Shown here: positions 1-53,710 of the stretch, in pieces
Layout: the number at the start of each line of letters is the position of its first letter
How positions within the stretch are numbered: the first letter of the stretch is position 1
NCBI GenBank assembly: GCA_003584005.1
Contig: QXHL01000020.1
Coordinates: 1 to 53,710 of the forward strand
Source: Alicyclobacillaceae bacterium I2511
Lineage (GTDB): Bacteria > Bacillota > Bacilli > Alicyclobacillales > Alicyclobacillaceae
Direction: 5' to 3'
Length of the DNA: 53,710 nt
Made by a program: the position numbers and the translations under genes
The notes under the pieces: generated by a model
Databases searched by the model: none
What the model saw: the letters and a program-made list of their open reading frames with translations, nothing else
What the model was told of the DNA's origin: nothing

Positions 1-486
1 TATAAGAGACAGGTCTAAGGCTAGCCCCCACCCCAGCTGTAATTGTTTGTGGGAAAGACACTGTACGCCTCGCATACCCAATTCTTCAGCAATAGTAAAC
101 ACCACCTGTATGGTGGGACGAAAGGGATAGTCTTGCGCCATGCGCGATGCTGCCGCCAATATAATGGCGATGCCTGCCTTATCATCGGCACCAAGGGGGG
201 TGTTACCGTCACCAGACCATACGCCATGCTGTACACTTACCTGGTCTGGTGCAAGCCCCCCTCCCACAGTGTCCATGTGAGCGGATAACAATACTGCTTC
301 TAGATTGGGATCTCCGGGGAGGATGGCAATTAGATTTCCGTTCTCTGCGCCCAATATTTTTCCGCAGTCATCGTAACTGACCTGATAGCCTTGAGAATGC
401 AAATACTCCTTGCAATACTGGGCCACGGCCCCTTCTCGCAGTGAAAAACTAGGGATCTGAATCAAATCATTAAAAATCCGATCTAC
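1..486 (-). CDS. M20-family metallopeptidase (PepT/YqjE-like), C-terminus outside window
   Basis: The N-terminal ~160 residues of a zinc peptidase of the M20 family are visible. They include LLSAHMDTVGGG (metal-binding His and Asp), LGADDKAG (bridging Asp) and TIAEELGMRG (catalytic and metal-binding Glu pair). The family removes N-terminal residues from small peptides in the cytoplasm. The gene lies 22 bases after the carboxyltransferase gene, an order also found in Bacillus (yqjD-yqjE), so it probably ends the operon. The start is a problem. Homology begins at about 486, and an AAAGGA Shine-Dalgarno at 495-500 points to a GTA codon at 484-486, but no ATG, GTG or TTG occurs between the in-frame stop at 499-501 and a TTG at 463-465. 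The start given is where homology begins, not a proven codon. The reading frame runs off the window at base 1. Confidence 0.8.
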
Positions 487-508
487 AGATGTCGTCCTTT
501 ACACGCCC

Positions 509-2089
509 TTACAGAGGAATATTACCATGTTTTTTGAATGGCCTAATTTCTTCCTTATTTTGCAAAAGTTCTAGCGCCTCGTATAGTTTTGTGCGGGTTT
601 CCCTTGGGTCAATGACGTCGTCCACCATCCCTGCCCCGGCTGCAACGTATGGATTGGCAAACTGTTCTCGGTACTCCTGAATTCGACTGGCTCTGGCCGC
701 TTCCGGATTTTCGTGCTTAGCAATCTCCCTGGCATAAATAATGTTTGCCGCTCCCTCCGGGCCCATCACAGCAATTTCTGAGGCTGGCCAAGCATAGACT
801 AAGTCTGCCCCAATAGCCTTGCTGTTTAGTGCCACATAGGCCCCACCATAGGCTTTGCGCAAAATAACTGTAATTTTCGGCACAGTTGCTTCAGAATATG
901 CATACAAAATCTTAGCACCATGGCGAATGATGCCCCCGTGTTCTTGCTTTACACCTGGAATAAATCCCGTAACGTCTTCTAACGTAATTAGAGGAATCTG
1001 AAACGAATCGCAAAAGCGAATAAATCTGGCAATTTTATCCGAAGAATTAATGTCTAAACCACCCGCCATGAATTTAGGTTGATTTGCAATCATGCCGACA
1101 GAGAACCCACCTATACAACCAAATCCCACTACCGCATTACGAGCAAACAAAGGTTGAACTTCCATGAAATCCTCATCATCCAAAAGCCGACGAATAACAT
1201 CTTTTACATCATAAGCCTTGCTGCCGTTAGTTGGGACTAAGTCCAGCAAAACTTCATCCAAAGTTGGTTGAAAGTGATTCTGCTTTCTGGGGGGTTTTTC
1301 TGTTGCTGAAGAGGGCAGAAAAGCCAATAAACGGCGAACTTGTGCTAACACTTCAGGTTCACTGCCAGACGTAAAATGTGCCACTCCACTGATGGCTTCT
1401 TGGACCCGGGCACCCCCTAAGTCTTCACTACTAATTTGTTCTCCTGTTACGGTTTCAATTACCTTCGGTCCCGTAATAAACATTTGACTGGTCTGCTCCA
1501 CCATGAAAATAAAATCGGTAATGGCCGGAGAGTAGACCGCTCCACCAGCACAAGGCCCCATAATGACTGAAATTTGTGGAATAACGCCAGAATAAATAGA
1601 ATTCCGGTAGAATAAATGACCATAACCATCTAACGACACCACACCCTCCTGAATCCGGGCTCCCCCGGAATCATTCAGGCCAATAATGGGAGCCTTATTT
1701 TTTACCGCCAAATCCATCACATTCACAATTTTTTGGGCATGCACTTCACCAAGTGCACCGCCAAAAACCGTAAAATCCTGTGCAAAAACATACACCGTCC
1801 GAGCGTTAACCTTGCCATACCCGGTAATCACCCCTTCACCCGGGGCGCTTATATCTCCCATCCCCATGTATGGGGACCGCGTGGCAGAAAACGGATTTAA
1901 TTCACGGAAAGACCCTGGATCTAAAAGTAGTTCCACTCGTTCACGAGCTGTCAATTTACCTCTTTCATGTTGTTGCAAGATCCGTTTATCCCCGCCCCCG
2001 AGTTCAACAGCACGTTTGCGGTCCTGCAGTTCATAAATTGCGGCTTCCATCGCATGAGGCTGGCTTATGATACGCTGTTCCTTACTCAT
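509..2089 (-). CDS. pccB: Acyl-CoA (propionyl/methylmalonyl-CoA) carboxylase, carboxyltransferase beta subunit
   Basis: A 526-residue biotin-dependent carboxyltransferase that moves CO2 between carboxybiotin and an acyl-CoA, most likely propionyl-CoA giving methylmalonyl-CoA. Typical features are the RGKLTARERVELLLD opening, the GPCAGGAVYSPAITDF oxyanion/CoA segment in the N-terminal crotonase fold, and the KAYGGAYVALNSK segment in the C-terminal half. Length fits the PccB family (~510-540). I start it at the ATG at 2089, which overlaps the upstream stop as ATGA and follows a run of G (GGGGGG); a longer frame to 2128 exists but has no better ribosome site. No biotin carboxylase or biotin carrier subunit is in this operon, so it must borrow one, possibly accC/accB at 46.7-48.6 kb. 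Substrate is inferred from the adjoining mutase and epimerase; acetyl-CoA specificity cannot be excluded. Confidence 0.92.
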   Translation of the reverse strand: MSKEQRIISQPHAMEAAIYELQDRKRAVELGGGDKRILQQHERGKLTARERVELLLDPGSFRELNPFSATRSPYMGMGDISAPGEGVITGYGKVNARTVYVFAQDFTVFGGALGEVHAQKIVNVMDLAVKNKAPIIGLNDSGGARIQEGVVSLDGYGHLFYRNSIYSGVIPQISVIMGPCAGGAVYSPAITDFIFMVEQTSQMFITGPKVIETVTGEQISSEDLGGARVQEAISGVAHFTSGSEPEVLAQVRRLLAFLPSSATEKPPRKQNHFQPTLDEVLLDLVPTNGSKAYDVKDVIRRLLDDEDFMEVQPLFARNAVVGFGCIGGFSVGMIANQPKFMAGGLDINSSDKIARFIRFCDSFQIPLITLEDVTGFIPGVKQEHGGIIRHGAKILYAYSEATVPKITVILRKAYGGAYVALNSKAIGADLVYAWPASEIAVMGPEGAANIIYAREIAKHENPEAARASRIQEYREQFANPYVAAGAGMVDDVIDPRETRTKLYEALELLQNKEEIRPFKKHGNIPL

Positions 2090-2937
2090 GACCCCCCTAT
2101 GTCCTCCTCCGTGTCCGTTCGCTGACACAACTCAATAAGTACTCCAGACGTGTCTTTGGGATGTAAAAAGGCTATCTCTTTGCCTCTTCCTCCCGGGCGT
2201 GCCCGTTCGTCTATTAAACGGAAGCCAGCAGCTTGTGCAGTCCTTAGTGCGGCGTTTACATCAGCAACCGCAAAGGCCATGTGATGGATTCCTGGACCGT
2301 GCTTAAATAGAAACTTTGCCACGGGTCCGTCTGTGGAAAGGGGTTCTAAGAGTTCAATTTCCATTCCCCCCACAGTAAGAAATGTCGTTTTTACCTCCTG
2401 GTCAGCAATTACCTCCTGATGTGTCACAGATAAGCCAAGCAGTCCGGTGTAAAACGGCAATATCTCATCCACGCGTGTCACGGCAATGCCGATGTGATCA
2501 ACGCCCAATGCAAGGGGAGGCAAATTTTCCTGCGCCAATTCTTGCAAATGAGCGTGATCGCGAATAAATTGTGCCACTTCTTCGATTCGCGTCCCCGGTG
2601 TGAATACCTTTGCAATACCCGCCGCTGTTAAAGCCTCCACGTCTTGTTCTGGAATGACCCCCCCACCAATCACCAAAATATCCTCGGCTTGTTGTTGTCT
2701 GAGTAGTTGCACCACGGCAGGAAACATTTCCATGTGTGCCCCTGACAAGCTGGACAGTCCAATACAGGCCACATCTTCTTGCAGGGCGGTTGTGACAATT
2801 TCTATGGGGGTTTGCCGCAGACCCGTGTAGATGACTTCCATTCCCTCGTCTCGTAAGCCTTGCGCAATTACCAAGGCCCCTCTGTCATGTCCGTCCAATC
2901 CTGGTTTTGCCACTAAAACGCGTATGGGTTGGGACAA
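2086..2937 (-). CDS. Fusion: methylmalonyl-CoA mutase B12-binding domain + methylmalonyl-CoA epimerase
   Basis: 283 residues with two domains. Residues ~4-130 are a cobalamin-binding Rossmann domain with the DGHDRG motif (His17 would be the lower cobalt ligand), SSLSGAH and GGGVIP. Residues ~145-272 are a vicinal-oxygen-chelate epimerase: VDHIGIAV (His148), GIHHMAF (His219) and VLIEL (Glu269) supply metal ligands. The first domain would complete the mutase encoded just upstream. The second would interconvert 2S and 2R methylmalonyl-CoA, linking the carboxylase downstream to the mutase. I chose the TTG at 2937 because AGGGGAG lies 7 bases before it and the protein then begins right at the fold; a TTG at 3000 is also in frame but has no spaced ribosome site. 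The stop overlaps the next gene (ATGA). The domain fusion is unusual; both are normally separate proteins. Confidence 0.9.
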   Translation of the reverse strand: MSQPIRVLVAKPGLDGHDRGALVIAQGLRDEGMEVIYTGLRQTPIEIVTTALQEDVACIGLSSLSGAHMEMFPAVVQLLRQQQAEDILVIGGGVIPEQDVEALTAAGIAKVFTPGTRIEEVAQFIRDHAHLQELAQENLPPLALGVDHIGIAVTRVDEILPFYTGLLGLSVTHQEVIADQEVKTTFLTVGGMEIELLEPLSTDGPVAKFLFKHGPGIHHMAFAVADVNAALRTAQAAGFRLIDERARPGGRGKEIAFLHPKDTSGVLIELCQRTDTEEDIGGS

Positions 2938-3006
2938 ATTTATTCTCCCCTGTCTTTCCTTACTTAGATTCCTGTTAGTGCGCGTCCGATTTTTGGACAA
3001 CCTCTG

Positions 3007-4665
3007 TTAGAAAATAGCGGGCCGATACTCGCCAAAAACATCCCTTAAGGTATCACAAATCTCTCCAACAGTCGCGTGAGTCCTTACCGCATTAATAATT
3101 AATGGCATCAGATTGTCCTGCCCTTGTGCACCGCGTTTTAGTTCGTCCAAGGCGGTTTGCCAAGCGTCGAAAGGTCTCTCACTTCGTAATTTTTCCAAAC
3201 GTTGAGTCTGTAGTTTACCCAGGTTAGGATCTACACGCAACAAATCGGGCTGAGACTCCCTGTCGACCGTAAACTGATTCATTCCGACCACTACCATGTC
3301 TCTTTGTTCAATAGCTCGCTGTGTTTCATATGCGGCCTGGTGAATTTCCTGCTGCATATAACCCTGTTCGATGGCTTCAACCGCTCCACCGAGACTGTCA
3401 ATATACTCAATATACCGCCAAGCCTCGCGCTCGACAGCATCCGTTAAAGCTTCCACATAATAACTTCCAGCCATTGGGTCAACCGTGTCTGCGATTCCGC
3501 TTTCATAAGCTAAAATTTGTTGGGTGCGCAGAGCAATTCGGACCGATTCTTCTGTGGGCAGTGCCAAGGCTTCATCACGGGCATTGGTATGCAAACTCTG
3601 CGTTCCACCCATCACTGCAGCCAAAGCTTGTACGGTTACGCGTACAACGTTGTTGTCTGGCTGTTGCGCCGTCAATGTGCTACCCGCCGTTTGCGTATGA
3701 AATCGCAATTGTAATGATTTAGGATTTATGGCACCAAAACGCTCTTTCATAATTTTGCTCCACATACGTCGTGCTGCCCTAAATTTAGAAATTTCTTCAA
3801 AAAAATGATTATGCGCATTGAAAAAAAATGACAAACGGGGACCAAAGTCGTCTATTTTTAATCCTTTGTCCAAAGCCGCCTGTACGTATGCGATGGCATT
3901 CGCTAATGTGAATGCCAGTTCTTGCACAGCGGTGGAACCAGCTTCTCGGATGTGGTAACCGCTGATGGAAATAGTATTCCAATGTGGAACTTGTTGAGCG
4001 CAAAAAGCAAAGGTATCTGTGATGAGCCGCATCGACGGCTTCGGTGGGAAAATATAGGTTCCCCGGGCCACATACTCTTTAAGAATATCGTTTTGAATCG
4101 TTCCAGCCACTTTGTCCCAAGAAACGCCCTGTTTTTCAGCAACAACTAAGTACATAGCTAACAATACTGTGGCAGGAGCGTTAATTGTCATGGACGTGCT
4201 GACTTTGTCCAAAGGAATTTGATTAAATAAAATTTCCATGTCTTCCAGTGAGGATATGGATACCCCGACTCTTCCCACTTCGCCGGCAGCCATCGCATGG
4301 TCCGCGTCATAGCCAATTTGCGTGGGCAGATCAAAGGCAGTACTCAACCCTGTCTGTCCCTGTTTCAGCAAGTAACGAAAGCGTTCATTAGTTTGCTCAG
4401 CAGATCCATACCCAGCGTATTGTCGCATAGTCCAAAATTTACCACGATACATGGTGGGTTGAATTCCCCGGGTATATGGAGGTTCTCCCGGGAAGCCCAA
4501 TTTATCGAAATAGTCCTGCTCTATTTGCAAAACGTTTTCTGGTACATACAGGCGTTTTACCTCAATGTCTGAGCTGGTACGAAACGTTGGCTTTCGTTCT
4601 GGGTGTTTTTCTGCAAATTGCGTACAGCTACGCTCCCATAGGTCCTGTTGGTCCCTTAGGTTCAA
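3007..4665 (-). CDS. Methylmalonyl-CoA mutase, catalytic (TIM-barrel) subunit
   Basis: 552 residues covering only the substrate-binding TIM barrel; the B12 domain is in the next gene. Motifs: [20 protein letters not shown] (Tyr73 in TMY), [28 protein letters not shown] and [15 protein letters not shown]. It would isomerise (R)-methylmalonyl-CoA to succinyl-CoA by an adenosylcobalamin radical route. The Tyr in TMY and the Arg in VARGTY are the residues that, as I recall, separate methylmalonyl-CoA mutase from isobutyryl-CoA mutase (Phe and Gln there), so I prefer the methylmalonyl enzyme. Neighbouring carboxylase and epimerase agree. Start is TTG at 4665 with GGAGAGGA five bases upstream, which makes it overlap the end of lipB by 38 bases, suggesting translational coupling. 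Confidence 0.93.
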
Positions 4666-5425
4666 GCGTATCCTCTCCTTCTAGTTCTTGTCGCAACGGT
4701 ATTCCCTCTAAAGTTTTTTGAGTCCAAGTGTTTCCATCGCTGAATTCATCAAAATTCAAACCAAAGACCTCGGAAAATGATTTCTGAAGACGCATTTCCC
4801 AGATTCCGAAATTGACCGGTTCCCCTAATAATTGCTGCACCGAAGTTACTGTTTTATCCGCAATACCGCAAGGAATAATTGTGCTGAAGTGTGCTAAATT
4901 CACATTTACATTTAATGCAATCCCGTGTGACGTCACAAATTCCCCATTTGTCCGCCGCCGCACTCGTGCACCAATGGCACAGATCTTACTGTCACCCACC
5001 CATACCCCGGGGTATCCGGACATCCGCTTTCCAGCAATAGAAACAGTTTTAAGCGATTGAATAACGGATTCCTCCAACAATCGCACATATAACCCAACGT
5101 CATTTCCCCATGGGCCAAGGTGCAATACAGGGTAAATGACCCATTGCCCAGGGCCGTGATAGGTTACGTCGCCGCCCCTATCAACCTCATATACGGAAAA
5201 CCCCTTCTGAGTTAATTGAGCCTCAGGCAACAGGATATGGTCTCGTGTGCCATTGCGCCCAATGGTAAGAGTGGGTGGGTGTTCCACCGCAAACACACTT
5301 TGGGAATCCGAAGTTCCAGTCAGCACACGAGTGGCTTGCTGTTGCTGAATATTCAAAGCATCTGCATAGGCAATCCAGCCAATTGAATGCCAACTTGCCA
5401 CCACATTTTTGTCGTTTTCGGTCAT
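4628..5425 (-). CDS. lipB: Octanoyl-[ACP]:protein N-octanoyltransferase LipB
   Basis: 265 residues. Transfers octanoate from acyl carrier protein to lipoyl domains such as that of the E2 subunit encoded a few genes upstream. Diagnostic segments are [14 protein letters not shown] (residues ~81-94), the catalytic Lys147 in [18 protein letters not shown], and the acyl-accepting Cys186 in IIPCGI. The C-terminal ~35 residues are longer than in many LipB proteins and end in a Gly/Pro-rich tail that overlaps the mutase gene. Its ATG overlaps the lipA stop as ATGA. Presence of true LipB with LipA (rather than only the LipM/LipL route of Bacillus) implies direct de novo lipoylation. Identification is secure. 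Confidence 0.96.
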
Positions 5426-6414
5426 TCCAGCACCACCTGTGTGGCACCTGTTTCAGCTCTAGACCGTGCATCCTGGACCTGCTCGCGGGCGTGATAAGAA
5501 CTACGCACTAATGGACCCGCTTGAACGTGTTTAAACCCTCTTTGCAAACCTTCTGCTCGTAAGTCCAGAAATTCACTTGGCGTATAAAATCGTTCAATCA
5601 GCCAGTGCTTTTCTGTAGGCTGCAGGTATTGTCCAAAAGTAAGGATATCTACATCTGCAGCCCGTAAATCCCCCATTGTTTGTGAAAGTTCCTCGCGCGT
5701 CTCCCCCAGCCCCACCATGATACTGGACTTCGTGGGGATATCCGGGCGAAGCTGTTTGGACAAAACCAACAACTGCAACGTACGATCGTACTTAGCTTTG
5801 GACCGGACACTGTCGGACAATCGCCGCACCGTTTCAATGTTGTGATTGAGAACATCTGGGGAAGCATTCAAAACAATTTGCAAGGATTCCTCATCCCCTT
5901 GGAAATCAGGAATCAATACCTCAACGTCACAATCAGGCACTCGTTCTCGAATCGCAAGGATAGTGGCCGCAAAAATACCACTTCCTCCATCCGCAAGGTC
6001 ATCTCGGGCCACGCTGGTTACAACCACATGTCGCAAGCCCATTGTTTGCACTGCGTCTGCCACCCGTTTGGGCTCCGCCAAGTCTAGTCCCTTAGGACGC
6101 CCGCTGGTGACTGCACAAAATCGACAGGCGCGGGTACAAGTATCGCCTAGAATCATGAAGGTTGCAGTTTGCTGCTCCCAACACTCGTAAATATTGGGGC
6201 AACGAGCCTCTTCACAAACTGTGTGTAAGGATTGTCCACGCATCAGTTGCTTAATGTTTTGGTAGTTCTCGCCAGCCTTGATGCGAACCTTTAGCCAGTC
6301 AGGGCGGCTCGCAACCATATCTTGAGTTTTTTCAGATTTCAACAACTGTTTTTCTATCCACTTTGGCGACGCTACGCCCTGTGATTTTTCTACGGGCTCA
6401 CTTGAGTTTGTCAC
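5422..6414 (-). CDS. lipA: Lipoyl synthase LipA (radical SAM)
   Basis: 330 residues. Inserts two sulfur atoms into protein-bound octanoyl groups. The auxiliary cluster motif C-x4-C-x5-C (Cys67, 72, 78), the radical SAM motif CTRACRFC (Cys93, 97, 100) and the C-terminal RSSY serine ligand are all present. The roughly 45-residue N-terminal extension before the core is typical of bacterial LipA. Start is GTG at 6414 with AAGGAGG seven bases upstream. It begins a lipA-lipB pair placed directly after the 2-oxoacid dehydrogenase genes that need lipoate, with a candidate promoter of its own about 40-70 bases upstream. Confidence 0.98.
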
Positions 6415-6453
6415 CAGACCGCCTCCTTACCATTCGGAGTCCGACATGTCAAC

Positions 6454-6482
6454 AGTGTATCTCACAGATAAGATGAACGCAA
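6454..6482 (-). promoter_or_regulatory. Candidate sigma-A promoter for lipA
   Basis: On the minus strand TTGCGT (6477-6482), a 17-base spacer, and TACACT (6454-6459) lie upstream of lipA in the 159-base gap after the E2 gene. It would allow lipA-lipB and the propionyl-CoA genes to be expressed without the sigma-54 promoter of the bkd genes. Match is moderate (four of six at each box). Confidence 0.4.
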
Positions 6483-6573
6483 AATGATGGACTGAGTACT
6501 GAAAAAAGCAAACATTCCGGTGGCTGTTTCCAATAGCGGACTAACGGGATGCATCCGGTACCCTGTACACACC

Positions 6574-7926
6574 TCAATAAATCAGTAATCCTTCTCGAAA
6601 GGATTCCACGCGTTCCTTCACAGCTTGTAAAAACTGGCCGACAATCCAACCATCTAGCAATCGATGATCCAAAGATAAACTTAGGTTTACCATGCTACGA
6701 ATAGCGATGGATTCTTGTATGACGACGGGACGTTTCACTATTTTCTCCACGGATAAAATGGCAGCTTGCCCACCATTCAAAATTGGTGCCGACAGCACAG
6801 ATCCAAATGCTCCTGTGTTGTTCACTGTGAAGGTTCCCCCTGCCACGTCATGAACGGACAGACGCCCGGAATGTGCTTGGGCAACCAGTTCATTGAGAGC
6901 ATGGGCGATACCGACAATACTTAAGCGGTCCGCATCGTGAATCACAGGTACCGCAAGAGCATCGTCTGTAGCCACGGCTACCGAGATGTTGATGCGTTGA
7001 TACATGTGGATTTTATCCTCTACCCATGCGGAGTTAAGCATTGGGTAAGCTTTCAAAGCATCAGTCACAGCCTTGATAAAAAAGGGTAGGTAAGTTAAAT
7101 CAATGCCTTCTTTACGTTTAAAATCTTGCTTGATTTGTGTTCGTAGAGACACCAACCCGGTAACGTCTACTTCGACCATGGTCCAAGCATGTGGGGCCGT
7201 GTGTTTGCTTTCCACCATGCGTTTGGCAATAATTCGTCGCAGGGGTGTAGGGAAAACAATTTTTACATCCTCCAGAGCTGGTGAACTTACCTGCTCATGT
7301 CTTTCCGCTTCAGTTTGCAATTGAATTTCTTCCGAGGCTAATTGCACGTTACCGGAAGGAAAGACAGGAGTAGATAGCAAAGTTTCTGGGATACCTCCAG
7401 TGGTATCGGTGTTCGCAGATACTTTACGCGCTTCTATCCTTCGCAATACATCTTTACGAGTAATCCTTCCGCCTTCACCGCTGCCCGAGACTTCTCGTAA
7501 GTCGATCCCATGATCTTGTGCACTCCGCAATACGGCAGGCGAATATCGAGGACTGCTTGCGGTCTCTCCTCCCAACTGTGAGGTTGTTCTTGCCACCACT
7601 TGTGCCCCATTTGGATGTGCCCCGTTTGGAATTGATTTATCCTCCGCATCCGATAAACTTGCACTCTTTAAAACAGAATTTTCTGTATTATCAATTTCAC
7701 GAATGCGACACAGTACTGTCCCGACAGATACTGTCGCCCCTTCAGAAACCATTATTTTCTCCATATAACCTGAAACATCCGCAGGAATTTCTGCCGTCAC
7801 CTTATCAGTGATAACTTCCGCCAACGGTTCATATTTGTCTACTGCATCCCCAGGTTGTTTCAACCATTTGGACAAAGTTCCTTCTGTCACACTTTCACCC
7901 AATTGCGGCATTTTTATATCGGCCAT
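6574..7926 (-). CDS. bkdB: Branched-chain 2-oxoacid dehydrogenase E2 (lipoamide acyltransferase)
   Basis: 450 residues with the standard E2 layout: one lipoyl domain (1-80, lipoyl Lys42 in DKVTAEIP), a linker, a peripheral subunit-binding domain (~120-165, SPAVLRSAQDHGIDL and GGRITRKDVL), a second linker, and the acyltransferase core ending in SLDHRLLDG (active-site His421). It moves branched acyl groups from E1 to CoA in the cytoplasm. I start at the ATG at 7926, giving the usual MADIKMPQLGESV opening; a GTG 21 bases upstream is less likely. It follows E1-beta after a 69-base gap and lies just before lipA-lipB, which make its cofactor. Confidence 0.95.
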   Translation of the reverse strand: MADIKMPQLGESVTEGTLSKWLKQPGDAVDKYEPLAEVITDKVTAEIPADVSGYMEKIMVSEGATVSVGTVLCRIREIDNTENSVLKSASLSDAEDKSIPNGAHPNGAQVVARTTSQLGGETASSPRYSPAVLRSAQDHGIDLREVSGSGEGGRITRKDVLRRIEARKVSANTDTTGGIPETLLSTPVFPSGNVQLASEEIQLQTEAERHEQVSSPALEDVKIVFPTPLRRIIAKRMVESKHTAPHAWTMVEVDVTGLVSLRTQIKQDFKRKEGIDLTYLPFFIKAVTDALKAYPMLNSAWVEDKIHMYQRINISVAVATDDALAVPVIHDADRLSIVGIAHALNELVAQAHSGRLSVHDVAGGTFTVNNTGAFGSVLSAPILNGGQAAILSVEKIVKRPVVIQESIAIRSMVNLSLSLDHRLLDGWIVGQFLQAVKERVESFREGLLIY

Positions 7927-7995
7927 CGTCCCATACACCCTTTCCACTGCGCTGAGTCCATTTTCGTTCCTATCAAGATCGCTTCGTCAAACATT

Positions 7996-8979
7996 TTAGA
8001 ACCGTGCCAAAGCGCGCATGGCTTGGGCCACTTTATCGACAGTCAATTGATACTCTCGTTCCAATACCGGACTGAAAGGCATCGCTGGAATTTCAGGCCC
8101 TGCCAATCTGGCAATGGGGGCATCTAAATCAAAGAAGGCTTGCTCAGCAATAAGCGCTGATACTTCGGCACCAATGCCATGAAACTTATTGTCTTCGTGC
8201 ACAATCAAAATTTTCCCAGTTTTTTTAACTGCTTCCAAAATTGCATCGTCATCCAGGGGACGCAACGTTCGAAGATCTAGTATATGGCTAGAGATGCCCT
8301 CCTGTGCAAGTTGTTGTGCGGCCTCTAAAACCAAGTGCAAAGCATACCCATAAGAGAGGACCGTAATGTCTTCTCCTTCCACACGAATGGCTGCTTTCCC
8401 CAATGGCACCACATAATCCTCTTCAGGAATTTCCTCTTTAAGCAATCGATACAATTTCTTGTGCTCAAAAAACAACACAGGATCCGGATCCCGAATCGCT
8501 GCCTTCAGCATTCCCTTTGCGTCATAGGGTGTGGAGGGGGTCACTACTTTGAGACCTGGAACATGTGTGAACAATGCTTCAACGCTCTGTGAGTGGTATA
8601 ACCCTCCGTGAATTCCGCCGCCGTAAGGAGCTCGTATCACAATTGGACTGCTCCACTCATTGTTAGACCTGTAACGAATTTTCGCTGCCTCCGAAATAAT
8701 TTGATTGACGGCAGGCAGTATAAAGTCTGCAAATTGAATTTCTGCTACCGGAATCATGCCAGCGGCCGCTGCACCAATGGAAATTCCTACAATAGCTGAT
8801 TCTGTCAATGGAAAGTCGAGGGCTCGGTCCTCACCAAAGGCCTCATATAGACCTGTGGTTGCACGAAACACGCCACCTCTAACCCCCACATCCTCACCGA
8901 GTACAAACACCCGTTCATCACGTTTCATTTCTTCAAATAAGGCATCGCGAATGGCATCAATATATTGTTTTATGGCCAA
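7996..8979 (-). CDS. bkdAB: Branched-chain 2-oxoacid dehydrogenase E1 beta subunit
   Basis: 327 residues, transketolase-like pyrimidine-binding and C-terminal domains. Clear E1-beta signatures: GEDVGVRGGVF, FPLTESAIVGISIG with the thiamine-activating Glu, GGGIHGGLYHSQSVEA and FFEHKKLYR. It pairs with E1-alpha to decarboxylate the 2-oxoacids of Leu, Ile and Val. The TTG start lies immediately after the TAA of E1-alpha (TAATTG), with GGGTGA seven bases upstream, so translation is probably coupled. The HSQSVEAL and FEHKKLYR segments favour branched-chain over pyruvate dehydrogenase, as does leucine dehydrogenase in the same operon. Confidence 0.95.
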   Translation of the reverse strand: MAIKQYIDAIRDALFEEMKRDERVFVLGEDVGVRGGVFRATTGLYEAFGEDRALDFPLTESAIVGISIGAAAAGMIPVAEIQFADFILPAVNQIISEAAKIRYRSNNEWSSPIVIRAPYGGGIHGGLYHSQSVEALFTHVPGLKVVTPSTPYDAKGMLKAAIRDPDPVLFFEHKKLYRLLKEEIPEEDYVVPLGKAAIRVEGEDITVLSYGYALHLVLEAAQQLAQEGISSHILDLRTLRPLDDDAILEAVKKTGKILIVHEDNKFHGIGAEVSALIAEQAFFDLDAPIARLAGPEIPAMPFSPVLEREYQLTVDKVAQAMRALARF

Positions 8980-9987
8980 TTATTGTTCACCCGCTTCCGC
9001 ATAGACGTAGCGTGATAACGTTTTCGGGTCGGGATTCATCGCTTGTTCCGCATATGTAGTGGCATCGTTGATTTCAGCCATCAAACTTTTGCGCAGAGAC
9101 TCCTCCTTGACAGCGTCCCATAACCCAACTTCCGTCAAGTAACTCTTCATATGGAGGAGAGAGTCCTTTTGCCTGGCCGCTTCCACCTCTTCTCGAGATC
9201 GGTAGGTACGGTCATCATCATCGCTGGAGTGGGGCACAAGTCTGTACATTTTTGCTTCCACCAAGGTTGGACCCTTTCCAGCTTTGGCCTTATCCACCGC
9301 ATGTTTTACAGCTTCGTAGACTGCCAAAGGGTCTGTTCCGTCCACGGTAATTCCTTCGAATCCGTAACCCACTGCTCTATCTGCAACGTTTTCGCAAGCC
9401 AGTTCTCTGCGAGCTGGTATGGAAATGGCATACTGGTTATTTTCGCAGAAAAATACTACCGGTAGTTTGCGCACCCCGGCGAAGTTCGCGGCTTCGTGGA
9501 AGTCCCCTTGATTACTGGTCCCTTCGCCAAAGGAAACAAACGAAACATAGGATTCACCCCTCATCTTGGCAGCCAATGCTGCACCTACGGCATGCGGAAT
9601 CTGGGTTCCCACAGGACTAGAACCAGTAAAAATACGTAGTTTCCGATCTCCGTAGTGTCCCGGCATTTGTCGACCCCCACTGTTAGGTTCTTCCGCGCGG
9701 CCAAAGACCGAAAGCAGTTCGTCTTTAGCTGTATGACCAAGCATCAGCATCAGACACAAATCTCTGTAATACGGGAAGACAAAATCAATTCCCGCCTGCA
9801 AGGCAAGCCCCGCACCAGCCTGAGCACCTTCCTGTCCTTGACAGGAAATAACAAAGTGAGTTTTCCCAGAGCGGTTCAGTAACCACATCCGTTCGTCCAC
9901 CATTCTAGCTAAAACCATATAGCGATACATCTCAGTGACTTGCAAGTCACTGAGTTCCAAGGTCTTGTGACGAGGGATTTCATTCAC
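8980..9987 (-). CDS. bkdAA: Branched-chain 2-oxoacid dehydrogenase E1 alpha subunit
   Basis: 335 residues. The thiamine-diphosphate/Mg motif runs from GEGTSNQGDF to CENNQYA (residues ~154-184). The conserved loop segment LVPHSSDDDDRTYRS and the entry segment SCQGQEGAQAG are branched-chain E1-alpha features. It forms the alpha2beta2 E1 with the next gene. GTG start at 9987 with AAAGGAGG eight bases before it. It is the second of the four complex genes in the order E3, E1-alpha, E1-beta, E2; Bacillus has the same order. Confidence 0.95.
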   Translation of the reverse strand: MNEIPRHKTLELSDLQVTEMYRYMVLARMVDERMWLLNRSGKTHFVISCQGQEGAQAGAGLALQAGIDFVFPYYRDLCLMLMLGHTAKDELLSVFGRAEEPNSGGRQMPGHYGDRKLRIFTGSSPVGTQIPHAVGAALAAKMRGESYVSFVSFGEGTSNQGDFHEAANFAGVRKLPVVFFCENNQYAISIPARRELACENVADRAVGYGFEGITVDGTDPLAVYEAVKHAVDKAKAGKGPTLVEAKMYRLVPHSSDDDDRTYRSREEVEAARQKDSLLHMKSYLTEVGLWDAVKEESLRKSLMAEINDATTYAEQAMNPDPKTLSRYVYAEAGEQ

Positions 9988-10061
9988 CGTGTCTGCCTCC
10001 TTTGACCGGGTTGAGCTCGCTGCACGGGGAGGCCACAGTGCAGGAGTCTACCTCGGGATGC

Positions 10062-11489
10062 TTATATGTGGATGGATTGGCCATTCACAGCGAGTGCAGC
10101 CTCTCCAAACGCTTCCGACAATGTCGGATGGGGATGAACCGTAATTCCAATTTCCCATGGGGTGGCATCCAAGACTTTTGCCAAAGCTGCCTCGGAAACC
10201 AGGTCTGTGACATGCGGACCAATCATATGGATGCCTAACAGGTCGTCGTGGATTGAATCAGCAACAATTTTCACAAATCCGTTCGGTTCACCTAAGATTA
10301 AGGCTTTACCGTTAGCTTTAAAAGAGAATTTTCCGGTTTTAACAGTGTATCCTTGTTCTTTGGCTTGAGCCTCTGTCAGTCCCAGGCTTGCGACTTCCGG
10401 TCGTGTATAGGTACAGCGGGGAATCCAGGACTCATTCAGGGGAGCGGGATGCAGGCCTGCCATTACTTCCACTGCGTGAATGCCCTCATGGGCTGCGACA
10501 TGGGCCAGTTGCAATCCGCCAATGACGTCGCCAATAGCAAATATGTTTTTCTCTGCAGTCTGAAAGTCTCCATTCACTACAATTGCCCCTTGATGCAATG
10601 GCATCTCAATGGCTTCCAACCCAATATCCTGCGTGTTGGGTGTGCGGCCCACAGCTACTAGCAGGACACTTGCCGAAAGAGTTTCCACATGGTCCCCCTT
10701 GCGCACCTGCACCGTGAGGCCATCCCCGTGTTTCTCAAGTGTATCCGACAAAATACGGGTCTCAGTAAGCACCTGAATTTTTCTTTTTTTAAACGAACGT
10801 GTCAGTTCCGCAGATACTTCCGCATCTTCTGCAGGGAGCAAGGAGGGCATGAATTCAACCACCGTGACTTTAACTCCCATATCGTTCCACAATGAAGCCC
10901 ATTCTACACCAATAGCACCCCCACCAACAATGATAGCCGATAAAGGAAGTACAGTCATAGAGAGTGCATGGTCACTGTGTAATACAAAAACCCCATCAAA
11001 ATCTAACCCAGGCAATTCTTTAGGTGTAGAACCAGTGGCAACGAGGGTAAACCTTGGAGTTAAAATTTGACTATCCCCCGACGTTTCCTGTACCCGCACC
11101 GCACCAGCCTGAGGTGAAAAGATGGAGGGGCCCATCAATCGGCCTCTCCCAGCAATCACATCAATTTGATTTTTCTTCATCAAAAACTGGATACCCTTAT
11201 ATAATTGTTTCACAATATCTGCTTTGCGAGACATAGCTTGAGAAAAATCCAACGTTGCCTCACCGATTGTGATGCCAAAAGTGGAAGCGTGATGAACTGT
11301 GGACCACACCTCAGCGGTCCGCAACAGCGCTTTAGTAGGAATGCAACCCTTGTGTAAACACGTTCCGCCAAGCTGCTCCTGCTCTACAATGGCGACACAA
11401 AAACCCAACTGAGCGGCGCGAATGGCTGCCACATACCCTCCCGTCCCACCGCCTAAAACCACGAGATGGTAGTCTTTTTGCGCCACCAT
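10062..11489 (-). CDS. lpdV: Dihydrolipoamide dehydrogenase (E3)
   Basis: 475-residue flavoprotein that reoxidises the lipoyl groups of E2 with NAD. FAD Rossmann motif GGGTGGYVAAIRAAQLG at the N-terminus, redox disulfide GGTCLHKGCIPTK (Cys44 and Cys49), NAD-binding GGGAIGVEWAS, and the C-terminal HPHPTLSEAFGEA with the active-site His-Glu pair. Start chosen at ATG 11489, four bases after GGAGGG; a GTG directly after it has better spacing and is an alternative. The frame extends further upstream into leucine dehydrogenase but without a ribosome site. It is a complex-dedicated E3 by position. Confidence 0.95.
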   Translation of the reverse strand: MVAQKDYHLVVLGGGTGGYVAAIRAAQLGFCVAIVEQEQLGGTCLHKGCIPTKALLRTAEVWSTVHHASTFGITIGEATLDFSQAMSRKADIVKQLYKGIQFLMKKNQIDVIAGRGRLMGPSIFSPQAGAVRVQETSGDSQILTPRFTLVATGSTPKELPGLDFDGVFVLHSDHALSMTVLPLSAIIVGGGAIGVEWASLWNDMGVKVTVVEFMPSLLPAEDAEVSAELTRSFKKRKIQVLTETRILSDTLEKHGDGLTVQVRKGDHVETLSASVLLVAVGRTPNTQDIGLEAIEMPLHQGAIVVNGDFQTAEKNIFAIGDVIGGLQLAHVAAHEGIHAVEVMAGLHPAPLNESWIPRCTYTRPEVASLGLTEAQAKEQGYTVKTGKFSFKANGKALILGEPNGFVKIVADSIHDDLLGIHMIGPHVTDLVSEAALAKVLDATPWEIGITVHPHPTLSEAFGEAALAVNGQSIHI

Positions 11490-11508
11490 AATTCCCTCCA
11501 ATATCGCG

Positions 11509-12603
11509 TTAGTTGCCCTGCAAAGCATCCTTACCATTACGAAGGTAGGTGCTACGTACTTGTTTCATTTGAGCAATACGATTTTCCGCCATTTGATTTG
11601 CGGCACGATGTGGGCCAATTTGAGATTCCCGGGAAACATCATAGATCCGTAACATGATATCGTAGATTTCTTCAACTTTTTTCATTGCCCTGGTTTCATT
11701 ATAACCGCGCAATTCTTCAGCAACGTTTATCAGCCCCGCTGCATTAATTACATAATCAGGTGCATAGACAATACCCTTTTCATACAGCAGATCTCCATGG
11801 CGATCTTCTGCCAATTGATTGTTGGCTGCCCCAGCAATCGCCGCACAGTGTAAACGCTCTATTGTATCATCATTGATAATGGCTCCTAGAGCGCAAGGAG
11901 CAAAAATATCACACCGCTGGTCAAAAATTTCACTCGGTCGGACTACCTTGGCATTCAGTTCTGCCACCGCTTTGCGCAGAGATTCCTCATTAATATCCGT
12001 GACAATCAACTGTGCGCCAGCTTTATGTAGCATTTTTGCAAGGTTATAGCCAACGCTACCAAGTCCTTGGATGGCAACGGTTTTCCCAGACAGGTCGTCA
12101 CTTCCCAAGGCCACCTTGGCAGTGGCTTGCAGACCGCGAAAAACCCCCAAGGCTGTTACAGGGCTGGGATTGCCGCTAGAACCATCGCTACGAGTAGTGC
12201 CAGTAACAAAATCTGTTTCCATATGGACAATGTCCATATCCTGAACACTTGTCCCAACATCTTCTGCAGTAATATAGCGACCATTCAACCCTTGAATGAA
12301 ACGCCCGAGTGAACGGAACAGACCCTCACTCTTGGCCACTTTGGGATCTCCAAATACCACTGTCTTGCCACCGCCCAAATTGAGTCCGGCAACCGCAGCT
12401 TTATAAGTCATACCACGGGCTAAACGCAACGCGTCCACAATAGCATCGGACTCTGAGGCGTAATTCCACATCCGGCAACCCCCGAGTGCTGGACCCAGCG
12501 TGGTGTCATGGATAACGATGACTGCTTTCAAGCCTGTACTTTCGTCAGCGCAAAATACCATTTGTTCGTAATCATGTTTGGCCATTTCTGAAAAAAGTTC
12601 CAT
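11509..12603 (-). CDS. bcd: Leucine (branched-chain amino acid) dehydrogenase
   Basis: 364 residues of the Glu/Leu/Phe/Val dehydrogenase family. It oxidatively deaminates Leu, Ile and Val to the 2-oxoacids used by the complex encoded next. Visible are [11 protein letters not shown] (substrate), the catalytic Lys80 in [17 protein letters not shown], and the NAD motif GLGSVG near residue 180. Length equals characterised LeuDH (~364-367), which sets it apart from the longer glutamate enzymes; phenylalanine dehydrogenase is a close alternative. ATG start with GGAGG eight bases upstream. It is the first gene after the sigma-54 promoter. Confidence 0.95.
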
Positions 12604-12720
12604 CTAAGAAGCCTCCTCTATATCAGGGGCGATGCAAAAGATTGGGTTCCCCAGCCACAAAATTCTAGTTCTGCCCATCCGCATAGACTGCTACATCGTC
12701 TCTTATATTACCAAACTCAT

Positions 12721-12737
12721 AAGCAAATTGCGTGCCA
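12721..12737 (-). promoter_or_regulatory. Sigma-54 (-24/-12) promoter of the bkd operon
   Basis: On the minus strand TGGCAC (12732-12737), five bases, then TTGCTT (12721-12726), an essentially perfect match to the sigma-54 consensus TGGCAC-N5-TTGCW. It lies ~120 bases before the leucine dehydrogenase ATG and downstream of a gene for a sigma-54 activator. The rest of the 313-base gap (12604-12916) holds the inverted repeat listed separately and no plausible gene. Confidence 0.9.
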
Positions 12738-12810
12738 AATCCAGATTGTTTTTCTTTTAAAATTTTGCCCTGCTGTAACGGGAAAAAGCGCATGGGTATT
12801 GTGTTCGAGC

Positions 12811-12844
12811 ATGCGCACAGTGCAAAAAATTGCACTGTGCGCAT
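12811..12844. promoter_or_regulatory. Perfect 15-bp inverted repeat, candidate activator-binding site
   Basis: ATGCGCACAGTGCAA (12811-12825) and its exact reverse complement (12830-12844) are separated by four A. It lies ~75-125 bases upstream of the sigma-54 promoter, the usual place for an enhancer-binding protein. No T-tract follows on the minus strand, so a terminator for the upstream regulator gene is less likely, though a hairpin in its mRNA is possible. Confidence 0.65.
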
Positions 12845-12916
12845 ATTTTTGCAAGCAATCGCTTTCATTAAACTGCCCATTCACTTGAAAAGTAATTCAT
12901 CTTTAGTTTAACGAGT

Positions 12917-14710
12917 TCACTGAAAATCTTGTACTTCAGGTACTTCAGGTACTTTAGACACTCCATACTGCTCCAACTTATAATACAGGCTCCGAACAGA
13001 AATGCCTAAGCGTCTAGCTGTTTCTGTTTTATTTCCTTGCACCGCATGAAGAGCCTGCAAAATGGCATATCGCTCAGCCGCCTGTACAGTTTCTGTTAAT
13101 GGCCTAATATCCACATTGGGTTGTGACAAAATCGACGATGAAATTGGTGACATTTGTAACAAAGGTAAGTAGGAGGCTCGTAAAACCTGGTCTCGAAAAT
13201 CCATATGGATCATGGCCCTGCCGATCGTATTTTCAAGTTCTCGTACATTCCCGGGCCAAGAATAACGTTCCAAAATTTGCAAAGCATCCCGGTCGACTTG
13301 CTGAACATGTCGACCATAGGCCTGGTTGTGACGATAGACAATATGCTGGGTTAATTCCGATATATCCTCTTTGCGGTAACGCAAAGGCGGAATTACAATT
13401 GGAAAAACATTAAGTCTATAATACAAATCTTCCCGGAATCGTCGTGCGGCCACCGCCTGTTCTAGGTTGACATGTGTCGCTGCGATTACCCGTACATGAA
13501 CGGATACAGGACGTGTCCCGCCTACCCGCACAATTTCTTGTTCCTGCAGTGTTCGTAACAATTTGGCCTGGGTTGCTGGAGTCATCTCTCCAATTTCATC
13601 CAAAAAAAGTGTTCCACCAGATGCCTCTTCGAACAATCCCTTCTTGCCGCCACGCCGCGCTCCGGTAAATGCCCCTTCCTCGTAGCCAAATAATTCACTT
13701 TCAAGCAAGCTTTCAGAAAGGGCAGCGCAATTGACACGCACAAAAGGGTTGAAGTGTCGGGGACTGACGTTATGAATGGCATGTGCAAATAATTCCTTGC
13801 CTGTTCCTGATTCTCCCCTTAATAACACGGTGGCAGGTGTTTGTGCCGCCTGACGTGCCTGTTCCACAGCCAACAATAGGGAAGTACTGTGTCCGAGAAT
13901 ATCATCAAAAGTGTATTTTGCCTGCAGTGAGCGGATGTAACGATTGGCGCGCTGCAGTTCCTCAGTCAAACGTTGGATTTCTGACACGTCGTGGATGACG
14001 CCAACACTGCCCTTTAACTCTCCTCCTACAATAATGGGGGCGACATCCACCAACACCTCACGTCGTCTGGGGCCCAATCGCATATGCACAGCACGTACCG
14101 ATTGCTGGGTGCGTAGCACTTGCATGTGCATGCTCTCCCCTTCAGCAATGTCCACCTCGGCTGGTTGATCAATCACCTGTTCTGGGGTAAGCCCCGTAAT
14201 ACGGGTATATGCTGGATTAATGAGTATCCCGCGTCCGTTTTCATCCACCACCGAAATGGCATCCTGTGTAGATTCAATGACAGCCTCCAGTAGCGTCTTC
14301 ACCTCTCGTAAGCTACTAATTTCAGAGGCAACTTGTTGTAATTCAGTGACGGAACGCAGATTTTTCCTTAGTTTTCTAATTAAAGTTACTTTGTCCTCAA
14401 TTAGAAGCATAAAAAAGTGCAGCGCTGTCCCGGAAATTACGGTTGTATCTGTAGGAGCCTGGTCTGTCAATGCTGCATAAACCATTGGATTTCCTGTTAC
14501 CTCAAGGATGAGGTCTGGCACAGGATTACTTTGAAAAAAAGGGGCATAGTCCCGAGCAGTGGCAATCCCATACTTACGAGCAAGATTTATACCGGGGGCG
14601 TCTTCGCGCAAGTCCACCACGACCTGCAAATGAATTTCCGGATGATTGGCCAGTGCATCAATCAGTTTACATCCACCCTGCCCTGCCCCAACAATGATAA
14701 CTTGAATCAT
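12917..14710 (-). CDS. Sigma-54-dependent activator with N-terminal NAD(P)-binding-like domain (BkdR-like)
   Basis: 597 residues. Residues 1-~115 resemble a Rossmann nucleotide-binding domain ([10 protein letters not shown], then LEVTGNP), a fold found in oxidoreductases. A PAS-like domain follows (~140-245). The AAA+ domain carries Walker A GESGTGKE (299-306), the sigma-54 contact loop GAFTGA (346-351) and Walker B GGTLFLDE (366-373). A Fis-type helix-turn-helix ends the protein ([20 protein letters not shown]). It should open sigma-54 promoters, very probably the one 180 bases downstream that drives the bkd operon. The sensor arrangement differs from Bacillus BkdR, which as I recall uses other N-terminal sensor domains; redox state (NAD/NADH) or a small ligand could be the signal, which is inference. 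The tail is a short VPEVPEVQ repeat. Confidence 0.93.
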
Positions 14711-14852
14711 TCTGTACGTCGCCCCCTTGGGGCCATTGTACCACGAACTTTAAAATCCAATCGAAAGACCGCGTGTGTGGTGTGGTGGTGTGTATGCTAT
14801 GATAAAAATCAAGATCTTGGTACACTGTTAGAGGTTGTCCGGACACACACTC

Positions 14853-15395
14853 TTAATCTGGAGAGTGTTTCGTAGAGGCTCCGTTTTCAGTAGACGGGGC
14901 ATCGTAGACACCACTTTTCCCACCAGACTTATGAAGCAGATGAATGTGTTCAACAGACATCCCTCTATCCACAGCCTTACACATGTCATACACAGTTAGA
15001 GCACTTACGCTGCAGGCCGTCATGGCCTCCATCTCCACGCCAGTGCGGTAAGTCGTACCTATGGTTGCAGTAATTTGCAACTGCGCATCTCCATTAGCTG
15101 CATCTTGGACCCATTCACAACGGATCCGGAGGCTAGCTAATGGCAATGGGTGACACAATGGAATCAAATCAGCTGTGCGTTTCGCCGCCATCACACCTGC
15201 AATTTCTGCCACAGTGAGGACGTCTCCCTTTTTCATTTCACCTGCTTGGATGTGGCGCTTAGTAGTTTGGGCCATGCGGACAACAGCGGTGGCTATGGCC
15301 TCGCGCAGCGTTTCTTGCTTGGAGGAAATGTCCACCATCTGTACTCGACCCTCTTCATCAAAGTGAGTCAGTCCTAAATCTGTTTTCATCGACAC
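14853..15395 (-). CDS. moaC: Cyclic pyranopterin monophosphate synthase MoaC
   Basis: 180 residues. Acts with MoaA in the first step of molybdenum cofactor synthesis. Motifs: LIPLCHPLPL, GVEMEAMTACSVSALTVYDMCKA (catalytic Asp and Lys in YDMCKA) and KSGGKSGVY. I start at GTG 15395 because AGAGGA lies six bases upstream; the ATG two codons later is equally usable. The open frame continues to 15545 but this adds no family homology and would overlap the divergent gene. It shares a 144-base intergenic region with the moaD-moaE fusion on the other strand, so the two are probably co-controlled. MoaA is not in the window. Confidence 0.95.
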   Translation of the reverse strand: MSMKTDLGLTHFDEEGRVQMVDISSKQETLREAIATAVVRMAQTTKRHIQAGEMKKGDVLTVAEIAGVMAAKRTADLIPLCHPLPLASLRIRCEWVQDAANGDAQLQITATIGTTYRTGVEMEAMTACSVSALTVYDMCKAVDRGMSVEHIHLLHKSGGKSGVYDAPSTENGASTKHSPD

Positions 15396-15539
15396 GATTC
15401 TTCCTCTCTGAGAGGTTGTGGACGCTCTCAATTGTAAGGTAGCAAATCCAGTAAGTTTTTGCGAACTTTTCGTGAAACAGTAGTGAATATTTCTGCTCAA
15501 TGGATTTAAGCAAGCACTTTTGTAAAGGAGTGACGGAAC

Positions 15540-16214
15540 ATGCAAATTACTATCAAACTATTTGCAGGACTGGCTGAGAAAATTGGAGAACGGCAAGTAA
15601 CCGTAAATATACCTACTGGTGCCACTGTGAAGGAATTGCGTCATTATGTCCGCTTACAGTTCCCAAGTTTTCCATCTCTGTTTGACGGTGTCCTTGTGGC
15701 AGTAAATCAAGTTTATGCATTAGAAGACACCGTACTACAAGAGGGTAGCGAGGTGGCTCTAATCCCCCCCGTGGGTGGAGGAAGCTCACTACAGCCGTCT
15801 TGTCTGGTGACTCGAAACCCTTTAGACATAGCACAGGCCTATGCTCAATTCACAAATTCTAACTTGGGTGGAATAGTGCTGTTTTGTGGGACTGTGCGAG
15901 AGTGGACGCACCATCGTCACACGCTGCAATTGCAGTACGAGGCTTACGAAGCGATGGCTCTTACCCAAATGGGCCTCATTGAAACCGAATTAAGGGTACA
16001 GTGGCCCAAGGTACAAACCTTGCAATGGCATCGAGTAGGTGTCCTAGAACCTACAGAGATTGCAGTGATTTGCGCTGCTGCAGCGTCCCATCGAGAGGAT
16101 GCTTTCATCGTCGCTAAAGTGCTGATTGAACGTCTGAAAAGAGAAGTTCCCATTTGGAAAAAGGAATTCTATGCAAATGGAGATGCACTCTGGCAGCCGA
16201 ACGAAAGCTTGTAA
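15540..16214 (+). CDS. MoaD-MoaE fusion (molybdopterin synthase, MoaX-like)
   Basis: 224 residues. Residues 1-~81 are the ubiquitin-like sulfur carrier MoaD, ending in IPPVGGG where free MoaD has its C-terminal Gly-Gly. Residues ~88-224 are MoaE, with the GAIVLFCG-like segment (GGIVLFCGTVR), YEAYEAMA and the catalytic-Lys segment VPIWKKEFYANG. Molybdopterin synthase normally is an alpha2beta2 complex in which the MoaD tail enters MoaE. In mycobacterial MoaX a comparable fusion is cleaved after Gly-Gly, and the same processing may be needed here. ATG with AAGGAGTGA six bases upstream. It converges with the MBL-fold gene 25 bases further on. Confidence 0.93.
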   Translation: MQITIKLFAGLAEKIGERQVTVNIPTGATVKELRHYVRLQFPSFPSLFDGVLVAVNQVYALEDTVLQEGSEVALIPPVGGGSSLQPSCLVTRNPLDIAQAYAQFTNSNLGGIVLFCGTVREWTHHRHTLQLQYEAYEAMALTQMGLIETELRVQWPKVQTLQWHRVGVLEPTEIAVICAAAASHREDAFIVAKVLIERLKREVPIWKKEFYANGDALWQPNESL

Positions 16215-16239
16215 AAGGTGTTCAGCCAATTTGTACAAC

Positions 16240-17214
16240 CTAAGCGCACTCCACCTGACACCATTGGATGAGTCCTCCCCTCTTTTCTGGGACCACTTCA
16301 CCCAACTCTTCCATCCAGTCCAAATATCCAAGCACCTCAGAAATAATCAGAGATGTCTCCTGACGATGTCGTGAAAAGTAATCGATGGCTAGCTCAAAGG
16401 CCGTGCGGGGGCGCTCCCGCAATCGTTGCAATAATTGGTTACGTCGATGCTCTTGCCCCGAAAGTCGCCGTTCAATGAGCAGTGCAGAGTTTGTGAAAAT
16501 TCCCCCATGTCCTGGGTAGACGTGTGTCAACGGCAGTGTATGCAATAGCTGCAGATTTTCTCGGTACTGCAATAAACTCTTGCTGCGCTGAGCGTCTCGA
16601 CCCTGGAGGGCACCGGGCAGTGGCTCAATAAAAGCATTGGCGGATATGTCCGGTAACAATTGATCGCCAACGATGAAATCCCCTGTTTTTTCGTCCCACA
16701 GGGCAATGGCTGCCTGTGCGTGTCCAGGAACGTAAACCACTCGCAGTTCAGGCAAAAGCGGAAAGGGGTGGCCATCGATTAAAGGAATGTCTACTACCGA
16801 CCGGCCGGTCAAATTCTCCAAGAAAAAAAACTCCTTTTCCGTTTTCTGAATTTCACTTTCTGGAACACCCATTTGTTGATAAAGCGTGCGCAAAAAATCA
16901 CGCCGATATTTGTCCCAGGCTCCTCCTGGCTGCAACCAGCTTTCAGTTTGAGGATGAGCAAATATGGGTACCCCAGCGGTCTGAAAAAGGCTAGCCAAAC
17001 CTGCATGATCCACATGTCCATGTGTTAATACCAATCCATTCAAGTGGCTTGGTGTGAGTCCGAGACCCTTTAGTTCTTGTAAAAGGGTCTCCTGTGCCGG
17101 TTGGTACCGCGGACCGCAATCCACTAAAAAACGGGTTTCACCCTGCTCCACGTAATACGCATTCACCATGCCCACTGGCAAAGGGGTTGGCAACTCAATT
17201 CGCTTTACCTGCAT
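16240..17214 (-). CDS. MBL-fold metallo-hydrolase
   Basis: 324 residues. Contains the zinc motif THGHVDHAG (residues ~63-71), a further His in YVPGHAQAAIAL, the bridging Asp in FIVGDQLLP, and the last ligand in YPGHGGIF. The C-terminal ~80 residues are predicted helical and end in a winged-helix-like part, as in the lactamase_B-C / LACTB2-like group. Exact substrate cannot be read from sequence; thioester or phosphodiester hydrolysis are both possible. The ATG lacks a strong ribosome site. It stands alone between two plus-strand genes, so it is probably its own transcription unit. Confidence 0.85.
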   Translation of the reverse strand: MQVKRIELPTPLPVGMVNAYYVEQGETRFLVDCGPRYQPAQETLLQELKGLGLTPSHLNGLVLTHGHVDHAGLASLFQTAGVPIFAHPQTESWLQPGGAWDKYRRDFLRTLYQQMGVPESEIQKTEKEFFFLENLTGRSVVDIPLIDGHPFPLLPELRVVYVPGHAQAAIALWDEKTGDFIVGDQLLPDISANAFIEPLPGALQGRDAQRSKSLLQYRENLQLLHTLPLTHVYPGHGGIFTNSALLIERRLSGQEHRRNQLLQRLRERPRTAFELAIDYFSRHRQETSLIISEVLGYLDWMEELGEVVPEKRGGLIQWCQVECA

Positions 17215-17241
17215 GCCGCAACAGTCCCACCCTTCTCATTC

Positions 17242-17263
17242 ACCGATGCTGCAAGGCATCGGT
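17242..17263. repeat. 8-bp inverted repeat in the leader of the MBL-fold gene
   Basis: ACCGATGC (17242-17249), six bases, GCATCGGT (17256-17263). It sits ~30 bases upstream of the minus-strand ATG at 17214 and in the shared upstream region of the GH18-like gene. No T-tract follows on either strand, so it is not a typical terminator; an operator or leader hairpin is possible. Confidence 0.4.
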
Positions 17264-17420
17264 CTTTGTCGGTCATTTTACCACACATTCAGATCCCTGT
17301 TACGCAAAAATTACAGCCAGGAGTCTTCTAAAGAGATTCCCTAATTCATAGACTTGCAACAACCCCTGGGAAAGGTTGGCCAGGAAAACGGGCGTAGCCC
17401 GGTCAATGGGAGGATGCCAC

Positions 17421-18758
17421 ATGGAACAAAATCGACAAAACACGGTTTCCTCACCATCCATTGCAAAAACTTTGGGACAAGCCGTTTCGTTGATAGGAGC
17501 CTGCATTTTATTTCTGCTCATGGTCTGGGGCCAAGGAAAGTGGCCTTTAGGTGCATTTAGTATAAACAATTTAACAAATGCCGAGATTATGGAATTAGTG
17601 GGGACAAGTCAATATAGTCCTCCTGCAGCGTTCTTAGAAAATAATCTGTGGTCCACATTAGGACAGACTTTGCATATCCCATTCGTCAATCCCGTATCCA
17701 TGATGCAATCCCAGCTACCCAATCTGCCTTTCCCAATCTCAGATAGCGGTGCGCAAGGGCAGACTAGCTTATTTGCGTACCTTCCTGCGTGGCAATCTCA
17801 AACACATAAAATCGCTCTGGGCTGGATTCCTTATGAATCCCCTGCTCAAACCATCCAGTTAATCTCCGCTAACCCTGGCATCACGGTTATCAGTCCGAGT
17901 TGGTTAACGCTTACCAACCAGTACGGAGATGTTCAGTCTCAGGTGGAGCAACCCGTCATTGACTACGCTCACAATCGACATATTCAAGTCTGGGCGATGG
18001 TGAATAACCAGTTTAATGGGACACTTACACATTCCCTGCTCACAAGTGTCACGGCCAAAAATAATTTTATCCAACAAGTCGCACAAATTGCTAGTCATGC
18101 ACACCTGAATGGAATTAATGTCGACTTTGAAAACCTACAAACGCAGGATAGAACCCTATTTTCTCAATTTATAGGTGAACTTCATGCGGTATTGAAGCCC
18201 TTAGGGGTACAGGTTTCGGTGGATGTCACACCGGATATTGCCTTTTTACAAAATGACGCGGCATATTTTCATGCGGGCTTGGCGGCTAATGCCGACTATG
18301 TCATTGTGATGGCCTATGACGAACACTGGGCCGCAGACCCGCAACCCGGCCCAGTTGCAGATGTTCCGTGGGTGACACAGTCGGTCAACGACTTACTGAA
18401 CACAGGAGTGCCCGCCGGAAAACTCATTCTGGGAGTTCCCTTTTACGCTCGATTTTGGCATGTGTACCCTGATGGCAGTGTCTCCAGTCAAGCAGTTGCT
18501 TCTTATGCTGTAACCAGTATTCTCACCGCACATCACGCAAAAAGCACATGGCTTCCAACCCTAGGTGTTGCTTACGCCCGTTATCCAAGGACAAACGGTT
18601 ATGAAGAAGTATGGTATGAAACTTCTAATACCGAACAACAAAAACTGGCCATGGTGAATGAAGATGGGTTGGCAGGAGTAGCTATTTGGTCCCTTAGCCT
18701 TTCAAATACTCACACGTGGCAAACCCTAATGCAAGCCATGAGCCAATCCGTTCTGTGA
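17421..18758 (+). CDS. Membrane-anchored GH18-family glycosidase-like protein (YaaH/YdhD type)
   Basis: 445 residues. A signal-anchor helix (~21-38, LIGACILFLLMVWG) precedes a ~100-residue linker and a glycoside hydrolase 18 TIM barrel. The catalytic strand reads HLNGINVDFENL, keeping the acid/base Glu and second Asp of DxxDxDxE but with Asn in place of the first Asp. Later barrel segments VIVMAYDEHW and ILGVPFYARFW are typical. No LysM repeats are present, unlike YaaH. Family members act on peptidoglycan, spore cortex or chitin-like glycans, and the protein should face the cell surface. ATG 17421 has GGGAGG seven bases before it. The replaced first Asp is common in spore-type members, so activity is likely but not certain. 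Confidence 0.85.
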   Translation: MEQNRQNTVSSPSIAKTLGQAVSLIGACILFLLMVWGQGKWPLGAFSINNLTNAEIMELVGTSQYSPPAAFLENNLWSTLGQTLHIPFVNPVSMMQSQLPNLPFPISDSGAQGQTSLFAYLPAWQSQTHKIALGWIPYESPAQTIQLISANPGITVISPSWLTLTNQYGDVQSQVEQPVIDYAHNRHIQVWAMVNNQFNGTLTHSLLTSVTAKNNFIQQVAQIASHAHLNGINVDFENLQTQDRTLFSQFIGELHAVLKPLGVQVSVDVTPDIAFLQNDAAYFHAGLAANADYVIVMAYDEHWAADPQPGPVADVPWVTQSVNDLLNTGVPAGKLILGVPFYARFWHVYPDGSVSSQAVASYAVTSILTAHHAKSTWLPTLGVAYARYPRTNGYEEVWYETSNTEQQKLAMVNEDGLAGVAIWSLSLSNTHTWQTLMQAMSQSVL

Positions 18759-18829
18759 TTAAGAACAGCTGATGAAATACAACAAAAACACGGTGTTAAG
18801 CAAGGAATACACAATAAAGAGGGATAGAG

Positions 18830-19318
18830 ATGGATAAAATGCTCGTCGGTATAGGGACTGTTACCCTCTTGGGCTACTTAGGTACGGCTTGGCTACGTCC
18901 CAGCATGGCCGCTGAGGGATTAGAAACGACTGTACAACTATTTGTACAGTCTGTGCCCTGGATTGTTGTTTCCCTGTTTTCAGCTGGCTTGTTGGCTCAA
19001 TGGCTGCACCCTCCTGCCATTGCCCGCATCCTCGGGCAGGAAGCGAGGCTTTATGGAATCTTGCTGGGTGCCCTTTTAGGAACTTTGGGCACGGGATCTC
19101 GCTGGGCCATGTACCCAATTGCAGCAGAACTCCTCGCAGCCCATGCAAGTACTGGCGCTGTTTTTGCCTTTGTGACCACTTGGCAACTGGTTTCACTGAC
19201 GCGGCTACCTGCAGAAATACCTTTTTATGGCGGGCGGTTTACTATCCTGCGAGCCATCATATCGGTCGTTATTGCTGTGGTAGGTGGGCTTTTGATTGAA
19301 CAAATCCCCCAAAAATAG
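18830..19318 (+). CDS. Half-size permease-like membrane protein (DUF318/UPF0718-like)
   Basis: 162 residues with about five predicted membrane segments. The segment VQLFVQSVPWIVVSLFSAGLLAQWL resembles the repeat unit of the DUF318 permease family (YraQ/ArsP), whose full-length members carry two such units in ~300-350 residues. Here only one unit is present. Substrate unknown. ATG 18830 follows an AGAGGG ribosome site. The gene lies 71 bases after the GH18-like gene on the same strand and may be cotranscribed. It ends convergently 9 bases from ddl. Family assignment is moderate. Confidence 0.6.
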   Translation: MDKMLVGIGTVTLLGYLGTAWLRPSMAAEGLETTVQLFVQSVPWIVVSLFSAGLLAQWLHPPAIARILGQEARLYGILLGALLGTLGTGSRWAMYPIAAELLAAHASTGAVFAFVTTWQLVSLTRLPAEIPFYGGRFTILRAIISVVIAVVGGLLIEQIPQK

Positions 19319-19327
19319 GAGAGTAAT

Positions 19328-20533
19328 TTACCTTTTAGAAAATTTTTGCCCATTAAATTTTTCCAATAAGTTGGTATCAAAGCTTGTAATATTATACTGT
19401 TGGCGCTGTACACTTGCTTTTGCCATGTCAATTAACTGTGTCAACATTTGCCGATAGGGGAGGCCCGTGGGTTCCCAGAGATAAAAAGCAAAAGACCCTG
19501 GAATTGTGTTCACCTCATTGACAAAAATTTCGCCTCCACTAGAAATTAAAAAGTCTACTCGAACGACACCTTTGGCCCGCACAGCATGAAAAACCTGCAC
19601 GGCCAGTTGTTGCAAGGTCCGCGTGGTTTGCTCCGGCAGTCGTGCGGGAATTTCCCGTCCTTGACCGGAACCTTTGTTAAAATTGCCGCGGATGTACTTG
19701 TCTTCATACGTCAAAAACTTTTCCCATGTAATAGGGCGTTCACATACAGAAGCCTGTGCTCGAATTTCGTCTCCAAGCACTGAAACGTTAATTTCGACCG
19801 GATCTAACAATCCTTGTTCTACCAAGATGCGGCTATCGTAATGCTGAGCCACCTCCACGGCATGCTCCAATTCTGACTCGTTATCGGCGCGGGAAATACC
19901 CACAGAAGAGCCCAGGTTTGCGGGCTTCACGAATAAAGGATAATGAAGTTTCTCTTCAACCCGTTGTAAGATTTCAGATCTGGATAACTCCCACTGCTCT
20001 CTTGAAAACCATATATAAGGAACATAAGGAATTCCCTCTCCAGCAAATACCGACTTCATTATGATTTTATCCATCCCCACTGCGCTACCCACCACACCTG
20101 CACTGGTGTAGGGAACTCCAGTCAACTCCAGAAAGCCCTGCAGACTGCCGTCTTCTCCAAACGTACCGTGTAAAGCTGGAATCACCGCGGTAATCTCAAC
20201 TTCTCGTATGTTGGAACTGTTATTCTTGACTTTAAACCAATTGTGTTTCTCTCCACTACTCCCTGATTGAGATTCCAAACGCACACGACTGTCAGGTATC
20301 GGATCCCAGTGAACAATATCAGCTGCAGCCACAGTCTGTGCAAGCTTGTCTTGGCGAAATGATTCGATGTCGTGCATGCTGTCACTGGAGTACCAACGTC
20401 CGTCCTTGGCAATATAAATGGGTAAAGATTTAAACCGAATGGGATCTAAATTTTCCATTACCTGTAAAGCTGTGACCACAGAAACCTCATGTTCCACAGA
20501 GCGGCCACCAAAAATAACCGCAATCGTCTCCAC
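19328..20533 (-). CDS. ddl: D-alanine--D-alanine ligase
   Basis: 401 residues, ATP-grasp fold. Joins two D-Ala for the peptidoglycan stem peptide. Motifs: FGGRSVEHEVSVVTA, PALHGTFGEDGSLQGFLEL, the glycine-rich loop NLGSSVGISRA, and the metal-binding FVNEVNTIPG. The length exceeds typical Ddl (~305-370). There is an insert of polar residues around 90-115 and a ~35-residue C-terminal tail, both of unknown role. GTG start 20533 with GGAGGG nine bases upstream. It follows the MurF gene, whose substrate it makes, after a 119-base gap; that gap contains a TGATAAAAT that could be an extended -10. Confidence 0.95.
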   Translation of the reverse strand: METIAVIFGGRSVEHEVSVVTALQVMENLDPIRFKSLPIYIAKDGRWYSSDSMHDIESFRQDKLAQTVAAADIVHWDPIPDSRVRLESQSGSSGEKHNWFKVKNNSSNIREVEITAVIPALHGTFGEDGSLQGFLELTGVPYTSAGVVGSAVGMDKIIMKSVFAGEGIPYVPYIWFSREQWELSRSEILQRVEEKLHYPLFVKPANLGSSVGISRADNESELEHAVEVAQHYDSRILVEQGLLDPVEINVSVLGDEIRAQASVCERPITWEKFLTYEDKYIRGNFNKGSGQGREIPARLPEQTTRTLQQLAVQVFHAVRAKGVVRVDFLISSGGEIFVNEVNTIPGSFAFYLWEPTGLPYRQMLTQLIDMAKASVQRQQYNITSFDTNLLEKFNGQKFSKR

Positions 20534-20652
20534 CGTTTAATTCCCTCCTAAACTCCCCTGCTCATGATGGGGTGCAAAATATGATTAAAATTTGTTCATG
20601 GGCAATTTTATCATCCCGAATAAATTTCACGCTGAATAAGCTTCACAGAAGT

Positions 20653-22242
20653 TCACTGCTCCAAGTGATCCGGCAAGTCATTTTCAAACAGTACCACATC
20701 TCCAGCACGCAGCAAGCTGGGTAAGAATTTTTGCGCCTCCCCTAAAGATTGAAAAGTGTGAACCTGGGCAACGGGAAATTCAGCATCCGCAAGTCCTGCC
20801 AGTAGAGATTGTGTATTCAACTTACCTACCAGAATGACCTCATCACACACCGCTGCAATCTGCCGGCCAAAGGCTCTGTGTACCTCTTTTGATTGCGACC
20901 CCAGTTCCACCATACCAGGTGTTACAATCCATTTGCGGTAGCTTGAAAACTGGCTGAGTACCTCCAAAGCAGCGGCTGCACCCTCCGGATTGGAATTAAA
21001 TGCATCGTCAATCACAAGAATACCTGTTCCTGGGTCGATGAGTTGCAGTCGATGCTCCACAGGTTGAATAGAGGCAATTCCCTGTTCCAGTTCTTCTGGA
21101 GACAGTCCCATCCGCCTTGCCAATAAAGCAGCCCCTACAATGTTTTGCACATTGTGTCTACCGAGTAAACGAGTTTTACATCGTATTTTAATGTCCCCCA
21201 CCAATACCAAGGTGAATGCGGTCTCTCGATCTTCAACGCACACCTGTTCAGCATAGGCAGACAAGTGTTGGGCCGCTTGAAACCCATAAAACAATACATC
21301 CCGAGATAAAGTTTTTGCTTCTTTCACACAATAGATATTGTCCCCATTGACTACCATAATTCCTTCAGTGCTAACGCCTCGGGCCAAGTCAAACTTGGTG
21401 TGTGCAATATTGTCTAAACTACCGAGGGTTTCGAGATGTGCTGGGCCTACAGAGGTAATGAGCCCGTAACTTGGTTCCACTAACTGAACCAGTTCTTGTA
21501 TGTCTTTGCGATGTCGGGCCCCCATTTCCGCAACAAACACCTCATGATGTCCAGAAAGTTGTTCATTAATGACTCGACAAATTCCCATAGGTGTATTGAA
21601 ACTTCCTGGAGTAAATAGCACGTCAAACTTCGCACTCAAAACACTGCCTAAAATATATTTGCTACTAGTCTTTCCATAGCTTCCAGTAATGCCAATAACC
21701 CGAAGTTGGTGCAATACCTGAAGCTCTCGTAACCGTGTTTTGGCTTTGTGCTTAAATTGATGTTGAATCATCCATTCTAAGGGCCACGACAGCCATAGCG
21801 CTAATATAACATTCCATAGGGATAACCAGACGGCCAGCATGATTCCAGCTGGAAACCACCAGCATAATATCATCCACTCCAATACAAGCACAATGCCTTG
21901 GGTAATGGCGAGTCGCCAAGCCCGGGCTGTCCAGTGCAAGGGAACCTTCCACACTTTGCGTCTGAAAACTTTGCCAGTGTATAGTGCATGTAGAATCATA
22001 AAGAATCCAGCAGGAATTGCCATCCACCACCAATTGAGCAACCCTGCGAATAAAAACACAAGACTGACGACACCTTGCCAGCCGTGGTCACTGGTTATTG
22101 CACGAATAAAATGATGACGGTAAAATCCGCCGCTCTGATAACTTTCCCGTTGGGCATAATAAGTCCATTCAGGCAAACGTGCAAACCAATAATATGCACC
22201 CGTAATCATTAGAATAGCCACAAATATCGACTGTTCCATCAT
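20653..22242 (-). CDS. murF: MurF-type ligase with N-terminal membrane domain
   Basis: 529 residues. Residues ~1-165 contain about five membrane helices rich in Trp. The rest is a Mur ligase: ATP motif GITGSYGKTSSK, SFNTPMGICRVIN, EMGARHRKDI, and the C-terminal ligase domain with IDDAFNSNPEGAAAAL and GDVVLFENDL. MurF adds D-Ala-D-Ala to the UDP-MurNAc tripeptide, matching ddl just downstream. Canonical MurF is soluble (~450 residues) and begins with a UDP-binding domain; here the membrane segment takes its place, so the substrate may be lipid-linked or the enzyme held at the divisome. The first ATG (22242) overlaps the hydrolase stop; a second ATG right after it has better spacing from GGGGAG. 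Confidence 0.85.
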   Translation of the reverse strand: MMEQSIFVAILMITGAYYWFARLPEWTYYAQRESYQSGGFYRHHFIRAITSDHGWQGVVSLVFLFAGLLNWWWMAIPAGFFMILHALYTGKVFRRKVWKVPLHWTARAWRLAITQGIVLVLEWMILCWWFPAGIMLAVWLSLWNVILALWLSWPLEWMIQHQFKHKAKTRLRELQVLHQLRVIGITGSYGKTSSKYILGSVLSAKFDVLFTPGSFNTPMGICRVINEQLSGHHEVFVAEMGARHRKDIQELVQLVEPSYGLITSVGPAHLETLGSLDNIAHTKFDLARGVSTEGIMVVNGDNIYCVKEAKTLSRDVLFYGFQAAQHLSAYAEQVCVEDRETAFTLVLVGDIKIRCKTRLLGRHNVQNIVGAALLARRMGLSPEELEQGIASIQPVEHRLQLIDPGTGILVIDDAFNSNPEGAAAALEVLSQFSSYRKWIVTPGMVELGSQSKEVHRAFGRQIAAVCDEVILVGKLNTQSLLAGLADAEFPVAQVHTFQSLGEAQKFLPSLLRAGDVVLFENDLPDHLEQ

Positions 22243-23009
22243 AAACTCCCCAGCAAAAAATGTTTCTCAATTTGAATAAAGCGTCCTAATTGGTCCAGGT
22301 AACTAAAGTGTCCCGCCCCAGCAAACACTACTAACCCGGCGTCCGGGATGGCTGCCTCCATGACCTTGGCATCTCGCACAGGTGTGGCTGTATCTTGGTC
22401 TCCCCAAACCAACAGGGTTGGGCATTGAATGGTGGGTAAGAGTTCGTCCAGATGTTGATTGACCACACGAATAAAAATGCCCCTTAGCGGACCAGCATCC
22501 ACGTAGTCCTGGGATCCAAATCGTGCATAAAGCTTAGCCAAGCGGTTTTCATTACGTCGACCCAGTATCCCCCATTGATATAACCTTTTTGCAGTTTTAA
22601 AAGTATACACTTTTATATAATATGTGAAAGGGCGCTTTGGTTTAACTCCCGCTGCATCCACCAGGGTAATTTTTTCGACAAGTTCGGGGTGATGCGAAGC
22701 CAACCAAATGGTAACTTTGCCGCCGAAAGAATGAGCAATAATGTGACACTTTTGCACGCCAAGCTTTGTGATAAAACGATATACAAATTCTGCGTATTCC
22801 CCCACACCCCATACAGTTTTTGGAATATCGCTCTCCCCAAATCCAGGAAAATCCAGAGAGACCACACGAAACCACTGTGCAAAGGCTTGATGGACAGGAG
22901 CAAGACTTTTGGCACTCCCCCCCCAACCGTGCAATAACAATAAAATTGGTCCAGAGCCTTCGATATCGAAGGCCACACGCATCCCATCAATATTCATGTA
23001 CTCTCGCAA
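22239..23009 (-). CDS. Alpha/beta-fold hydrolase
   Basis: 256 residues. Oxyanion segment LLLHGWGGS, nucleophile elbow AHSFGGK (Ser), late Asp in WGDQDTATP and His in GAGHFSYL complete a catalytic triad. About 300 related enzymes of varied function exist, so the substrate is unknown. I chose the TTG at 23009, which has AGGAGTGG eight bases upstream; the frame extends to 23150 but that part has no family similarity. The ATGA overlap with the MurF gene suggests a linked role in envelope synthesis, perhaps removing an acyl or ester group; this is inference from position only. Confidence 0.85.
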   Translation of the reverse strand: MREYMNIDGMRVAFDIEGSGPILLLLHGWGGSAKSLAPVHQAFAQWFRVVSLDFPGFGESDIPKTVWGVGEYAEFVYRFITKLGVQKCHIIAHSFGGKVTIWLASHHPELVEKITLVDAAGVKPKRPFTYYIKVYTFKTAKRLYQWGILGRRNENRLAKLYARFGSQDYVDAGPLRGIFIRVVNQHLDELLPTIQCPTLLVWGDQDTATPVRDAKVMEAAIPDAGLVVFAGAGHFSYLDQLGRFIQIEKHFLLGSL

Positions 23010-23117
23010 TCGCCAAACCACTCCTTTACTGGCACCCAGTACAGTCATATGTATAAAGACTGCAGATAGTGTACCATAGAGGACATATGGAAGTCTGCTG
23101 TAAGGGAGGGGCGCAAA

Positions 23118-23915
23118 GTGTTCCACAACAGGGCAAGGGTCGTGAATCAAAGAGATCTTTTAGAGTTGCCATTGCAGGTGCAACTCGTGGATAAAACGTC
23201 CAGTGATTGCAACCAAACTGGAACTCAACTGCTTGCCATCTATTCCTCTTTACAGGAAAGCTTCGGGGACTTACACTGGTGGCCAGCCGATACGGACGAA
23301 GAGATGGTAATAGGTTCCATATTGGTTCAAAACGTTGCGTGGAAAAATGTGGTGCAGGCCATTGAACTGCTTCGGGATCAAGGCAGGCTGAGTTTTCGGG
23401 GCATTTTCGAAACTTCCCAAGAAGAACTTGAAAAATCTATTCGCAGTACTCGATTTTATCGCACCAAAGCCAAAAAGTTAAAGGCTTTCGCGACGTACCT
23501 AAATGACCGCCATGATGGATCTTTAAAAAACCTACTGTCTATACCCATGCATCCGTTACGCATCGAATTGCTTAATATTTACGGAATTGGAAGGGAAACA
23601 GCGGATGACATTCTTTTGTACGCAGCACATCAACCGAGTTTTGTGATTGATACCTACACGGTTCGTATATTTGAGCGACTTGGATACTCTCCGCCAAGAA
23701 ATGAATATGAATTTTGGCGAAGCTGGTTTATGAAACATTTACCTGCAGAACCTCGACTATTTAACCAGTACCACGCTCTGCTTGACCGACTGGGACATCA
23801 CTTGTGCACAACTCACAACCCCCGTTGTAGCATATGCCCTCTGCAATCACTTTGTACATTTGCAATAAGCCCAAAGAATGGGAGTGTATCCTCGTCTCCA
23901 CATGCTCTATTTTAA
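23118..23915 (+). CDS. Endonuclease III-like DNA glycosylase (HhH-GPD with 4Fe-4S), lacking catalytic Lys
   Basis: 265 residues. Helix-hairpin-helix LLNIYGIGRETADDILLYA, the catalytic Asp in VIDTYTVRIFERLG, and a C-x6-C-x2-C-x5-C iron-sulfur motif at the C-terminus. Endonuclease III has Lys in the hairpin (GVGRKTA); here that position is Glu, so AP-lyase chemistry of the Nth type is not expected. The RETAD version resembles the 3-methyladenine glycosylase III (MagIII) branch, which are monofunctional base-excision glycosylases; which base it removes cannot be read. GTG start with GGGAGGGG six bases upstream. The stop overlaps the end of the convergent LysM gene by four bases. Confidence 0.88.
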   Translation: MFHNRARVVNQRDLLELPLQVQLVDKTSSDCNQTGTQLLAIYSSLQESFGDLHWWPADTDEEMVIGSILVQNVAWKNVVQAIELLRDQGRLSFRGIFETSQEELEKSIRSTRFYRTKAKKLKAFATYLNDRHDGSLKNLLSIPMHPLRIELLNIYGIGRETADDILLYAAHQPSFVIDTYTVRIFERLGYSPPRNEYEFWRSWFMKHLPAEPRLFNQYHALLDRLGHHLCTTHNPRCSICPLQSLCTFAISPKNGSVSSSPHALF

Positions 23916-25004
23916 AATTGTCTCGCTAAACTAAGCACAGACTCTACGTAGCTGTCGGAATGATTGTAAGAAAAAATTGCAGCAAATGGATTGCGTGCGA
24001 ATCCGTTGGCAGCCAACATATGTGCTGCTGTATAGATGGCATCATACACGTTCTCAATATCTGCCGTACCTGTATGCCAGGGCGCGAGCGTGGCATACAT
24101 TGCAAACGTCTGCGGCAGAAATTGCATAGGTCCCACAGCCCCGGCGTAACTGTCAGGACAGTTTGTTGTGCAAAAATCTGTTTCAACCTTGTGAATAGCC
24201 GCCAACACCGTCCATGGAATTCCAAACCGCTGACCTGCATCTTCATAGGCCGACAAAAGATCCACCGGAACTCCATGTGTATCCACACTGCCCTGGCGAC
24301 TTGACAGTTCATTGACACGAGATGAAGATGGAATGCGTAATTGTTCCCCGGGTAAAAGAAGCGTCGTCCGCAGATGATTGGCAGCCATTAATGCCTGAAC
24401 GCTAATTCCTTTGCGAACTCCGATGTTCCATAGCGTGTCCCCCGGCAAGACAATGTAATGTCCTGTTTTTTCACCAATAGGTTTGCTTTTTACATCTTTC
24501 AATAATCCTCCAATCAAAGGTGTGCTCACAATATGTAAGATTTGATTGGGAAATATTTTATCTGACTTAAGGTTGTTCCATTTCTCCAAATTTACAATAC
24601 TAATCTTGTACTGGGTGGCAATAGACCACAAAGTGTTTCCACTCTGAACACGATAGTCCCAGAAATATTTTTTTTCGGTAATTATCGGGTGAGAATTGTG
24701 TGTGGATATCTCAATTTTTTTTAAAGCCTGAATTAAGTATATTCTGCCATGATTGGAAGTTGAAAAACTCTATTGGCACATCTTTTTTTAAAAATTGAGA
24801 CGGATTGAACGGCAATGAAACACCCTCCGTGGTTACAGGGAAACCATCCACTTTCAGTGCAGTAGGTATCGATGTATTTGCAGAGACTGGCGACATATGG
24901 GGAATCCTACTCATTTCTGTGGACACTGGGTGGCCAAACCAGCTTGTTACCAGGGTCAACACTGCAGCAATAAACCACTGTAGTTTTCCCGTCACTTGCA
25001 TCAT
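23912..25004 (-). pseudogene. LysM-LysM-lytic transglycosylase gene, split by a frameshift in an A8 tract
   Basis: Two frames together look like one secreted cell-wall enzyme. The first (25004 to 24711) has a signal/anchor helix (LQWFIAAVLTLVTSWF) and a polar linker, then stops right after TTTAAAAAAAATTGA. The second, one base out of phase, stays open through the tract at 24715-24722 and encodes LysM 1 (YRVQSGNTLWSIA), LysM 2 (YIVLPGDTLWNIG) and an SLT-type transglycosylase domain with catalytic Glu in KVETDF, GAVGPMQFLPQTF and SYNHSDSYV. Removing one A restores a continuous gene of ~360 codons. Candidate starts are ATG 25004, ATG 25001 or GTG 24995 near AAAGG. It may be a sequencing error, a phase-variable tract, slippage-dependent expression, or a real pseudogene. 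The domains themselves show no decay. Confidence 0.75.
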
Positions 25005-25140
25005 CCTTTCACAAAAAGATAGAGGATGGGATGCAAAGTTTGTTGTCCTCGTGTCCATATATATGGCTGTGCCAGGGAATATAGTCCTTTAATTAAGTGT
25101 AAAGGGCGATTAGACCTCGAAAGTACTATCCAAGGCACAT

Positions 25141-25179
25141 AAAAAGGTGTGGCCAACCAATGGTTGACCACACCTTTTT
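25141..25179 (-). terminator. Intrinsic terminator after the qox operon
   Basis: Arms of 18 bases (25141-25158 and 25162-25179) with one mismatch and a three-base loop; GC-rich centre and A5/T5 ends. It lies 45 bases after the qoxD stop and can act in both directions, though only minus-strand transcription approaches it. Confidence 0.9.
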
Positions 25180-25223
25180 CAGTTTTCTCAAGAGCGGGAA
25201 TTTACGCAATCTCAAATTTAAAA

Positions 25224-25562
25224 TTAAGACACCATACTGGGCATACTCGCAAAAGACATAATCCAAATGGACGCGGCAACCACCACAAATACCGTAAAAA
25301 ACGCGAAAAGAATCATACTAATATGATAACCCGGACGATATCCCTCACCAATGTGCATGAAAAAAAGGAATTGAACAAACACCTGCAAAATCGCAAGAAA
25401 CACAAGCAGCGTAATCAATATACGGGGTGGCATATGAATGGACAAAACCAACCACAGTGCAATAAACGTCAATGCCAGGGAAAGAACAAATCCCAAGATG
25501 TGTTTCCAAGGAAATTTTTCATAACTGCCATGACTCGTATTTGTAGGGGATGCAATAGACAC
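25224..25562 (-). CDS. qoxD: Quinol oxidase (aa3-type) subunit IV
   Basis: 112 residues, three predicted membrane helices (about residues 22-43, 47-69, 80-103) with the FLFFMHIG segment typical of QoxD/CyoD/CtaF. A small accessory subunit of a heme-copper oxidase, thought to help assembly. GTG start with GAAGGGTG seven bases upstream. It begins two bases after the subunit III stop codon and is last in the operon, just before the terminator. Confidence 0.92.
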   Translation of the reverse strand: MSIASPTNTSHGSYEKFPWKHILGFVLSLALTFIALWLVLSIHMPPRILITLLVFLAILQVFVQFLFFMHIGEGYRPGYHISMILFAFFTVFVVVAASIWIMSFASMPSMVS

Positions 25563-25563
25563 T

Positions 25564-26199
25564 TTACAACACCCTTCCCGTCAAATAAACTGCTGTGAAA
25601 ATAAACACCCAAACAACGTCAAGGAAATGCCAGTAAAGCCCAATAATGAACACCTTTCGTGCTGTTACAGCGTTAATGCCACGACGCCAGAGTTGAATCA
25701 TAATTAAAATCATCCAAAGAATTCCCAAACTGACGTGTGAACCGTGGGTGCCTACCAAGGTGTAAAAGCCAGTTAGAAAAGCACTGCGAGATATCGTTGC
25801 GCCAATTGAGACATTGTGAATAAATTCACTGACTTCCATTCCCACAAATCCCATTCCCAGTAGAACAGTGACCATTAGCCAGCCAATCGTTCCCTTGACA
25901 TTTCCCTTGCGCATCTCAAACGTTGCCAAGCCACAGGTAAAACTACTGGTGAGCAAGAGCACGGTTTCAATAACAAATCCCTTCACATCAAAGAGATCTT
26001 TTGAAGTCGGCCCCCCCGCCGTATGATTGTGTAAAATCAAATAGGTCGCAAACAAAGTGGCAAATAGAATCATATCTTGAGCTAAAAAAGCCCAGAACCC
26101 AAAAATCTTTAAACTTCCCTCTTCCGTAGAAAACTCAAGCGGGGTTTCTACTGTGTTGCTGACCCGCGATTGAGGGAGTCCATGAACATCTAGTGACAT
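25564..26199 (-). CDS. qoxC: Quinol oxidase (aa3-type) subunit III
   Basis: 211 residues, five membrane helices. Diagnostic are EEGSLKIFGFWAFLAQDMILF, the helix with GFVGMEVSEF, and the C-terminal GLYWHFLDVVWVFIFTAVYL. Short N-terminus and five helices fit the quinol-oxidase/Bacillus CtaE type. Start at the second ATG (26199), six bases after AGAGG; the first ATG at 26205 directly abuts the ribosome site. Overlap-free spacing of 12 bases from qoxB. Confidence 0.94.
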   Translation of the reverse strand: MSLDVHGLPQSRVSNTVETPLEFSTEEGSLKIFGFWAFLAQDMILFATLFATYLILHNHTAGGPTSKDLFDVKGFVIETVLLLTSSFTCGLATFEMRKGNVKGTIGWLMVTVLLGMGFVGMEVSEFIHNVSIGATISRSAFLTGFYTLVGTHGSHVSLGILWMILIMIQLWRRGINAVTARKVFIIGLYWHFLDVVWVFIFTAVYLTGRVL

Positions 26200-26211
26200 T
26201 GACATCCTCTA

Positions 26212-28176
26212 TCACAACCTCCCCGCTGTAGCTTCTGTGTGCCGGATTTCATCCACACCAATGAAATGATCCGTATTGTATTCGAAGGACCGTTGAGCCA
26301 ACATGAACAGAATTGCAAGCAACCCTATAATCGCCAGAATATATTGTTCAAACACAAACCCATACCCGGCGACAAAGAAAGCGACACCGATTAAAAAGGG
26401 GCGACCAGAATTGTTAGGCATATGAATAGGTCGCAAAGTTTCTGATTGATCGACCCTTTGAGTCTGGCCCTTTTTCATCATCCAGAAAGCATCTCGTCCC
26501 TCAACCACAGGGATGCGAGCAAAATTATATTCAGGTGCAGGGGAAGGAACAGACCACTCTAAGGATCGTCCATCCCATGGATCCCCTGTCACATCCTTAA
26601 GTTGTTCGCGATGCAAAGTACTCAGGGCAATATCGACAACCATGAGAATGAACCCAACCCCCATGGCGTAAGCCCCAATAGTCTCAATAAGATTTAAAGG
26701 CCCCCAGCCCAGACCGGCTGGATAGGTATAAATTCGACGTGGCATACCCATCAATCCAACAATGTACATGGGAAAGAAGCAAACATGAAAGCCAATGAAA
26801 AACCACCAAAAGGCACGTTTTCCCCAGCGTTCGTTTAACGTGAAGCCAAACATCTTTGGCCACCAGTAATACAATCCTGCCAGGCAACCAAAAACAACGC
26901 CCCCTATTAGTGCGTAGTGAAAGTGACTTACCAGAAAGGCGCTGCCATGATACTGGTAATCTGCAGGCGCTGCGGCCAACATGACCCCAGTCACTCCAGC
27001 AATAGTGAAAGTAGGAATAAAAGCTAGGGCCCACAGCATTGCTGTATTGATTTCAATTTTCCCTCTGTATAATGTGAACAACCAGTTAAATACTTTCACA
27101 CCCGTGGGAACCGCAATTAGCATGGTGGAAAGTGAGAAAAACGAATTTACCGCAGCACCTGCTCCCATCGTGAAAAAGTGATGAACCCATGTCAAGAAAC
27201 TGACGAAAGCGATGGAAACCAGGGACACAACCATCGCATTGTACCCAAACAGTCGCTTATGAGAAAAGGTTGAAACCACCTCGGACATCACGCCAAACGC
27301 AGGCAAAATAACAATGTACACTTCCGGATGTCCCCAAAACCAGAACAAGTTAGTCCACATCATTGGCAATCCACCCGCCGATACCGTGAAAAAGTGGGCC
27401 GCAAATAGTCGATCCATTAATAGCATGATTAAAGCCACTGCTAAAACTGGAAAAGCAAAAATAATTAACACAGTGGTCACCAAAACAGACCACGTAAACA
27501 TAGGCATACGGAGCAAGGTCATTCCTGGTGCTCGAAGACGGAGAATTGTTACAAGAAAATTTATCCCTGTCGCAATCGTGCCAATCCCGGTAATGGTAAG
27601 CGCTAAGAGATAATAATTTTCCCCGGGTCCCACGCTATAATGGGCACCTGCAAGGGGTGCATAACTAGACCAACCTGCATCCGGAGATCCTCCCCAGACG
27701 AAAGAAATGTTAAACAGCAGAGCCGCAAAAAAGAATAGCCAAAAGCTCATTGCATTTAGGTAGGGAAAAGCCACATCGCGTGCACCAATCTGTAAGGGTA
27801 CAACAATATTCATCAATCCGACGACAAAAGGCATCGCCATAAACAAAATCATCAGGGTCCCATGGGTTGTGAAAATTTGGTCATAGTGCTCTGCACTTAA
27901 AAAATGCATATTGGGTGCAGCCAGTTGGGTACGCATCATCATGGCATCCACACCACCTCGGAAAAGCATGGCGATGGCGGCTAAAATGTACATAATACCA
28001 ATTTTTTTATGGTCCACTGTGGTCAGCCATTCTTTCCATAACCACTTCCACTTTTTGAAGTAAGTTAAGACAAAAACGATACCCAGGCTGGCCATTACAA
28101 TGGATGCGTCTGCACCATATTCCATATAGTTTTTAATCAAATTATGATTGACATATTGAAATAGCGCTTCAAACAC
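26212..28176 (-). CDS. qoxB: Quinol oxidase (aa3-type) subunit I
   Basis: 654 residues, about 15 membrane helices. The catalytic subunit that reduces oxygen and pumps protons. Low-spin heme ligands lie in TTHGTLMILF and SHFHYALIGG (second His); the high-spin heme ligand is the first His of SHFHY. Copper-B site is GHPEVY (His and crosslinked Tyr) plus VHHFF. The Glu of GHPEVY and the Asn/Asp of the D-channel (GARDVAFPYLN) place it in the A1 proton-pumping class. Extra C-terminal helix as in Bacillus QoxB. Assignment as quinol rather than cytochrome c oxidase depends on subunit II lacking copper-A ligands. Confidence 0.97.
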   Translation of the reverse strand: MFEALFQYVNHNLIKNYMEYGADASIVMASLGIVFVLTYFKKWKWLWKEWLTTVDHKKIGIMYILAAIAMLFRGGVDAMMMRTQLAAPNMHFLSAEHYDQIFTTHGTLMILFMAMPFVVGLMNIVVPLQIGARDVAFPYLNAMSFWLFFFAALLFNISFVWGGSPDAGWSSYAPLAGAHYSVGPGENYYLLALTITGIGTIATGINFLVTILRLRAPGMTLLRMPMFTWSVLVTTVLIIFAFPVLAVALIMLLMDRLFAAHFFTVSAGGLPMMWTNLFWFWGHPEVYIVILPAFGVMSEVVSTFSHKRLFGYNAMVVSLVSIAFVSFLTWVHHFFTMGAGAAVNSFFSLSTMLIAVPTGVKVFNWLFTLYRGKIEINTAMLWALAFIPTFTIAGVTGVMLAAAPADYQYHGSAFLVSHFHYALIGGVVFGCLAGLYYWWPKMFGFTLNERWGKRAFWWFFIGFHVCFFPMYIVGLMGMPRRIYTYPAGLGWGPLNLIETIGAYAMGVGFILMVVDIALSTLHREQLKDVTGDPWDGRSLEWSVPSPAPEYNFARIPVVEGRDAFWMMKKGQTQRVDQSETLRPIHMPNNSGRPFLIGVAFFVAGYGFVFEQYILAIIGLLAILFMLAQRSFEYNTDHFIGVDEIRHTEATAGRL

Positions 28177-28221
28177 GCCTTCGCCTCCATTTCATGCTGC
28201 AAATAATCGTGTACAAAATAC

Positions 28222-29103
28222 TTATTGTTTGCCGGGAATTGTCTGGGACAATGATGACATTTCCGCATTCATTTGAGTAAATTGTGAATCCATTGATGAA
28301 AACGTCATTGTCGGAACTTCACCCGGCTGCAACAACTTTCTGTAAGTCACCTCGGTCAACTTTGGAGCCGTTTGTTTCACATTTGAGACCCACTGATTAA
28401 ATGCATTCTGAGATTTGGATAAGACATTAAAATGCATGTCAGCAAAACCAGCGCCAGTGAAGTTTGCACCCCACCCCAGATATGTCCCTGGATTACTTGC
28501 TTCGAGCCACAGAGGCATGTTCATTCCCGGCATAGCATACTCTTGTCCGCCCAAAGCGGGTACCCAAAATGAATTCATCGGCCCCACCGCAGACAACTTG
28601 AAATCTACAGGGATTCCAGCTGGAATCGCTACATAATTCACAGTTTCAATTCCCTGCTGCGGGTATTCGAATATCCACTTCCAGTCCACCGAGGTTACTT
28701 GAATCGTCATCGGATCTCCCGTCGGTGTGGGCGGGTGCTGCAGTCGGTAAATCATTTTTACCGTTGGGACTGCCAGCGCAATCATCATCAAAATAGGGAC
28801 AACTGTCCAAATAATTTCCAACTTTCCGTATCCCGCAAGTTCCGGATTGTAACCTTCCGGATCTTTACCAGGGCGAGCCCTGAATTTTACGAGTACATAA
28901 ATGAAAATTGTCATAACAACAGCTAAAACAAAAGACATAATTACAATGGATAGAATAATCAAATGATACTCCTGACGTGCTACAGGCCCCTGCGGATTGA
29001 GGACGGTAATTCGCTGACCGCATCCCGTCAACAAAAGTAACGAAGCAATCACCGCAAGTCCGAGTTTGGTTGACTTTTTGCGCGGTCTCACTTTTGGCAT
29101 CAT
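28222..29103 (-). CDS. qoxA: Quinol oxidase (aa3-type) subunit II, lipoprotein
   Basis: 293 residues. Basic N-terminus, hydrophobic signal and lipobox LLLTGC (lipid-anchored Cys28), two membrane helices (~48-72, ~93-115), then an extracellular cupredoxin domain. The copper-A motif (Cys-x3-Cys with His and Met) is absent: the corresponding stretch, from VPALGGQEYAMPGM to GFADMHF, has no Cys. This marks a menaquinol oxidase. Either of two adjacent ATGs (29103, 29100) may be used after AAAAGGA. First gene of the qoxABCD operon; heme A genes are not in the window. Confidence 0.96.
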   Translation of the reverse strand: MMPKVRPRKKSTKLGLAVIASLLLLTGCGQRITVLNPQGPVARQEYHLIILSIVIMSFVLAVVMTIFIYVLVKFRARPGKDPEGYNPELAGYGKLEIIWTVVPILMMIALAVPTVKMIYRLQHPPTPTGDPMTIQVTSVDWKWIFEYPQQGIETVNYVAIPAGIPVDFKLSAVGPMNSFWVPALGGQEYAMPGMNMPLWLEASNPGTYLGWGANFTGAGFADMHFNVLSKSQNAFNQWVSNVKQTAPKLTEVTYRKLLQPGEVPTMTFSSMDSQFTQMNAEMSSLSQTIPGKQ

Positions 29104-29220
29104 TCCTTTTCACAAAAAGTAATGGTGATAAAAAATTGTAGCAATAACCACTTACGGTCAAATCCGCTGGTCCATTAGGACCAGTATTGCAGCATTACAA
29201 TGAGCTATATCTTGTGACTC

Positions 29221-29264
29221 AATATACACTTATGACTGTAGTTCAGATCACAATGTGTTCACAA
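29221..29264 (-). promoter_or_regulatory. TTGTGA direct repeats with candidate -10, upstream of qoxA
   Basis: Minus strand TTGTGAA (29258-29264) and TTGTGA (29248-29253) repeat with an 11-base period, one helical turn, as for OmpR-type regulators. The first copy resembles the ResD box I recall (TTGTGAA-N3-TTTT). A TATATT at 29221-29226 lies where a -10 would be for an activator bound at -35. Oxygen/respiratory control of qox is a reasonable inference, not shown. Confidence 0.35.
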
Positions 29265-29275
29265 AAAATCAACAG

Positions 29276-29291
29276 AATTATGATCATAATT
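29276..29291. promoter_or_regulatory. Perfect 16-bp palindrome AATTATGATCATAATT upstream of qoxA
   Basis: Self-complementary over all 16 bases, 173 bases before the qoxA start, just downstream of a TTGTGT-N16-TATTAT pair (29297-29324, minus strand) that could be a second promoter. Suggests a dimeric repressor or activator. The rest of the 408-base gap 29104-29511 is very AT-rich and holds the terminator listed separately, and no gene. Confidence 0.45.
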
Positions 29292-29423
29292 TGTCTATAA
29301 TATGTCTAAATATAAATGACACAAATATGTAACAATATTTAAATCAAATGTACACTATTTTGACAAAATAATATTATGAATATCTGTTGTATTTATAAAA
29401 ATATAGGATTTATAAAGAACTCA

Positions 29424-29468
29424 CAAAAAAAGATAAAGTCCCCTCAGCACCACTTCGGGGACTTTATC
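29424..29468 (-). terminator. Intrinsic terminator of the AbrB-type regulator gene
   Basis: 12-base perfect arms (29432-29443 and 29457-29468) with a 13-base loop; on the minus strand the hairpin is followed by seven T. It lies 44 bases after the regulator stop codon and separates it from qoxA. Confidence 0.92.
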
Positions 29469-29511
29469 CTAAATGATTCATGTAAAAGTCAAGTAAACGA
29501 GAAAAGAAAAA

Positions 29512-29784
29512 TCAGCTCTCTGTCTCTGCCTCACCTTTCGCCTCGTGCATTTCTTGTAAACAAGTTCTGCATACCATATGCCCCTTGTAAGCGTGCAAGT
29601 CATCCGGCTCATACTGACCGCAGAAGATGCAACCTCTTTCATACTTATTGAGGACCAAACGATTTTCATCCGTGAAAAATTCTAGTGGATCATCCACTTC
29701 AATCCCCATGGTGCGCCGAAGTTCAATCGGCAATACAATTCTCCCTAAATTGTCCACTTTCCTGACCATTCCCGTTGACAGCAT
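29512..29784 (-). CDS. AbrB-family transcriptional regulator with zinc-ribbon-like tail
   Basis: 90 residues. Residues 1-50 are the swapped-hairpin DNA-binding domain (STGMVRKVDNLGRIVLPIELRRTMGI), the AbrB/SpoVT type. The C-terminus has two Cys pairs, CIFCG and CRTC, likely binding zinc, where Bacillus AbrB has a multimerisation domain with one Cys. Such proteins act in transition-state control of sporulation and stationary-phase genes. Strong ribosome site AAGGAGGAG before the ATG. Monocistronic, judged by its own terminator. It could regulate nearby spo0A or qox, but no site was identified. Confidence 0.9.
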   Translation of the reverse strand: MLSTGMVRKVDNLGRIVLPIELRRTMGIEVDDPLEFFTDENRLVLNKYERGCIFCGQYEPDDLHAYKGHMVCRTCLQEMHEAKGEAETES

Positions 29785-29893
29785 TCTGTCTCCTCCTTCA
29801 ATGATGAGGGTAACAAATGAGTTTCATTATGTATAGACCCCTGAAAGGTGGTAATTTGTTCATTGCATACGTCCCATGTTGTATTTTCCAACA

Positions 29894-29928
29894 GAAGTGG
29901 GCAAGCACAAATTGGACTTGCCCACTTC
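29894..29928. repeat. 12-bp inverted repeat between two minus-strand genes
   Basis: GAAGTGGGCAAG (29894-29905) and its exact complement (29917-29928) with an 11-base loop. No T-tract follows on the minus strand (GTTGGAAAAT), so it is a weak terminator at best for the 98-residue protein gene ending at 29980. It could also be a leader structure or operator for the AbrB-type gene. Confidence 0.5.
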
Positions 29929-29979
29929 ACAAGGGTCAGCACAGTAGTAAAGTTCATTTTCTGAGCAGATTCTATTATA

Positions 29980-30276
29980 TTACCACCACCAGCCCCAAGG
30001 TGAAAATGCTGCCAGAGCTAACCAAGGTAAAAATAAAAAGGGCCACCACGTTTGTTGATATTCATTGTCCTGCAACCGGGCCGTGTCAAGCAATTGAATG
30101 GCTGTCAAGTCGCTTTGACTAGCATTACTTGCCAGACCAGCACTTCCCTGTAAGGGGCGCAAGTAAATTCCCTCATTTGTTACAGAATGCAATATTCCAT
30201 GGTGCACCACTCCATCGTGACATCGCACGACGACACGTTGGCCCACATAGGGTAAAACATGTGCCCTGGTAATCAC
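29980..30276 (-). CDS. Conserved-looking small protein with Sm-like N-terminus and Trp-rich hydrophobic tail
   Basis: 98 residues, no family I can name with certainty. Residues ~10-45 (VGQRVVVRCHDGVVHHGILHSV) look like a small beta-barrel of Sm/LSm type. The C-terminus (WWPFLFLPWLALAAFSPWGWWW) is hydrophobic, with seven Trp in about 25 residues, and could sit in a membrane interface. GTG start; the upstream G-rich run GGGGGGGAAG serves as ribosome site. Codon use fits neighbours. Located between spo0A and the AbrB-type gene; a sporulation link is only a guess. Confidence 0.65.
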   Translation of the reverse strand: MITRAHVLPYVGQRVVVRCHDGVVHHGILHSVTNEGIYLRPLQGSAGLASNASQSDLTAIQLLDTARLQDNEYQQTWWPFLFLPWLALAAFSPWGWWW

Positions 30277-30493
30277 CTTACTTCCCCCCCTTCATACCAC
30301 GACGTAAAGTTGTTGTGATCTCGTCGTCTATGCTGTCGACGGCTCACCATCATCGTATGTATGAAAAGTTGAATGTTAAGCGGTGAATGTCCACAGACAT
30401 CAGTGCAAAGTAGCCAAATGTTTTAATAATTGCTTTTGGGAGAAAACGGACAAACTCTGTTCAAATTAGCCGTGGGCTGACACCAACAAATTT

Positions 30494-31303
30494 TTAACCT
30501 ACTTTGTACTCCATCCGCAGCTTGTCTGCAATCATTGCAATAAATTCCGAATTAGTAGGTTTCGTTTTAACCGCACTCACCGTATATCCAAACAAGGAGC
30601 GAATGGCCTCCATGTTTCCCCGGCCCCATGCCACCTCAATGGAATGTCGGATTGCTCGCTCTACCCGGGATGGTGTTGTCTTGAAACGAACAGCAATTTG
30701 CGGGTATAAAGTTTTCGTCACGGATCCCAAAATTTCTACATCATTTACAACGATTCCAATTGCCTCTCGCAGATAATGATATCCTTTAATATGTGCAGGA
30801 ACTCCAATTTCATGAATGATTTGCGTAATGGCAGCATCAATCGTGGCTCTATTTGGCAACCCGCGGGTTTGCGATTCGGCTGTTGCAGATACTAACATGG
30901 GAAAAGCGATGGGCTGCATCGGTTTGACAACAGTCACTACTTGACGAATTCTATCCACAAGAATTGGCAAATCAAAAGGTTTTAAAATGAAATAAGAAAC
31001 TCCCAGCTCCATCGCCCGACGTGTGACTGTTTCCTGACCAAAGGCCGTCAACAGGATGACCTTGGGTAGCACTTCTCTCGTTTCCCGCAACCGTTCCAAG
31101 ACACCTATGCCATCTAATACTGGCATAATGATGTCTAAAATCAACACATCGGGCGTTTCCCTGCGGATTAATTCTAAAACTTCATTACCATTGTGTGCGA
31201 CACCACATACGTCCATATCTTCTTGTCTATCAATAAAGTCATGGAGTATGTCAGCAAATTCCCGATTGTCGTCGGCAACAAGCACATTAATACGTTTTTT
31301 CAC
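30494..31303 (-). CDS. spo0A: Sporulation master regulator Spo0A
   Basis: 269 residues. Receiver domain: acidic pair Asp11/Asp12, phosphorylated Asp57 in LILDIIMP, Lys in FILKPFD. The C-terminal effector domain carries the recognition helix [20 protein letters not shown]. On phosphorylation it binds 0A boxes and commits the cell to sporulation. GTG start at 31303, nine bases after AGGAGGG; the frame reads on to 31492 but that part is the untranslated leader. It follows spoIVB as in Bacillus, with a 113-base gap holding a sigma-H-like promoter and 0A boxes. Confidence 0.98.
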
Positions 31304-31336
31304 CGGGTGATCCCTCCTGCTGAATGTGACATACAA

Positions 31337-31363
31337 AATTTCGACGGGATCACTCGATGTCCT
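31337..31363 (-). promoter_or_regulatory. Candidate sigma-H promoter of spo0A
   Basis: Minus strand AGGACAT (31357-31363), 11 bases, GTCGAAATT (31337-31345). This fits the sigma-H pattern RnAGGAwww-N11-12-RnnGAATww with one mismatch in each box, and Bacillus spo0A has a sigma-H promoter at this place. Confidence 0.5.
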
Positions 31364-31411
31364 GCCAAATCTTATGAAATACTTTTCGCTGCTTTGCACG
31401 TAAATTCGACA
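31340..31411 (-). promoter_or_regulatory. Two 0A boxes upstream of spo0A
   Basis: TGTCGAA at 31405-31411 is a perfect Spo0A box core. CGTCGAA at 31340-31346 matches six of seven and overlaps the sigma-H -10. Their placement before spo0A suggests autoregulation as in Bacillus subtilis. Confidence 0.55.
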
Positions 31412-31416
31412 TATTT

Positions 31417-32712
31417 TCACACAGCCACAGAGATAAGCTTTGCCGTACGAACGGATGGTGCGACGTTGTCTCTTTCTGTGTTGAGCATCCAATAGGCATA
31501 AACCCCATAACCCCGTGTAGGATCTGATACGAATACATGGGTTACAGCCGCAATCAGCCTACCATCCTGTAGTACTGGACTGCCGCTCATTCCCTGAACA
31601 ATCCCCCCGGATTCCTTAAGCAATCTGGGATCTGTGACGTGAATAATCATACTCTTTGTTGCTGGCGTATCTTGGTGAACGATTTCCTGAATTTCTACAG
31701 TAAAGTTTTCCACTCTCTGCCCATGGAGAACAGTCCTCAAGGTTGCCGGCCCAGAATGTACTTGTTCAGGAACTGCAACAGGTGTCAAAGAGACATCTTC
31801 CCGATGGGGAGATATTGCCATATCACCAAATATGCCGAATTGTGTATTGGACTCAATATGGCCAATAACTCCATCTGAGGCCACAAAACGACCAGTTTTT
31901 TCGCCAGGTTGGCCGCTAGCGCCTTTCACAATTCCTGTTACTTCTGCATTGAACACGGATCCTTTCCCTTGAACTGGTTGTCCCGTATCTGCATCTGTAA
32001 TGATATGACCCAATGCACCAAAACGATGGCGCTGCGGATCATAAAAGGTCAGAGTACCGACACCACTGGTTTTATCTCGAACAAACAATCCCAGTCGGCG
32101 ATTGTGCAATTCATCTTCCACAGGCTGAATTTGTACTATTTTACGGATCTGACCGCGCCGCAGGGTCAAGCGAACCCCTCCAGAGGTTTGATTTACCCAG
32201 CGCGAAATATCCAATGCCTGGTGTATCGGGTGATTATTTACAGCTTCTAAGGTATCCCCAATTTCCACATGGGCCGTGATAGCTGGTGACCCTGTACTGG
32301 CAATTCGTTGATACCCCACAACCAAAACACCATCCATAACAATCCGTACACCAATGGACTGTCCCCCTACGGACACATATTGCTTAGGAACCACCTGCAC
32401 TTGTACGGGCCGCCAAGGAATGACTCCAAACAAGCGAGTTGATAAAAGGGCTTGACCTGGGTGTTCACCATGCAACACCACAAAACCATTCCCTTCATAG
32501 GCTCGGGAGGTCGCTTTCACAGCCTTCACCACACTGGCATTTCCTGAAGGCCCCACAGGGGTTCTTTGTAGTCCCAAGGAAAGCTTGAGATTGTCTCCCA
32601 TGGGTAAACGAAATGCTGGAGGATGCATTAACAAGTAATGCATAAACCACAAACTGGCCACGAGTCCTGCACAAATCAGCACCAAACCCCGGAAAAGGAC
32701 GTGACACCTCAC
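31417..32712 (-). CDS. spoIVB: SpoIVB serine peptidase
   Basis: 431 residues. Membrane-spanning signal segment (~8-30), a PDZ domain (~100-200) and an S55 trypsin-like peptidase domain with catalytic Ser376 in [18 protein letters not shown]. Family role: secreted from the forespore, it cleaves SpoIVFA so that pro-sigma-K is processed in the mother cell. GTG start at 32712 with GGGGGG seven bases upstream. Followed by spo0A after 113 bases, the order conserved in spore formers. Confidence 0.97.
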
Positions 32713-32854
32713 CTGTCATCCCCCCTCACTGGACTTATTGTGTATGGATCATAACGTACCCAGCTCCTTGGGCTTTATGTTGGCAAAACTGACTTAAACA
32801 ATCAGGATTCACGGACACAACCATTCTTTTTCTTCAAGCACTGCCTTGCCCAGA

Positions 32855-34543
32855 TTATCCGTATCTGTCTAATAGCGATTGTGCATGGATCCTGGCTGTT
32901 TCGTCTACTGTCCCACTAAGCAGACGAGCTATCTCTTCCACACGAGTGGAATCGCTCAACGTTTGAATATTTGTTGTGGTGATATTCTGCTGTTCAACTT
33001 TGTTCACCAAAAAGTGTTGATTTGCACCCGCTGCAATTTGAGCAGAATGCGTGACACACAATACCTGGTGCGTGCGACTTAAGACCACCATCTGTCGTGC
33101 AATTGCTTCCAGTGCTCTGCCTCCAACACCAGAATCAATTTCGTCGAAAATCAGTGTCTCCATATCATCAGAATTGGCCATTGCCACTTTAATCGCCAAC
33201 ATCGTTCGAGAAAGTTCACCCCCGGAAACTACTTTTTGCAAGGGTTTAATCGGTTCACCAGGATTCGCTGAAAACAAAAAATCCACTGTATCAAAACCAG
33301 ATTCACTGTACATAAAGCGGCCCTGCACATCCTGACGAGTGTTCACTAAAATCACAAATCTCGCACTTGGCATATCTAATTTGTGTAGATTATCCTCAAC
33401 TGCATGAGCAAATCGTTGTGCGGCTACTTTCCTTAGTTCATGCAGTTTTCTACAGGATTCGTCCAATTCTGTTTCAGCATTCACTAACTCTAAAGTGAAC
33501 TGGGCCGTTTGTTCTTCCATGCTCAACAACTGATCTCTTTCCGCGATGGCCTGCTCTAAATAGTCCAGCACATTTTGTATACTCAGCCCATACTTGCGTT
33601 GCATTTGATGTATCTCAGCCAAACGTGTTTCCGTGCTTTCCTGTTGACCGGAATCCTGTTCTGTAAAGTCCAGATACTCCCACAGAGCCCGGTTCGCTTC
33701 ATCGGCATGGACCTGGGCCGTTTCAAGTAGCTGTACTGTTTCCAACAATGTAGGGTCATACTCTGCGGCGACAGAAATTTCACGTAAAGCTTGAGAAAGA
33801 GCATCTGTGGCACCCATCTGTGAACCAACGCCCCCCAGGTACTGGTGGGCGGCTGCAATGCCCCGCAAAATTTTATCTGTATGAGCAAAACGAGCTTTTA
33901 GTTCTCGCAGTTGCTCCTCTTCGCCCGGCTGCAGATGGGCCTGTTGGATGTCCTCAATTTGGAAATTAAGCATATCCAATCGTCGCACTCGCTCTTGTTC
34001 ATCAAGATGGGTCGATTGTAATCGATTTTGACAGTCGCGCCAGTTGAAAAATTTCCGACGAATCTGTGCAACCATTCCATAAGTATCCGCAAACAGGTCC
34101 AAAGCACGCAACTGTTCCTCATTTTTAAGTAATCCCTGCTGTTCTTGTTGACCATGTTGTTGTACCAATTCACTGCCCAAACTCCGAAGCATCTGCACCG
34201 TCACTAAACGGCCGTTGACGCGGCACGTGGAGCGACCCCCCCTCGTGATTTCTCGGGATACAAGTAATTCATCATCTTCCTGAAAACCCCATTCCAACAA
34301 AATACGTGCGACTTGCTCTTTTAAATGATCTTGCAAACTAAAGGAAGCTTCAACAAATGCACTGTCTGCACCCGAACGAATGAAGTCAGTGTTCCCCCGT
34401 TGACCCAGTAGTAATCCAATTCCATCCAACAGAATGGACTTACCAGCTCCAGTTTCACCTGTAAAAGCATTAAACCCAGGATGGAACGACAAATCCACCG
34501 CATCAATCAAGGCCAAGTTACGAATTGAAAGATGTTGGATCAT
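32855..34543 (-). CDS. recN: DNA repair protein RecN
   Basis: 562 residues, SMC-like ATPase. N-terminal Walker A GETGAGKS, long coiled coil (~150-370) and a C-terminal half with the signature VSGGELSRTMLAIK and Walker B TLIFDEIDSGVGG. It gathers double-strand breaks for recombination. Starts at ATG with AGGTGAGG upstream, five bases after the nadK stop. In Bacillus argR (ahrC) precedes recN; here nadK takes that position. Confidence 0.97.
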   Translation of the reverse strand: MIQHLSIRNLALIDAVDLSFHPGFNAFTGETGAGKSILLDGIGLLLGQRGNTDFIRSGADSAFVEASFSLQDHLKEQVARILLEWGFQEDDELLVSREITRGGRSTCRVNGRLVTVQMLRSLGSELVQQHGQQEQQGLLKNEEQLRALDLFADTYGMVAQIRRKFFNWRDCQNRLQSTHLDEQERVRRLDMLNFQIEDIQQAHLQPGEEEQLRELKARFAHTDKILRGIAAAHQYLGGVGSQMGATDALSQALREISVAAEYDPTLLETVQLLETAQVHADEANRALWEYLDFTEQDSGQQESTETRLAEIHQMQRKYGLSIQNVLDYLEQAIAERDQLLSMEEQTAQFTLELVNAETELDESCRKLHELRKVAAQRFAHAVEDNLHKLDMPSARFVILVNTRQDVQGRFMYSESGFDTVDFLFSANPGEPIKPLQKVVSGGELSRTMLAIKVAMANSDDMETLIFDEIDSGVGGRALEAIARQMVVLSRTHQVLCVTHSAQIAAGANQHFLVNKVEQQNITTTNIQTLSDSTRVEEIARLLSGTVDETARIHAQSLLDRYG

Positions 34544-34548
34544 ACAAT

Positions 34549-35451
34549 CTACCTCACCTTTTTGTTAGCCCGCACCGTTAAGTGTTGCACAGAAAAGTTT
34601 CCTTCCATGTCGTCTTCATTGCGCAGCTTTTGCCGCAAGACAGAAAAAAAGTCTCTGTCTCGCCAGCGTACCAGCGTCGTCTGGATGGTAGATCGATGAA
34701 CTTCTACCACGTCCCCGGGAAATAGCTTAAATCCTTCCTGCCCATCTACGGTCATTCCTAAGTCATTGTGTGTGGCGTGAACATGTAAACGCACCGTTTG
34801 ACTGCAATCAATGACGCAGGGACGGGAAAACAGGGTATGGGGGCAAATTGGGGTAATCAGTATGACTTGTAAATGGGGTACCACAATTGGACCCCCACTA
34901 GACAAAGAGTATGCGGTAGACCCTGTTGGAGTGGAAACAATAACCCCATCCCCGCGATAGGTGTCCACATATACATCATCCACATACGTTTCCACCACAA
35001 CCAATCGAGCAAAAGAACCCTTGCCCACCCCAACGTCATTCAGTGCCACAGCGCGATGAACCTCTTTGTCCGCTCTGGTGACGACCGTTTCCAGCATCAG
35101 TCTTTCCTCTAAATCATAATTGTGGTCCACCACTCGTGCCACAGTTTCCGCTAGTTCCTCAGGTGTGGCTTCCGTCAGAAATCCCAGGTGCCCCAAATTA
35201 ATGCCTAACAAAGGAATACCAAAAGTAGAAAACCTGCGAGCTGCTCCCAGCAAAGTGCCATCACCACCAAGCACAAATGCTAATTCACAGGACGAAATGT
35301 CCACCCCATTGGACGCGTTTGCAGGAGCCGAACTACCGATGGACACCCGAACGGTAGCAATTCCAGCTCGGGATAATAACGCTTGCAAGTGTGCTTCCAC
35401 ATCCCGACTGTGTGGACGATCCGGATTGAGCAACAAAGCGACGGTCCTCAT
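34549..35451 (-). CDS. nadK: NAD kinase
   Basis: 300 residues. Motifs GGDGT (62-66, ATP/phosphate), NDVGVGK in place of the usual NE motif, and TPTGSTAYSLSSGGP. Makes NADP from NAD in the cytoplasm. ATG with AGGAGAGG six bases upstream. The C-terminal ~25 residues beyond the beta-sandwich are an extension. Sits inside the isoprenoid/DNA-repair cluster between a two-TM protein and recN, in tight spacing, so cotranscribed. The Glu-to-Asp change in the NE motif is conservative. Confidence 0.96.
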   Translation of the reverse strand: MRTVALLLNPDRPHSRDVEAHLQALLSRAGIATVRVSIGSSAPANASNGVDISSCELAFVLGGDGTLLGAARRFSTFGIPLLGINLGHLGFLTEATPEELAETVARVVDHNYDLEERLMLETVVTRADKEVHRAVALNDVGVGKGSFARLVVVETYVDDVYVDTYRGDGVIVSTPTGSTAYSLSSGGPIVVPHLQVILITPICPHTLFSRPCVIDCSQTVRLHVHATHNDLGMTVDGQEGFKLFPGDVVEVHRSTIQTTLVRWRDRDFFSVLRQKLRNEDDMEGNFSVQHLTVRANKKVR

Positions 35452-35463
35452 ACTGAACCTCTC

Positions 35464-35976
35464 CTATCTGCCGTGTGACAACACAAACGCCAAAAGGATT
35501 CCCATCACCAACCAGGTTCCATGCTGTATCCAGCGCTTGCGGCGAGCATATCCGGGCTGCTTAAGCTCAAAATCAATCACATGTACCCGCTCACCGTCCA
35601 CGTCTATATGTAAGACCCCATGGACGCCAAAGGCAATCACTAAGGGATACCATTGATCTCGCAATTTTACTCCATTAATTCCCTTATCTCGTTCACTGGC
35701 AATTTTCACGACATAAGAATGAGTCCCTTGACGAACAATAAAATCTGCAATCAAAGTTTTTTGAAACTGTCTATCATCGTAGTACCCTGCCCATTCAGCC
35801 CGCTCTCGCACTCGTAAAACTTGATATCCGTTACCATCCAACCACTCTCTGGTTGCCTTGAATTTCCCTTTCAGAGGAACCTGTTGATTTCCCCGCCGAT
35901 GCCAAAACAGTGAACGAAAGAGAATCCATAACAGACCAACGGCTAGAAGTAGGGCACCCCCATCGCGCCAGTCCAT
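35464..35976 (-). CDS. Two-TM protein with internal soluble domain, function unknown
   Basis: 170 residues. A hydrophobic segment near each end (~7-25 and ~148-166) flanks a soluble middle. The centre (TLIADFIVRQGTHSYVVKIA) has the strand-turn-strand look of a PD-(D/E)xK nuclease core, but the acidic residue before Lys is Val, so an active nuclease is doubtful. Both ends probably anchor it in the membrane with the middle on one side. ATG with GGAGGTAA eight bases before it. Located between tlyA and nadK with 12-base spacing to nadK, so part of the operon. I cannot name a family. Confidence 0.7.
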   Translation of the reverse strand: MDWRDGGALLLAVGLLWILFRSLFWHRRGNQQVPLKGKFKATREWLDGNGYQVLRVRERAEWAGYYDDRQFQKTLIADFIVRQGTHSYVVKIASERDKGINGVKLRDQWYPLVIAFGVHGVLHIDVDGERVHVIDFELKQPGYARRKRWIQHGTWLVMGILLAFVLSHGR

Positions 35977-36008
35977 ACCCGGTTACCTCCGTTCCTTTCA
36001 TTTGTGTT

Positions 36009-36857
36009 TTACATTTCTACTTCGCACCCCTTTAATTCGCGCCAGGCCTCCAGCACCACCTGTCGTACCCTTTCTCGCCACAGTGAAAGAGAACCAGTAA
36101 GGTCACATCCGGTTGCACCAGGCCAGTGCCACCATACAAGAAATTCAATATTTCCATCCCCTCCAGTAATGGGGGAGACAGTAATACCTTTGCACTCCAA
36201 TTCAAGATTGGCAGCAAACTCAATAATGTCAAGCAAAACTTCCATGTGTACCTGCGGATCTCTAACAATTCCACCCTTTCCAACCCGGCCCCTACCAGCC
36301 TCAAATTGCGGTTTAATGAGGGAAATTAAATCTGCGGGTTGTGTCAGCACAGTTTTCAGCCTGTCCAATAACAGCCGAATTGAAATAAAGGAGACGTCCA
36401 TGACTGCAATCTCCGGTGGTGGATTTAATAATTCAGCGGAAATATGACGAAAATTGGTCCGTTCCAACACCATCACTCGGGGATCGGACCGTAATTTCCA
36501 AGCCAACTGACCATAACCCACATCAACCGCATAAACAAAATCAGCCCCAAACTGCAAAGCGCAATCCGTAAAACCACCTGTTGAAGCACCCACATCCAAA
36601 ATCCGTTTTCCGTTCAACGAGACGTCAAATTCCTGTAAGGCTCGCTCCAATTTCAATCCGCCCCGGCTAACATAGCGAGATGGGGACCGAACCAATTCCA
36701 CAGGCACATCAATGACCACTGGAGTCCCTGGTTTATCAAGCAATTGACCATCCACTCGAACCCATCCAGCCATGACAGCCCGTCTCGCCGCCTCACGACT
36801 TGGAAATAGCCCTTGACGAAAGAGTTCTACATCTAACCGAGTGCGCTGGCGCTTCAT
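36009..36857 (-). CDS. tlyA: TlyA-family rRNA 2'-O-methyltransferase / hemolysin-like (YqxC)
   Basis: 282 residues. Residues 1-~65 are an S4 RNA-binding domain (RLDVELFRQGLFPSREAARRAV), followed by an FtsJ-like methyltransferase: SAM motif ILDVGASTGGFTD, AVDVGYGQL, MDVSFISI with Asp, and LIKPQFEAG with Lys. TlyA methylates 16S/23S rRNA in other bacteria. I start at ATG 36857, which overlaps the dxs stop as ATGA with GGAG eight bases before; the frame extends 36 codons further inside dxs without support. Same neighbours as in Bacillus (dxs-yqxC). Confidence 0.95.
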   Translation of the reverse strand: MKRQRTRLDVELFRQGLFPSREAARRAVMAGWVRVDGQLLDKPGTPVVIDVPVELVRSPSRYVSRGGLKLERALQEFDVSLNGKRILDVGASTGGFTDCALQFGADFVYAVDVGYGQLAWKLRSDPRVMVLERTNFRHISAELLNPPPEIAVMDVSFISIRLLLDRLKTVLTQPADLISLIKPQFEAGRGRVGKGGIVRDPQVHMEVLLDIIEFAANLELECKGITVSPITGGDGNIEFLVWWHWPGATGCDLTGSLSLWRERVRQVVLEAWRELKGCEVEM

Positions 36858-38734
36858 GATTGCGCTCCGCGAATCATCCGAGGAGACTCCTCTGGAACCT
36901 TTATCAACAAACGAAGCACAGTGTCTCGAACATTTTCTGCAGTAAGTCCTAATTCTGTTAACCATTCAGTTCGAGATCCATGAGGAATAAATTGATCAGG
37001 CAGGCCCAAACGGGCGACTGGTGTCAATATTCTAGCATCCGCTAATGTTTCCAGCACCGCAGAACCCAATCCTCCAGCTAATGAAGCTTCCTCAATCACC
37101 AGCATTGGCATTCGTTTTGCAACGGCAAGGACAACTTCGCTATCTAGTGGTTTTACAAAACGCATATTGACAATCGTAGCGTCAATTCCAAACTCTTGTA
37201 AGAAAATCGCAGCCTGTTGGGCAATTCGAACCATCGGTCCAAGAGCCAAGATAGCCACCTTTTCTCCTTCTCTCAGTACCTCCGCTTTGCCAATCGGAAT
37301 TTCCTGCAGGGGTTCACTCAAATCCACGCCTTCTCCATCTGCACGTGGGTAGCGAACCACCGTTGGAGCCCCCGTGTGAACCGCGGTATAAAGCATATGA
37401 CGCAACTCATTTTCGTCTTTTGGCATCATTACAATCAAGTTGGGCACAGTCCGTAGGTAACTCACATCAAAAGCCCCTTGATGAGTTTCTCCGTCGGCAC
37501 CCACCAAGCCCGCACGGTCTACCGCAAAGACGACAGGTAGCTTTTGTATAGCCACATCATGAATGACTTGGTCGTAAGCCCTCTGCAAAAATGTCGAGTA
37601 GACTGCAAAAACCGGGTGCATTCCTTGGGATGCCAATCCAGCACAAAAGGTTGTAGCATGTTGTTCTGCAATCCCCACATCAAACATTCTGTCTGGGAAA
37701 ATCTGAGCAAACTTGTTCAGCCCCGTGCCAGCAGGCATGGCGGCAGTAACTGCCACTACTTTTGGATCTCGCCGAGCCAATTGAATGAGGGTGTCTGCAA
37801 ATACACTGGTATACGAAGGACTTGATTTGGCCTTTTTTTCTGTTGGCCAGGCATGAAACTTATCTGGAGCGTCCTCGGCTGAAGAAAAGCCTTTCCCTTT
37901 TTTAGTGACAAGATGAATTAAAACAGGACCGTGCAACTGCTTTGCGTCTTCTAACACCTTCATCAATTCTAGCAAATCATGTCCATCTACGGGACCTAAG
38001 TACTTAAAGCCAAATCCTTGGAACAACAATCCGGGCACCATCAGCAATCGCAAAGAGTCCTTGGCCTTTTCTATGGACTTTGTCAATTTATCTCCAATGG
38101 CTGGAATTTTCCGCAATACATGCTCAATGTCATTTTTGGCTTTAGCATAGGTCGGATCTGTGCGTAAACGTGTTAAGTATTTTGACATTGCACCCACATT
38201 TGGCGCAATAGACATCTCATTGTCATTGAGAATCACCAACAGGTCTGTACCGATGTCTCCAGCATGATTTAAAGCTTCCATTGACATACCACCCGTCAAT
38301 GCGCCATCCCCAATGACAGCGACCACATCGTAGTGATCCCCTTGCAGGTCCCTGGCAACTGCCATTCCAAGCGCTGCAGAAATAGAAGTACTTGCATGCC
38401 CGACACCAAAGGCATCGTAAATACTTTCGGATGGTTTGGGAAACCCAGATAAACCATGATACTTTCTTAAAGTTGTAAATTGCTCTCGTCGTCCAGTAAG
38501 AATTTTGTGTACATAGGCCTGATGCCCTACATCCCAAACAATTTTATCTATGGGACTATGAAACACCTTATGCAAAGCCAAAGTCAGTTCCACTACACCC
38601 AAGTTTGCCCCAAAGTGCCCGCCAGTCTGTGAAACAGAGTCCACCAGAAAGGTGCGAATTTCATGAGCTAATTGAATCAATTCCCGGTCATCCAAGTGTT
38701 TTAAGTCTGAAGGCTGTTTTATCTGTTCTAACAA
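36854..38734 (-). CDS. dxs: 1-deoxy-D-xylulose-5-phosphate synthase
   Basis: 626 residues. Condenses pyruvate with glyceraldehyde 3-phosphate, first step of the MEP isoprenoid pathway. Thiamine motif GDGALTGGM...ILNDN (~150-182), TSISAALGMA, catalytic pyrimidine-domain segments DVGIAEQHATTFCAGLA and DRAGLVGADGETHQGAFD. TTG start with GGGGGTGAAG seven bases upstream. It is placed after oapA and supplies the pathway whose product IspA elongates, two genes upstream. Confidence 0.98.
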   Translation of the reverse strand: MLEQIKQPSDLKHLDDRELIQLAHEIRTFLVDSVSQTGGHFGANLGVVELTLALHKVFHSPIDKIVWDVGHQAYVHKILTGRREQFTTLRKYHGLSGFPKPSESIYDAFGVGHASTSISAALGMAVARDLQGDHYDVVAVIGDGALTGGMSMEALNHAGDIGTDLLVILNDNEMSIAPNVGAMSKYLTRLRTDPTYAKAKNDIEHVLRKIPAIGDKLTKSIEKAKDSLRLLMVPGLLFQGFGFKYLGPVDGHDLLELMKVLEDAKQLHGPVLIHLVTKKGKGFSSAEDAPDKFHAWPTEKKAKSSPSYTSVFADTLIQLARRDPKVVAVTAAMPAGTGLNKFAQIFPDRMFDVGIAEQHATTFCAGLASQGMHPVFAVYSTFLQRAYDQVIHDVAIQKLPVVFAVDRAGLVGADGETHQGAFDVSYLRTVPNLIVMMPKDENELRHMLYTAVHTGAPTVVRYPRADGEGVDLSEPLQEIPIGKAEVLREGEKVAILALGPMVRIAQQAAIFLQEFGIDATIVNMRFVKPLDSEVVLAVAKRMPMLVIEEASLAGGLGSAVLETLADARILTPVARLGLPDQFIPHGSRTEWLTELGLTAENVRDTVLRLLIKVPEESPRMIRGAQS

Positions 38735-38772
38735 CGTAAGACTTCACCCCCATACAAGCCCGGCACAGGTGG

Positions 38773-39387
38773 CTATTTATTGACAGACCCTTTTTTAGGA
38801 GGGTTTGTTTTTCGACCACGGATATAATTTAAAGAACGCTCTGTTTGTAAAAACGACTCTAACACACGAGCGGTGAATAATACGATCGGAGTGGGCGACT
38901 GAATCGCCATGGTTTTTCCAATCGCCTTAAACCCAACGGTCAAAGCAGTGATGAACGCAGTAATTATAATAACTGTAAGTTCTCCGAACCAGCCGTGGGT
39001 TTGTAAAGAACGCTGCAATTGTACCGCTACTGCAAGAGCACCGGCACCACTGAGTACCCCAGCGATGTCCCCCACCACGTCACTGGCAATACTGGAGACT
39101 TTCTCTGCATTACGAACGATATAAATAGCCCGTTTCGCTCCGAATATCCGCTTTGAAGCCATGGCGTGAAAAGGAGTTTCCTGAGCAGCTGCAGAGGCAA
39201 CGCCAACCATGTCAAAGAAAGCACCAATGAGAACAATAAACAAAACAACTACCGCACCTAAATACCAAGGTATCCGATCTAAAAAAATAGTGGCTGTGTC
39301 AAACACACCACTAATGGGAAAAGACAGCGCAGCCACTGTGACGACAAAAGGCCAAGCACTGCGCAGTGACGTTTTTTTCATGCCCAT
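38773..39387 (-). CDS. oapA: OLE-associated protein OapA (DUF21/CNNM-like membrane protein)
   Basis: 204 residues with about four membrane helices (roughly 12-30, 42-62, 100-125, 132-155). The core GAFFDMVGVASAAAQETPFH and ASDVVGDIAGVLSG is the DUF21 pattern of CorB/CNNM-type proteins, without CBS domains. In Bacillus halodurans the protein directly downstream of OLE RNA, OapA, binds the RNA and carries it to the membrane; position, size and motif agree here. The DIAG motif (Asp107, Gly110) probably corresponds to the Asp/Gly pair whose change gives a dominant defect there (from memory). Start ATG 39387 follows AAGGAG by six bases; upstream frame is RNA leader. Basic C-terminal tail (~175-204, rich in Lys/Arg) could contact RNA. 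Confidence 0.92.
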   Translation of the reverse strand: MGMKKTSLRSAWPFVVTVAALSFPISGVFDTATIFLDRIPWYLGAVVVLFIVLIGAFFDMVGVASAAAQETPFHAMASKRIFGAKRAIYIVRNAEKVSSIASDVVGDIAGVLSGAGALAVAVQLQRSLQTHGWFGELTVIIITAFITALTVGFKAIGKTMAIQSPTPIVLFTARVLESFLQTERSLNYIRGRKTNPPKKGSVNK

Positions 39388-39444
39388 ACATTTCTCCTTC
39401 ATCCAGGCAAAGCGGATTGTCCACGGTGCACAAGACGAATTAAA

Positions 39445-40060
39445 CACAAATCTTTTAAAGACTAGTTCAGTCCACAAGGGTGGCAGCCCCCCGAGTAAAC
39501 TCTGTGGCTTAGGTCCAGTAGGTTTTCCCATGCAAGCACCCACGCGTTGCCGCCCAGGCGGTTTCCCTTTCAGCCCCCATTGACAGTGTCGCCATCTGTC
39601 AGACTGGATTACCACTCAGTCCACACTATAATCCTCGAGGAGCCACGCCAGAGCGAACAGTCTAGGCGTTTTCCGCAACAATCGGCACCGATTCCTAGCC
39701 TCTTTTGCAGTACGGATTTCATGCGACGAACCTTCGACCCCTGGCCAGGGTGACGTCGGTTGAATACCGCAATCCTTCAGCACCACTCAAGGCAGGCTAC
39801 ACTGCACACAGATGTTTTCCGCATGCAGGTTCCTCCCCCAAGCCGAAGTTTAAGCAACAAACCACGAACTTGGGCCTCCGCGAAAGCTGGGTCACCATCC
39901 GCATGCCATTGTGGAATGCCCAACTTTCTTAACTCCCAGCACCAGCCCAAAGCTGGGCGCTTCAAGCCAGCACCAGGAACTTCATCGATGTGCCCTTGAC
40001 GGATTTTTAGCCCCGCCTTCAGAACCGGTCGATTGACTAGAATACTGCGCCACCCGGATT
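39445..40060 (-). ncRNA. ole: OLE RNA (ornate, large, extremophilic)
   Basis: A 701-base gene-free gap lies between ispA and oapA, exactly where OLE RNA occurs in extremophile Firmicutes, and ~610 bases is its usual length. The sequence is rich in strong local hairpins: CCGCCTGGGCGG (39549-39560), ATCGG-TG-CCGAT (39681-39692), CCCTGGCCAGGG (39739-39750), the Gly-rich stem around 39938-39960, and a closing stem CCACA/TGTGG at 39472-39507 with an inner GAG-TTTA-CTC. A promoter sits just before the 5' end. No open frame here has ribosome site or codon bias. Ends are estimates. Family knowledge: OLE forms a membrane ribonucleoprotein with OapA and is tied to ethanol, cold and magnesium stress. 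I could not run a covariance search. Confidence 0.88.
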
Positions 40061-40066
40061 AATGCC

Positions 40067-40075
40067 ATTATACCA
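40067..40075 (-). promoter_or_regulatory. Extended -10 promoter for OLE RNA
   Basis: TGGTATAAT on the minus strand, just after the ispA stop. No good -35 at 16-18 bases, but TGn-TATAAT often suffices. Predicted start about 40060, so OLE RNA can be made apart from the long operon transcript. Confidence 0.7.
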
Positions 40076-40088
40076 TAACAGCAAGGTT

Positions 40089-40988
40089 TTAGTGGATGCG
40101 CCGTACAGACATCTTTGCCAATCCAACTAAAAGTGATGTGTGTAACCCAACCCCAGTCAGTGAGGTCAATGCTTGTGCCAGTTCATCATCCGCCATTTTA
40201 CGAGTCTCAGCCACACCAACTGCGGCTGGATAAGTCATCTTGTGCTGGCGTTCATCTGCTCCGGCAGACTTACCCAGTTCTTGTGTCGTGGCGGTAACAT
40301 CCAATAAATCATCGACAATTTGAAAAGCTAATCCTAAATGTCGTCCATAAGATGCCAAAAGTGTCCTCTGTTCCGAAGTAGCTCCACCCACAATGGCTCC
40401 CATCACTACAGCAGCCTCAATTAATGCAGCCGTTTTGTGGGTGTGGATAAAACGCAGCATGGAAATGTCTGGACGTTGCGTTTCAGCTGCCAAATCCGCC
40501 TGTTGTCCCCCCACCATACCGTAAGGGCCAGCTGCGACCGCAAGACACAAAACTAATTCCAACTGCTGTTCAGGGTGTAAAAAGGAACGAGGCTGGGAGA
40601 GTAAAGTAAATGCGTGCGTCAGCAAGCCATCCCCTGCCAAAAGAGCGGTTGCTTCTCCAAATACATTATGGTTCGTAGGTTGCCCACGGCGCAAATCATC
40701 ATTATCCATTGCAGGCAGGTCATCATGGATGAGTGAGTAGGCATGAACCAGTTCTAGGGCAGCAGCAACCGATATTACATCATCCTCAGCGACTCCGAGC
40801 GTTTGCGCAACAGCCAAACACAGAGCGGGTCGCAAGCGCTTCCCAGGGGCCAGCAAACTGTAACGCATTGCATCAAACAATTTTTGTGGTTCACTATTTT
40901 GTGCGAACACGGTGGCCAAGTAAATGTTTAGTTTCTGAACACTTGTCTCCAAAAAATCATTTACGTCAACCTGTGAAAATTCTGTCAT
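40089..40988 (-). CDS. ispA: Farnesyl diphosphate synthase
   Basis: 299 residues, all-helical prenyltransferase. First aspartate motif LIHDDLPAMDNDDLRRG, second DDLLD in QIVDDLLDVT, plus GKRLRPAL for isopentenyl-PP and GGQQADL. Residues before the first motif (VHAYSLIH, with Tyr at the fifth position upstream) fit short-chain C15 product. ATG overlaps the xseB stop (ATGA). Directly followed by OLE RNA. Its partner dxs lies beyond oapA. Confidence 0.96.
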   Translation of the reverse strand: MTEFSQVDVNDFLETSVQKLNIYLATVFAQNSEPQKLFDAMRYSLLAPGKRLRPALCLAVAQTLGVAEDDVISVAAALELVHAYSLIHDDLPAMDNDDLRRGQPTNHNVFGEATALLAGDGLLTHAFTLLSQPRSFLHPEQQLELVLCLAVAAGPYGMVGGQQADLAAETQRPDISMLRFIHTHKTAALIEAAVVMGAIVGGATSEQRTLLASYGRHLGLAFQIVDDLLDVTATTQELGKSAGADERQHKMTYPAAVGVAETRKMADDELAQALTSLTGVGLHTSLLVGLAKMSVRRIH

Positions 40989-41218
40989 ACTTCATCCTCT
41001 TCAATAGGAATTGTAGACCCATCATCCGAAAGTTGCTCAATTTGTAACTGGGCTCTCTCTAATTCCTTACGGCAAAATTGTACCAGGGACATGGCCTGTT
41101 TATATCGTTCGATAGATTCCGACAAACCTAATTCACCAGACTCCAACCCTTTAACCGTTTCCTCTAACTGACGAATGGCCTGTTCAAATGTCAAGTCTGA
41201 ATTGTATTCCTCGTTCAT
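40985..41218 (-). CDS. xseB: Exodeoxyribonuclease VII small subunit
   Basis: 77 residues, helical hairpin. Conserved LTFEQAIRQLEETVKGLESGELGLSESI matches XseB. Pairs with XseA to trim single-stranded DNA. I take ATG 41218, nine bases after GGAG; it overlaps the xseA end by 35 bases, and the ispA start overlaps its stop, so all three are translationally coupled. Confidence 0.96.
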   Translation of the reverse strand: MNEEYNSDLTFEQAIRQLEETVKGLESGELGLSESIERYKQAMSLVQFCRKELERAQLQIEQLSDDGSTIPIEEDEV

Positions 41219-42596
41219 CGGCAATCGCTCCTTCCACCACCCGCGTAAAAAATTCACCATCCGACATGCGAATTCGCAAGATTTCGCCTGGCTGGACAGC
41301 AAGAACGGAAGAGATTACCGTGTTGTCATGGTCCCGATAAACAACAGAGTAGCCCCTTAACAGCACCTTCAAGGGGTTCAAAGCCTCCAATGAAGCGAGA
41401 GTACGTTCAAACCGAGCCTGTGACCCATATCGACGCGTCAGTATTCCTTGTTCCGCATTGTGTGCCCACCGCTCCACTTGTCCTTGTAATCTGCTGATTT
41501 GAACCGATATCCCAGTTTTAGAAAGACGTTCGGACCAACGGTTAAATCCCTCTAACTTTTTTCGCAAGCTTGTACCATAGCCGTGTCGCACCTGTGACTC
41601 TGCATAGTCTACGTACTGCCGCAACCTTTCAACTATTTGCAAAGGGCTTTGCATCACTTTGTGACTCTCTATTGCCACAAGCCGACCCTTTTGCCGAGCT
41701 ACTTCTTGTATAATCCAGGTATGCAAGTGATTTTCCATTGCAACCAGTTGCTGATCTACATCTTCCAAACGAGGTGCCACCAGTTCTGCCGCTGCTGTTG
41801 GGGTTGCCGCACGGACGTCAGCCACAAAGTCTGCAATTGTAAAATCAGTTTCGTGACCGACTGCAGACACCACAGGAATCGGAAATGTAGCGATGGCCCG
41901 TGCCAGTTTTTCTTCATTAAATGGCCAAAGTTCCTCTAACGATCCACCGCCGCGGGCCACAATCACCACGTCCACAGGAAATACTGTCAGTGCATAATTA
42001 TTTAGCCGTGCCAAGGCGGATATCAAGGAATCCACTGCACCTGGGCCCTGCACTAAAGCAGGGGACAATACAATTTTCAAAGCTGGATACCGACGAGTAA
42101 GTGTCGAACGAATGTCGCGCAAGACTGCCCCCGTAGAGGAAGTAACCACCCCCACACAACGGGGATAGGTGACCAAAGTTCGCTTTCGGGCGTGATCAAA
42201 CAGACCTTCTTTAGCTAACCTTTCTTTCAATTGGGTAAAGGCCACATACAAAGCGCCAATCCCGTCCGGTTGCATGTTTTCTACATACAGTTGGTAAGAC
42301 CCATCCCGTTCAAATACGCTTACTGCTCCCCGTACTATCACCTTCATTCCATCTTGCGGAACAAATTTGATAAATCGCACACGGCTAGCAAACATTACAG
42401 CGCGGACTTTGCTCTGCTCATCCTTGAGGGTGAAGTACATGTGGCCACTGGAATGGTGTTTAAAATTAGATATTTCTCCAGAAACATGACACCGATTTAG
42501 TTCTTGATTCGATTCTAGAAGATCACGAATCCGCGTATTCAAATCAGAAACGGTCCACACCGGTTGCATTGCAGTTGTGCTTGCCAGTATTTCCAT
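41184..42596 (-). CDS. xseA: Exodeoxyribonuclease VII large subunit
   Basis: 470 residues. N-terminal OB-fold (~10-110; CHVSGEISNFKHHSSGHMYFTLKD), catalytic domain with VGVVTSSTGAVLRDI, VIVARGGGSLEELWPFNEE and SAVGHETDFTIADFVAD, then a long coiled coil. Degrades single-stranded DNA in both directions. ATG with GGGGTGA upstream. First gene of the xseA-xseB-ispA-ole-oapA-dxs run. folD, usually near nusB-xseA in Bacillus, is absent here. Confidence 0.97.
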   Translation of the reverse strand: MEILASTTAMQPVWTVSDLNTRIRDLLESNQELNRCHVSGEISNFKHHSSGHMYFTLKDEQSKVRAVMFASRVRFIKFVPQDGMKVIVRGAVSVFERDGSYQLYVENMQPDGIGALYVAFTQLKERLAKEGLFDHARKRTLVTYPRCVGVVTSSTGAVLRDIRSTLTRRYPALKIVLSPALVQGPGAVDSLISALARLNNYALTVFPVDVVIVARGGGSLEELWPFNEEKLARAIATFPIPVVSAVGHETDFTIADFVADVRAATPTAAAELVAPRLEDVDQQLVAMENHLHTWIIQEVARQKGRLVAIESHKVMQSPLQIVERLRQYVDYAESQVRHGYGTSLRKKLEGFNRWSERLSKTGISVQISRLQGQVERWAHNAEQGILTRRYGSQARFERTLASLEALNPLKVLLRGYSVVYRDHDNTVISSVLAVQPGEILRIRMSDGEFFTRVVEGAIADERGIQFRLDI

Positions 42597-42692
42597 GGCT
42601 TCACCCCCCGGAGGGTTGCCTCATTTGGTCTTCCATTCACAAACAGGCATTCTGTGTTTGTCCAAGTTTAACCCCATCAAAAACTTACTATG

Positions 42693-43691
42693 CTATGAAC
42701 GACTGCTACTGTGGCCAGGGCTAAGATGTGCGTTCGGATCCACGTAAGTCTTAGCATTGTTCACTGCAGTGGGGGCTTCTCCCAAACCAGTGGCAATTAG
42801 CTTCACCTTTCCCGGATATGTAACAATGTCTCCTACCGCATACACACCAGAAATATTTGTCTCCATGCGAGTATTGACGACAACCTCGTTATTTTGAATT
42901 TCCAAGCCCCATTCGGCAATCGGCCCCAGAGATGCAGAGAAACCGAGTCCACTGACAATGGCATCGACAGAAAAATCTCTAGTTTCTTTGGTCTTATTCT
43001 GAATGACCGTAACCCCATCCACATGCCCTCGACCATGGACCAACTGTAACTCGGTATATAGTAGAACTTCTACCGATGAGTTTTGCAATTTGTGCACGCT
43101 TTCCTCATGTGCTCGAAACTGATCTCTTCGATGAATAAGTATCACGTGGTTTGCCACAGGTTCTAGCATCAGCGCATAATCTAGCGCTGTATCGCCGCCG
43201 CCCACCACCAAAACTTGTTTACCACGGAAGTTGTCCAGGTTATCTAAATAGTAGTAGACCCCTTTGTTTTCGTAATCCGTTGCATTTTCACCAGGCAAGG
43301 GGCGGGGCGTGAACAACCCAATACCTGCACATAAGATAAGAGCCCGTGCTAAATGTACACGCTTGTCTGTAATTAATTCAAAAACGCCATCAGCTCGCTT
43401 ATTAAAATTCAGCACTCGCTCATTTAAGTACACTGTAGGATGGTACTGAAAGGCTTGCTCCTTCAGGTGTTCCACAAGTGTGCGGGCCAGAATTTTAGGA
43501 TATCCGCCCACATCAAAAATATATTTTTCAGGATATAAAGCAGCCAACTGCCCCCCTAGTTCAGGCAGACTGTCGATGATGCTACAAGTCGCATTGCGCA
43601 TTCCACAGTAAAAAGCAGAAAATAATCCGGTCGGTCCTCCTCCAACAATGGCGATATCGACAATGTTTTGCGTGCTTGGTTCCTTAGGCAT
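42693..43691 (-). CDS. Ferredoxin/flavodoxin--NADP reductase (YumC type)
   Basis: 332 residues, thioredoxin-reductase-like flavoprotein lacking the CxxC pair. FAD motif GGGPTGLFSAFYCG, NADP motif VGGGDTALD, HRRDQFRAHE and the C-terminal AVGDIVTYPGKVKLIATGLGEA, all characteristic of the YumC/TrxR-like FNR group. The segment GGQLAALYPEKYIFDVGGYPKI is diagnostic. It passes electrons between NADPH and ferredoxin or flavodoxin. ATG 43691 is chosen (eight bases after GGAGG); a GTG just upstream is possible. Stands alone with 96- and 144-base gaps on either side. Confidence 0.93.
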   Translation of the reverse strand: MPKEPSTQNIVDIAIVGGGPTGLFSAFYCGMRNATCSIIDSLPELGGQLAALYPEKYIFDVGGYPKILARTLVEHLKEQAFQYHPTVYLNERVLNFNKRADGVFELITDKRVHLARALILCAGIGLFTPRPLPGENATDYENKGVYYYLDNLDNFRGKQVLVVGGGDTALDYALMLEPVANHVILIHRRDQFRAHEESVHKLQNSSVEVLLYTELQLVHGRGHVDGVTVIQNKTKETRDFSVDAIVSGLGFSASLGPIAEWGLEIQNNEVVVNTRMETNISGVYAVGDIVTYPGKVKLIATGLGEAPTAVNNAKTYVDPNAHLSPGHSSSRS

Positions 43692-43838
43692 CACAAATTC
43701 CTCCTATCTATCATCACAACAAATTATGGACCAGGTCCGGTATCTACCCGTTCCCGGCGACATACAAGTTTATTATACCCTAACGGCTATTCCAGAACCA
43801 ATGCGTCGGGAATGAAGCCTCCCGTCACAAGTTTGTAT

Positions 43839-44813
43839 TTAAGCGGATTGAAAAAATCGGTAGGCGAGTGTAGCCACACCCAGTGCATTATCTGAAGCAT
43901 AGCCGGGAGGAGCAAAAAATACGTTAAGGTCAGGAGTTTGACTGGCCAGGCGACGCACAAGACGATCGCGAATATGAATATTGGCAGACACTCCTCCAAC
44001 AACAATACAATTTTCTGCTTGGGGAACCTTAGTACTGGCAAAAACAATCGCCTTTATTAAACTGTTGGCCAGGCAGTCTTCCACTGCCCGCGCTACGAGC
44101 GTGTGTGAAACGCCCTTGGACACAGCTCGCAACGCTGCCGAGCAGGGACCAGAAAAACTCATGCAGGCCTCTTTCACATGGGATGGCAAGCGAAATTTCG
44201 ACAAGGTATTGGTGTGCTGCGCCAATTTTTCTAAATCTGCTCCGGCAGGAAACGGGAGCCCCATAGCAATGCCCACTCTGTCTACAAACTGTCCTGCGTG
44301 TAAATCAGTACCTTCTCCAAGTAATTTCATAGCGTAGCCACCGATTGTGCGGCGAGCTACCAACACATCAGATGTCCCCCCTGACAAGTGAACAACGATA
44401 GACAGTTTTGTTTTCTCGGCTAAGAAGTATTCGGCCGCTGCCAAGTGACCCTCTTGGTGAGAGCAACGCAAAACAGGCAGTCCCAGTGCTTCCGCAAAGG
44501 TGTGTGCGAAGCTTTCACCTGCTAGAAAAGTTGGCATATAAGAAACGCTGTACGGTCGCGGGCGCACGGAGACACCTACACCCATCCACTGACATGAGTT
44601 TCTCGACAGAACCAGTTGGCTCCTTAGTTCAGCCATTAGTTGCGGCAGATGTTTGACATGTAAAAAAAGGGCCTCCGCTTGACGAAGTCCCCTTTGCCCC
44701 AGTTGCACAGGCAATACCCGTCTAACTTCGGCTTGTAACTGCCCATTATTTGTATCCACAGCACATAAAGACGTGGTGTAATTGCTCGTATCAATACCGA
44801 GAATAAGCCCCAT
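43839..44813 (-). CDS. TsaD/Gcp paralogue (Kae1-type ATPase family)
   Basis: 324 residues of the Kae1/TsaD/YgjD family: GIDTSNYTTSLCAVD (phosphate 1), VGVGVSVRPRPYSVSYMP, metal motif HQEGH, LSGGTSD (phosphate 2) and VVGGVSANIHIRDRL. True TsaD makes the t6A tRNA modification. This one looks like the second copy found in many Firmicutes near nusB/xseA. It keeps the nucleotide and metal residues but is shorter and diverged around residues 75-110, so role is uncertain. ATG with GAGGG about ten bases upstream, 52 bases after nusB. Confidence 0.8.
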   Translation of the reverse strand: MGLILGIDTSNYTTSLCAVDTNNGQLQAEVRRVLPVQLGQRGLRQAEALFLHVKHLPQLMAELRSQLVLSRNSCQWMGVGVSVRPRPYSVSYMPTFLAGESFAHTFAEALGLPVLRCSHQEGHLAAAEYFLAEKTKLSIVVHLSGGTSDVLVARRTIGGYAMKLLGEGTDLHAGQFVDRVGIAMGLPFPAGADLEKLAQHTNTLSKFRLPSHVKEACMSFSGPCSAALRAVSKGVSHTLVARAVEDCLANSLIKAIVFASTKVPQAENCIVVGGVSANIHIRDRLVRRLASQTPDLNVFFAPPGYASDNALGVATLAYRFFQSA

Positions 44814-44865
44814 ATAACAGCATCCCTCAGTTCCCCAAAAACTTCTAAACCTTATTCAGTATTGC

Positions 44866-45342
44866 CTAATGACCAGGTTCAGAATCATCTTCTGGTGTGA
44901 TGGTTTTCCACACAGATTGAGCCAACACTTCTCTATCTGGATGTATGGAGATAACCTTGGCGAGAACCCCGTTAACAAATCGTCCAGATTCGTTCCCGCT
45001 AAAATCCTTTGCTAAACGAACCGCCTCGTCAAGGATGGTGGCAATGTCCAGGTCCCGTTCAACCATGATTTCATAAACTGCCAAACGTAAAATGTTTCGT
45101 TCTACGCTTGCCACTCGATCCAGTTGCCAACCCTCTAAAGCCTGCTTTAGTACAGTATCTACAACATCTAAGTTAATGGATACACCAGATACCAATTCCT
45201 GTACATAGCCGACGGTACGAATCTGTACGTTGTCATCTTCAGCCAAAACATCAACCACCGCCTGTTGTGGTGATGCCCCCCCAAGGTCAATTTGATATAG
45301 AGCCTGCAGTGCGCGCTCCCGCATCTCGTGTCGCGTCAACAT
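44866..45342 (-). CDS. nusB: Transcription antitermination factor NusB
   Basis: 158 residues, all-helical. N-terminal RHEMRERALQALYQIDL, central ASVERNILRLAVYEIM and C-terminal EAVRLAKDFSGNESGRFVNGVLAKV are the NusB signature. Acts with NusE on boxA RNA during rRNA transcription. ATG 45342 follows AAGGAG; a GTG 15 bases upstream is also in frame. Follows the DUF2273 gene closely. Confidence 0.97.
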   Translation of the reverse strand: MLTRHEMRERALQALYQIDLGGASPQQAVVDVLAEDDNVQIRTVGYVQELVSGVSINLDVVDTVLKQALEGWQLDRVASVERNILRLAVYEIMVERDLDIATILDEAVRLAKDFSGNESGRFVNGVLAKVISIHPDREVLAQSVWKTITPEDDSEPGH

Positions 45343-45359
45343 AAATCTCCTTTTCACAT

Positions 45360-45590
45360 TTATTCTGGATAGTGTTCTGACAAAATTTTTTCAATCATTT
45401 TTTTCCAATTTTGGCGTTCTTCCAAAACACGACCAATACCATAGCCTACACCCGCAAGAACAATCAGCAAAACGGTGTGCCAAAACCCTAACCACACCCA
45501 TACAAACCACACCGCAAGACCTACCAAAAGTCCTATCCAGCGTCGCTTTAACAAGAGAATTCGAAGCAGGGCCGCGCGCAACCAATCCAT
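45360..45590 (-). CDS. DUF2273 small membrane protein
   Basis: 76 residues with one or two membrane helices (~17-33 and ~35-52) and a polar C-terminus (LEERQNWKKMIEKILSE). DUF2273 proteins occur with Asp23 and AmaP, as here, and are thought to help anchor the Asp23 layer at the membrane. ATG 45590 is seven bases after GGGTGG; an ATG at 45596 overlapping the amaP stop is an alternative. Confidence 0.85.
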   Translation of the reverse strand: MDWLRAALLRILLLKRRWIGLLVGLAVWFVWVWLGFWHTVLLIVLAGVGYGIGRVLEERQNWKKMIEKILSEHYPE

Positions 45591-45592
45591 GC

Positions 45593-46141
45593 TCATTCCA
45601 CCCACGTTTTGGCGGATTTATTACCGGTTTGAGCCAACTCCGTGATGTTAACAGTAATACGTTCCACATTGATACCACAAGTTTTTTCCACATAAGACTT
45701 GACTTTTTGCTGGATTTGTCCACTAAGTTCAGCCAAATCAATGTCGGGTAATACCCGTACACGCACAGCAAGCAAAATTCCCGCTTGTCCTGATCGTACT
45801 CGAGTATCAAAATCTTGTACACCACGGATTAGTTTTCCGGTCCGATTCGCCAAATCACGCACAGTATCATAAGAAATGCGAATGTTCCCGTTCTCTCCAG
45901 ATAAAGTTACATAATCTGAATCAACTTGCCCAATGCGATAAAAAATAAATCGAAGTGCAATCACAGCAAAAATTAAAGTCAAAACAATGACATATACGTT
46001 CACCGGATAAAAGCTCAATTCGTTTGCAACGGTTGCAATCCAACCAGGCGCTACTCCTAGCCCCACAATAAATCCAAAAATAGACACGGCCAAAGTTCCA
46101 AGTGCCAGGATTAGTAGCAATACGCGGTCTAAAATACTCAC
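45593..46141 (-). CDS. amaP: Alkaline shock response membrane anchor AmaP
   Basis: 182 residues. Two membrane helices (~6-30 and ~50-72) followed by a cytoplasmic domain resembling Asp23 (GQAGILLAVRVRVLPDIDLAELSGQIQQKV in pieces). AmaP recruits Asp23 to the membrane in Staphylococcus. GTG start preceded by GGGAGGG. It lies between asp23 and DUF2273. Confidence 0.9.
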   Translation of the reverse strand: MSILDRVLLLILALGTLAVSIFGFIVGLGVAPGWIATVANELSFYPVNVYVIVLTLIFAVIALRFIFYRIGQVDSDYVTLSGENGNIRISYDTVRDLANRTGKLIRGVQDFDTRVRSGQAGILLAVRVRVLPDIDLAELSGQIQQKVKSYVEKTCGINVERITVNITELAQTGNKSAKTWVE

Positions 46142-46220
46142 AAAATCCCTCCCGGGAACCACTGTAGCTATAGCAACAGACCACGACCCGTAATCTTAGC
46201 AGCCGCTGCAAAAGGTTTAC

Positions 46221-46664
46221 TCAGTGATTCTTACGTTCAACAGTAATTACATCCACGTTGTCTTTGCCATCTTTAGCTTTATCTGATTGAAAAGCAACTG
46301 CGGACACGTGCACATTCACTGCAATCACTTCCAAGCCCGTCATACCTTCTACAGTTTGCTTCACATGTTCCTGAATTTGCACGCACGTTTGCGGAATGTT
46401 TACTCCAAAATCTAACACAATCGCCAAATCAATGGTGCAACTTTTACCTTCGTCCCCAAAAGTAACCTTGACACCCTTGGACAGATTTTTACGACCCAGT
46501 AAAGATTCCGTGATACCTCCGGCGAAAGAGCCGCTCATATCAGTGACGCCCGTAATCTCCCCTGCGGCCAATCCAGCAATAATTTGAATCACTTCGTCCG
46601 CAATTTGAATTTTTCCTAAATCAGTGGTAGGGTAATCCGCTGTGTGGTACTCAAAGTCATTCAT
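46221..46664 (-). CDS. Asp23/Gls24 family envelope stress protein
   Basis: 147 residues. Core motif LGKIQIADEVIQIIAGLAAGEITGV, then GGITESLLGRKNLSKGVKV and a C-terminal VNVHVSAVAF, typical of Asp23 (YqhY in Bacillus). Forms a layer under the membrane when held by AmaP. In Bacillus, YqhY sits downstream of accBC and is linked to acetyl-CoA carboxylase activity; the same order here supports an equivalent role. ATG with GGGGAGTG upstream. Confidence 0.93.
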   Translation of the reverse strand: MNDFEYHTADYPTTDLGKIQIADEVIQIIAGLAAGEITGVTDMSGSFAGGITESLLGRKNLSKGVKVTFGDEGKSCTIDLAIVLDFGVNIPQTCVQIQEHVKQTVEGMTGLEVIAVNVHVSAVAFQSDKAKDGKDNVDVITVERKNH

Positions 46665-46739
46665 TAAGACACTCCCCTTTATTTGACATCGTTTAAAATA
46701 CACGAAAGTCCTTCTCTAGTCCATTATTCGAAACTGATG

Positions 46740-48077
46740 TTAAAAGTACTCCTCGACAAAACGTGTTGAAACATCACCCGATCGAAACTTTTCATGATCT
46801 AAAACCTTTAAATGAAAAGGAATGGTAGTTTTTACTCCTTCAATATGAAATTCAGACAAGGCGCGGATCATTCTGGCAATTGCTTCATTTCGCGTAGGTG
46901 CCCAGACAATCAGTTTACCTATCATAGAGTCATAATAAGGTGGGATAGTGTAGCCTGTATAGGCAGCGCTATCCACACGTACCCCGATGCCACCAGCGGG
47001 TAGGTATTCTGAAATTCGGCCGGGATTCGGTAAGAATCCCTTATCCGGGTCTTCCGCGTTTATTCTGCACTCAATGGCATGGCCGCGCAACTCAATTTGT
47101 TGCTGTGATACCGATAAAGGTTCTCCCGCAGCAGCTAACATCATTTCTTTAACCAGGTCCACTCCAGTGACCCATTCGGTAACTGGATGTTCTACCTGGA
47201 TGCGGGTATTCATTTCCATAAAATAAAAGTCGCCCGTCGGCGTGTAGATAAATTCGACTGTTCCAGCACCCACATAATCCACCGCCCGTGCTGCGGCCAC
47301 AGCAGCTTCTCCCATGGCTTCTCGGATAGCTTGTGTGAGTACGGGACAGGGAGACTCCTCCACAAGTTTTTGGAGTCTTCTTTGCACGGAACAATCCCGT
47401 TCTCCTAAATGAATGACGTTTCCATGGCGGTCTGCCAGTATTTGGATTTCTACATGTCGCATCCGTTCAATGTACTTTTCTATGTACACTCCCGGATTGC
47501 CAAACGCCGACTCTGCTTCAGTCTGCGCCATCACCACTGCCTGCAACAAGGACTCAGGATCTTTCACAACGCGAATTCCCTTACCTCCCCCACCTGCTGT
47601 TGCCTTAATAATTACTGGGTATCCCACTGCTTCGGCCACCCGTAAGGCTGCTTCAGAATTTTTAAGAAGACCATCGCTTCCAGGAACCACGGGAACTCCA
47701 GCCTTATCCATCGTTGCCTTGGCAACTGACTTGTCCCCCATCATTTCAATAGCTGCAGCACTCGGACCTATAAAGCGAATCCCGCACGCCTCACAGGCTT
47801 CCGCAAAGTCACTGTTTTCTGCTAAAAATCCATAGCCAGGATGAATGGCATCCACATGTGTTAAAGTGGCCACAGACATGATACTTGGAATGTGAAGGTA
47901 ACTTTGCTTACTGGAAGCCGGTCCAATACAATAGGCATGATCGGCCATTTGAACGTGTAATGCTTCCTTGTCCGCTTCCGAGTACACTGCAACCGTTTCG
48001 ATGCCGAGTTCACGGCAGGCGCGAATCACGCGCACTGCAATTTCGCCTCTGTTCGCAATCAGCACACGTTTAAACAT
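46740..48077 (-). CDS. accC: Acetyl-CoA carboxylase, biotin carboxylase subunit
   Basis: 445 residues, ATP-grasp. [24 protein letters not shown] at the N-terminus, glycine-rich loop [13 protein letters not shown], catalytic [16 protein letters not shown] and [12 protein letters not shown] are all present. Carboxylates biotin on AccB with bicarbonate and ATP. ATG 48077 follows GAGGAG by ten bases. Downstream of accB by 14 bases. Might also serve the carboxyltransferase at 509-2089. Confidence 0.98.
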
Positions 48078-48091
48078 CGCTGATGTTCTCC

Positions 48092-48607
48092 TCACACTTG
48101 CTTAATCTTAAATAGGGGTTGTCCATATTCAACCAGCTGTCCATTTTCAGCTAAAATAGCCACAACTTCACCTTGCACTTCAGCCTCAATCTCATTCATG
48201 AGTTTCATTGCTTCCACGATACAGACCACCGTTTTATCGGTAACTCGGGAACCAATTTCTACAAAAGGTGGTGCGTCTGGAGCCGATGCCCGATAAAAGG
48301 TTCCAACCATTGGTGAATTGATAACCACTGCATTGTCCTCATCCTTTACGACATCCTGCAAGGCAGAAGCCCCCCCCGCCGACGATACAGTGGGCGCTGG
48401 GAAAACATCCGTTCTGGACGAAGCTGCATAACTTTCCGTCAATCGCTTGGCATGTGTGACACCATCAGTAACTACAGCACCCTCTTCACCTGCAAATGAA
48501 GGTTTACGTAAGAGTAACTTCATGTCATCCGTTTCAATGCGCAGTTCCACCAAGTGAGTTTCATCCAACAACCGAATGAGTTCTCGTATCTCGCCAATTT
48601 TCAGCAC
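48092..48607 (-). CDS. accB: Biotin carboxyl carrier protein of acetyl-CoA carboxylase
   Basis: 171 residues. N-terminal helix ([21 protein letters not shown]), an Ala/Ser-rich linker (~55-90), and a biotinyl domain with VEAMKLMNE (biotin on Lys135) and [10 protein letters not shown] thumb-side start. GTG start with GAGGAGTGA five bases upstream. First gene of an accB-accC-asp23-amaP-DUF2273-nusB run. Confidence 0.97.
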
Positions 48608-48649
48608 ACCATTCACTCCTCGAGTCGCACACCTTAAACCACTCGTCCT

Positions 48650-48658
48650 AGTATACCA
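48650..48658 (-). promoter_or_regulatory. Extended -10 promoter of the accB operon
   Basis: TGGTATACT on the minus strand (-10 TATACT at 48650-48655), ~45 bases before the accB GTG and after the spoIIIA terminator. No good -35 seen. It would let the accBC genes be expressed apart from sporulation. Confidence 0.5.
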
Positions 48659-48693
48659 TACCGAAAATTGGCGTTGTACAGACATCCCACATT

Positions 48694-48738
48694 TCAAAAA
48701 TATAGCCCCGGCAGATGACCATTGCACTGCGGGGCTAT
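48694..48738 (-). terminator. Intrinsic terminator of the spoIIIA operon
   Basis: ATAGCCCCG (48702-48710) and CGGGGCTAT (48730-48738), stem extended inward by GCAG/CTGC with one bulge; minus-strand hairpin followed by a short T-run (ATATTTTTG). It lies 24 bases after the spoIIIAH stop codon. Confidence 0.9.
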
Positions 48739-48761
48739 TTTGAAAGCGGAAAGTGGATAGA

Positions 48762-49370
48762 TTAATTTTTTTGCCGAACTACAACGTTCGTGATGGGTAT
48801 ATTAAGTTGTTCGCTAACAATACTCATCACTTCAACCGCTTGTGTGCGCGTGATTTGTTGGGACGCTTTAACGTAAACCACCACTGGTTGGTCACTCTGA
48901 CTTGCGGGGATAATGACGGAGTCTTTAAATCCCTTGGCGAGAATCATGTCTCTAGCATTTGACAGTTCTGCACTCAAAGTTTGCAGGTCATTTAATTTTT
49001 GTTGAGACTGTGCAATTTGATCAGAAGATGAATTATTGTTATCTATGACTTGGTTATAGCTGTCCATCTGCTGTGCCAATTGCTGTTCTAATTGAGTCTG
49101 CATGTTGACATACCAATCTGTGCCTGTAGCAGTGCTGGTCTGGCTACTGGTACCCTGGCCAGAAGTCACCGCAGTTGACGACGCAGTGGTTGAAGAACTG
49201 CTGCCAGACTTTCCACTCCCCGATGATGGCTGAACAGTGGTTGTAGTTACAGTGCTCCCTGCATTGGTGCCTGAAGATCCGGGATTCTCACTATTCATAG
49301 TGTAATAACCAATCAGCATCAGCGACAAGACCATCATTGTGGAAAGCCATACCGTTTGCCGTTTTACCAC
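48762..49370 (-). CDS. spoIIIAH: Stage III sporulation protein AH
   Basis: 202 residues. N-terminal membrane helix (~7-25), a Ser/Thr/Gly-rich linker (~27-85), then the YscJ/FliF-like domain with coiled coil and [15 protein letters not shown]...VVYVKA. On the mother-cell side it binds forespore SpoIIQ to form the feeding-tube channel. GTG start nine bases after GGAGG. Last gene of the operon, before the terminator. Confidence 0.95.
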
Positions 49371-49400
49371 TTTAACATTCCTCCATTTCTGCCACTGTTT

Positions 49401-49979
49401 TCACTTGGCAGGCTCTACGCTTATTTTATATGCAGGCACGTCCAACACATGCTGAATTGCGTTAATGATTTCTGCTTTCGCTACAAAAAAATCTTCAGCA
49501 TTAACCACAACCAAAACTCCCCTAACTTTGGGGGTTTGTTGAGAAGTTACAAAAGGGATACTACTACCGTCCGCCGTACGCTGAGTAAAAATATCCGAAC
49601 TTACCGTATTAGACTGAGAACTTTGGTTCCCCGTTCCTTGTGTCTGACTACTGCTACGAACGTTGTTTGCAACCTCCAAGCGGTCTGTAGAGTCCAGAGT
49701 TACCATTACGGAAGCCTGATTGACCCCAACAATTTGACCAATCATCCGTTGCAATTGTTGATTGTATTGATTTTCGAGGCTCAAGGTGGGATCCTGGACA
49801 CTGGCATTCGACGTACTGGGTTCAACTTGTGTAGCCTGTACCGCCATAGATTGGGGGGGTAAAGTGTGTTCAGAACCCTTCACACCGGAACGCCAAAATG
49901 TTCCTATTATCAACAAAAATACACCGATTGCCCCCAACACCATCAACCATTTGTTTGCCAGAAAAGACTTTGGATTCAC
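49401..49979 (-). CDS. spoIIIAG: Stage III sporulation protein AG
   Basis: 192 residues. One membrane helix (~12-28), polar linker, and a ring-building-motif domain with YNQQLQRMIGQIVGVNQASVMVTL and PKVRGVLVVVNAEDFFVAKAEI. AG rings form the mother-cell pore of the sporulation channel. GTG start with AGGAGGGG upstream. Confidence 0.96.
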   Translation of the reverse strand: MNPKSFLANKWLMVLGAIGVFLLIIGTFWRSGVKGSEHTLPPQSMAVQATQVEPSTSNASVQDPTLSLENQYNQQLQRMIGQIVGVNQASVMVTLDSTDRLEVANNVRSSSQTQGTGNQSSQSNTVSSDIFTQRTADGSSIPFVTSQQTPKVRGVLVVVNAEDFFVAKAEIINAIQHVLDVPAYKISVEPAK

Positions 49980-49990
49980 TCAGACCCCTC

Positions 49991-50518
49991 CTAGCCGAGT
50001 TGAACCGTGATATGTTGCAGATTAATGGCCAGCAATTGGGCAATATACTGTCGAATCTTGGACACTGAATCGGAAGTGGTTCCTGTGACAGTCAAATTTG
50101 CCGATAAGGGTGTGGACGTACCTGTCATTCCAGTGACCTCAATTTTATCCACCGTACAATGAAAATGGGTTTCTACGGCTTGCCGGATTTCTTTAGCAAC
50201 TCCTTGATCCGCCATAATTTGTGTCTGGGACTGCAGTTGCTGACGAATCCCCGTCAGTGGTGTTGCTTGAGAATTTAATTTACTGGCATTATCCAGTCCA
50301 ACGTTTGTAAATTCTTGCTCTGCCTGTGTCGCCACTTTGTCTACCCAGTCGTTGTGTAACAAAGGCAACACTGGCTGAATCATCGTTGCAATCACAGCTA
50401 ACCCGAGGACCATTCGCACATAGGGTTGAAGTGTCTTTCCGGGCATCAGCATATCCGCCAGCGTGGCTATTATTACTGTAACTACCAGCTGTTTCAACCA
50501 GTCTGCAAACCCTGTCAC
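49991..50518 (-). CDS. spoIIIAF: Stage III sporulation protein AF
   Basis: 175 residues. Two N-terminal membrane helices (~8-27 and ~35-54) and a C-terminal ring-building domain (~90-175, ending LLAINLQHITVQLG). The GTG overlaps the spoIIIAE stop (GTGA). Part of the channel complex. Confidence 0.93.
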   Translation of the reverse strand: MTGFADWLKQLVVTVIIATLADMLMPGKTLQPYVRMVLGLAVIATMIQPVLPLLHNDWVDKVATQAEQEFTNVGLDNASKLNSQATPLTGIRQQLQSQTQIMADQGVAKEIRQAVETHFHCTVDKIEVTGMTGTSTPLSANLTVTGTTSDSVSKIRQYIAQLLAINLQHITVQLG

Positions 50519-51837
50519 GCAAACATCACCGCCAGATTAGCCGTGGCCAGAAGAATTGTAACAGTCAGAAAAAACATCAGTGCCACAGCCGCTAAACTTG
50601 CAAATACTAACATTAGACTTTTACTCAAAGAACCCAGTACAGAGACCATTGGATTGTCCCCCAGAGGCTGCATCAATGCCGCGCTCCCACTGTAAATGAA
50701 GGTCAATCCCAACACCTTTAATGCAGGAAACACGGCAATGAAAGCCAGTATCACCAATCCTGCAATTCCCACCGCATTTTTCACCAGCAGTGAAGCGCTA
50801 ATGACCGTCTCTGTTGCATCTGCAATGGCCTTACCCACGACGGGAACGAGGGTTCCCAGTCCAAATTTGGCAGCTCGTAAAGCCACGCCGTCGGCCACCC
50901 CCCTCCCCAGTCCCTGTACCGATGCAACGCCTAGAAACACGGTCAAAGCAACCCCTAAAGTGGACACCGCTACGGTGCGAAACAGCCCCGCCAAGCGAGT
51001 TAAAGAATAGCGCGGAGACAGTGCACTGACGATGTCAAGCAAAGTTGCAAAGTATATTATTGGAAAAACAAACACAAAAACTAAATTTCCTATGAATTCT
51101 ACAGTAAACACCAGTGTCGGCTGAAAAAATGCAGCTGATGTTACTGCACCAGAGGCTGCCAATAGAGCTATCATGACAGGCAGTGAAGCTAACATGAAAT
51201 CGGTCATTCCCTGGATTGCATGCCGAGCATAACCTACTGCCTCGGTATAAGATGCAAGGGCCAGTCCTAGTAACACAATAAATACCACAGCATAGGCTAC
51301 TTGTGATACAGTCTGATGTTCGAAGGCTGTCTCCAAGGAACGTAACATAGCGGCCAGTACGGATAAAACCAAAATGCTCCCAATCAACTGTGTATTATCC
51401 ATCAAAACGGAAAAAAAGTACCGCAACAGACCAGTAAAAATTCCGTGAAAATTAAATCCGCCCTGAATTAGAATTGATTGGATTAAACCTTGTCCCGAAT
51501 TATCAGGTAGGTATCCACCATACTCCTGTTGAAGATGTTTCCAAAATGAATCAATAGATTGTACGGGTAGTTCATCCAATTGCTGTTCAGCAGTCTGTTG
51601 TACAGCTTGCTGAGTTGATTGATTAGATGTAGATGGAATTATGGGAAACGATTGACTCCCATTCAATGATTGATTTGAATCTTCCCTTGATGATTTACCC
51701 ACTTGACTTATTGACATGCCTACCATAGATTCTTGAGATCCAGGCGCGCCTGTTGCCGCATATGCAAAGAGTGGAAAAAGGGTACACAGCGCCCACGTAA
51801 TTACTGCGATGCCTGCCACACGTTGCGCCCATAACAT
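50515..51837 (-). CDS. spoIIIAE: Stage III sporulation protein AE
   Basis: 440 residues. Signal peptide (~6-26, ending AYAAT), soluble N-terminal part with low-complexity Ser/Gln, then about eight membrane helices. Segments such as SALSPRYSLTRLAGLFRTV and GKAIADATETVISASLLVKNAVG match the family. The ATG is preceded by an A9-G11 homopolymer that supplies an over-long ribosome site; I begin there because the signal peptide then starts at residue 1. Frame extends upstream into the tract without support. Confidence 0.95.
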   Translation of the reverse strand: MLWAQRVAGIAVITWALCTLFPLFAYAATGAPGSQESMVGMSISQVGKSSREDSNQSLNGSQSFPIIPSTSNQSTQQAVQQTAEQQLDELPVQSIDSFWKHLQQEYGGYLPDNSGQGLIQSILIQGGFNFHGIFTGLLRYFFSVLMDNTQLIGSILVLSVLAAMLRSLETAFEHQTVSQVAYAVVFIVLLGLALASYTEAVGYARHAIQGMTDFMLASLPVMIALLAASGAVTSAAFFQPTLVFTVEFIGNLVFVFVFPIIYFATLLDIVSALSPRYSLTRLAGLFRTVAVSTLGVALTVFLGVASVQGLGRGVADGVALRAAKFGLGTLVPVVGKAIADATETVISASLLVKNAVGIAGLVILAFIAVFPALKVLGLTFIYSGSAALMQPLGDNPMVSVLGSLSKSLMLVFASLAAVALMFFLTVTILLATANLAVMFA

Positions 51838-51877
51838 TCCCCCCCCCCCTTTTTTTTTGCACCCAGCTAGTGCCGCC

Positions 51878-52264
51878 TCAGGGCAGCAGGTGAAGAATGG
51901 CATTCATCACACTCATCACAATTGGCAAGGCAAGAATTACAATGCCGACTTTTCCAGCCAATTCAATTTTTGTCGCTAAGGCACCTTCCTGTGCATCTCG
52001 GGCAAGCTGCGCGGCAAACTCAACTATATAAGCAATCCCAATAATCTTAAGCACAGTGCTTATAAAGCCCTGATTCAGTTGGGCTGTGTTAGCCAAGTCT
52101 TGCAAAGGAGAAATCACTTTGCTCATATAAGACATCACCATTAATAACAAGATAGTACCGGCCACCATGGTAACCATTATGGCAAATTGAGGCGCATGGG
52201 GGCGAAGGACAGTTGCAATCACGGTGGCCACCAGACCAAACCCTACCATCTGCAAAATATGCAC
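51878..52264 (-). CDS. spoIIIAD: Stage III sporulation protein AD
   Basis: 128 residues, four membrane helices. LKIIGIAYIVEFAAQLARDAQEGALATKIELAGK is nearly identical in pattern to the Bacillus protein, so the GTG at 52264 (MHILQMVGFGL) is preferred over one three codons earlier that abuts the spoIIIAC stop. SpoIIIAC/AD resemble each other and likely act as an inner-membrane pair. Confidence 0.95.
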   Translation of the reverse strand: MHILQMVGFGLVATVIATVLRPHAPQFAIMVTMVAGTILLLMVMSYMSKVISPLQDLANTAQLNQGFISTVLKIIGIAYIVEFAAQLARDAQEGALATKIELAGKVGIVILALPIVMSVMNAILHLLP

Positions 52265-52273
52265 TAACCTCAC

Positions 52274-52477
52274 CTACTGGATGAGAAACACTCGTTGAAT
52301 TTCTCCATACAAGCGGTCCACATAACTTAAAACAATCATGAATACTGTGACAAACCCCACCAGAGTCATCCATTGGGCAAATTCCTCTTTGCCACTTTGA
52401 CGCAATGCGGTGTGTAAAAAAGCCACTAAAAACCCAATCCCAGCAATCTGCAAAACGGCCCGAATTTCCGGAGTCAT
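52274..52477 (-). CDS. spoIIIAC: Stage III sporulation protein AC
   Basis: 67 residues, two membrane helices (~6-26 and ~36-55) connected by SGKEEFAQW, as in the family (IGF...SGKEE.A...). ATG with GGAGG seven bases upstream. Lies between spoIIIAB and spoIIIAD in the usual order. Confidence 0.95.
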   Translation of the reverse strand: MTPEIRAVLQIAGIGFLVAFLHTALRQSGKEEFAQWMTLVGFVTVFMIVLSYVDRLYGEIQRVFLIQ

Positions 52478-52516
52478 AGCCCAGCCTCCGTTCCCAATCT
52501 GGTATCCGCAGAACTT

Positions 52517-53038
52517 TCAATAGAGCATTAAAACAACAAATAGTCCTGTCAAAGCGCCCAAATACTGCCAAAGTCGTTCATATCTCTGTTGTCCATCAAC
52601 TGCTTGCATATGCATGCTTTCCATGTGCAGCAAAGCCGCCTGAAATTCCCTGGACTGATGTATAATATCTGTACTTCCAAGGGTCTCGGACAAATGCAAC
52701 AAAGAGGACCAGTCCTGTGTCTTTAGAACGCTTTGGGCTGAACCGTGCTGAACCCCATAGGTGAAGGCCAGTTTGGGGCTGTTGTCCCGTTCCTTCATTT
52801 TTTCAGCAGCAGCAGCAAACACCCCCCGAACAGGTGGGTTTAACTGGTCTGATACTCGGCGCAGTGCCATAGGTAGCGGTGTGGCCGTATACTCAATTTC
52901 CGCTTGTAATAACCGTAACCCCCGAGCCACTTCCGATAGTTGAATTGGTCGTAGTCGGTAACTACTAGCTACATGGAAGCCCATTGCGGTACAACTCGCC
53001 ACGACAAAGGCTGCTCCCAGGACCTTTACCCAGCTCAT
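52517..53038 (-). CDS. spoIIIAB: Stage III sporulation protein AB
   Basis: 173 residues. N-terminal membrane helix (~4-24), the conserved RLRPIQLSEVARGLRLLQAEI and TPLPMALRRVSDQ, and a C-terminal helix (LGALTGLFVVLMLY). Related in fold to GspF/T2SS membrane components. ATG overlaps the spoIIIAA stop (ATGA). Confidence 0.95.
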   Translation of the reverse strand: MSWVKVLGAAFVVASCTAMGFHVASSYRLRPIQLSEVARGLRLLQAEIEYTATPLPMALRRVSDQLNPPVRGVFAAAAEKMKERDNSPKLAFTYGVQHGSAQSVLKTQDWSSLLHLSETLGSTDIIHQSREFQAALLHMESMHMQAVDGQQRYERLWQYLGALTGLFVVLMLY

Positions 53039-53710
53039 CTCGAGTCGCCCGCTCCCCTTGCAACCGCCTTTCCCAAACCATTAAGAACTTGCTCTACCGT
53101 ACCTGGGCCTCGCCGCCGACTGAGAATGATATAACGGCTAAATGCCACACTTCGAAACAAGTCCATCATGTTAGGTCTGGATTGCCATTGCTCTAGTGAG
53201 CCAGCGTGTGCGCTCGCCATGACGGAAACCCCCGCATGTGTAGCCTCAAGCACAGCCTGAACATCCTCTTGTCGGCCAATTTCGTCTGTTACCACCACCT
53301 CGGGAGAGAGAGAACGGATGGCCATCAGCATCCCTTCCGCCTTTGGACATGCGTCCAACACATCTGTGCGTGGCCCCAGTTGAAATTGAGGTACCCCATC
53401 CACAGACCCAGAAATTTCAGATCGCTCGTCAATTACACTGACTTTTTGAGGTGGTAATCCGGCGATACTTCCCGTACTTAACGCCCGAACTAAATCCCGC
53501 AACAGAGTAGTTTTGCCACATTGGGGAGGTGACAGAATGAGCGTACTGTGGGGATGCCGTCCCTGTTCACGTACCAAAAATGATGAAATGACTACCGAGG
53601 CCCCGGGAAATTCTCGTGCAATGCGTAGATTAAGCGCCTGCATGTCCCTCAAAGTACGGATGGAGTGGCCTTCGGACAAAACTGCCCGACCAGCAACCCC
53701 AACCCTATGC
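53035..53710 (-). CDS. spoIIIAA: Stage III sporulation protein AA (ATPase), N-terminus outside window
   Basis: About 225 C-terminal residues of a GspE-like ATPase: P-loop LSPPQCGKTTLLRDL, SVIDERSEI, Walker B VVVTDEIGRQEDV and ASAHAG. The frame stays open to base 53710 (RVGVAGRAVLSEGH-like text), so the TTG at 53679 is not the start. It powers assembly of the SpoIIIA-SpoIIQ channel. Operon promoter, expected sigma-E type, lies outside. Confidence 0.96.
   Translation of the reverse strand, partial: HRVGVAGRAVLSEGHSIRTLRDMQALNLRIAREFPGASVVISSFLVREQGRHPHSTLILSPPQCGKTTLLRDLVRALSTGSIAGLPPQKVSVIDERSEISGSVDGVPQFQLGPRTDVLDACPKAEGMLMAIRSLSPEVVVTDEIGRQEDVQAVLEATHAGVSVMASAHAGSLEQWQSRPNMMDLFRSVAFSRYIILSRRRGPGTVEQVLNGLGKAVARGAGDSR

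Follow-up and report, generated by a model that had tools for sequence, protein, structure and literature searches.

What does the gene-free gap between ispA and a small membrane protein gene encode in Alicyclobacillaceae bacterium I2511, and on which side of the membrane would its product work? We analyzed a stretch of 53,710 nucleotides of this genome (contig QXHL01000020.1), the whole of which is called the window here. The first-pass annotation had described a gene-free region of about 700 bases between ispA and a DUF21-type membrane protein gene and had assigned it to OLE RNA, a conserved bacterial RNA of exceptional size whose biochemical action is still unsolved. The gap, from the end of ispA at 40089 to the start of oapA at 39387, measures 701 bases, and a search of the minus strand with the Rfam covariance model RF01071 gave a full-length match at 39464..40069 (minus strand; model 1-616, the complete model of 616 positions) at 509.6 bits (gathering score 50; E 1.3e-146), confirming the assignment. 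This was the sole gathering-level Rfam match in the window, the covariance-model search detected one OLE only in the 3.48-Mb genome, and none of the 14 control genomes matched. The P7 and P8 regions are aligned, hence the RNA is neither variant 1 nor variant 2, in which P7-P8 is described as short or missing (PMC11332333). The ispA-oapA gap encodes a complete OLE RNA, an ordinary full-length member of a known system. Two other readings of the gap, decay into a relic and a spacer structured by chance, have a negligible probability and were dismissed, given the full-length match to the model, the conserved promoter element, the compensatory changes and pairing in the P3 and P3.1 stems, the intact oapA, and the deviation of the window OLE at just 3 of 222 near-invariant columns.

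The genes around the RNA all lie on the minus strand in the order xseA-xseB-ispA-ole-oapA-dxs, followed by an FtsJ/S4 methyltransferase gene, a gene for a 170-residue protein, nadK and recN; the names xseA and recN were given by likeness, with no family search behind them. The upstream neighbor ispA (40089..40988, minus strand) matches the Pfam polyprenyl synthetase family, and the downstream neighbor dxs (36854..38734, minus strand) matches Pfam DXP synthase. The GC fraction of the OLE gene is 0.553 versus 0.469 for the window. The 170-residue protein, encoded at 35464-35976 on the minus strand between the methyltransferase gene and nadK, has no Pfam match. Elsewhere in the window (45593-46703, minus strand), an AmaP-type anchor above the NCBIfam cut-off is encoded beside an Asp23-family protein, and the pair is flanked by nusB and accC; the Asp23-type gene yqhY has been described as a frequent neighbor of OLE (PMC12265935).

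The annotation had also credited the RNA with an extended -10 promoter of its own, and we found such a box, TGGTATAAT, at 40075-40067 on the minus strand, marking the putative ole promoter by its position and by its recurrence in 35 of the 39 usable loci of the window's family. The pattern TGnTAnnnT occurs within a 65-base segment at the OLE 5' end in these 35 loci and in 37 of 41 loci from other bacteria, whereas four upstream-shifted segments contain it in 0, 2, 0 and 0 of 39 family loci and in 6, 0, 3 and 7 of 41 others. TATAAT behaves similarly, with 32/39 and 33/41 at the 5' end versus 0, 1, 0 and 0 (family) and 7, 2, 0 and 0 (others) in the shifted segments; 3 of the 83 loci offered no usable segment and were excluded from these counts. 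A generic sigma-70 scan did not predict the TGGTATAAT site, because that scan requires a -35 hexamer, and no terminator-like site was listed in the scan between OLE and oapA. Since the Rfam 5' edge of OLE overlaps the -10 box, the true 5' end of the RNA probably lies near 40060.

Is the RNA also intact in its architecture? We aligned 83 OLE sequences, comprising all 53 matches from a 101-genome search and the best 30 of the 217 matching genomes in a phylum sample; 40 come from the window's family and 43 from other bacteria, and because 30 of these 43 were picked by score, the latter set leans to high-scoring RNAs. Two stems that are both unpaired in the Rfam model, P3 and P3.1 (5' strands, 40022..40035; 3' strands, 39679..39694; minus strand), form 6 and 7 pairs in the window OLE, and their positions are paired in 96.1% and 95.2% of cases across the 83 sequences, compared with means of 68.5% and 64.6% and maxima of 72.6% and 67.9% in 500 shuffles, a null that does not preserve sequence relatedness. 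Two contacts of the cryo-EM dimer of Clostridium acetobutylicum OLE (PMC12286853) are present at the sequence level, as they are in that RNA: the A-run of loop L4 (40004..40008, minus strand), an intermolecular contact whose sequence CUAAAAAUC is found in 83/83 OLE sequences, and the self-complementary GGCC of the P9 loop (39743..39746, minus strand), a kissing-loop contact. The dimer of the C. acetobutylicum RNA was seen by cryo-EM, whereas the window OLE is known from its sequence.

One feature of the Halalkalibacterium halodurans RNA is missing. The anti-Shine-Dalgarno mimic in P6, CCUCCU in that species, is absent from the window OLE; the shorter CCUCC is likewise absent from 40/40 family RNAs and from 34 of the 43 others, being present in 9/43, and the full CCUCCU occurs in 0/40 and 4/43. 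With CCUCC in so few of the others, the mimic is not a family-defining trait of OLE RNA. These counts bear on the reading in which OLE is chiefly a ribozyme, or sequesters bS21 and other ribosomal proteins like a sponge, with OapA merely tethering it. A ribozyme role has been proposed (PMC11332333), bS21 is encoded in the window's genome, and binding of bS21, to which the CCUCC mimic of P6 has been linked, was reported in H. halodurans (PMC12054373). According to the same report, bS21 binding was undiminished when the mimic was altered with the conserved G-C pairs kept and was reduced when these pairs were inverted. The GGGC/GACCC core is retained in the window OLE, and thus, as far as that report goes, the mimic looks incidental in the window's family. 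The widespread lack of the mimic speaks against the ribozyme or sponge reading, which we consider quite unlikely, also in view of the gene distribution described below.

The partner gene oapA, encoding 204 residues, occupies 38773..39387 on the minus strand and was recognized by motif, alignment and predicted fold; its start is most likely the ATG at 39387, which has AAGGAG six bases upstream, 39381 being a possible alternative. The DxxxD motif reads DVVGD here, and 75/75 sequences keep the D, G and D of D..GD. With 24.8-25.1 bits, the protein stays below the Pfam CNNM cut-off of 28.4 and has no other Pfam domain, which agrees with its description as the next-closest CNNM cluster (PMC11332333). 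The AlphaFold model (pLDDT 90.0, pTM 0.77) superimposes on archaeal CorB (7m1t) with Z 14.0 and 2.2 A over 130 residues, followed by bacterial CorC with Z 11.6 and a first unrelated structure with Z 8.8; since Z below about 13 can be a matter of chance for helical models, the top value is only just clear. Foldseek against the PDB returned nothing at E <=0.001 for this model (top match CorB, E 1.6e-3), NCBIfam matched neither OapA nor OapB to a family at E <=0.001, and the OapA profile gave just three weak matches to PDB sequences (best E 0.024), all to one unrelated viral glycoprotein, which were set aside. The downstream gene had been annotated as OapA; the motif and the predicted CNNM fold sustain that identification, while the Pfam CNNM score falls short. 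The predicted fold consists of the CNNM membrane fold with one extra N-terminal helix and nothing more. OapA would thus resemble the MpfA/CorB/CorC magnesium exporters in its membrane domain and differ from them by the extra helix, by the DxxxD motif and by having neither a CBS nor a CorC domain, so that, judged from sequence and model, it appears to be the membrane half of a CNNM/MpfA-type exporter without the cytoplasmic domains. It adjoins OLE on the downstream side in 80 of 83 loci. In three class relatives, G077 (L007/L105), G069 (L099) and G090 (L101), OapA is absent from the examined OLE flank, and an OapA-like gene with 32-36% identity lies elsewhere in each genome, in G077 on the same contig at about 0.9 Mb from OLE.

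OapB and OapC had been predicted to be encoded elsewhere in the genome, and both were found. OapB matches PDB 7k9b, the OLE-associated protein B, over residues 8-93 (E 6.5e-17); its gene sits among ribosomal-protein genes with adk on one side and infA on the other, and it came to light by reading this cluster, as the Pfam KOW matches listed for the genome did not include it. OapC/YbxF, encoded directly before rpsL, matches PDB 3v7e (E 2.9e-22) and 4lck (E 3.4e-22) and reaches 102.9 bits with NCBIfam NF010125, under the cut-off of 113. For loci L055, L056, L105 and L107, the names xseA, xseB, adk, infA and rpsL are based on likeness, with no family search. A further partner, argR, is known from unpublished data cited in PMC12265935; it lies on a different contig from ole in the window's genome (G000:C157:13941-14141) and within 6 kb of ispA in 8 of 12 genomes of the sister family (e.g., G047:C29 and G046:C12). 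The system therefore resembles that of H. halodurans, whose traits we take partly from PMC11332333, in having a full-length RNA followed directly by oapA, genes for OapB and OapC at other sites, and an own promoter, putative here. H. halodurans is an alkaliphile, unlike the host family here, which is Alicyclobacillus-like as judged by its named relatives.

These relatives were identified through OapA and include Alicyclobacillus ferrooxydans, A. mengziensis, A. macrosporangiidus, A. pomorum and A. contaminans, together with an unclassified Bacillota MAG of 89% identity (11 loci). Alicyclobacillus species are acidophiles. In our literature search, which left most subscription journals outside, nothing was found on OLE RNA in Alicyclobacillus, and only a soda-lake study turned up for OLE RNA and acidophiles; the survey of 2,822 OLE matches in PMC11332333 very likely includes the window's family. 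OLE was present in 217/299 genomes of the phylum sample and in 53 of the 101 genomes searched, among them 40 of the 41 members of the window's family. The one OLE-negative member, G021, is 99% complete and carries OLE pieces at two contig ends (L103 2917-3005, model 528-616, 51.2 bits; L104 3312-3372, model 1-62, where 27.2 bits fall short of the gathering score). One contig end lies 104 bases from oapA and a different one 255 bases from ispA, and a loss of OLE in this genome was dismissed. A contig break inside OLE can thus make a near-complete genome look OLE-negative, and presence-absence surveys should check contig ends.

The sister family gives a different picture, with OLE and OapA each in 0/18 genomes and OapB in 0/18 versus 34/37 in the window's family, where the three OapB-negative genomes are 82%, 91% and 62% complete. 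L7Ae-type proteins, a class that includes OapC but also YlxQ, occur in 17/18 sister-family genomes, and therefore a loss of OapC cannot be claimed. Among the matches listed, CNNM proteins over the Pfam cut-off (MpfA-type) are found in 16/18 genomes of the sister family (the two negatives, G055 and G056, being assigned by elimination) and in 5/41 of the window's family. Within the same listed matches, the window's genome has no MpfA-type CNNM over the cut-off, OapA being the sole match with 25.1 versus 28.4 bits. The five family genomes, two of them at 9-10% contamination, combine OLE with an MpfA-type protein among the matches listed, and strict mutual exclusion therefore does not apply. The sister-family locus whose ORFs were listed (L107) has xseA, xseB, ispA and dxs in series with a gap of about 415 bases, and in 4 of the 18 genomes, a search beside ispA with E as high as 1 detected no OLE remnant. 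The more distant class relative G077 has OLE at the corresponding ispA-dxs position, and for this reason the sequences are more simply read as a loss in the sister family. An anticorrelation of OLE and MpfA has already been published (PMC11332333), and the contrast between the two families is a sharp example of it. This exchange among the matches listed points to transport or metal balance, and thereby away from OLE being mainly a ribozyme or a protein sponge.

Where, then, does the RNA sit? Lyon and Breaker (2025) regard OLE as an integral membrane RNA whose P3 crosses the bilayer, with domain 1 in the cytoplasm, domain 2 and OapB outside, and OapA proteins facing both ways (PMC12265935). The model draws on arguments from the cryo-EM shape, which favor a membrane-spanning RNA over a wholly cytoplasmic one (PMC12265935), and our data agree with it in that P3 and P3.1, which covary strongly, together amount to 13 pairs here, about the length asked for in that paper. 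In an acidophile, the membrane-spanning model would make domain 2 face acid. The word "acidic" does not occur in the main text of PMC12265935 as available, and no literature was found on OLE RNA with "dual topology" or "positive-inside", most subscription journals being outside the search. We took the columns conserved in at least 95% of the 43 other sequences and counted changes per sequence in the 40 of the family. For the 129 such columns of domain 1 the family changed at 1.2% and for the 93 of domain 2 at 1.0%, versus 1.45% and 1.36% in a leave-one-out count among the others, and the ratio of domain 2 to domain 1 distances was 0.898 for family-other pairs and 0.941 for other-other pairs. 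Thus, no acid-linked change in domain 2 was seen between 40 family and 43 other sequences, a comparison of low power in which the family sequences are not independent.

The proteins bear on the same question. OapA lysines and arginines are biased to the N-terminus, loop 2 and tail (mean 16.9, minimum 10), one-sidedly in 75/75 sequences, whereas the model needs OapA to face both ways. Membrane segments were placed by a simple hydropathy scan; the 75 come from 80 located genes after omission of L129 (not delimitable) and L088, L031, L086 and L115 (internal stop after trimming), and alignment A1 covers 44 of the 79 delimited ORFs. With the termini omitted, the bias of the loops alone is smaller (mean 4.7, minimum 0), which counts against a cytoplasmic placement. 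The CNNM fold supports loop 2 and the tail being cytoplasmic, if the orientation is shared. OapB is encoded among ribosomal-protein genes and has no signal-like hydrophobic segment (maximum 15-residue hydropathy 0.85), but it could bind OLE before any translocation. The domain 2, OapA-charge and OapB results argue against the membrane-spanning model without refuting it, and we consider it unlikely. The charge bias of OapA in 75/75 sequences points to the opposite placement, and OLE RNA is most likely to lie wholly on the cytoplasmic side.

As a whole explanation, we favor, with somewhat better than even confidence, a cytoplasmic OLE complex that stands in for the missing CBS and CorC domains and gates OapA. 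Two copies of the RNA would pair via the L4 A-run and the GGCC loop. The kink-turn would be bound by OapC and the P12-P13 arm by OapB, and the basic loop and tail of OapA would anchor the complex to the inner membrane face. The complex would most likely replace the CBS and CorC control domains of an MpfA-type exporter and may gate the passage of ions through OapA during magnesium, cold, alcohol or energy stress. It has been speculated in print that OLE-type complexes could take over the role of the absent MpfA domains (PMC12265935). The gating reading is supported here by the sister family, in which OLE, OapA and OapB are missing and most genomes have an MpfA-type CNNM among the matches listed, and by the adjacency of OLE and oapA described above, the three exceptional genomes keeping OapA elsewhere.

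With the same gene neighborhood lacking OLE, OapA and OapB and mostly an MpfA-type protein in its genomes, the sister family makes open questions about OLE testable. The window's family, in turn, is a good place to settle the location of the RNA, because an outside domain would face acid. It is very improbable, in our judgment, that about 220 bases of OLE (domain 2) and OapB lie outside the membrane in this Alicyclobacillus-like family and work in acid with no visible sequence adaptation; if true, a structured RNA would be displayed to an acidic exterior. If domain 2 were found inside in the same hosts, the integral-membrane-RNA model would be overturned, and an acidophile can thus decide the question either way.
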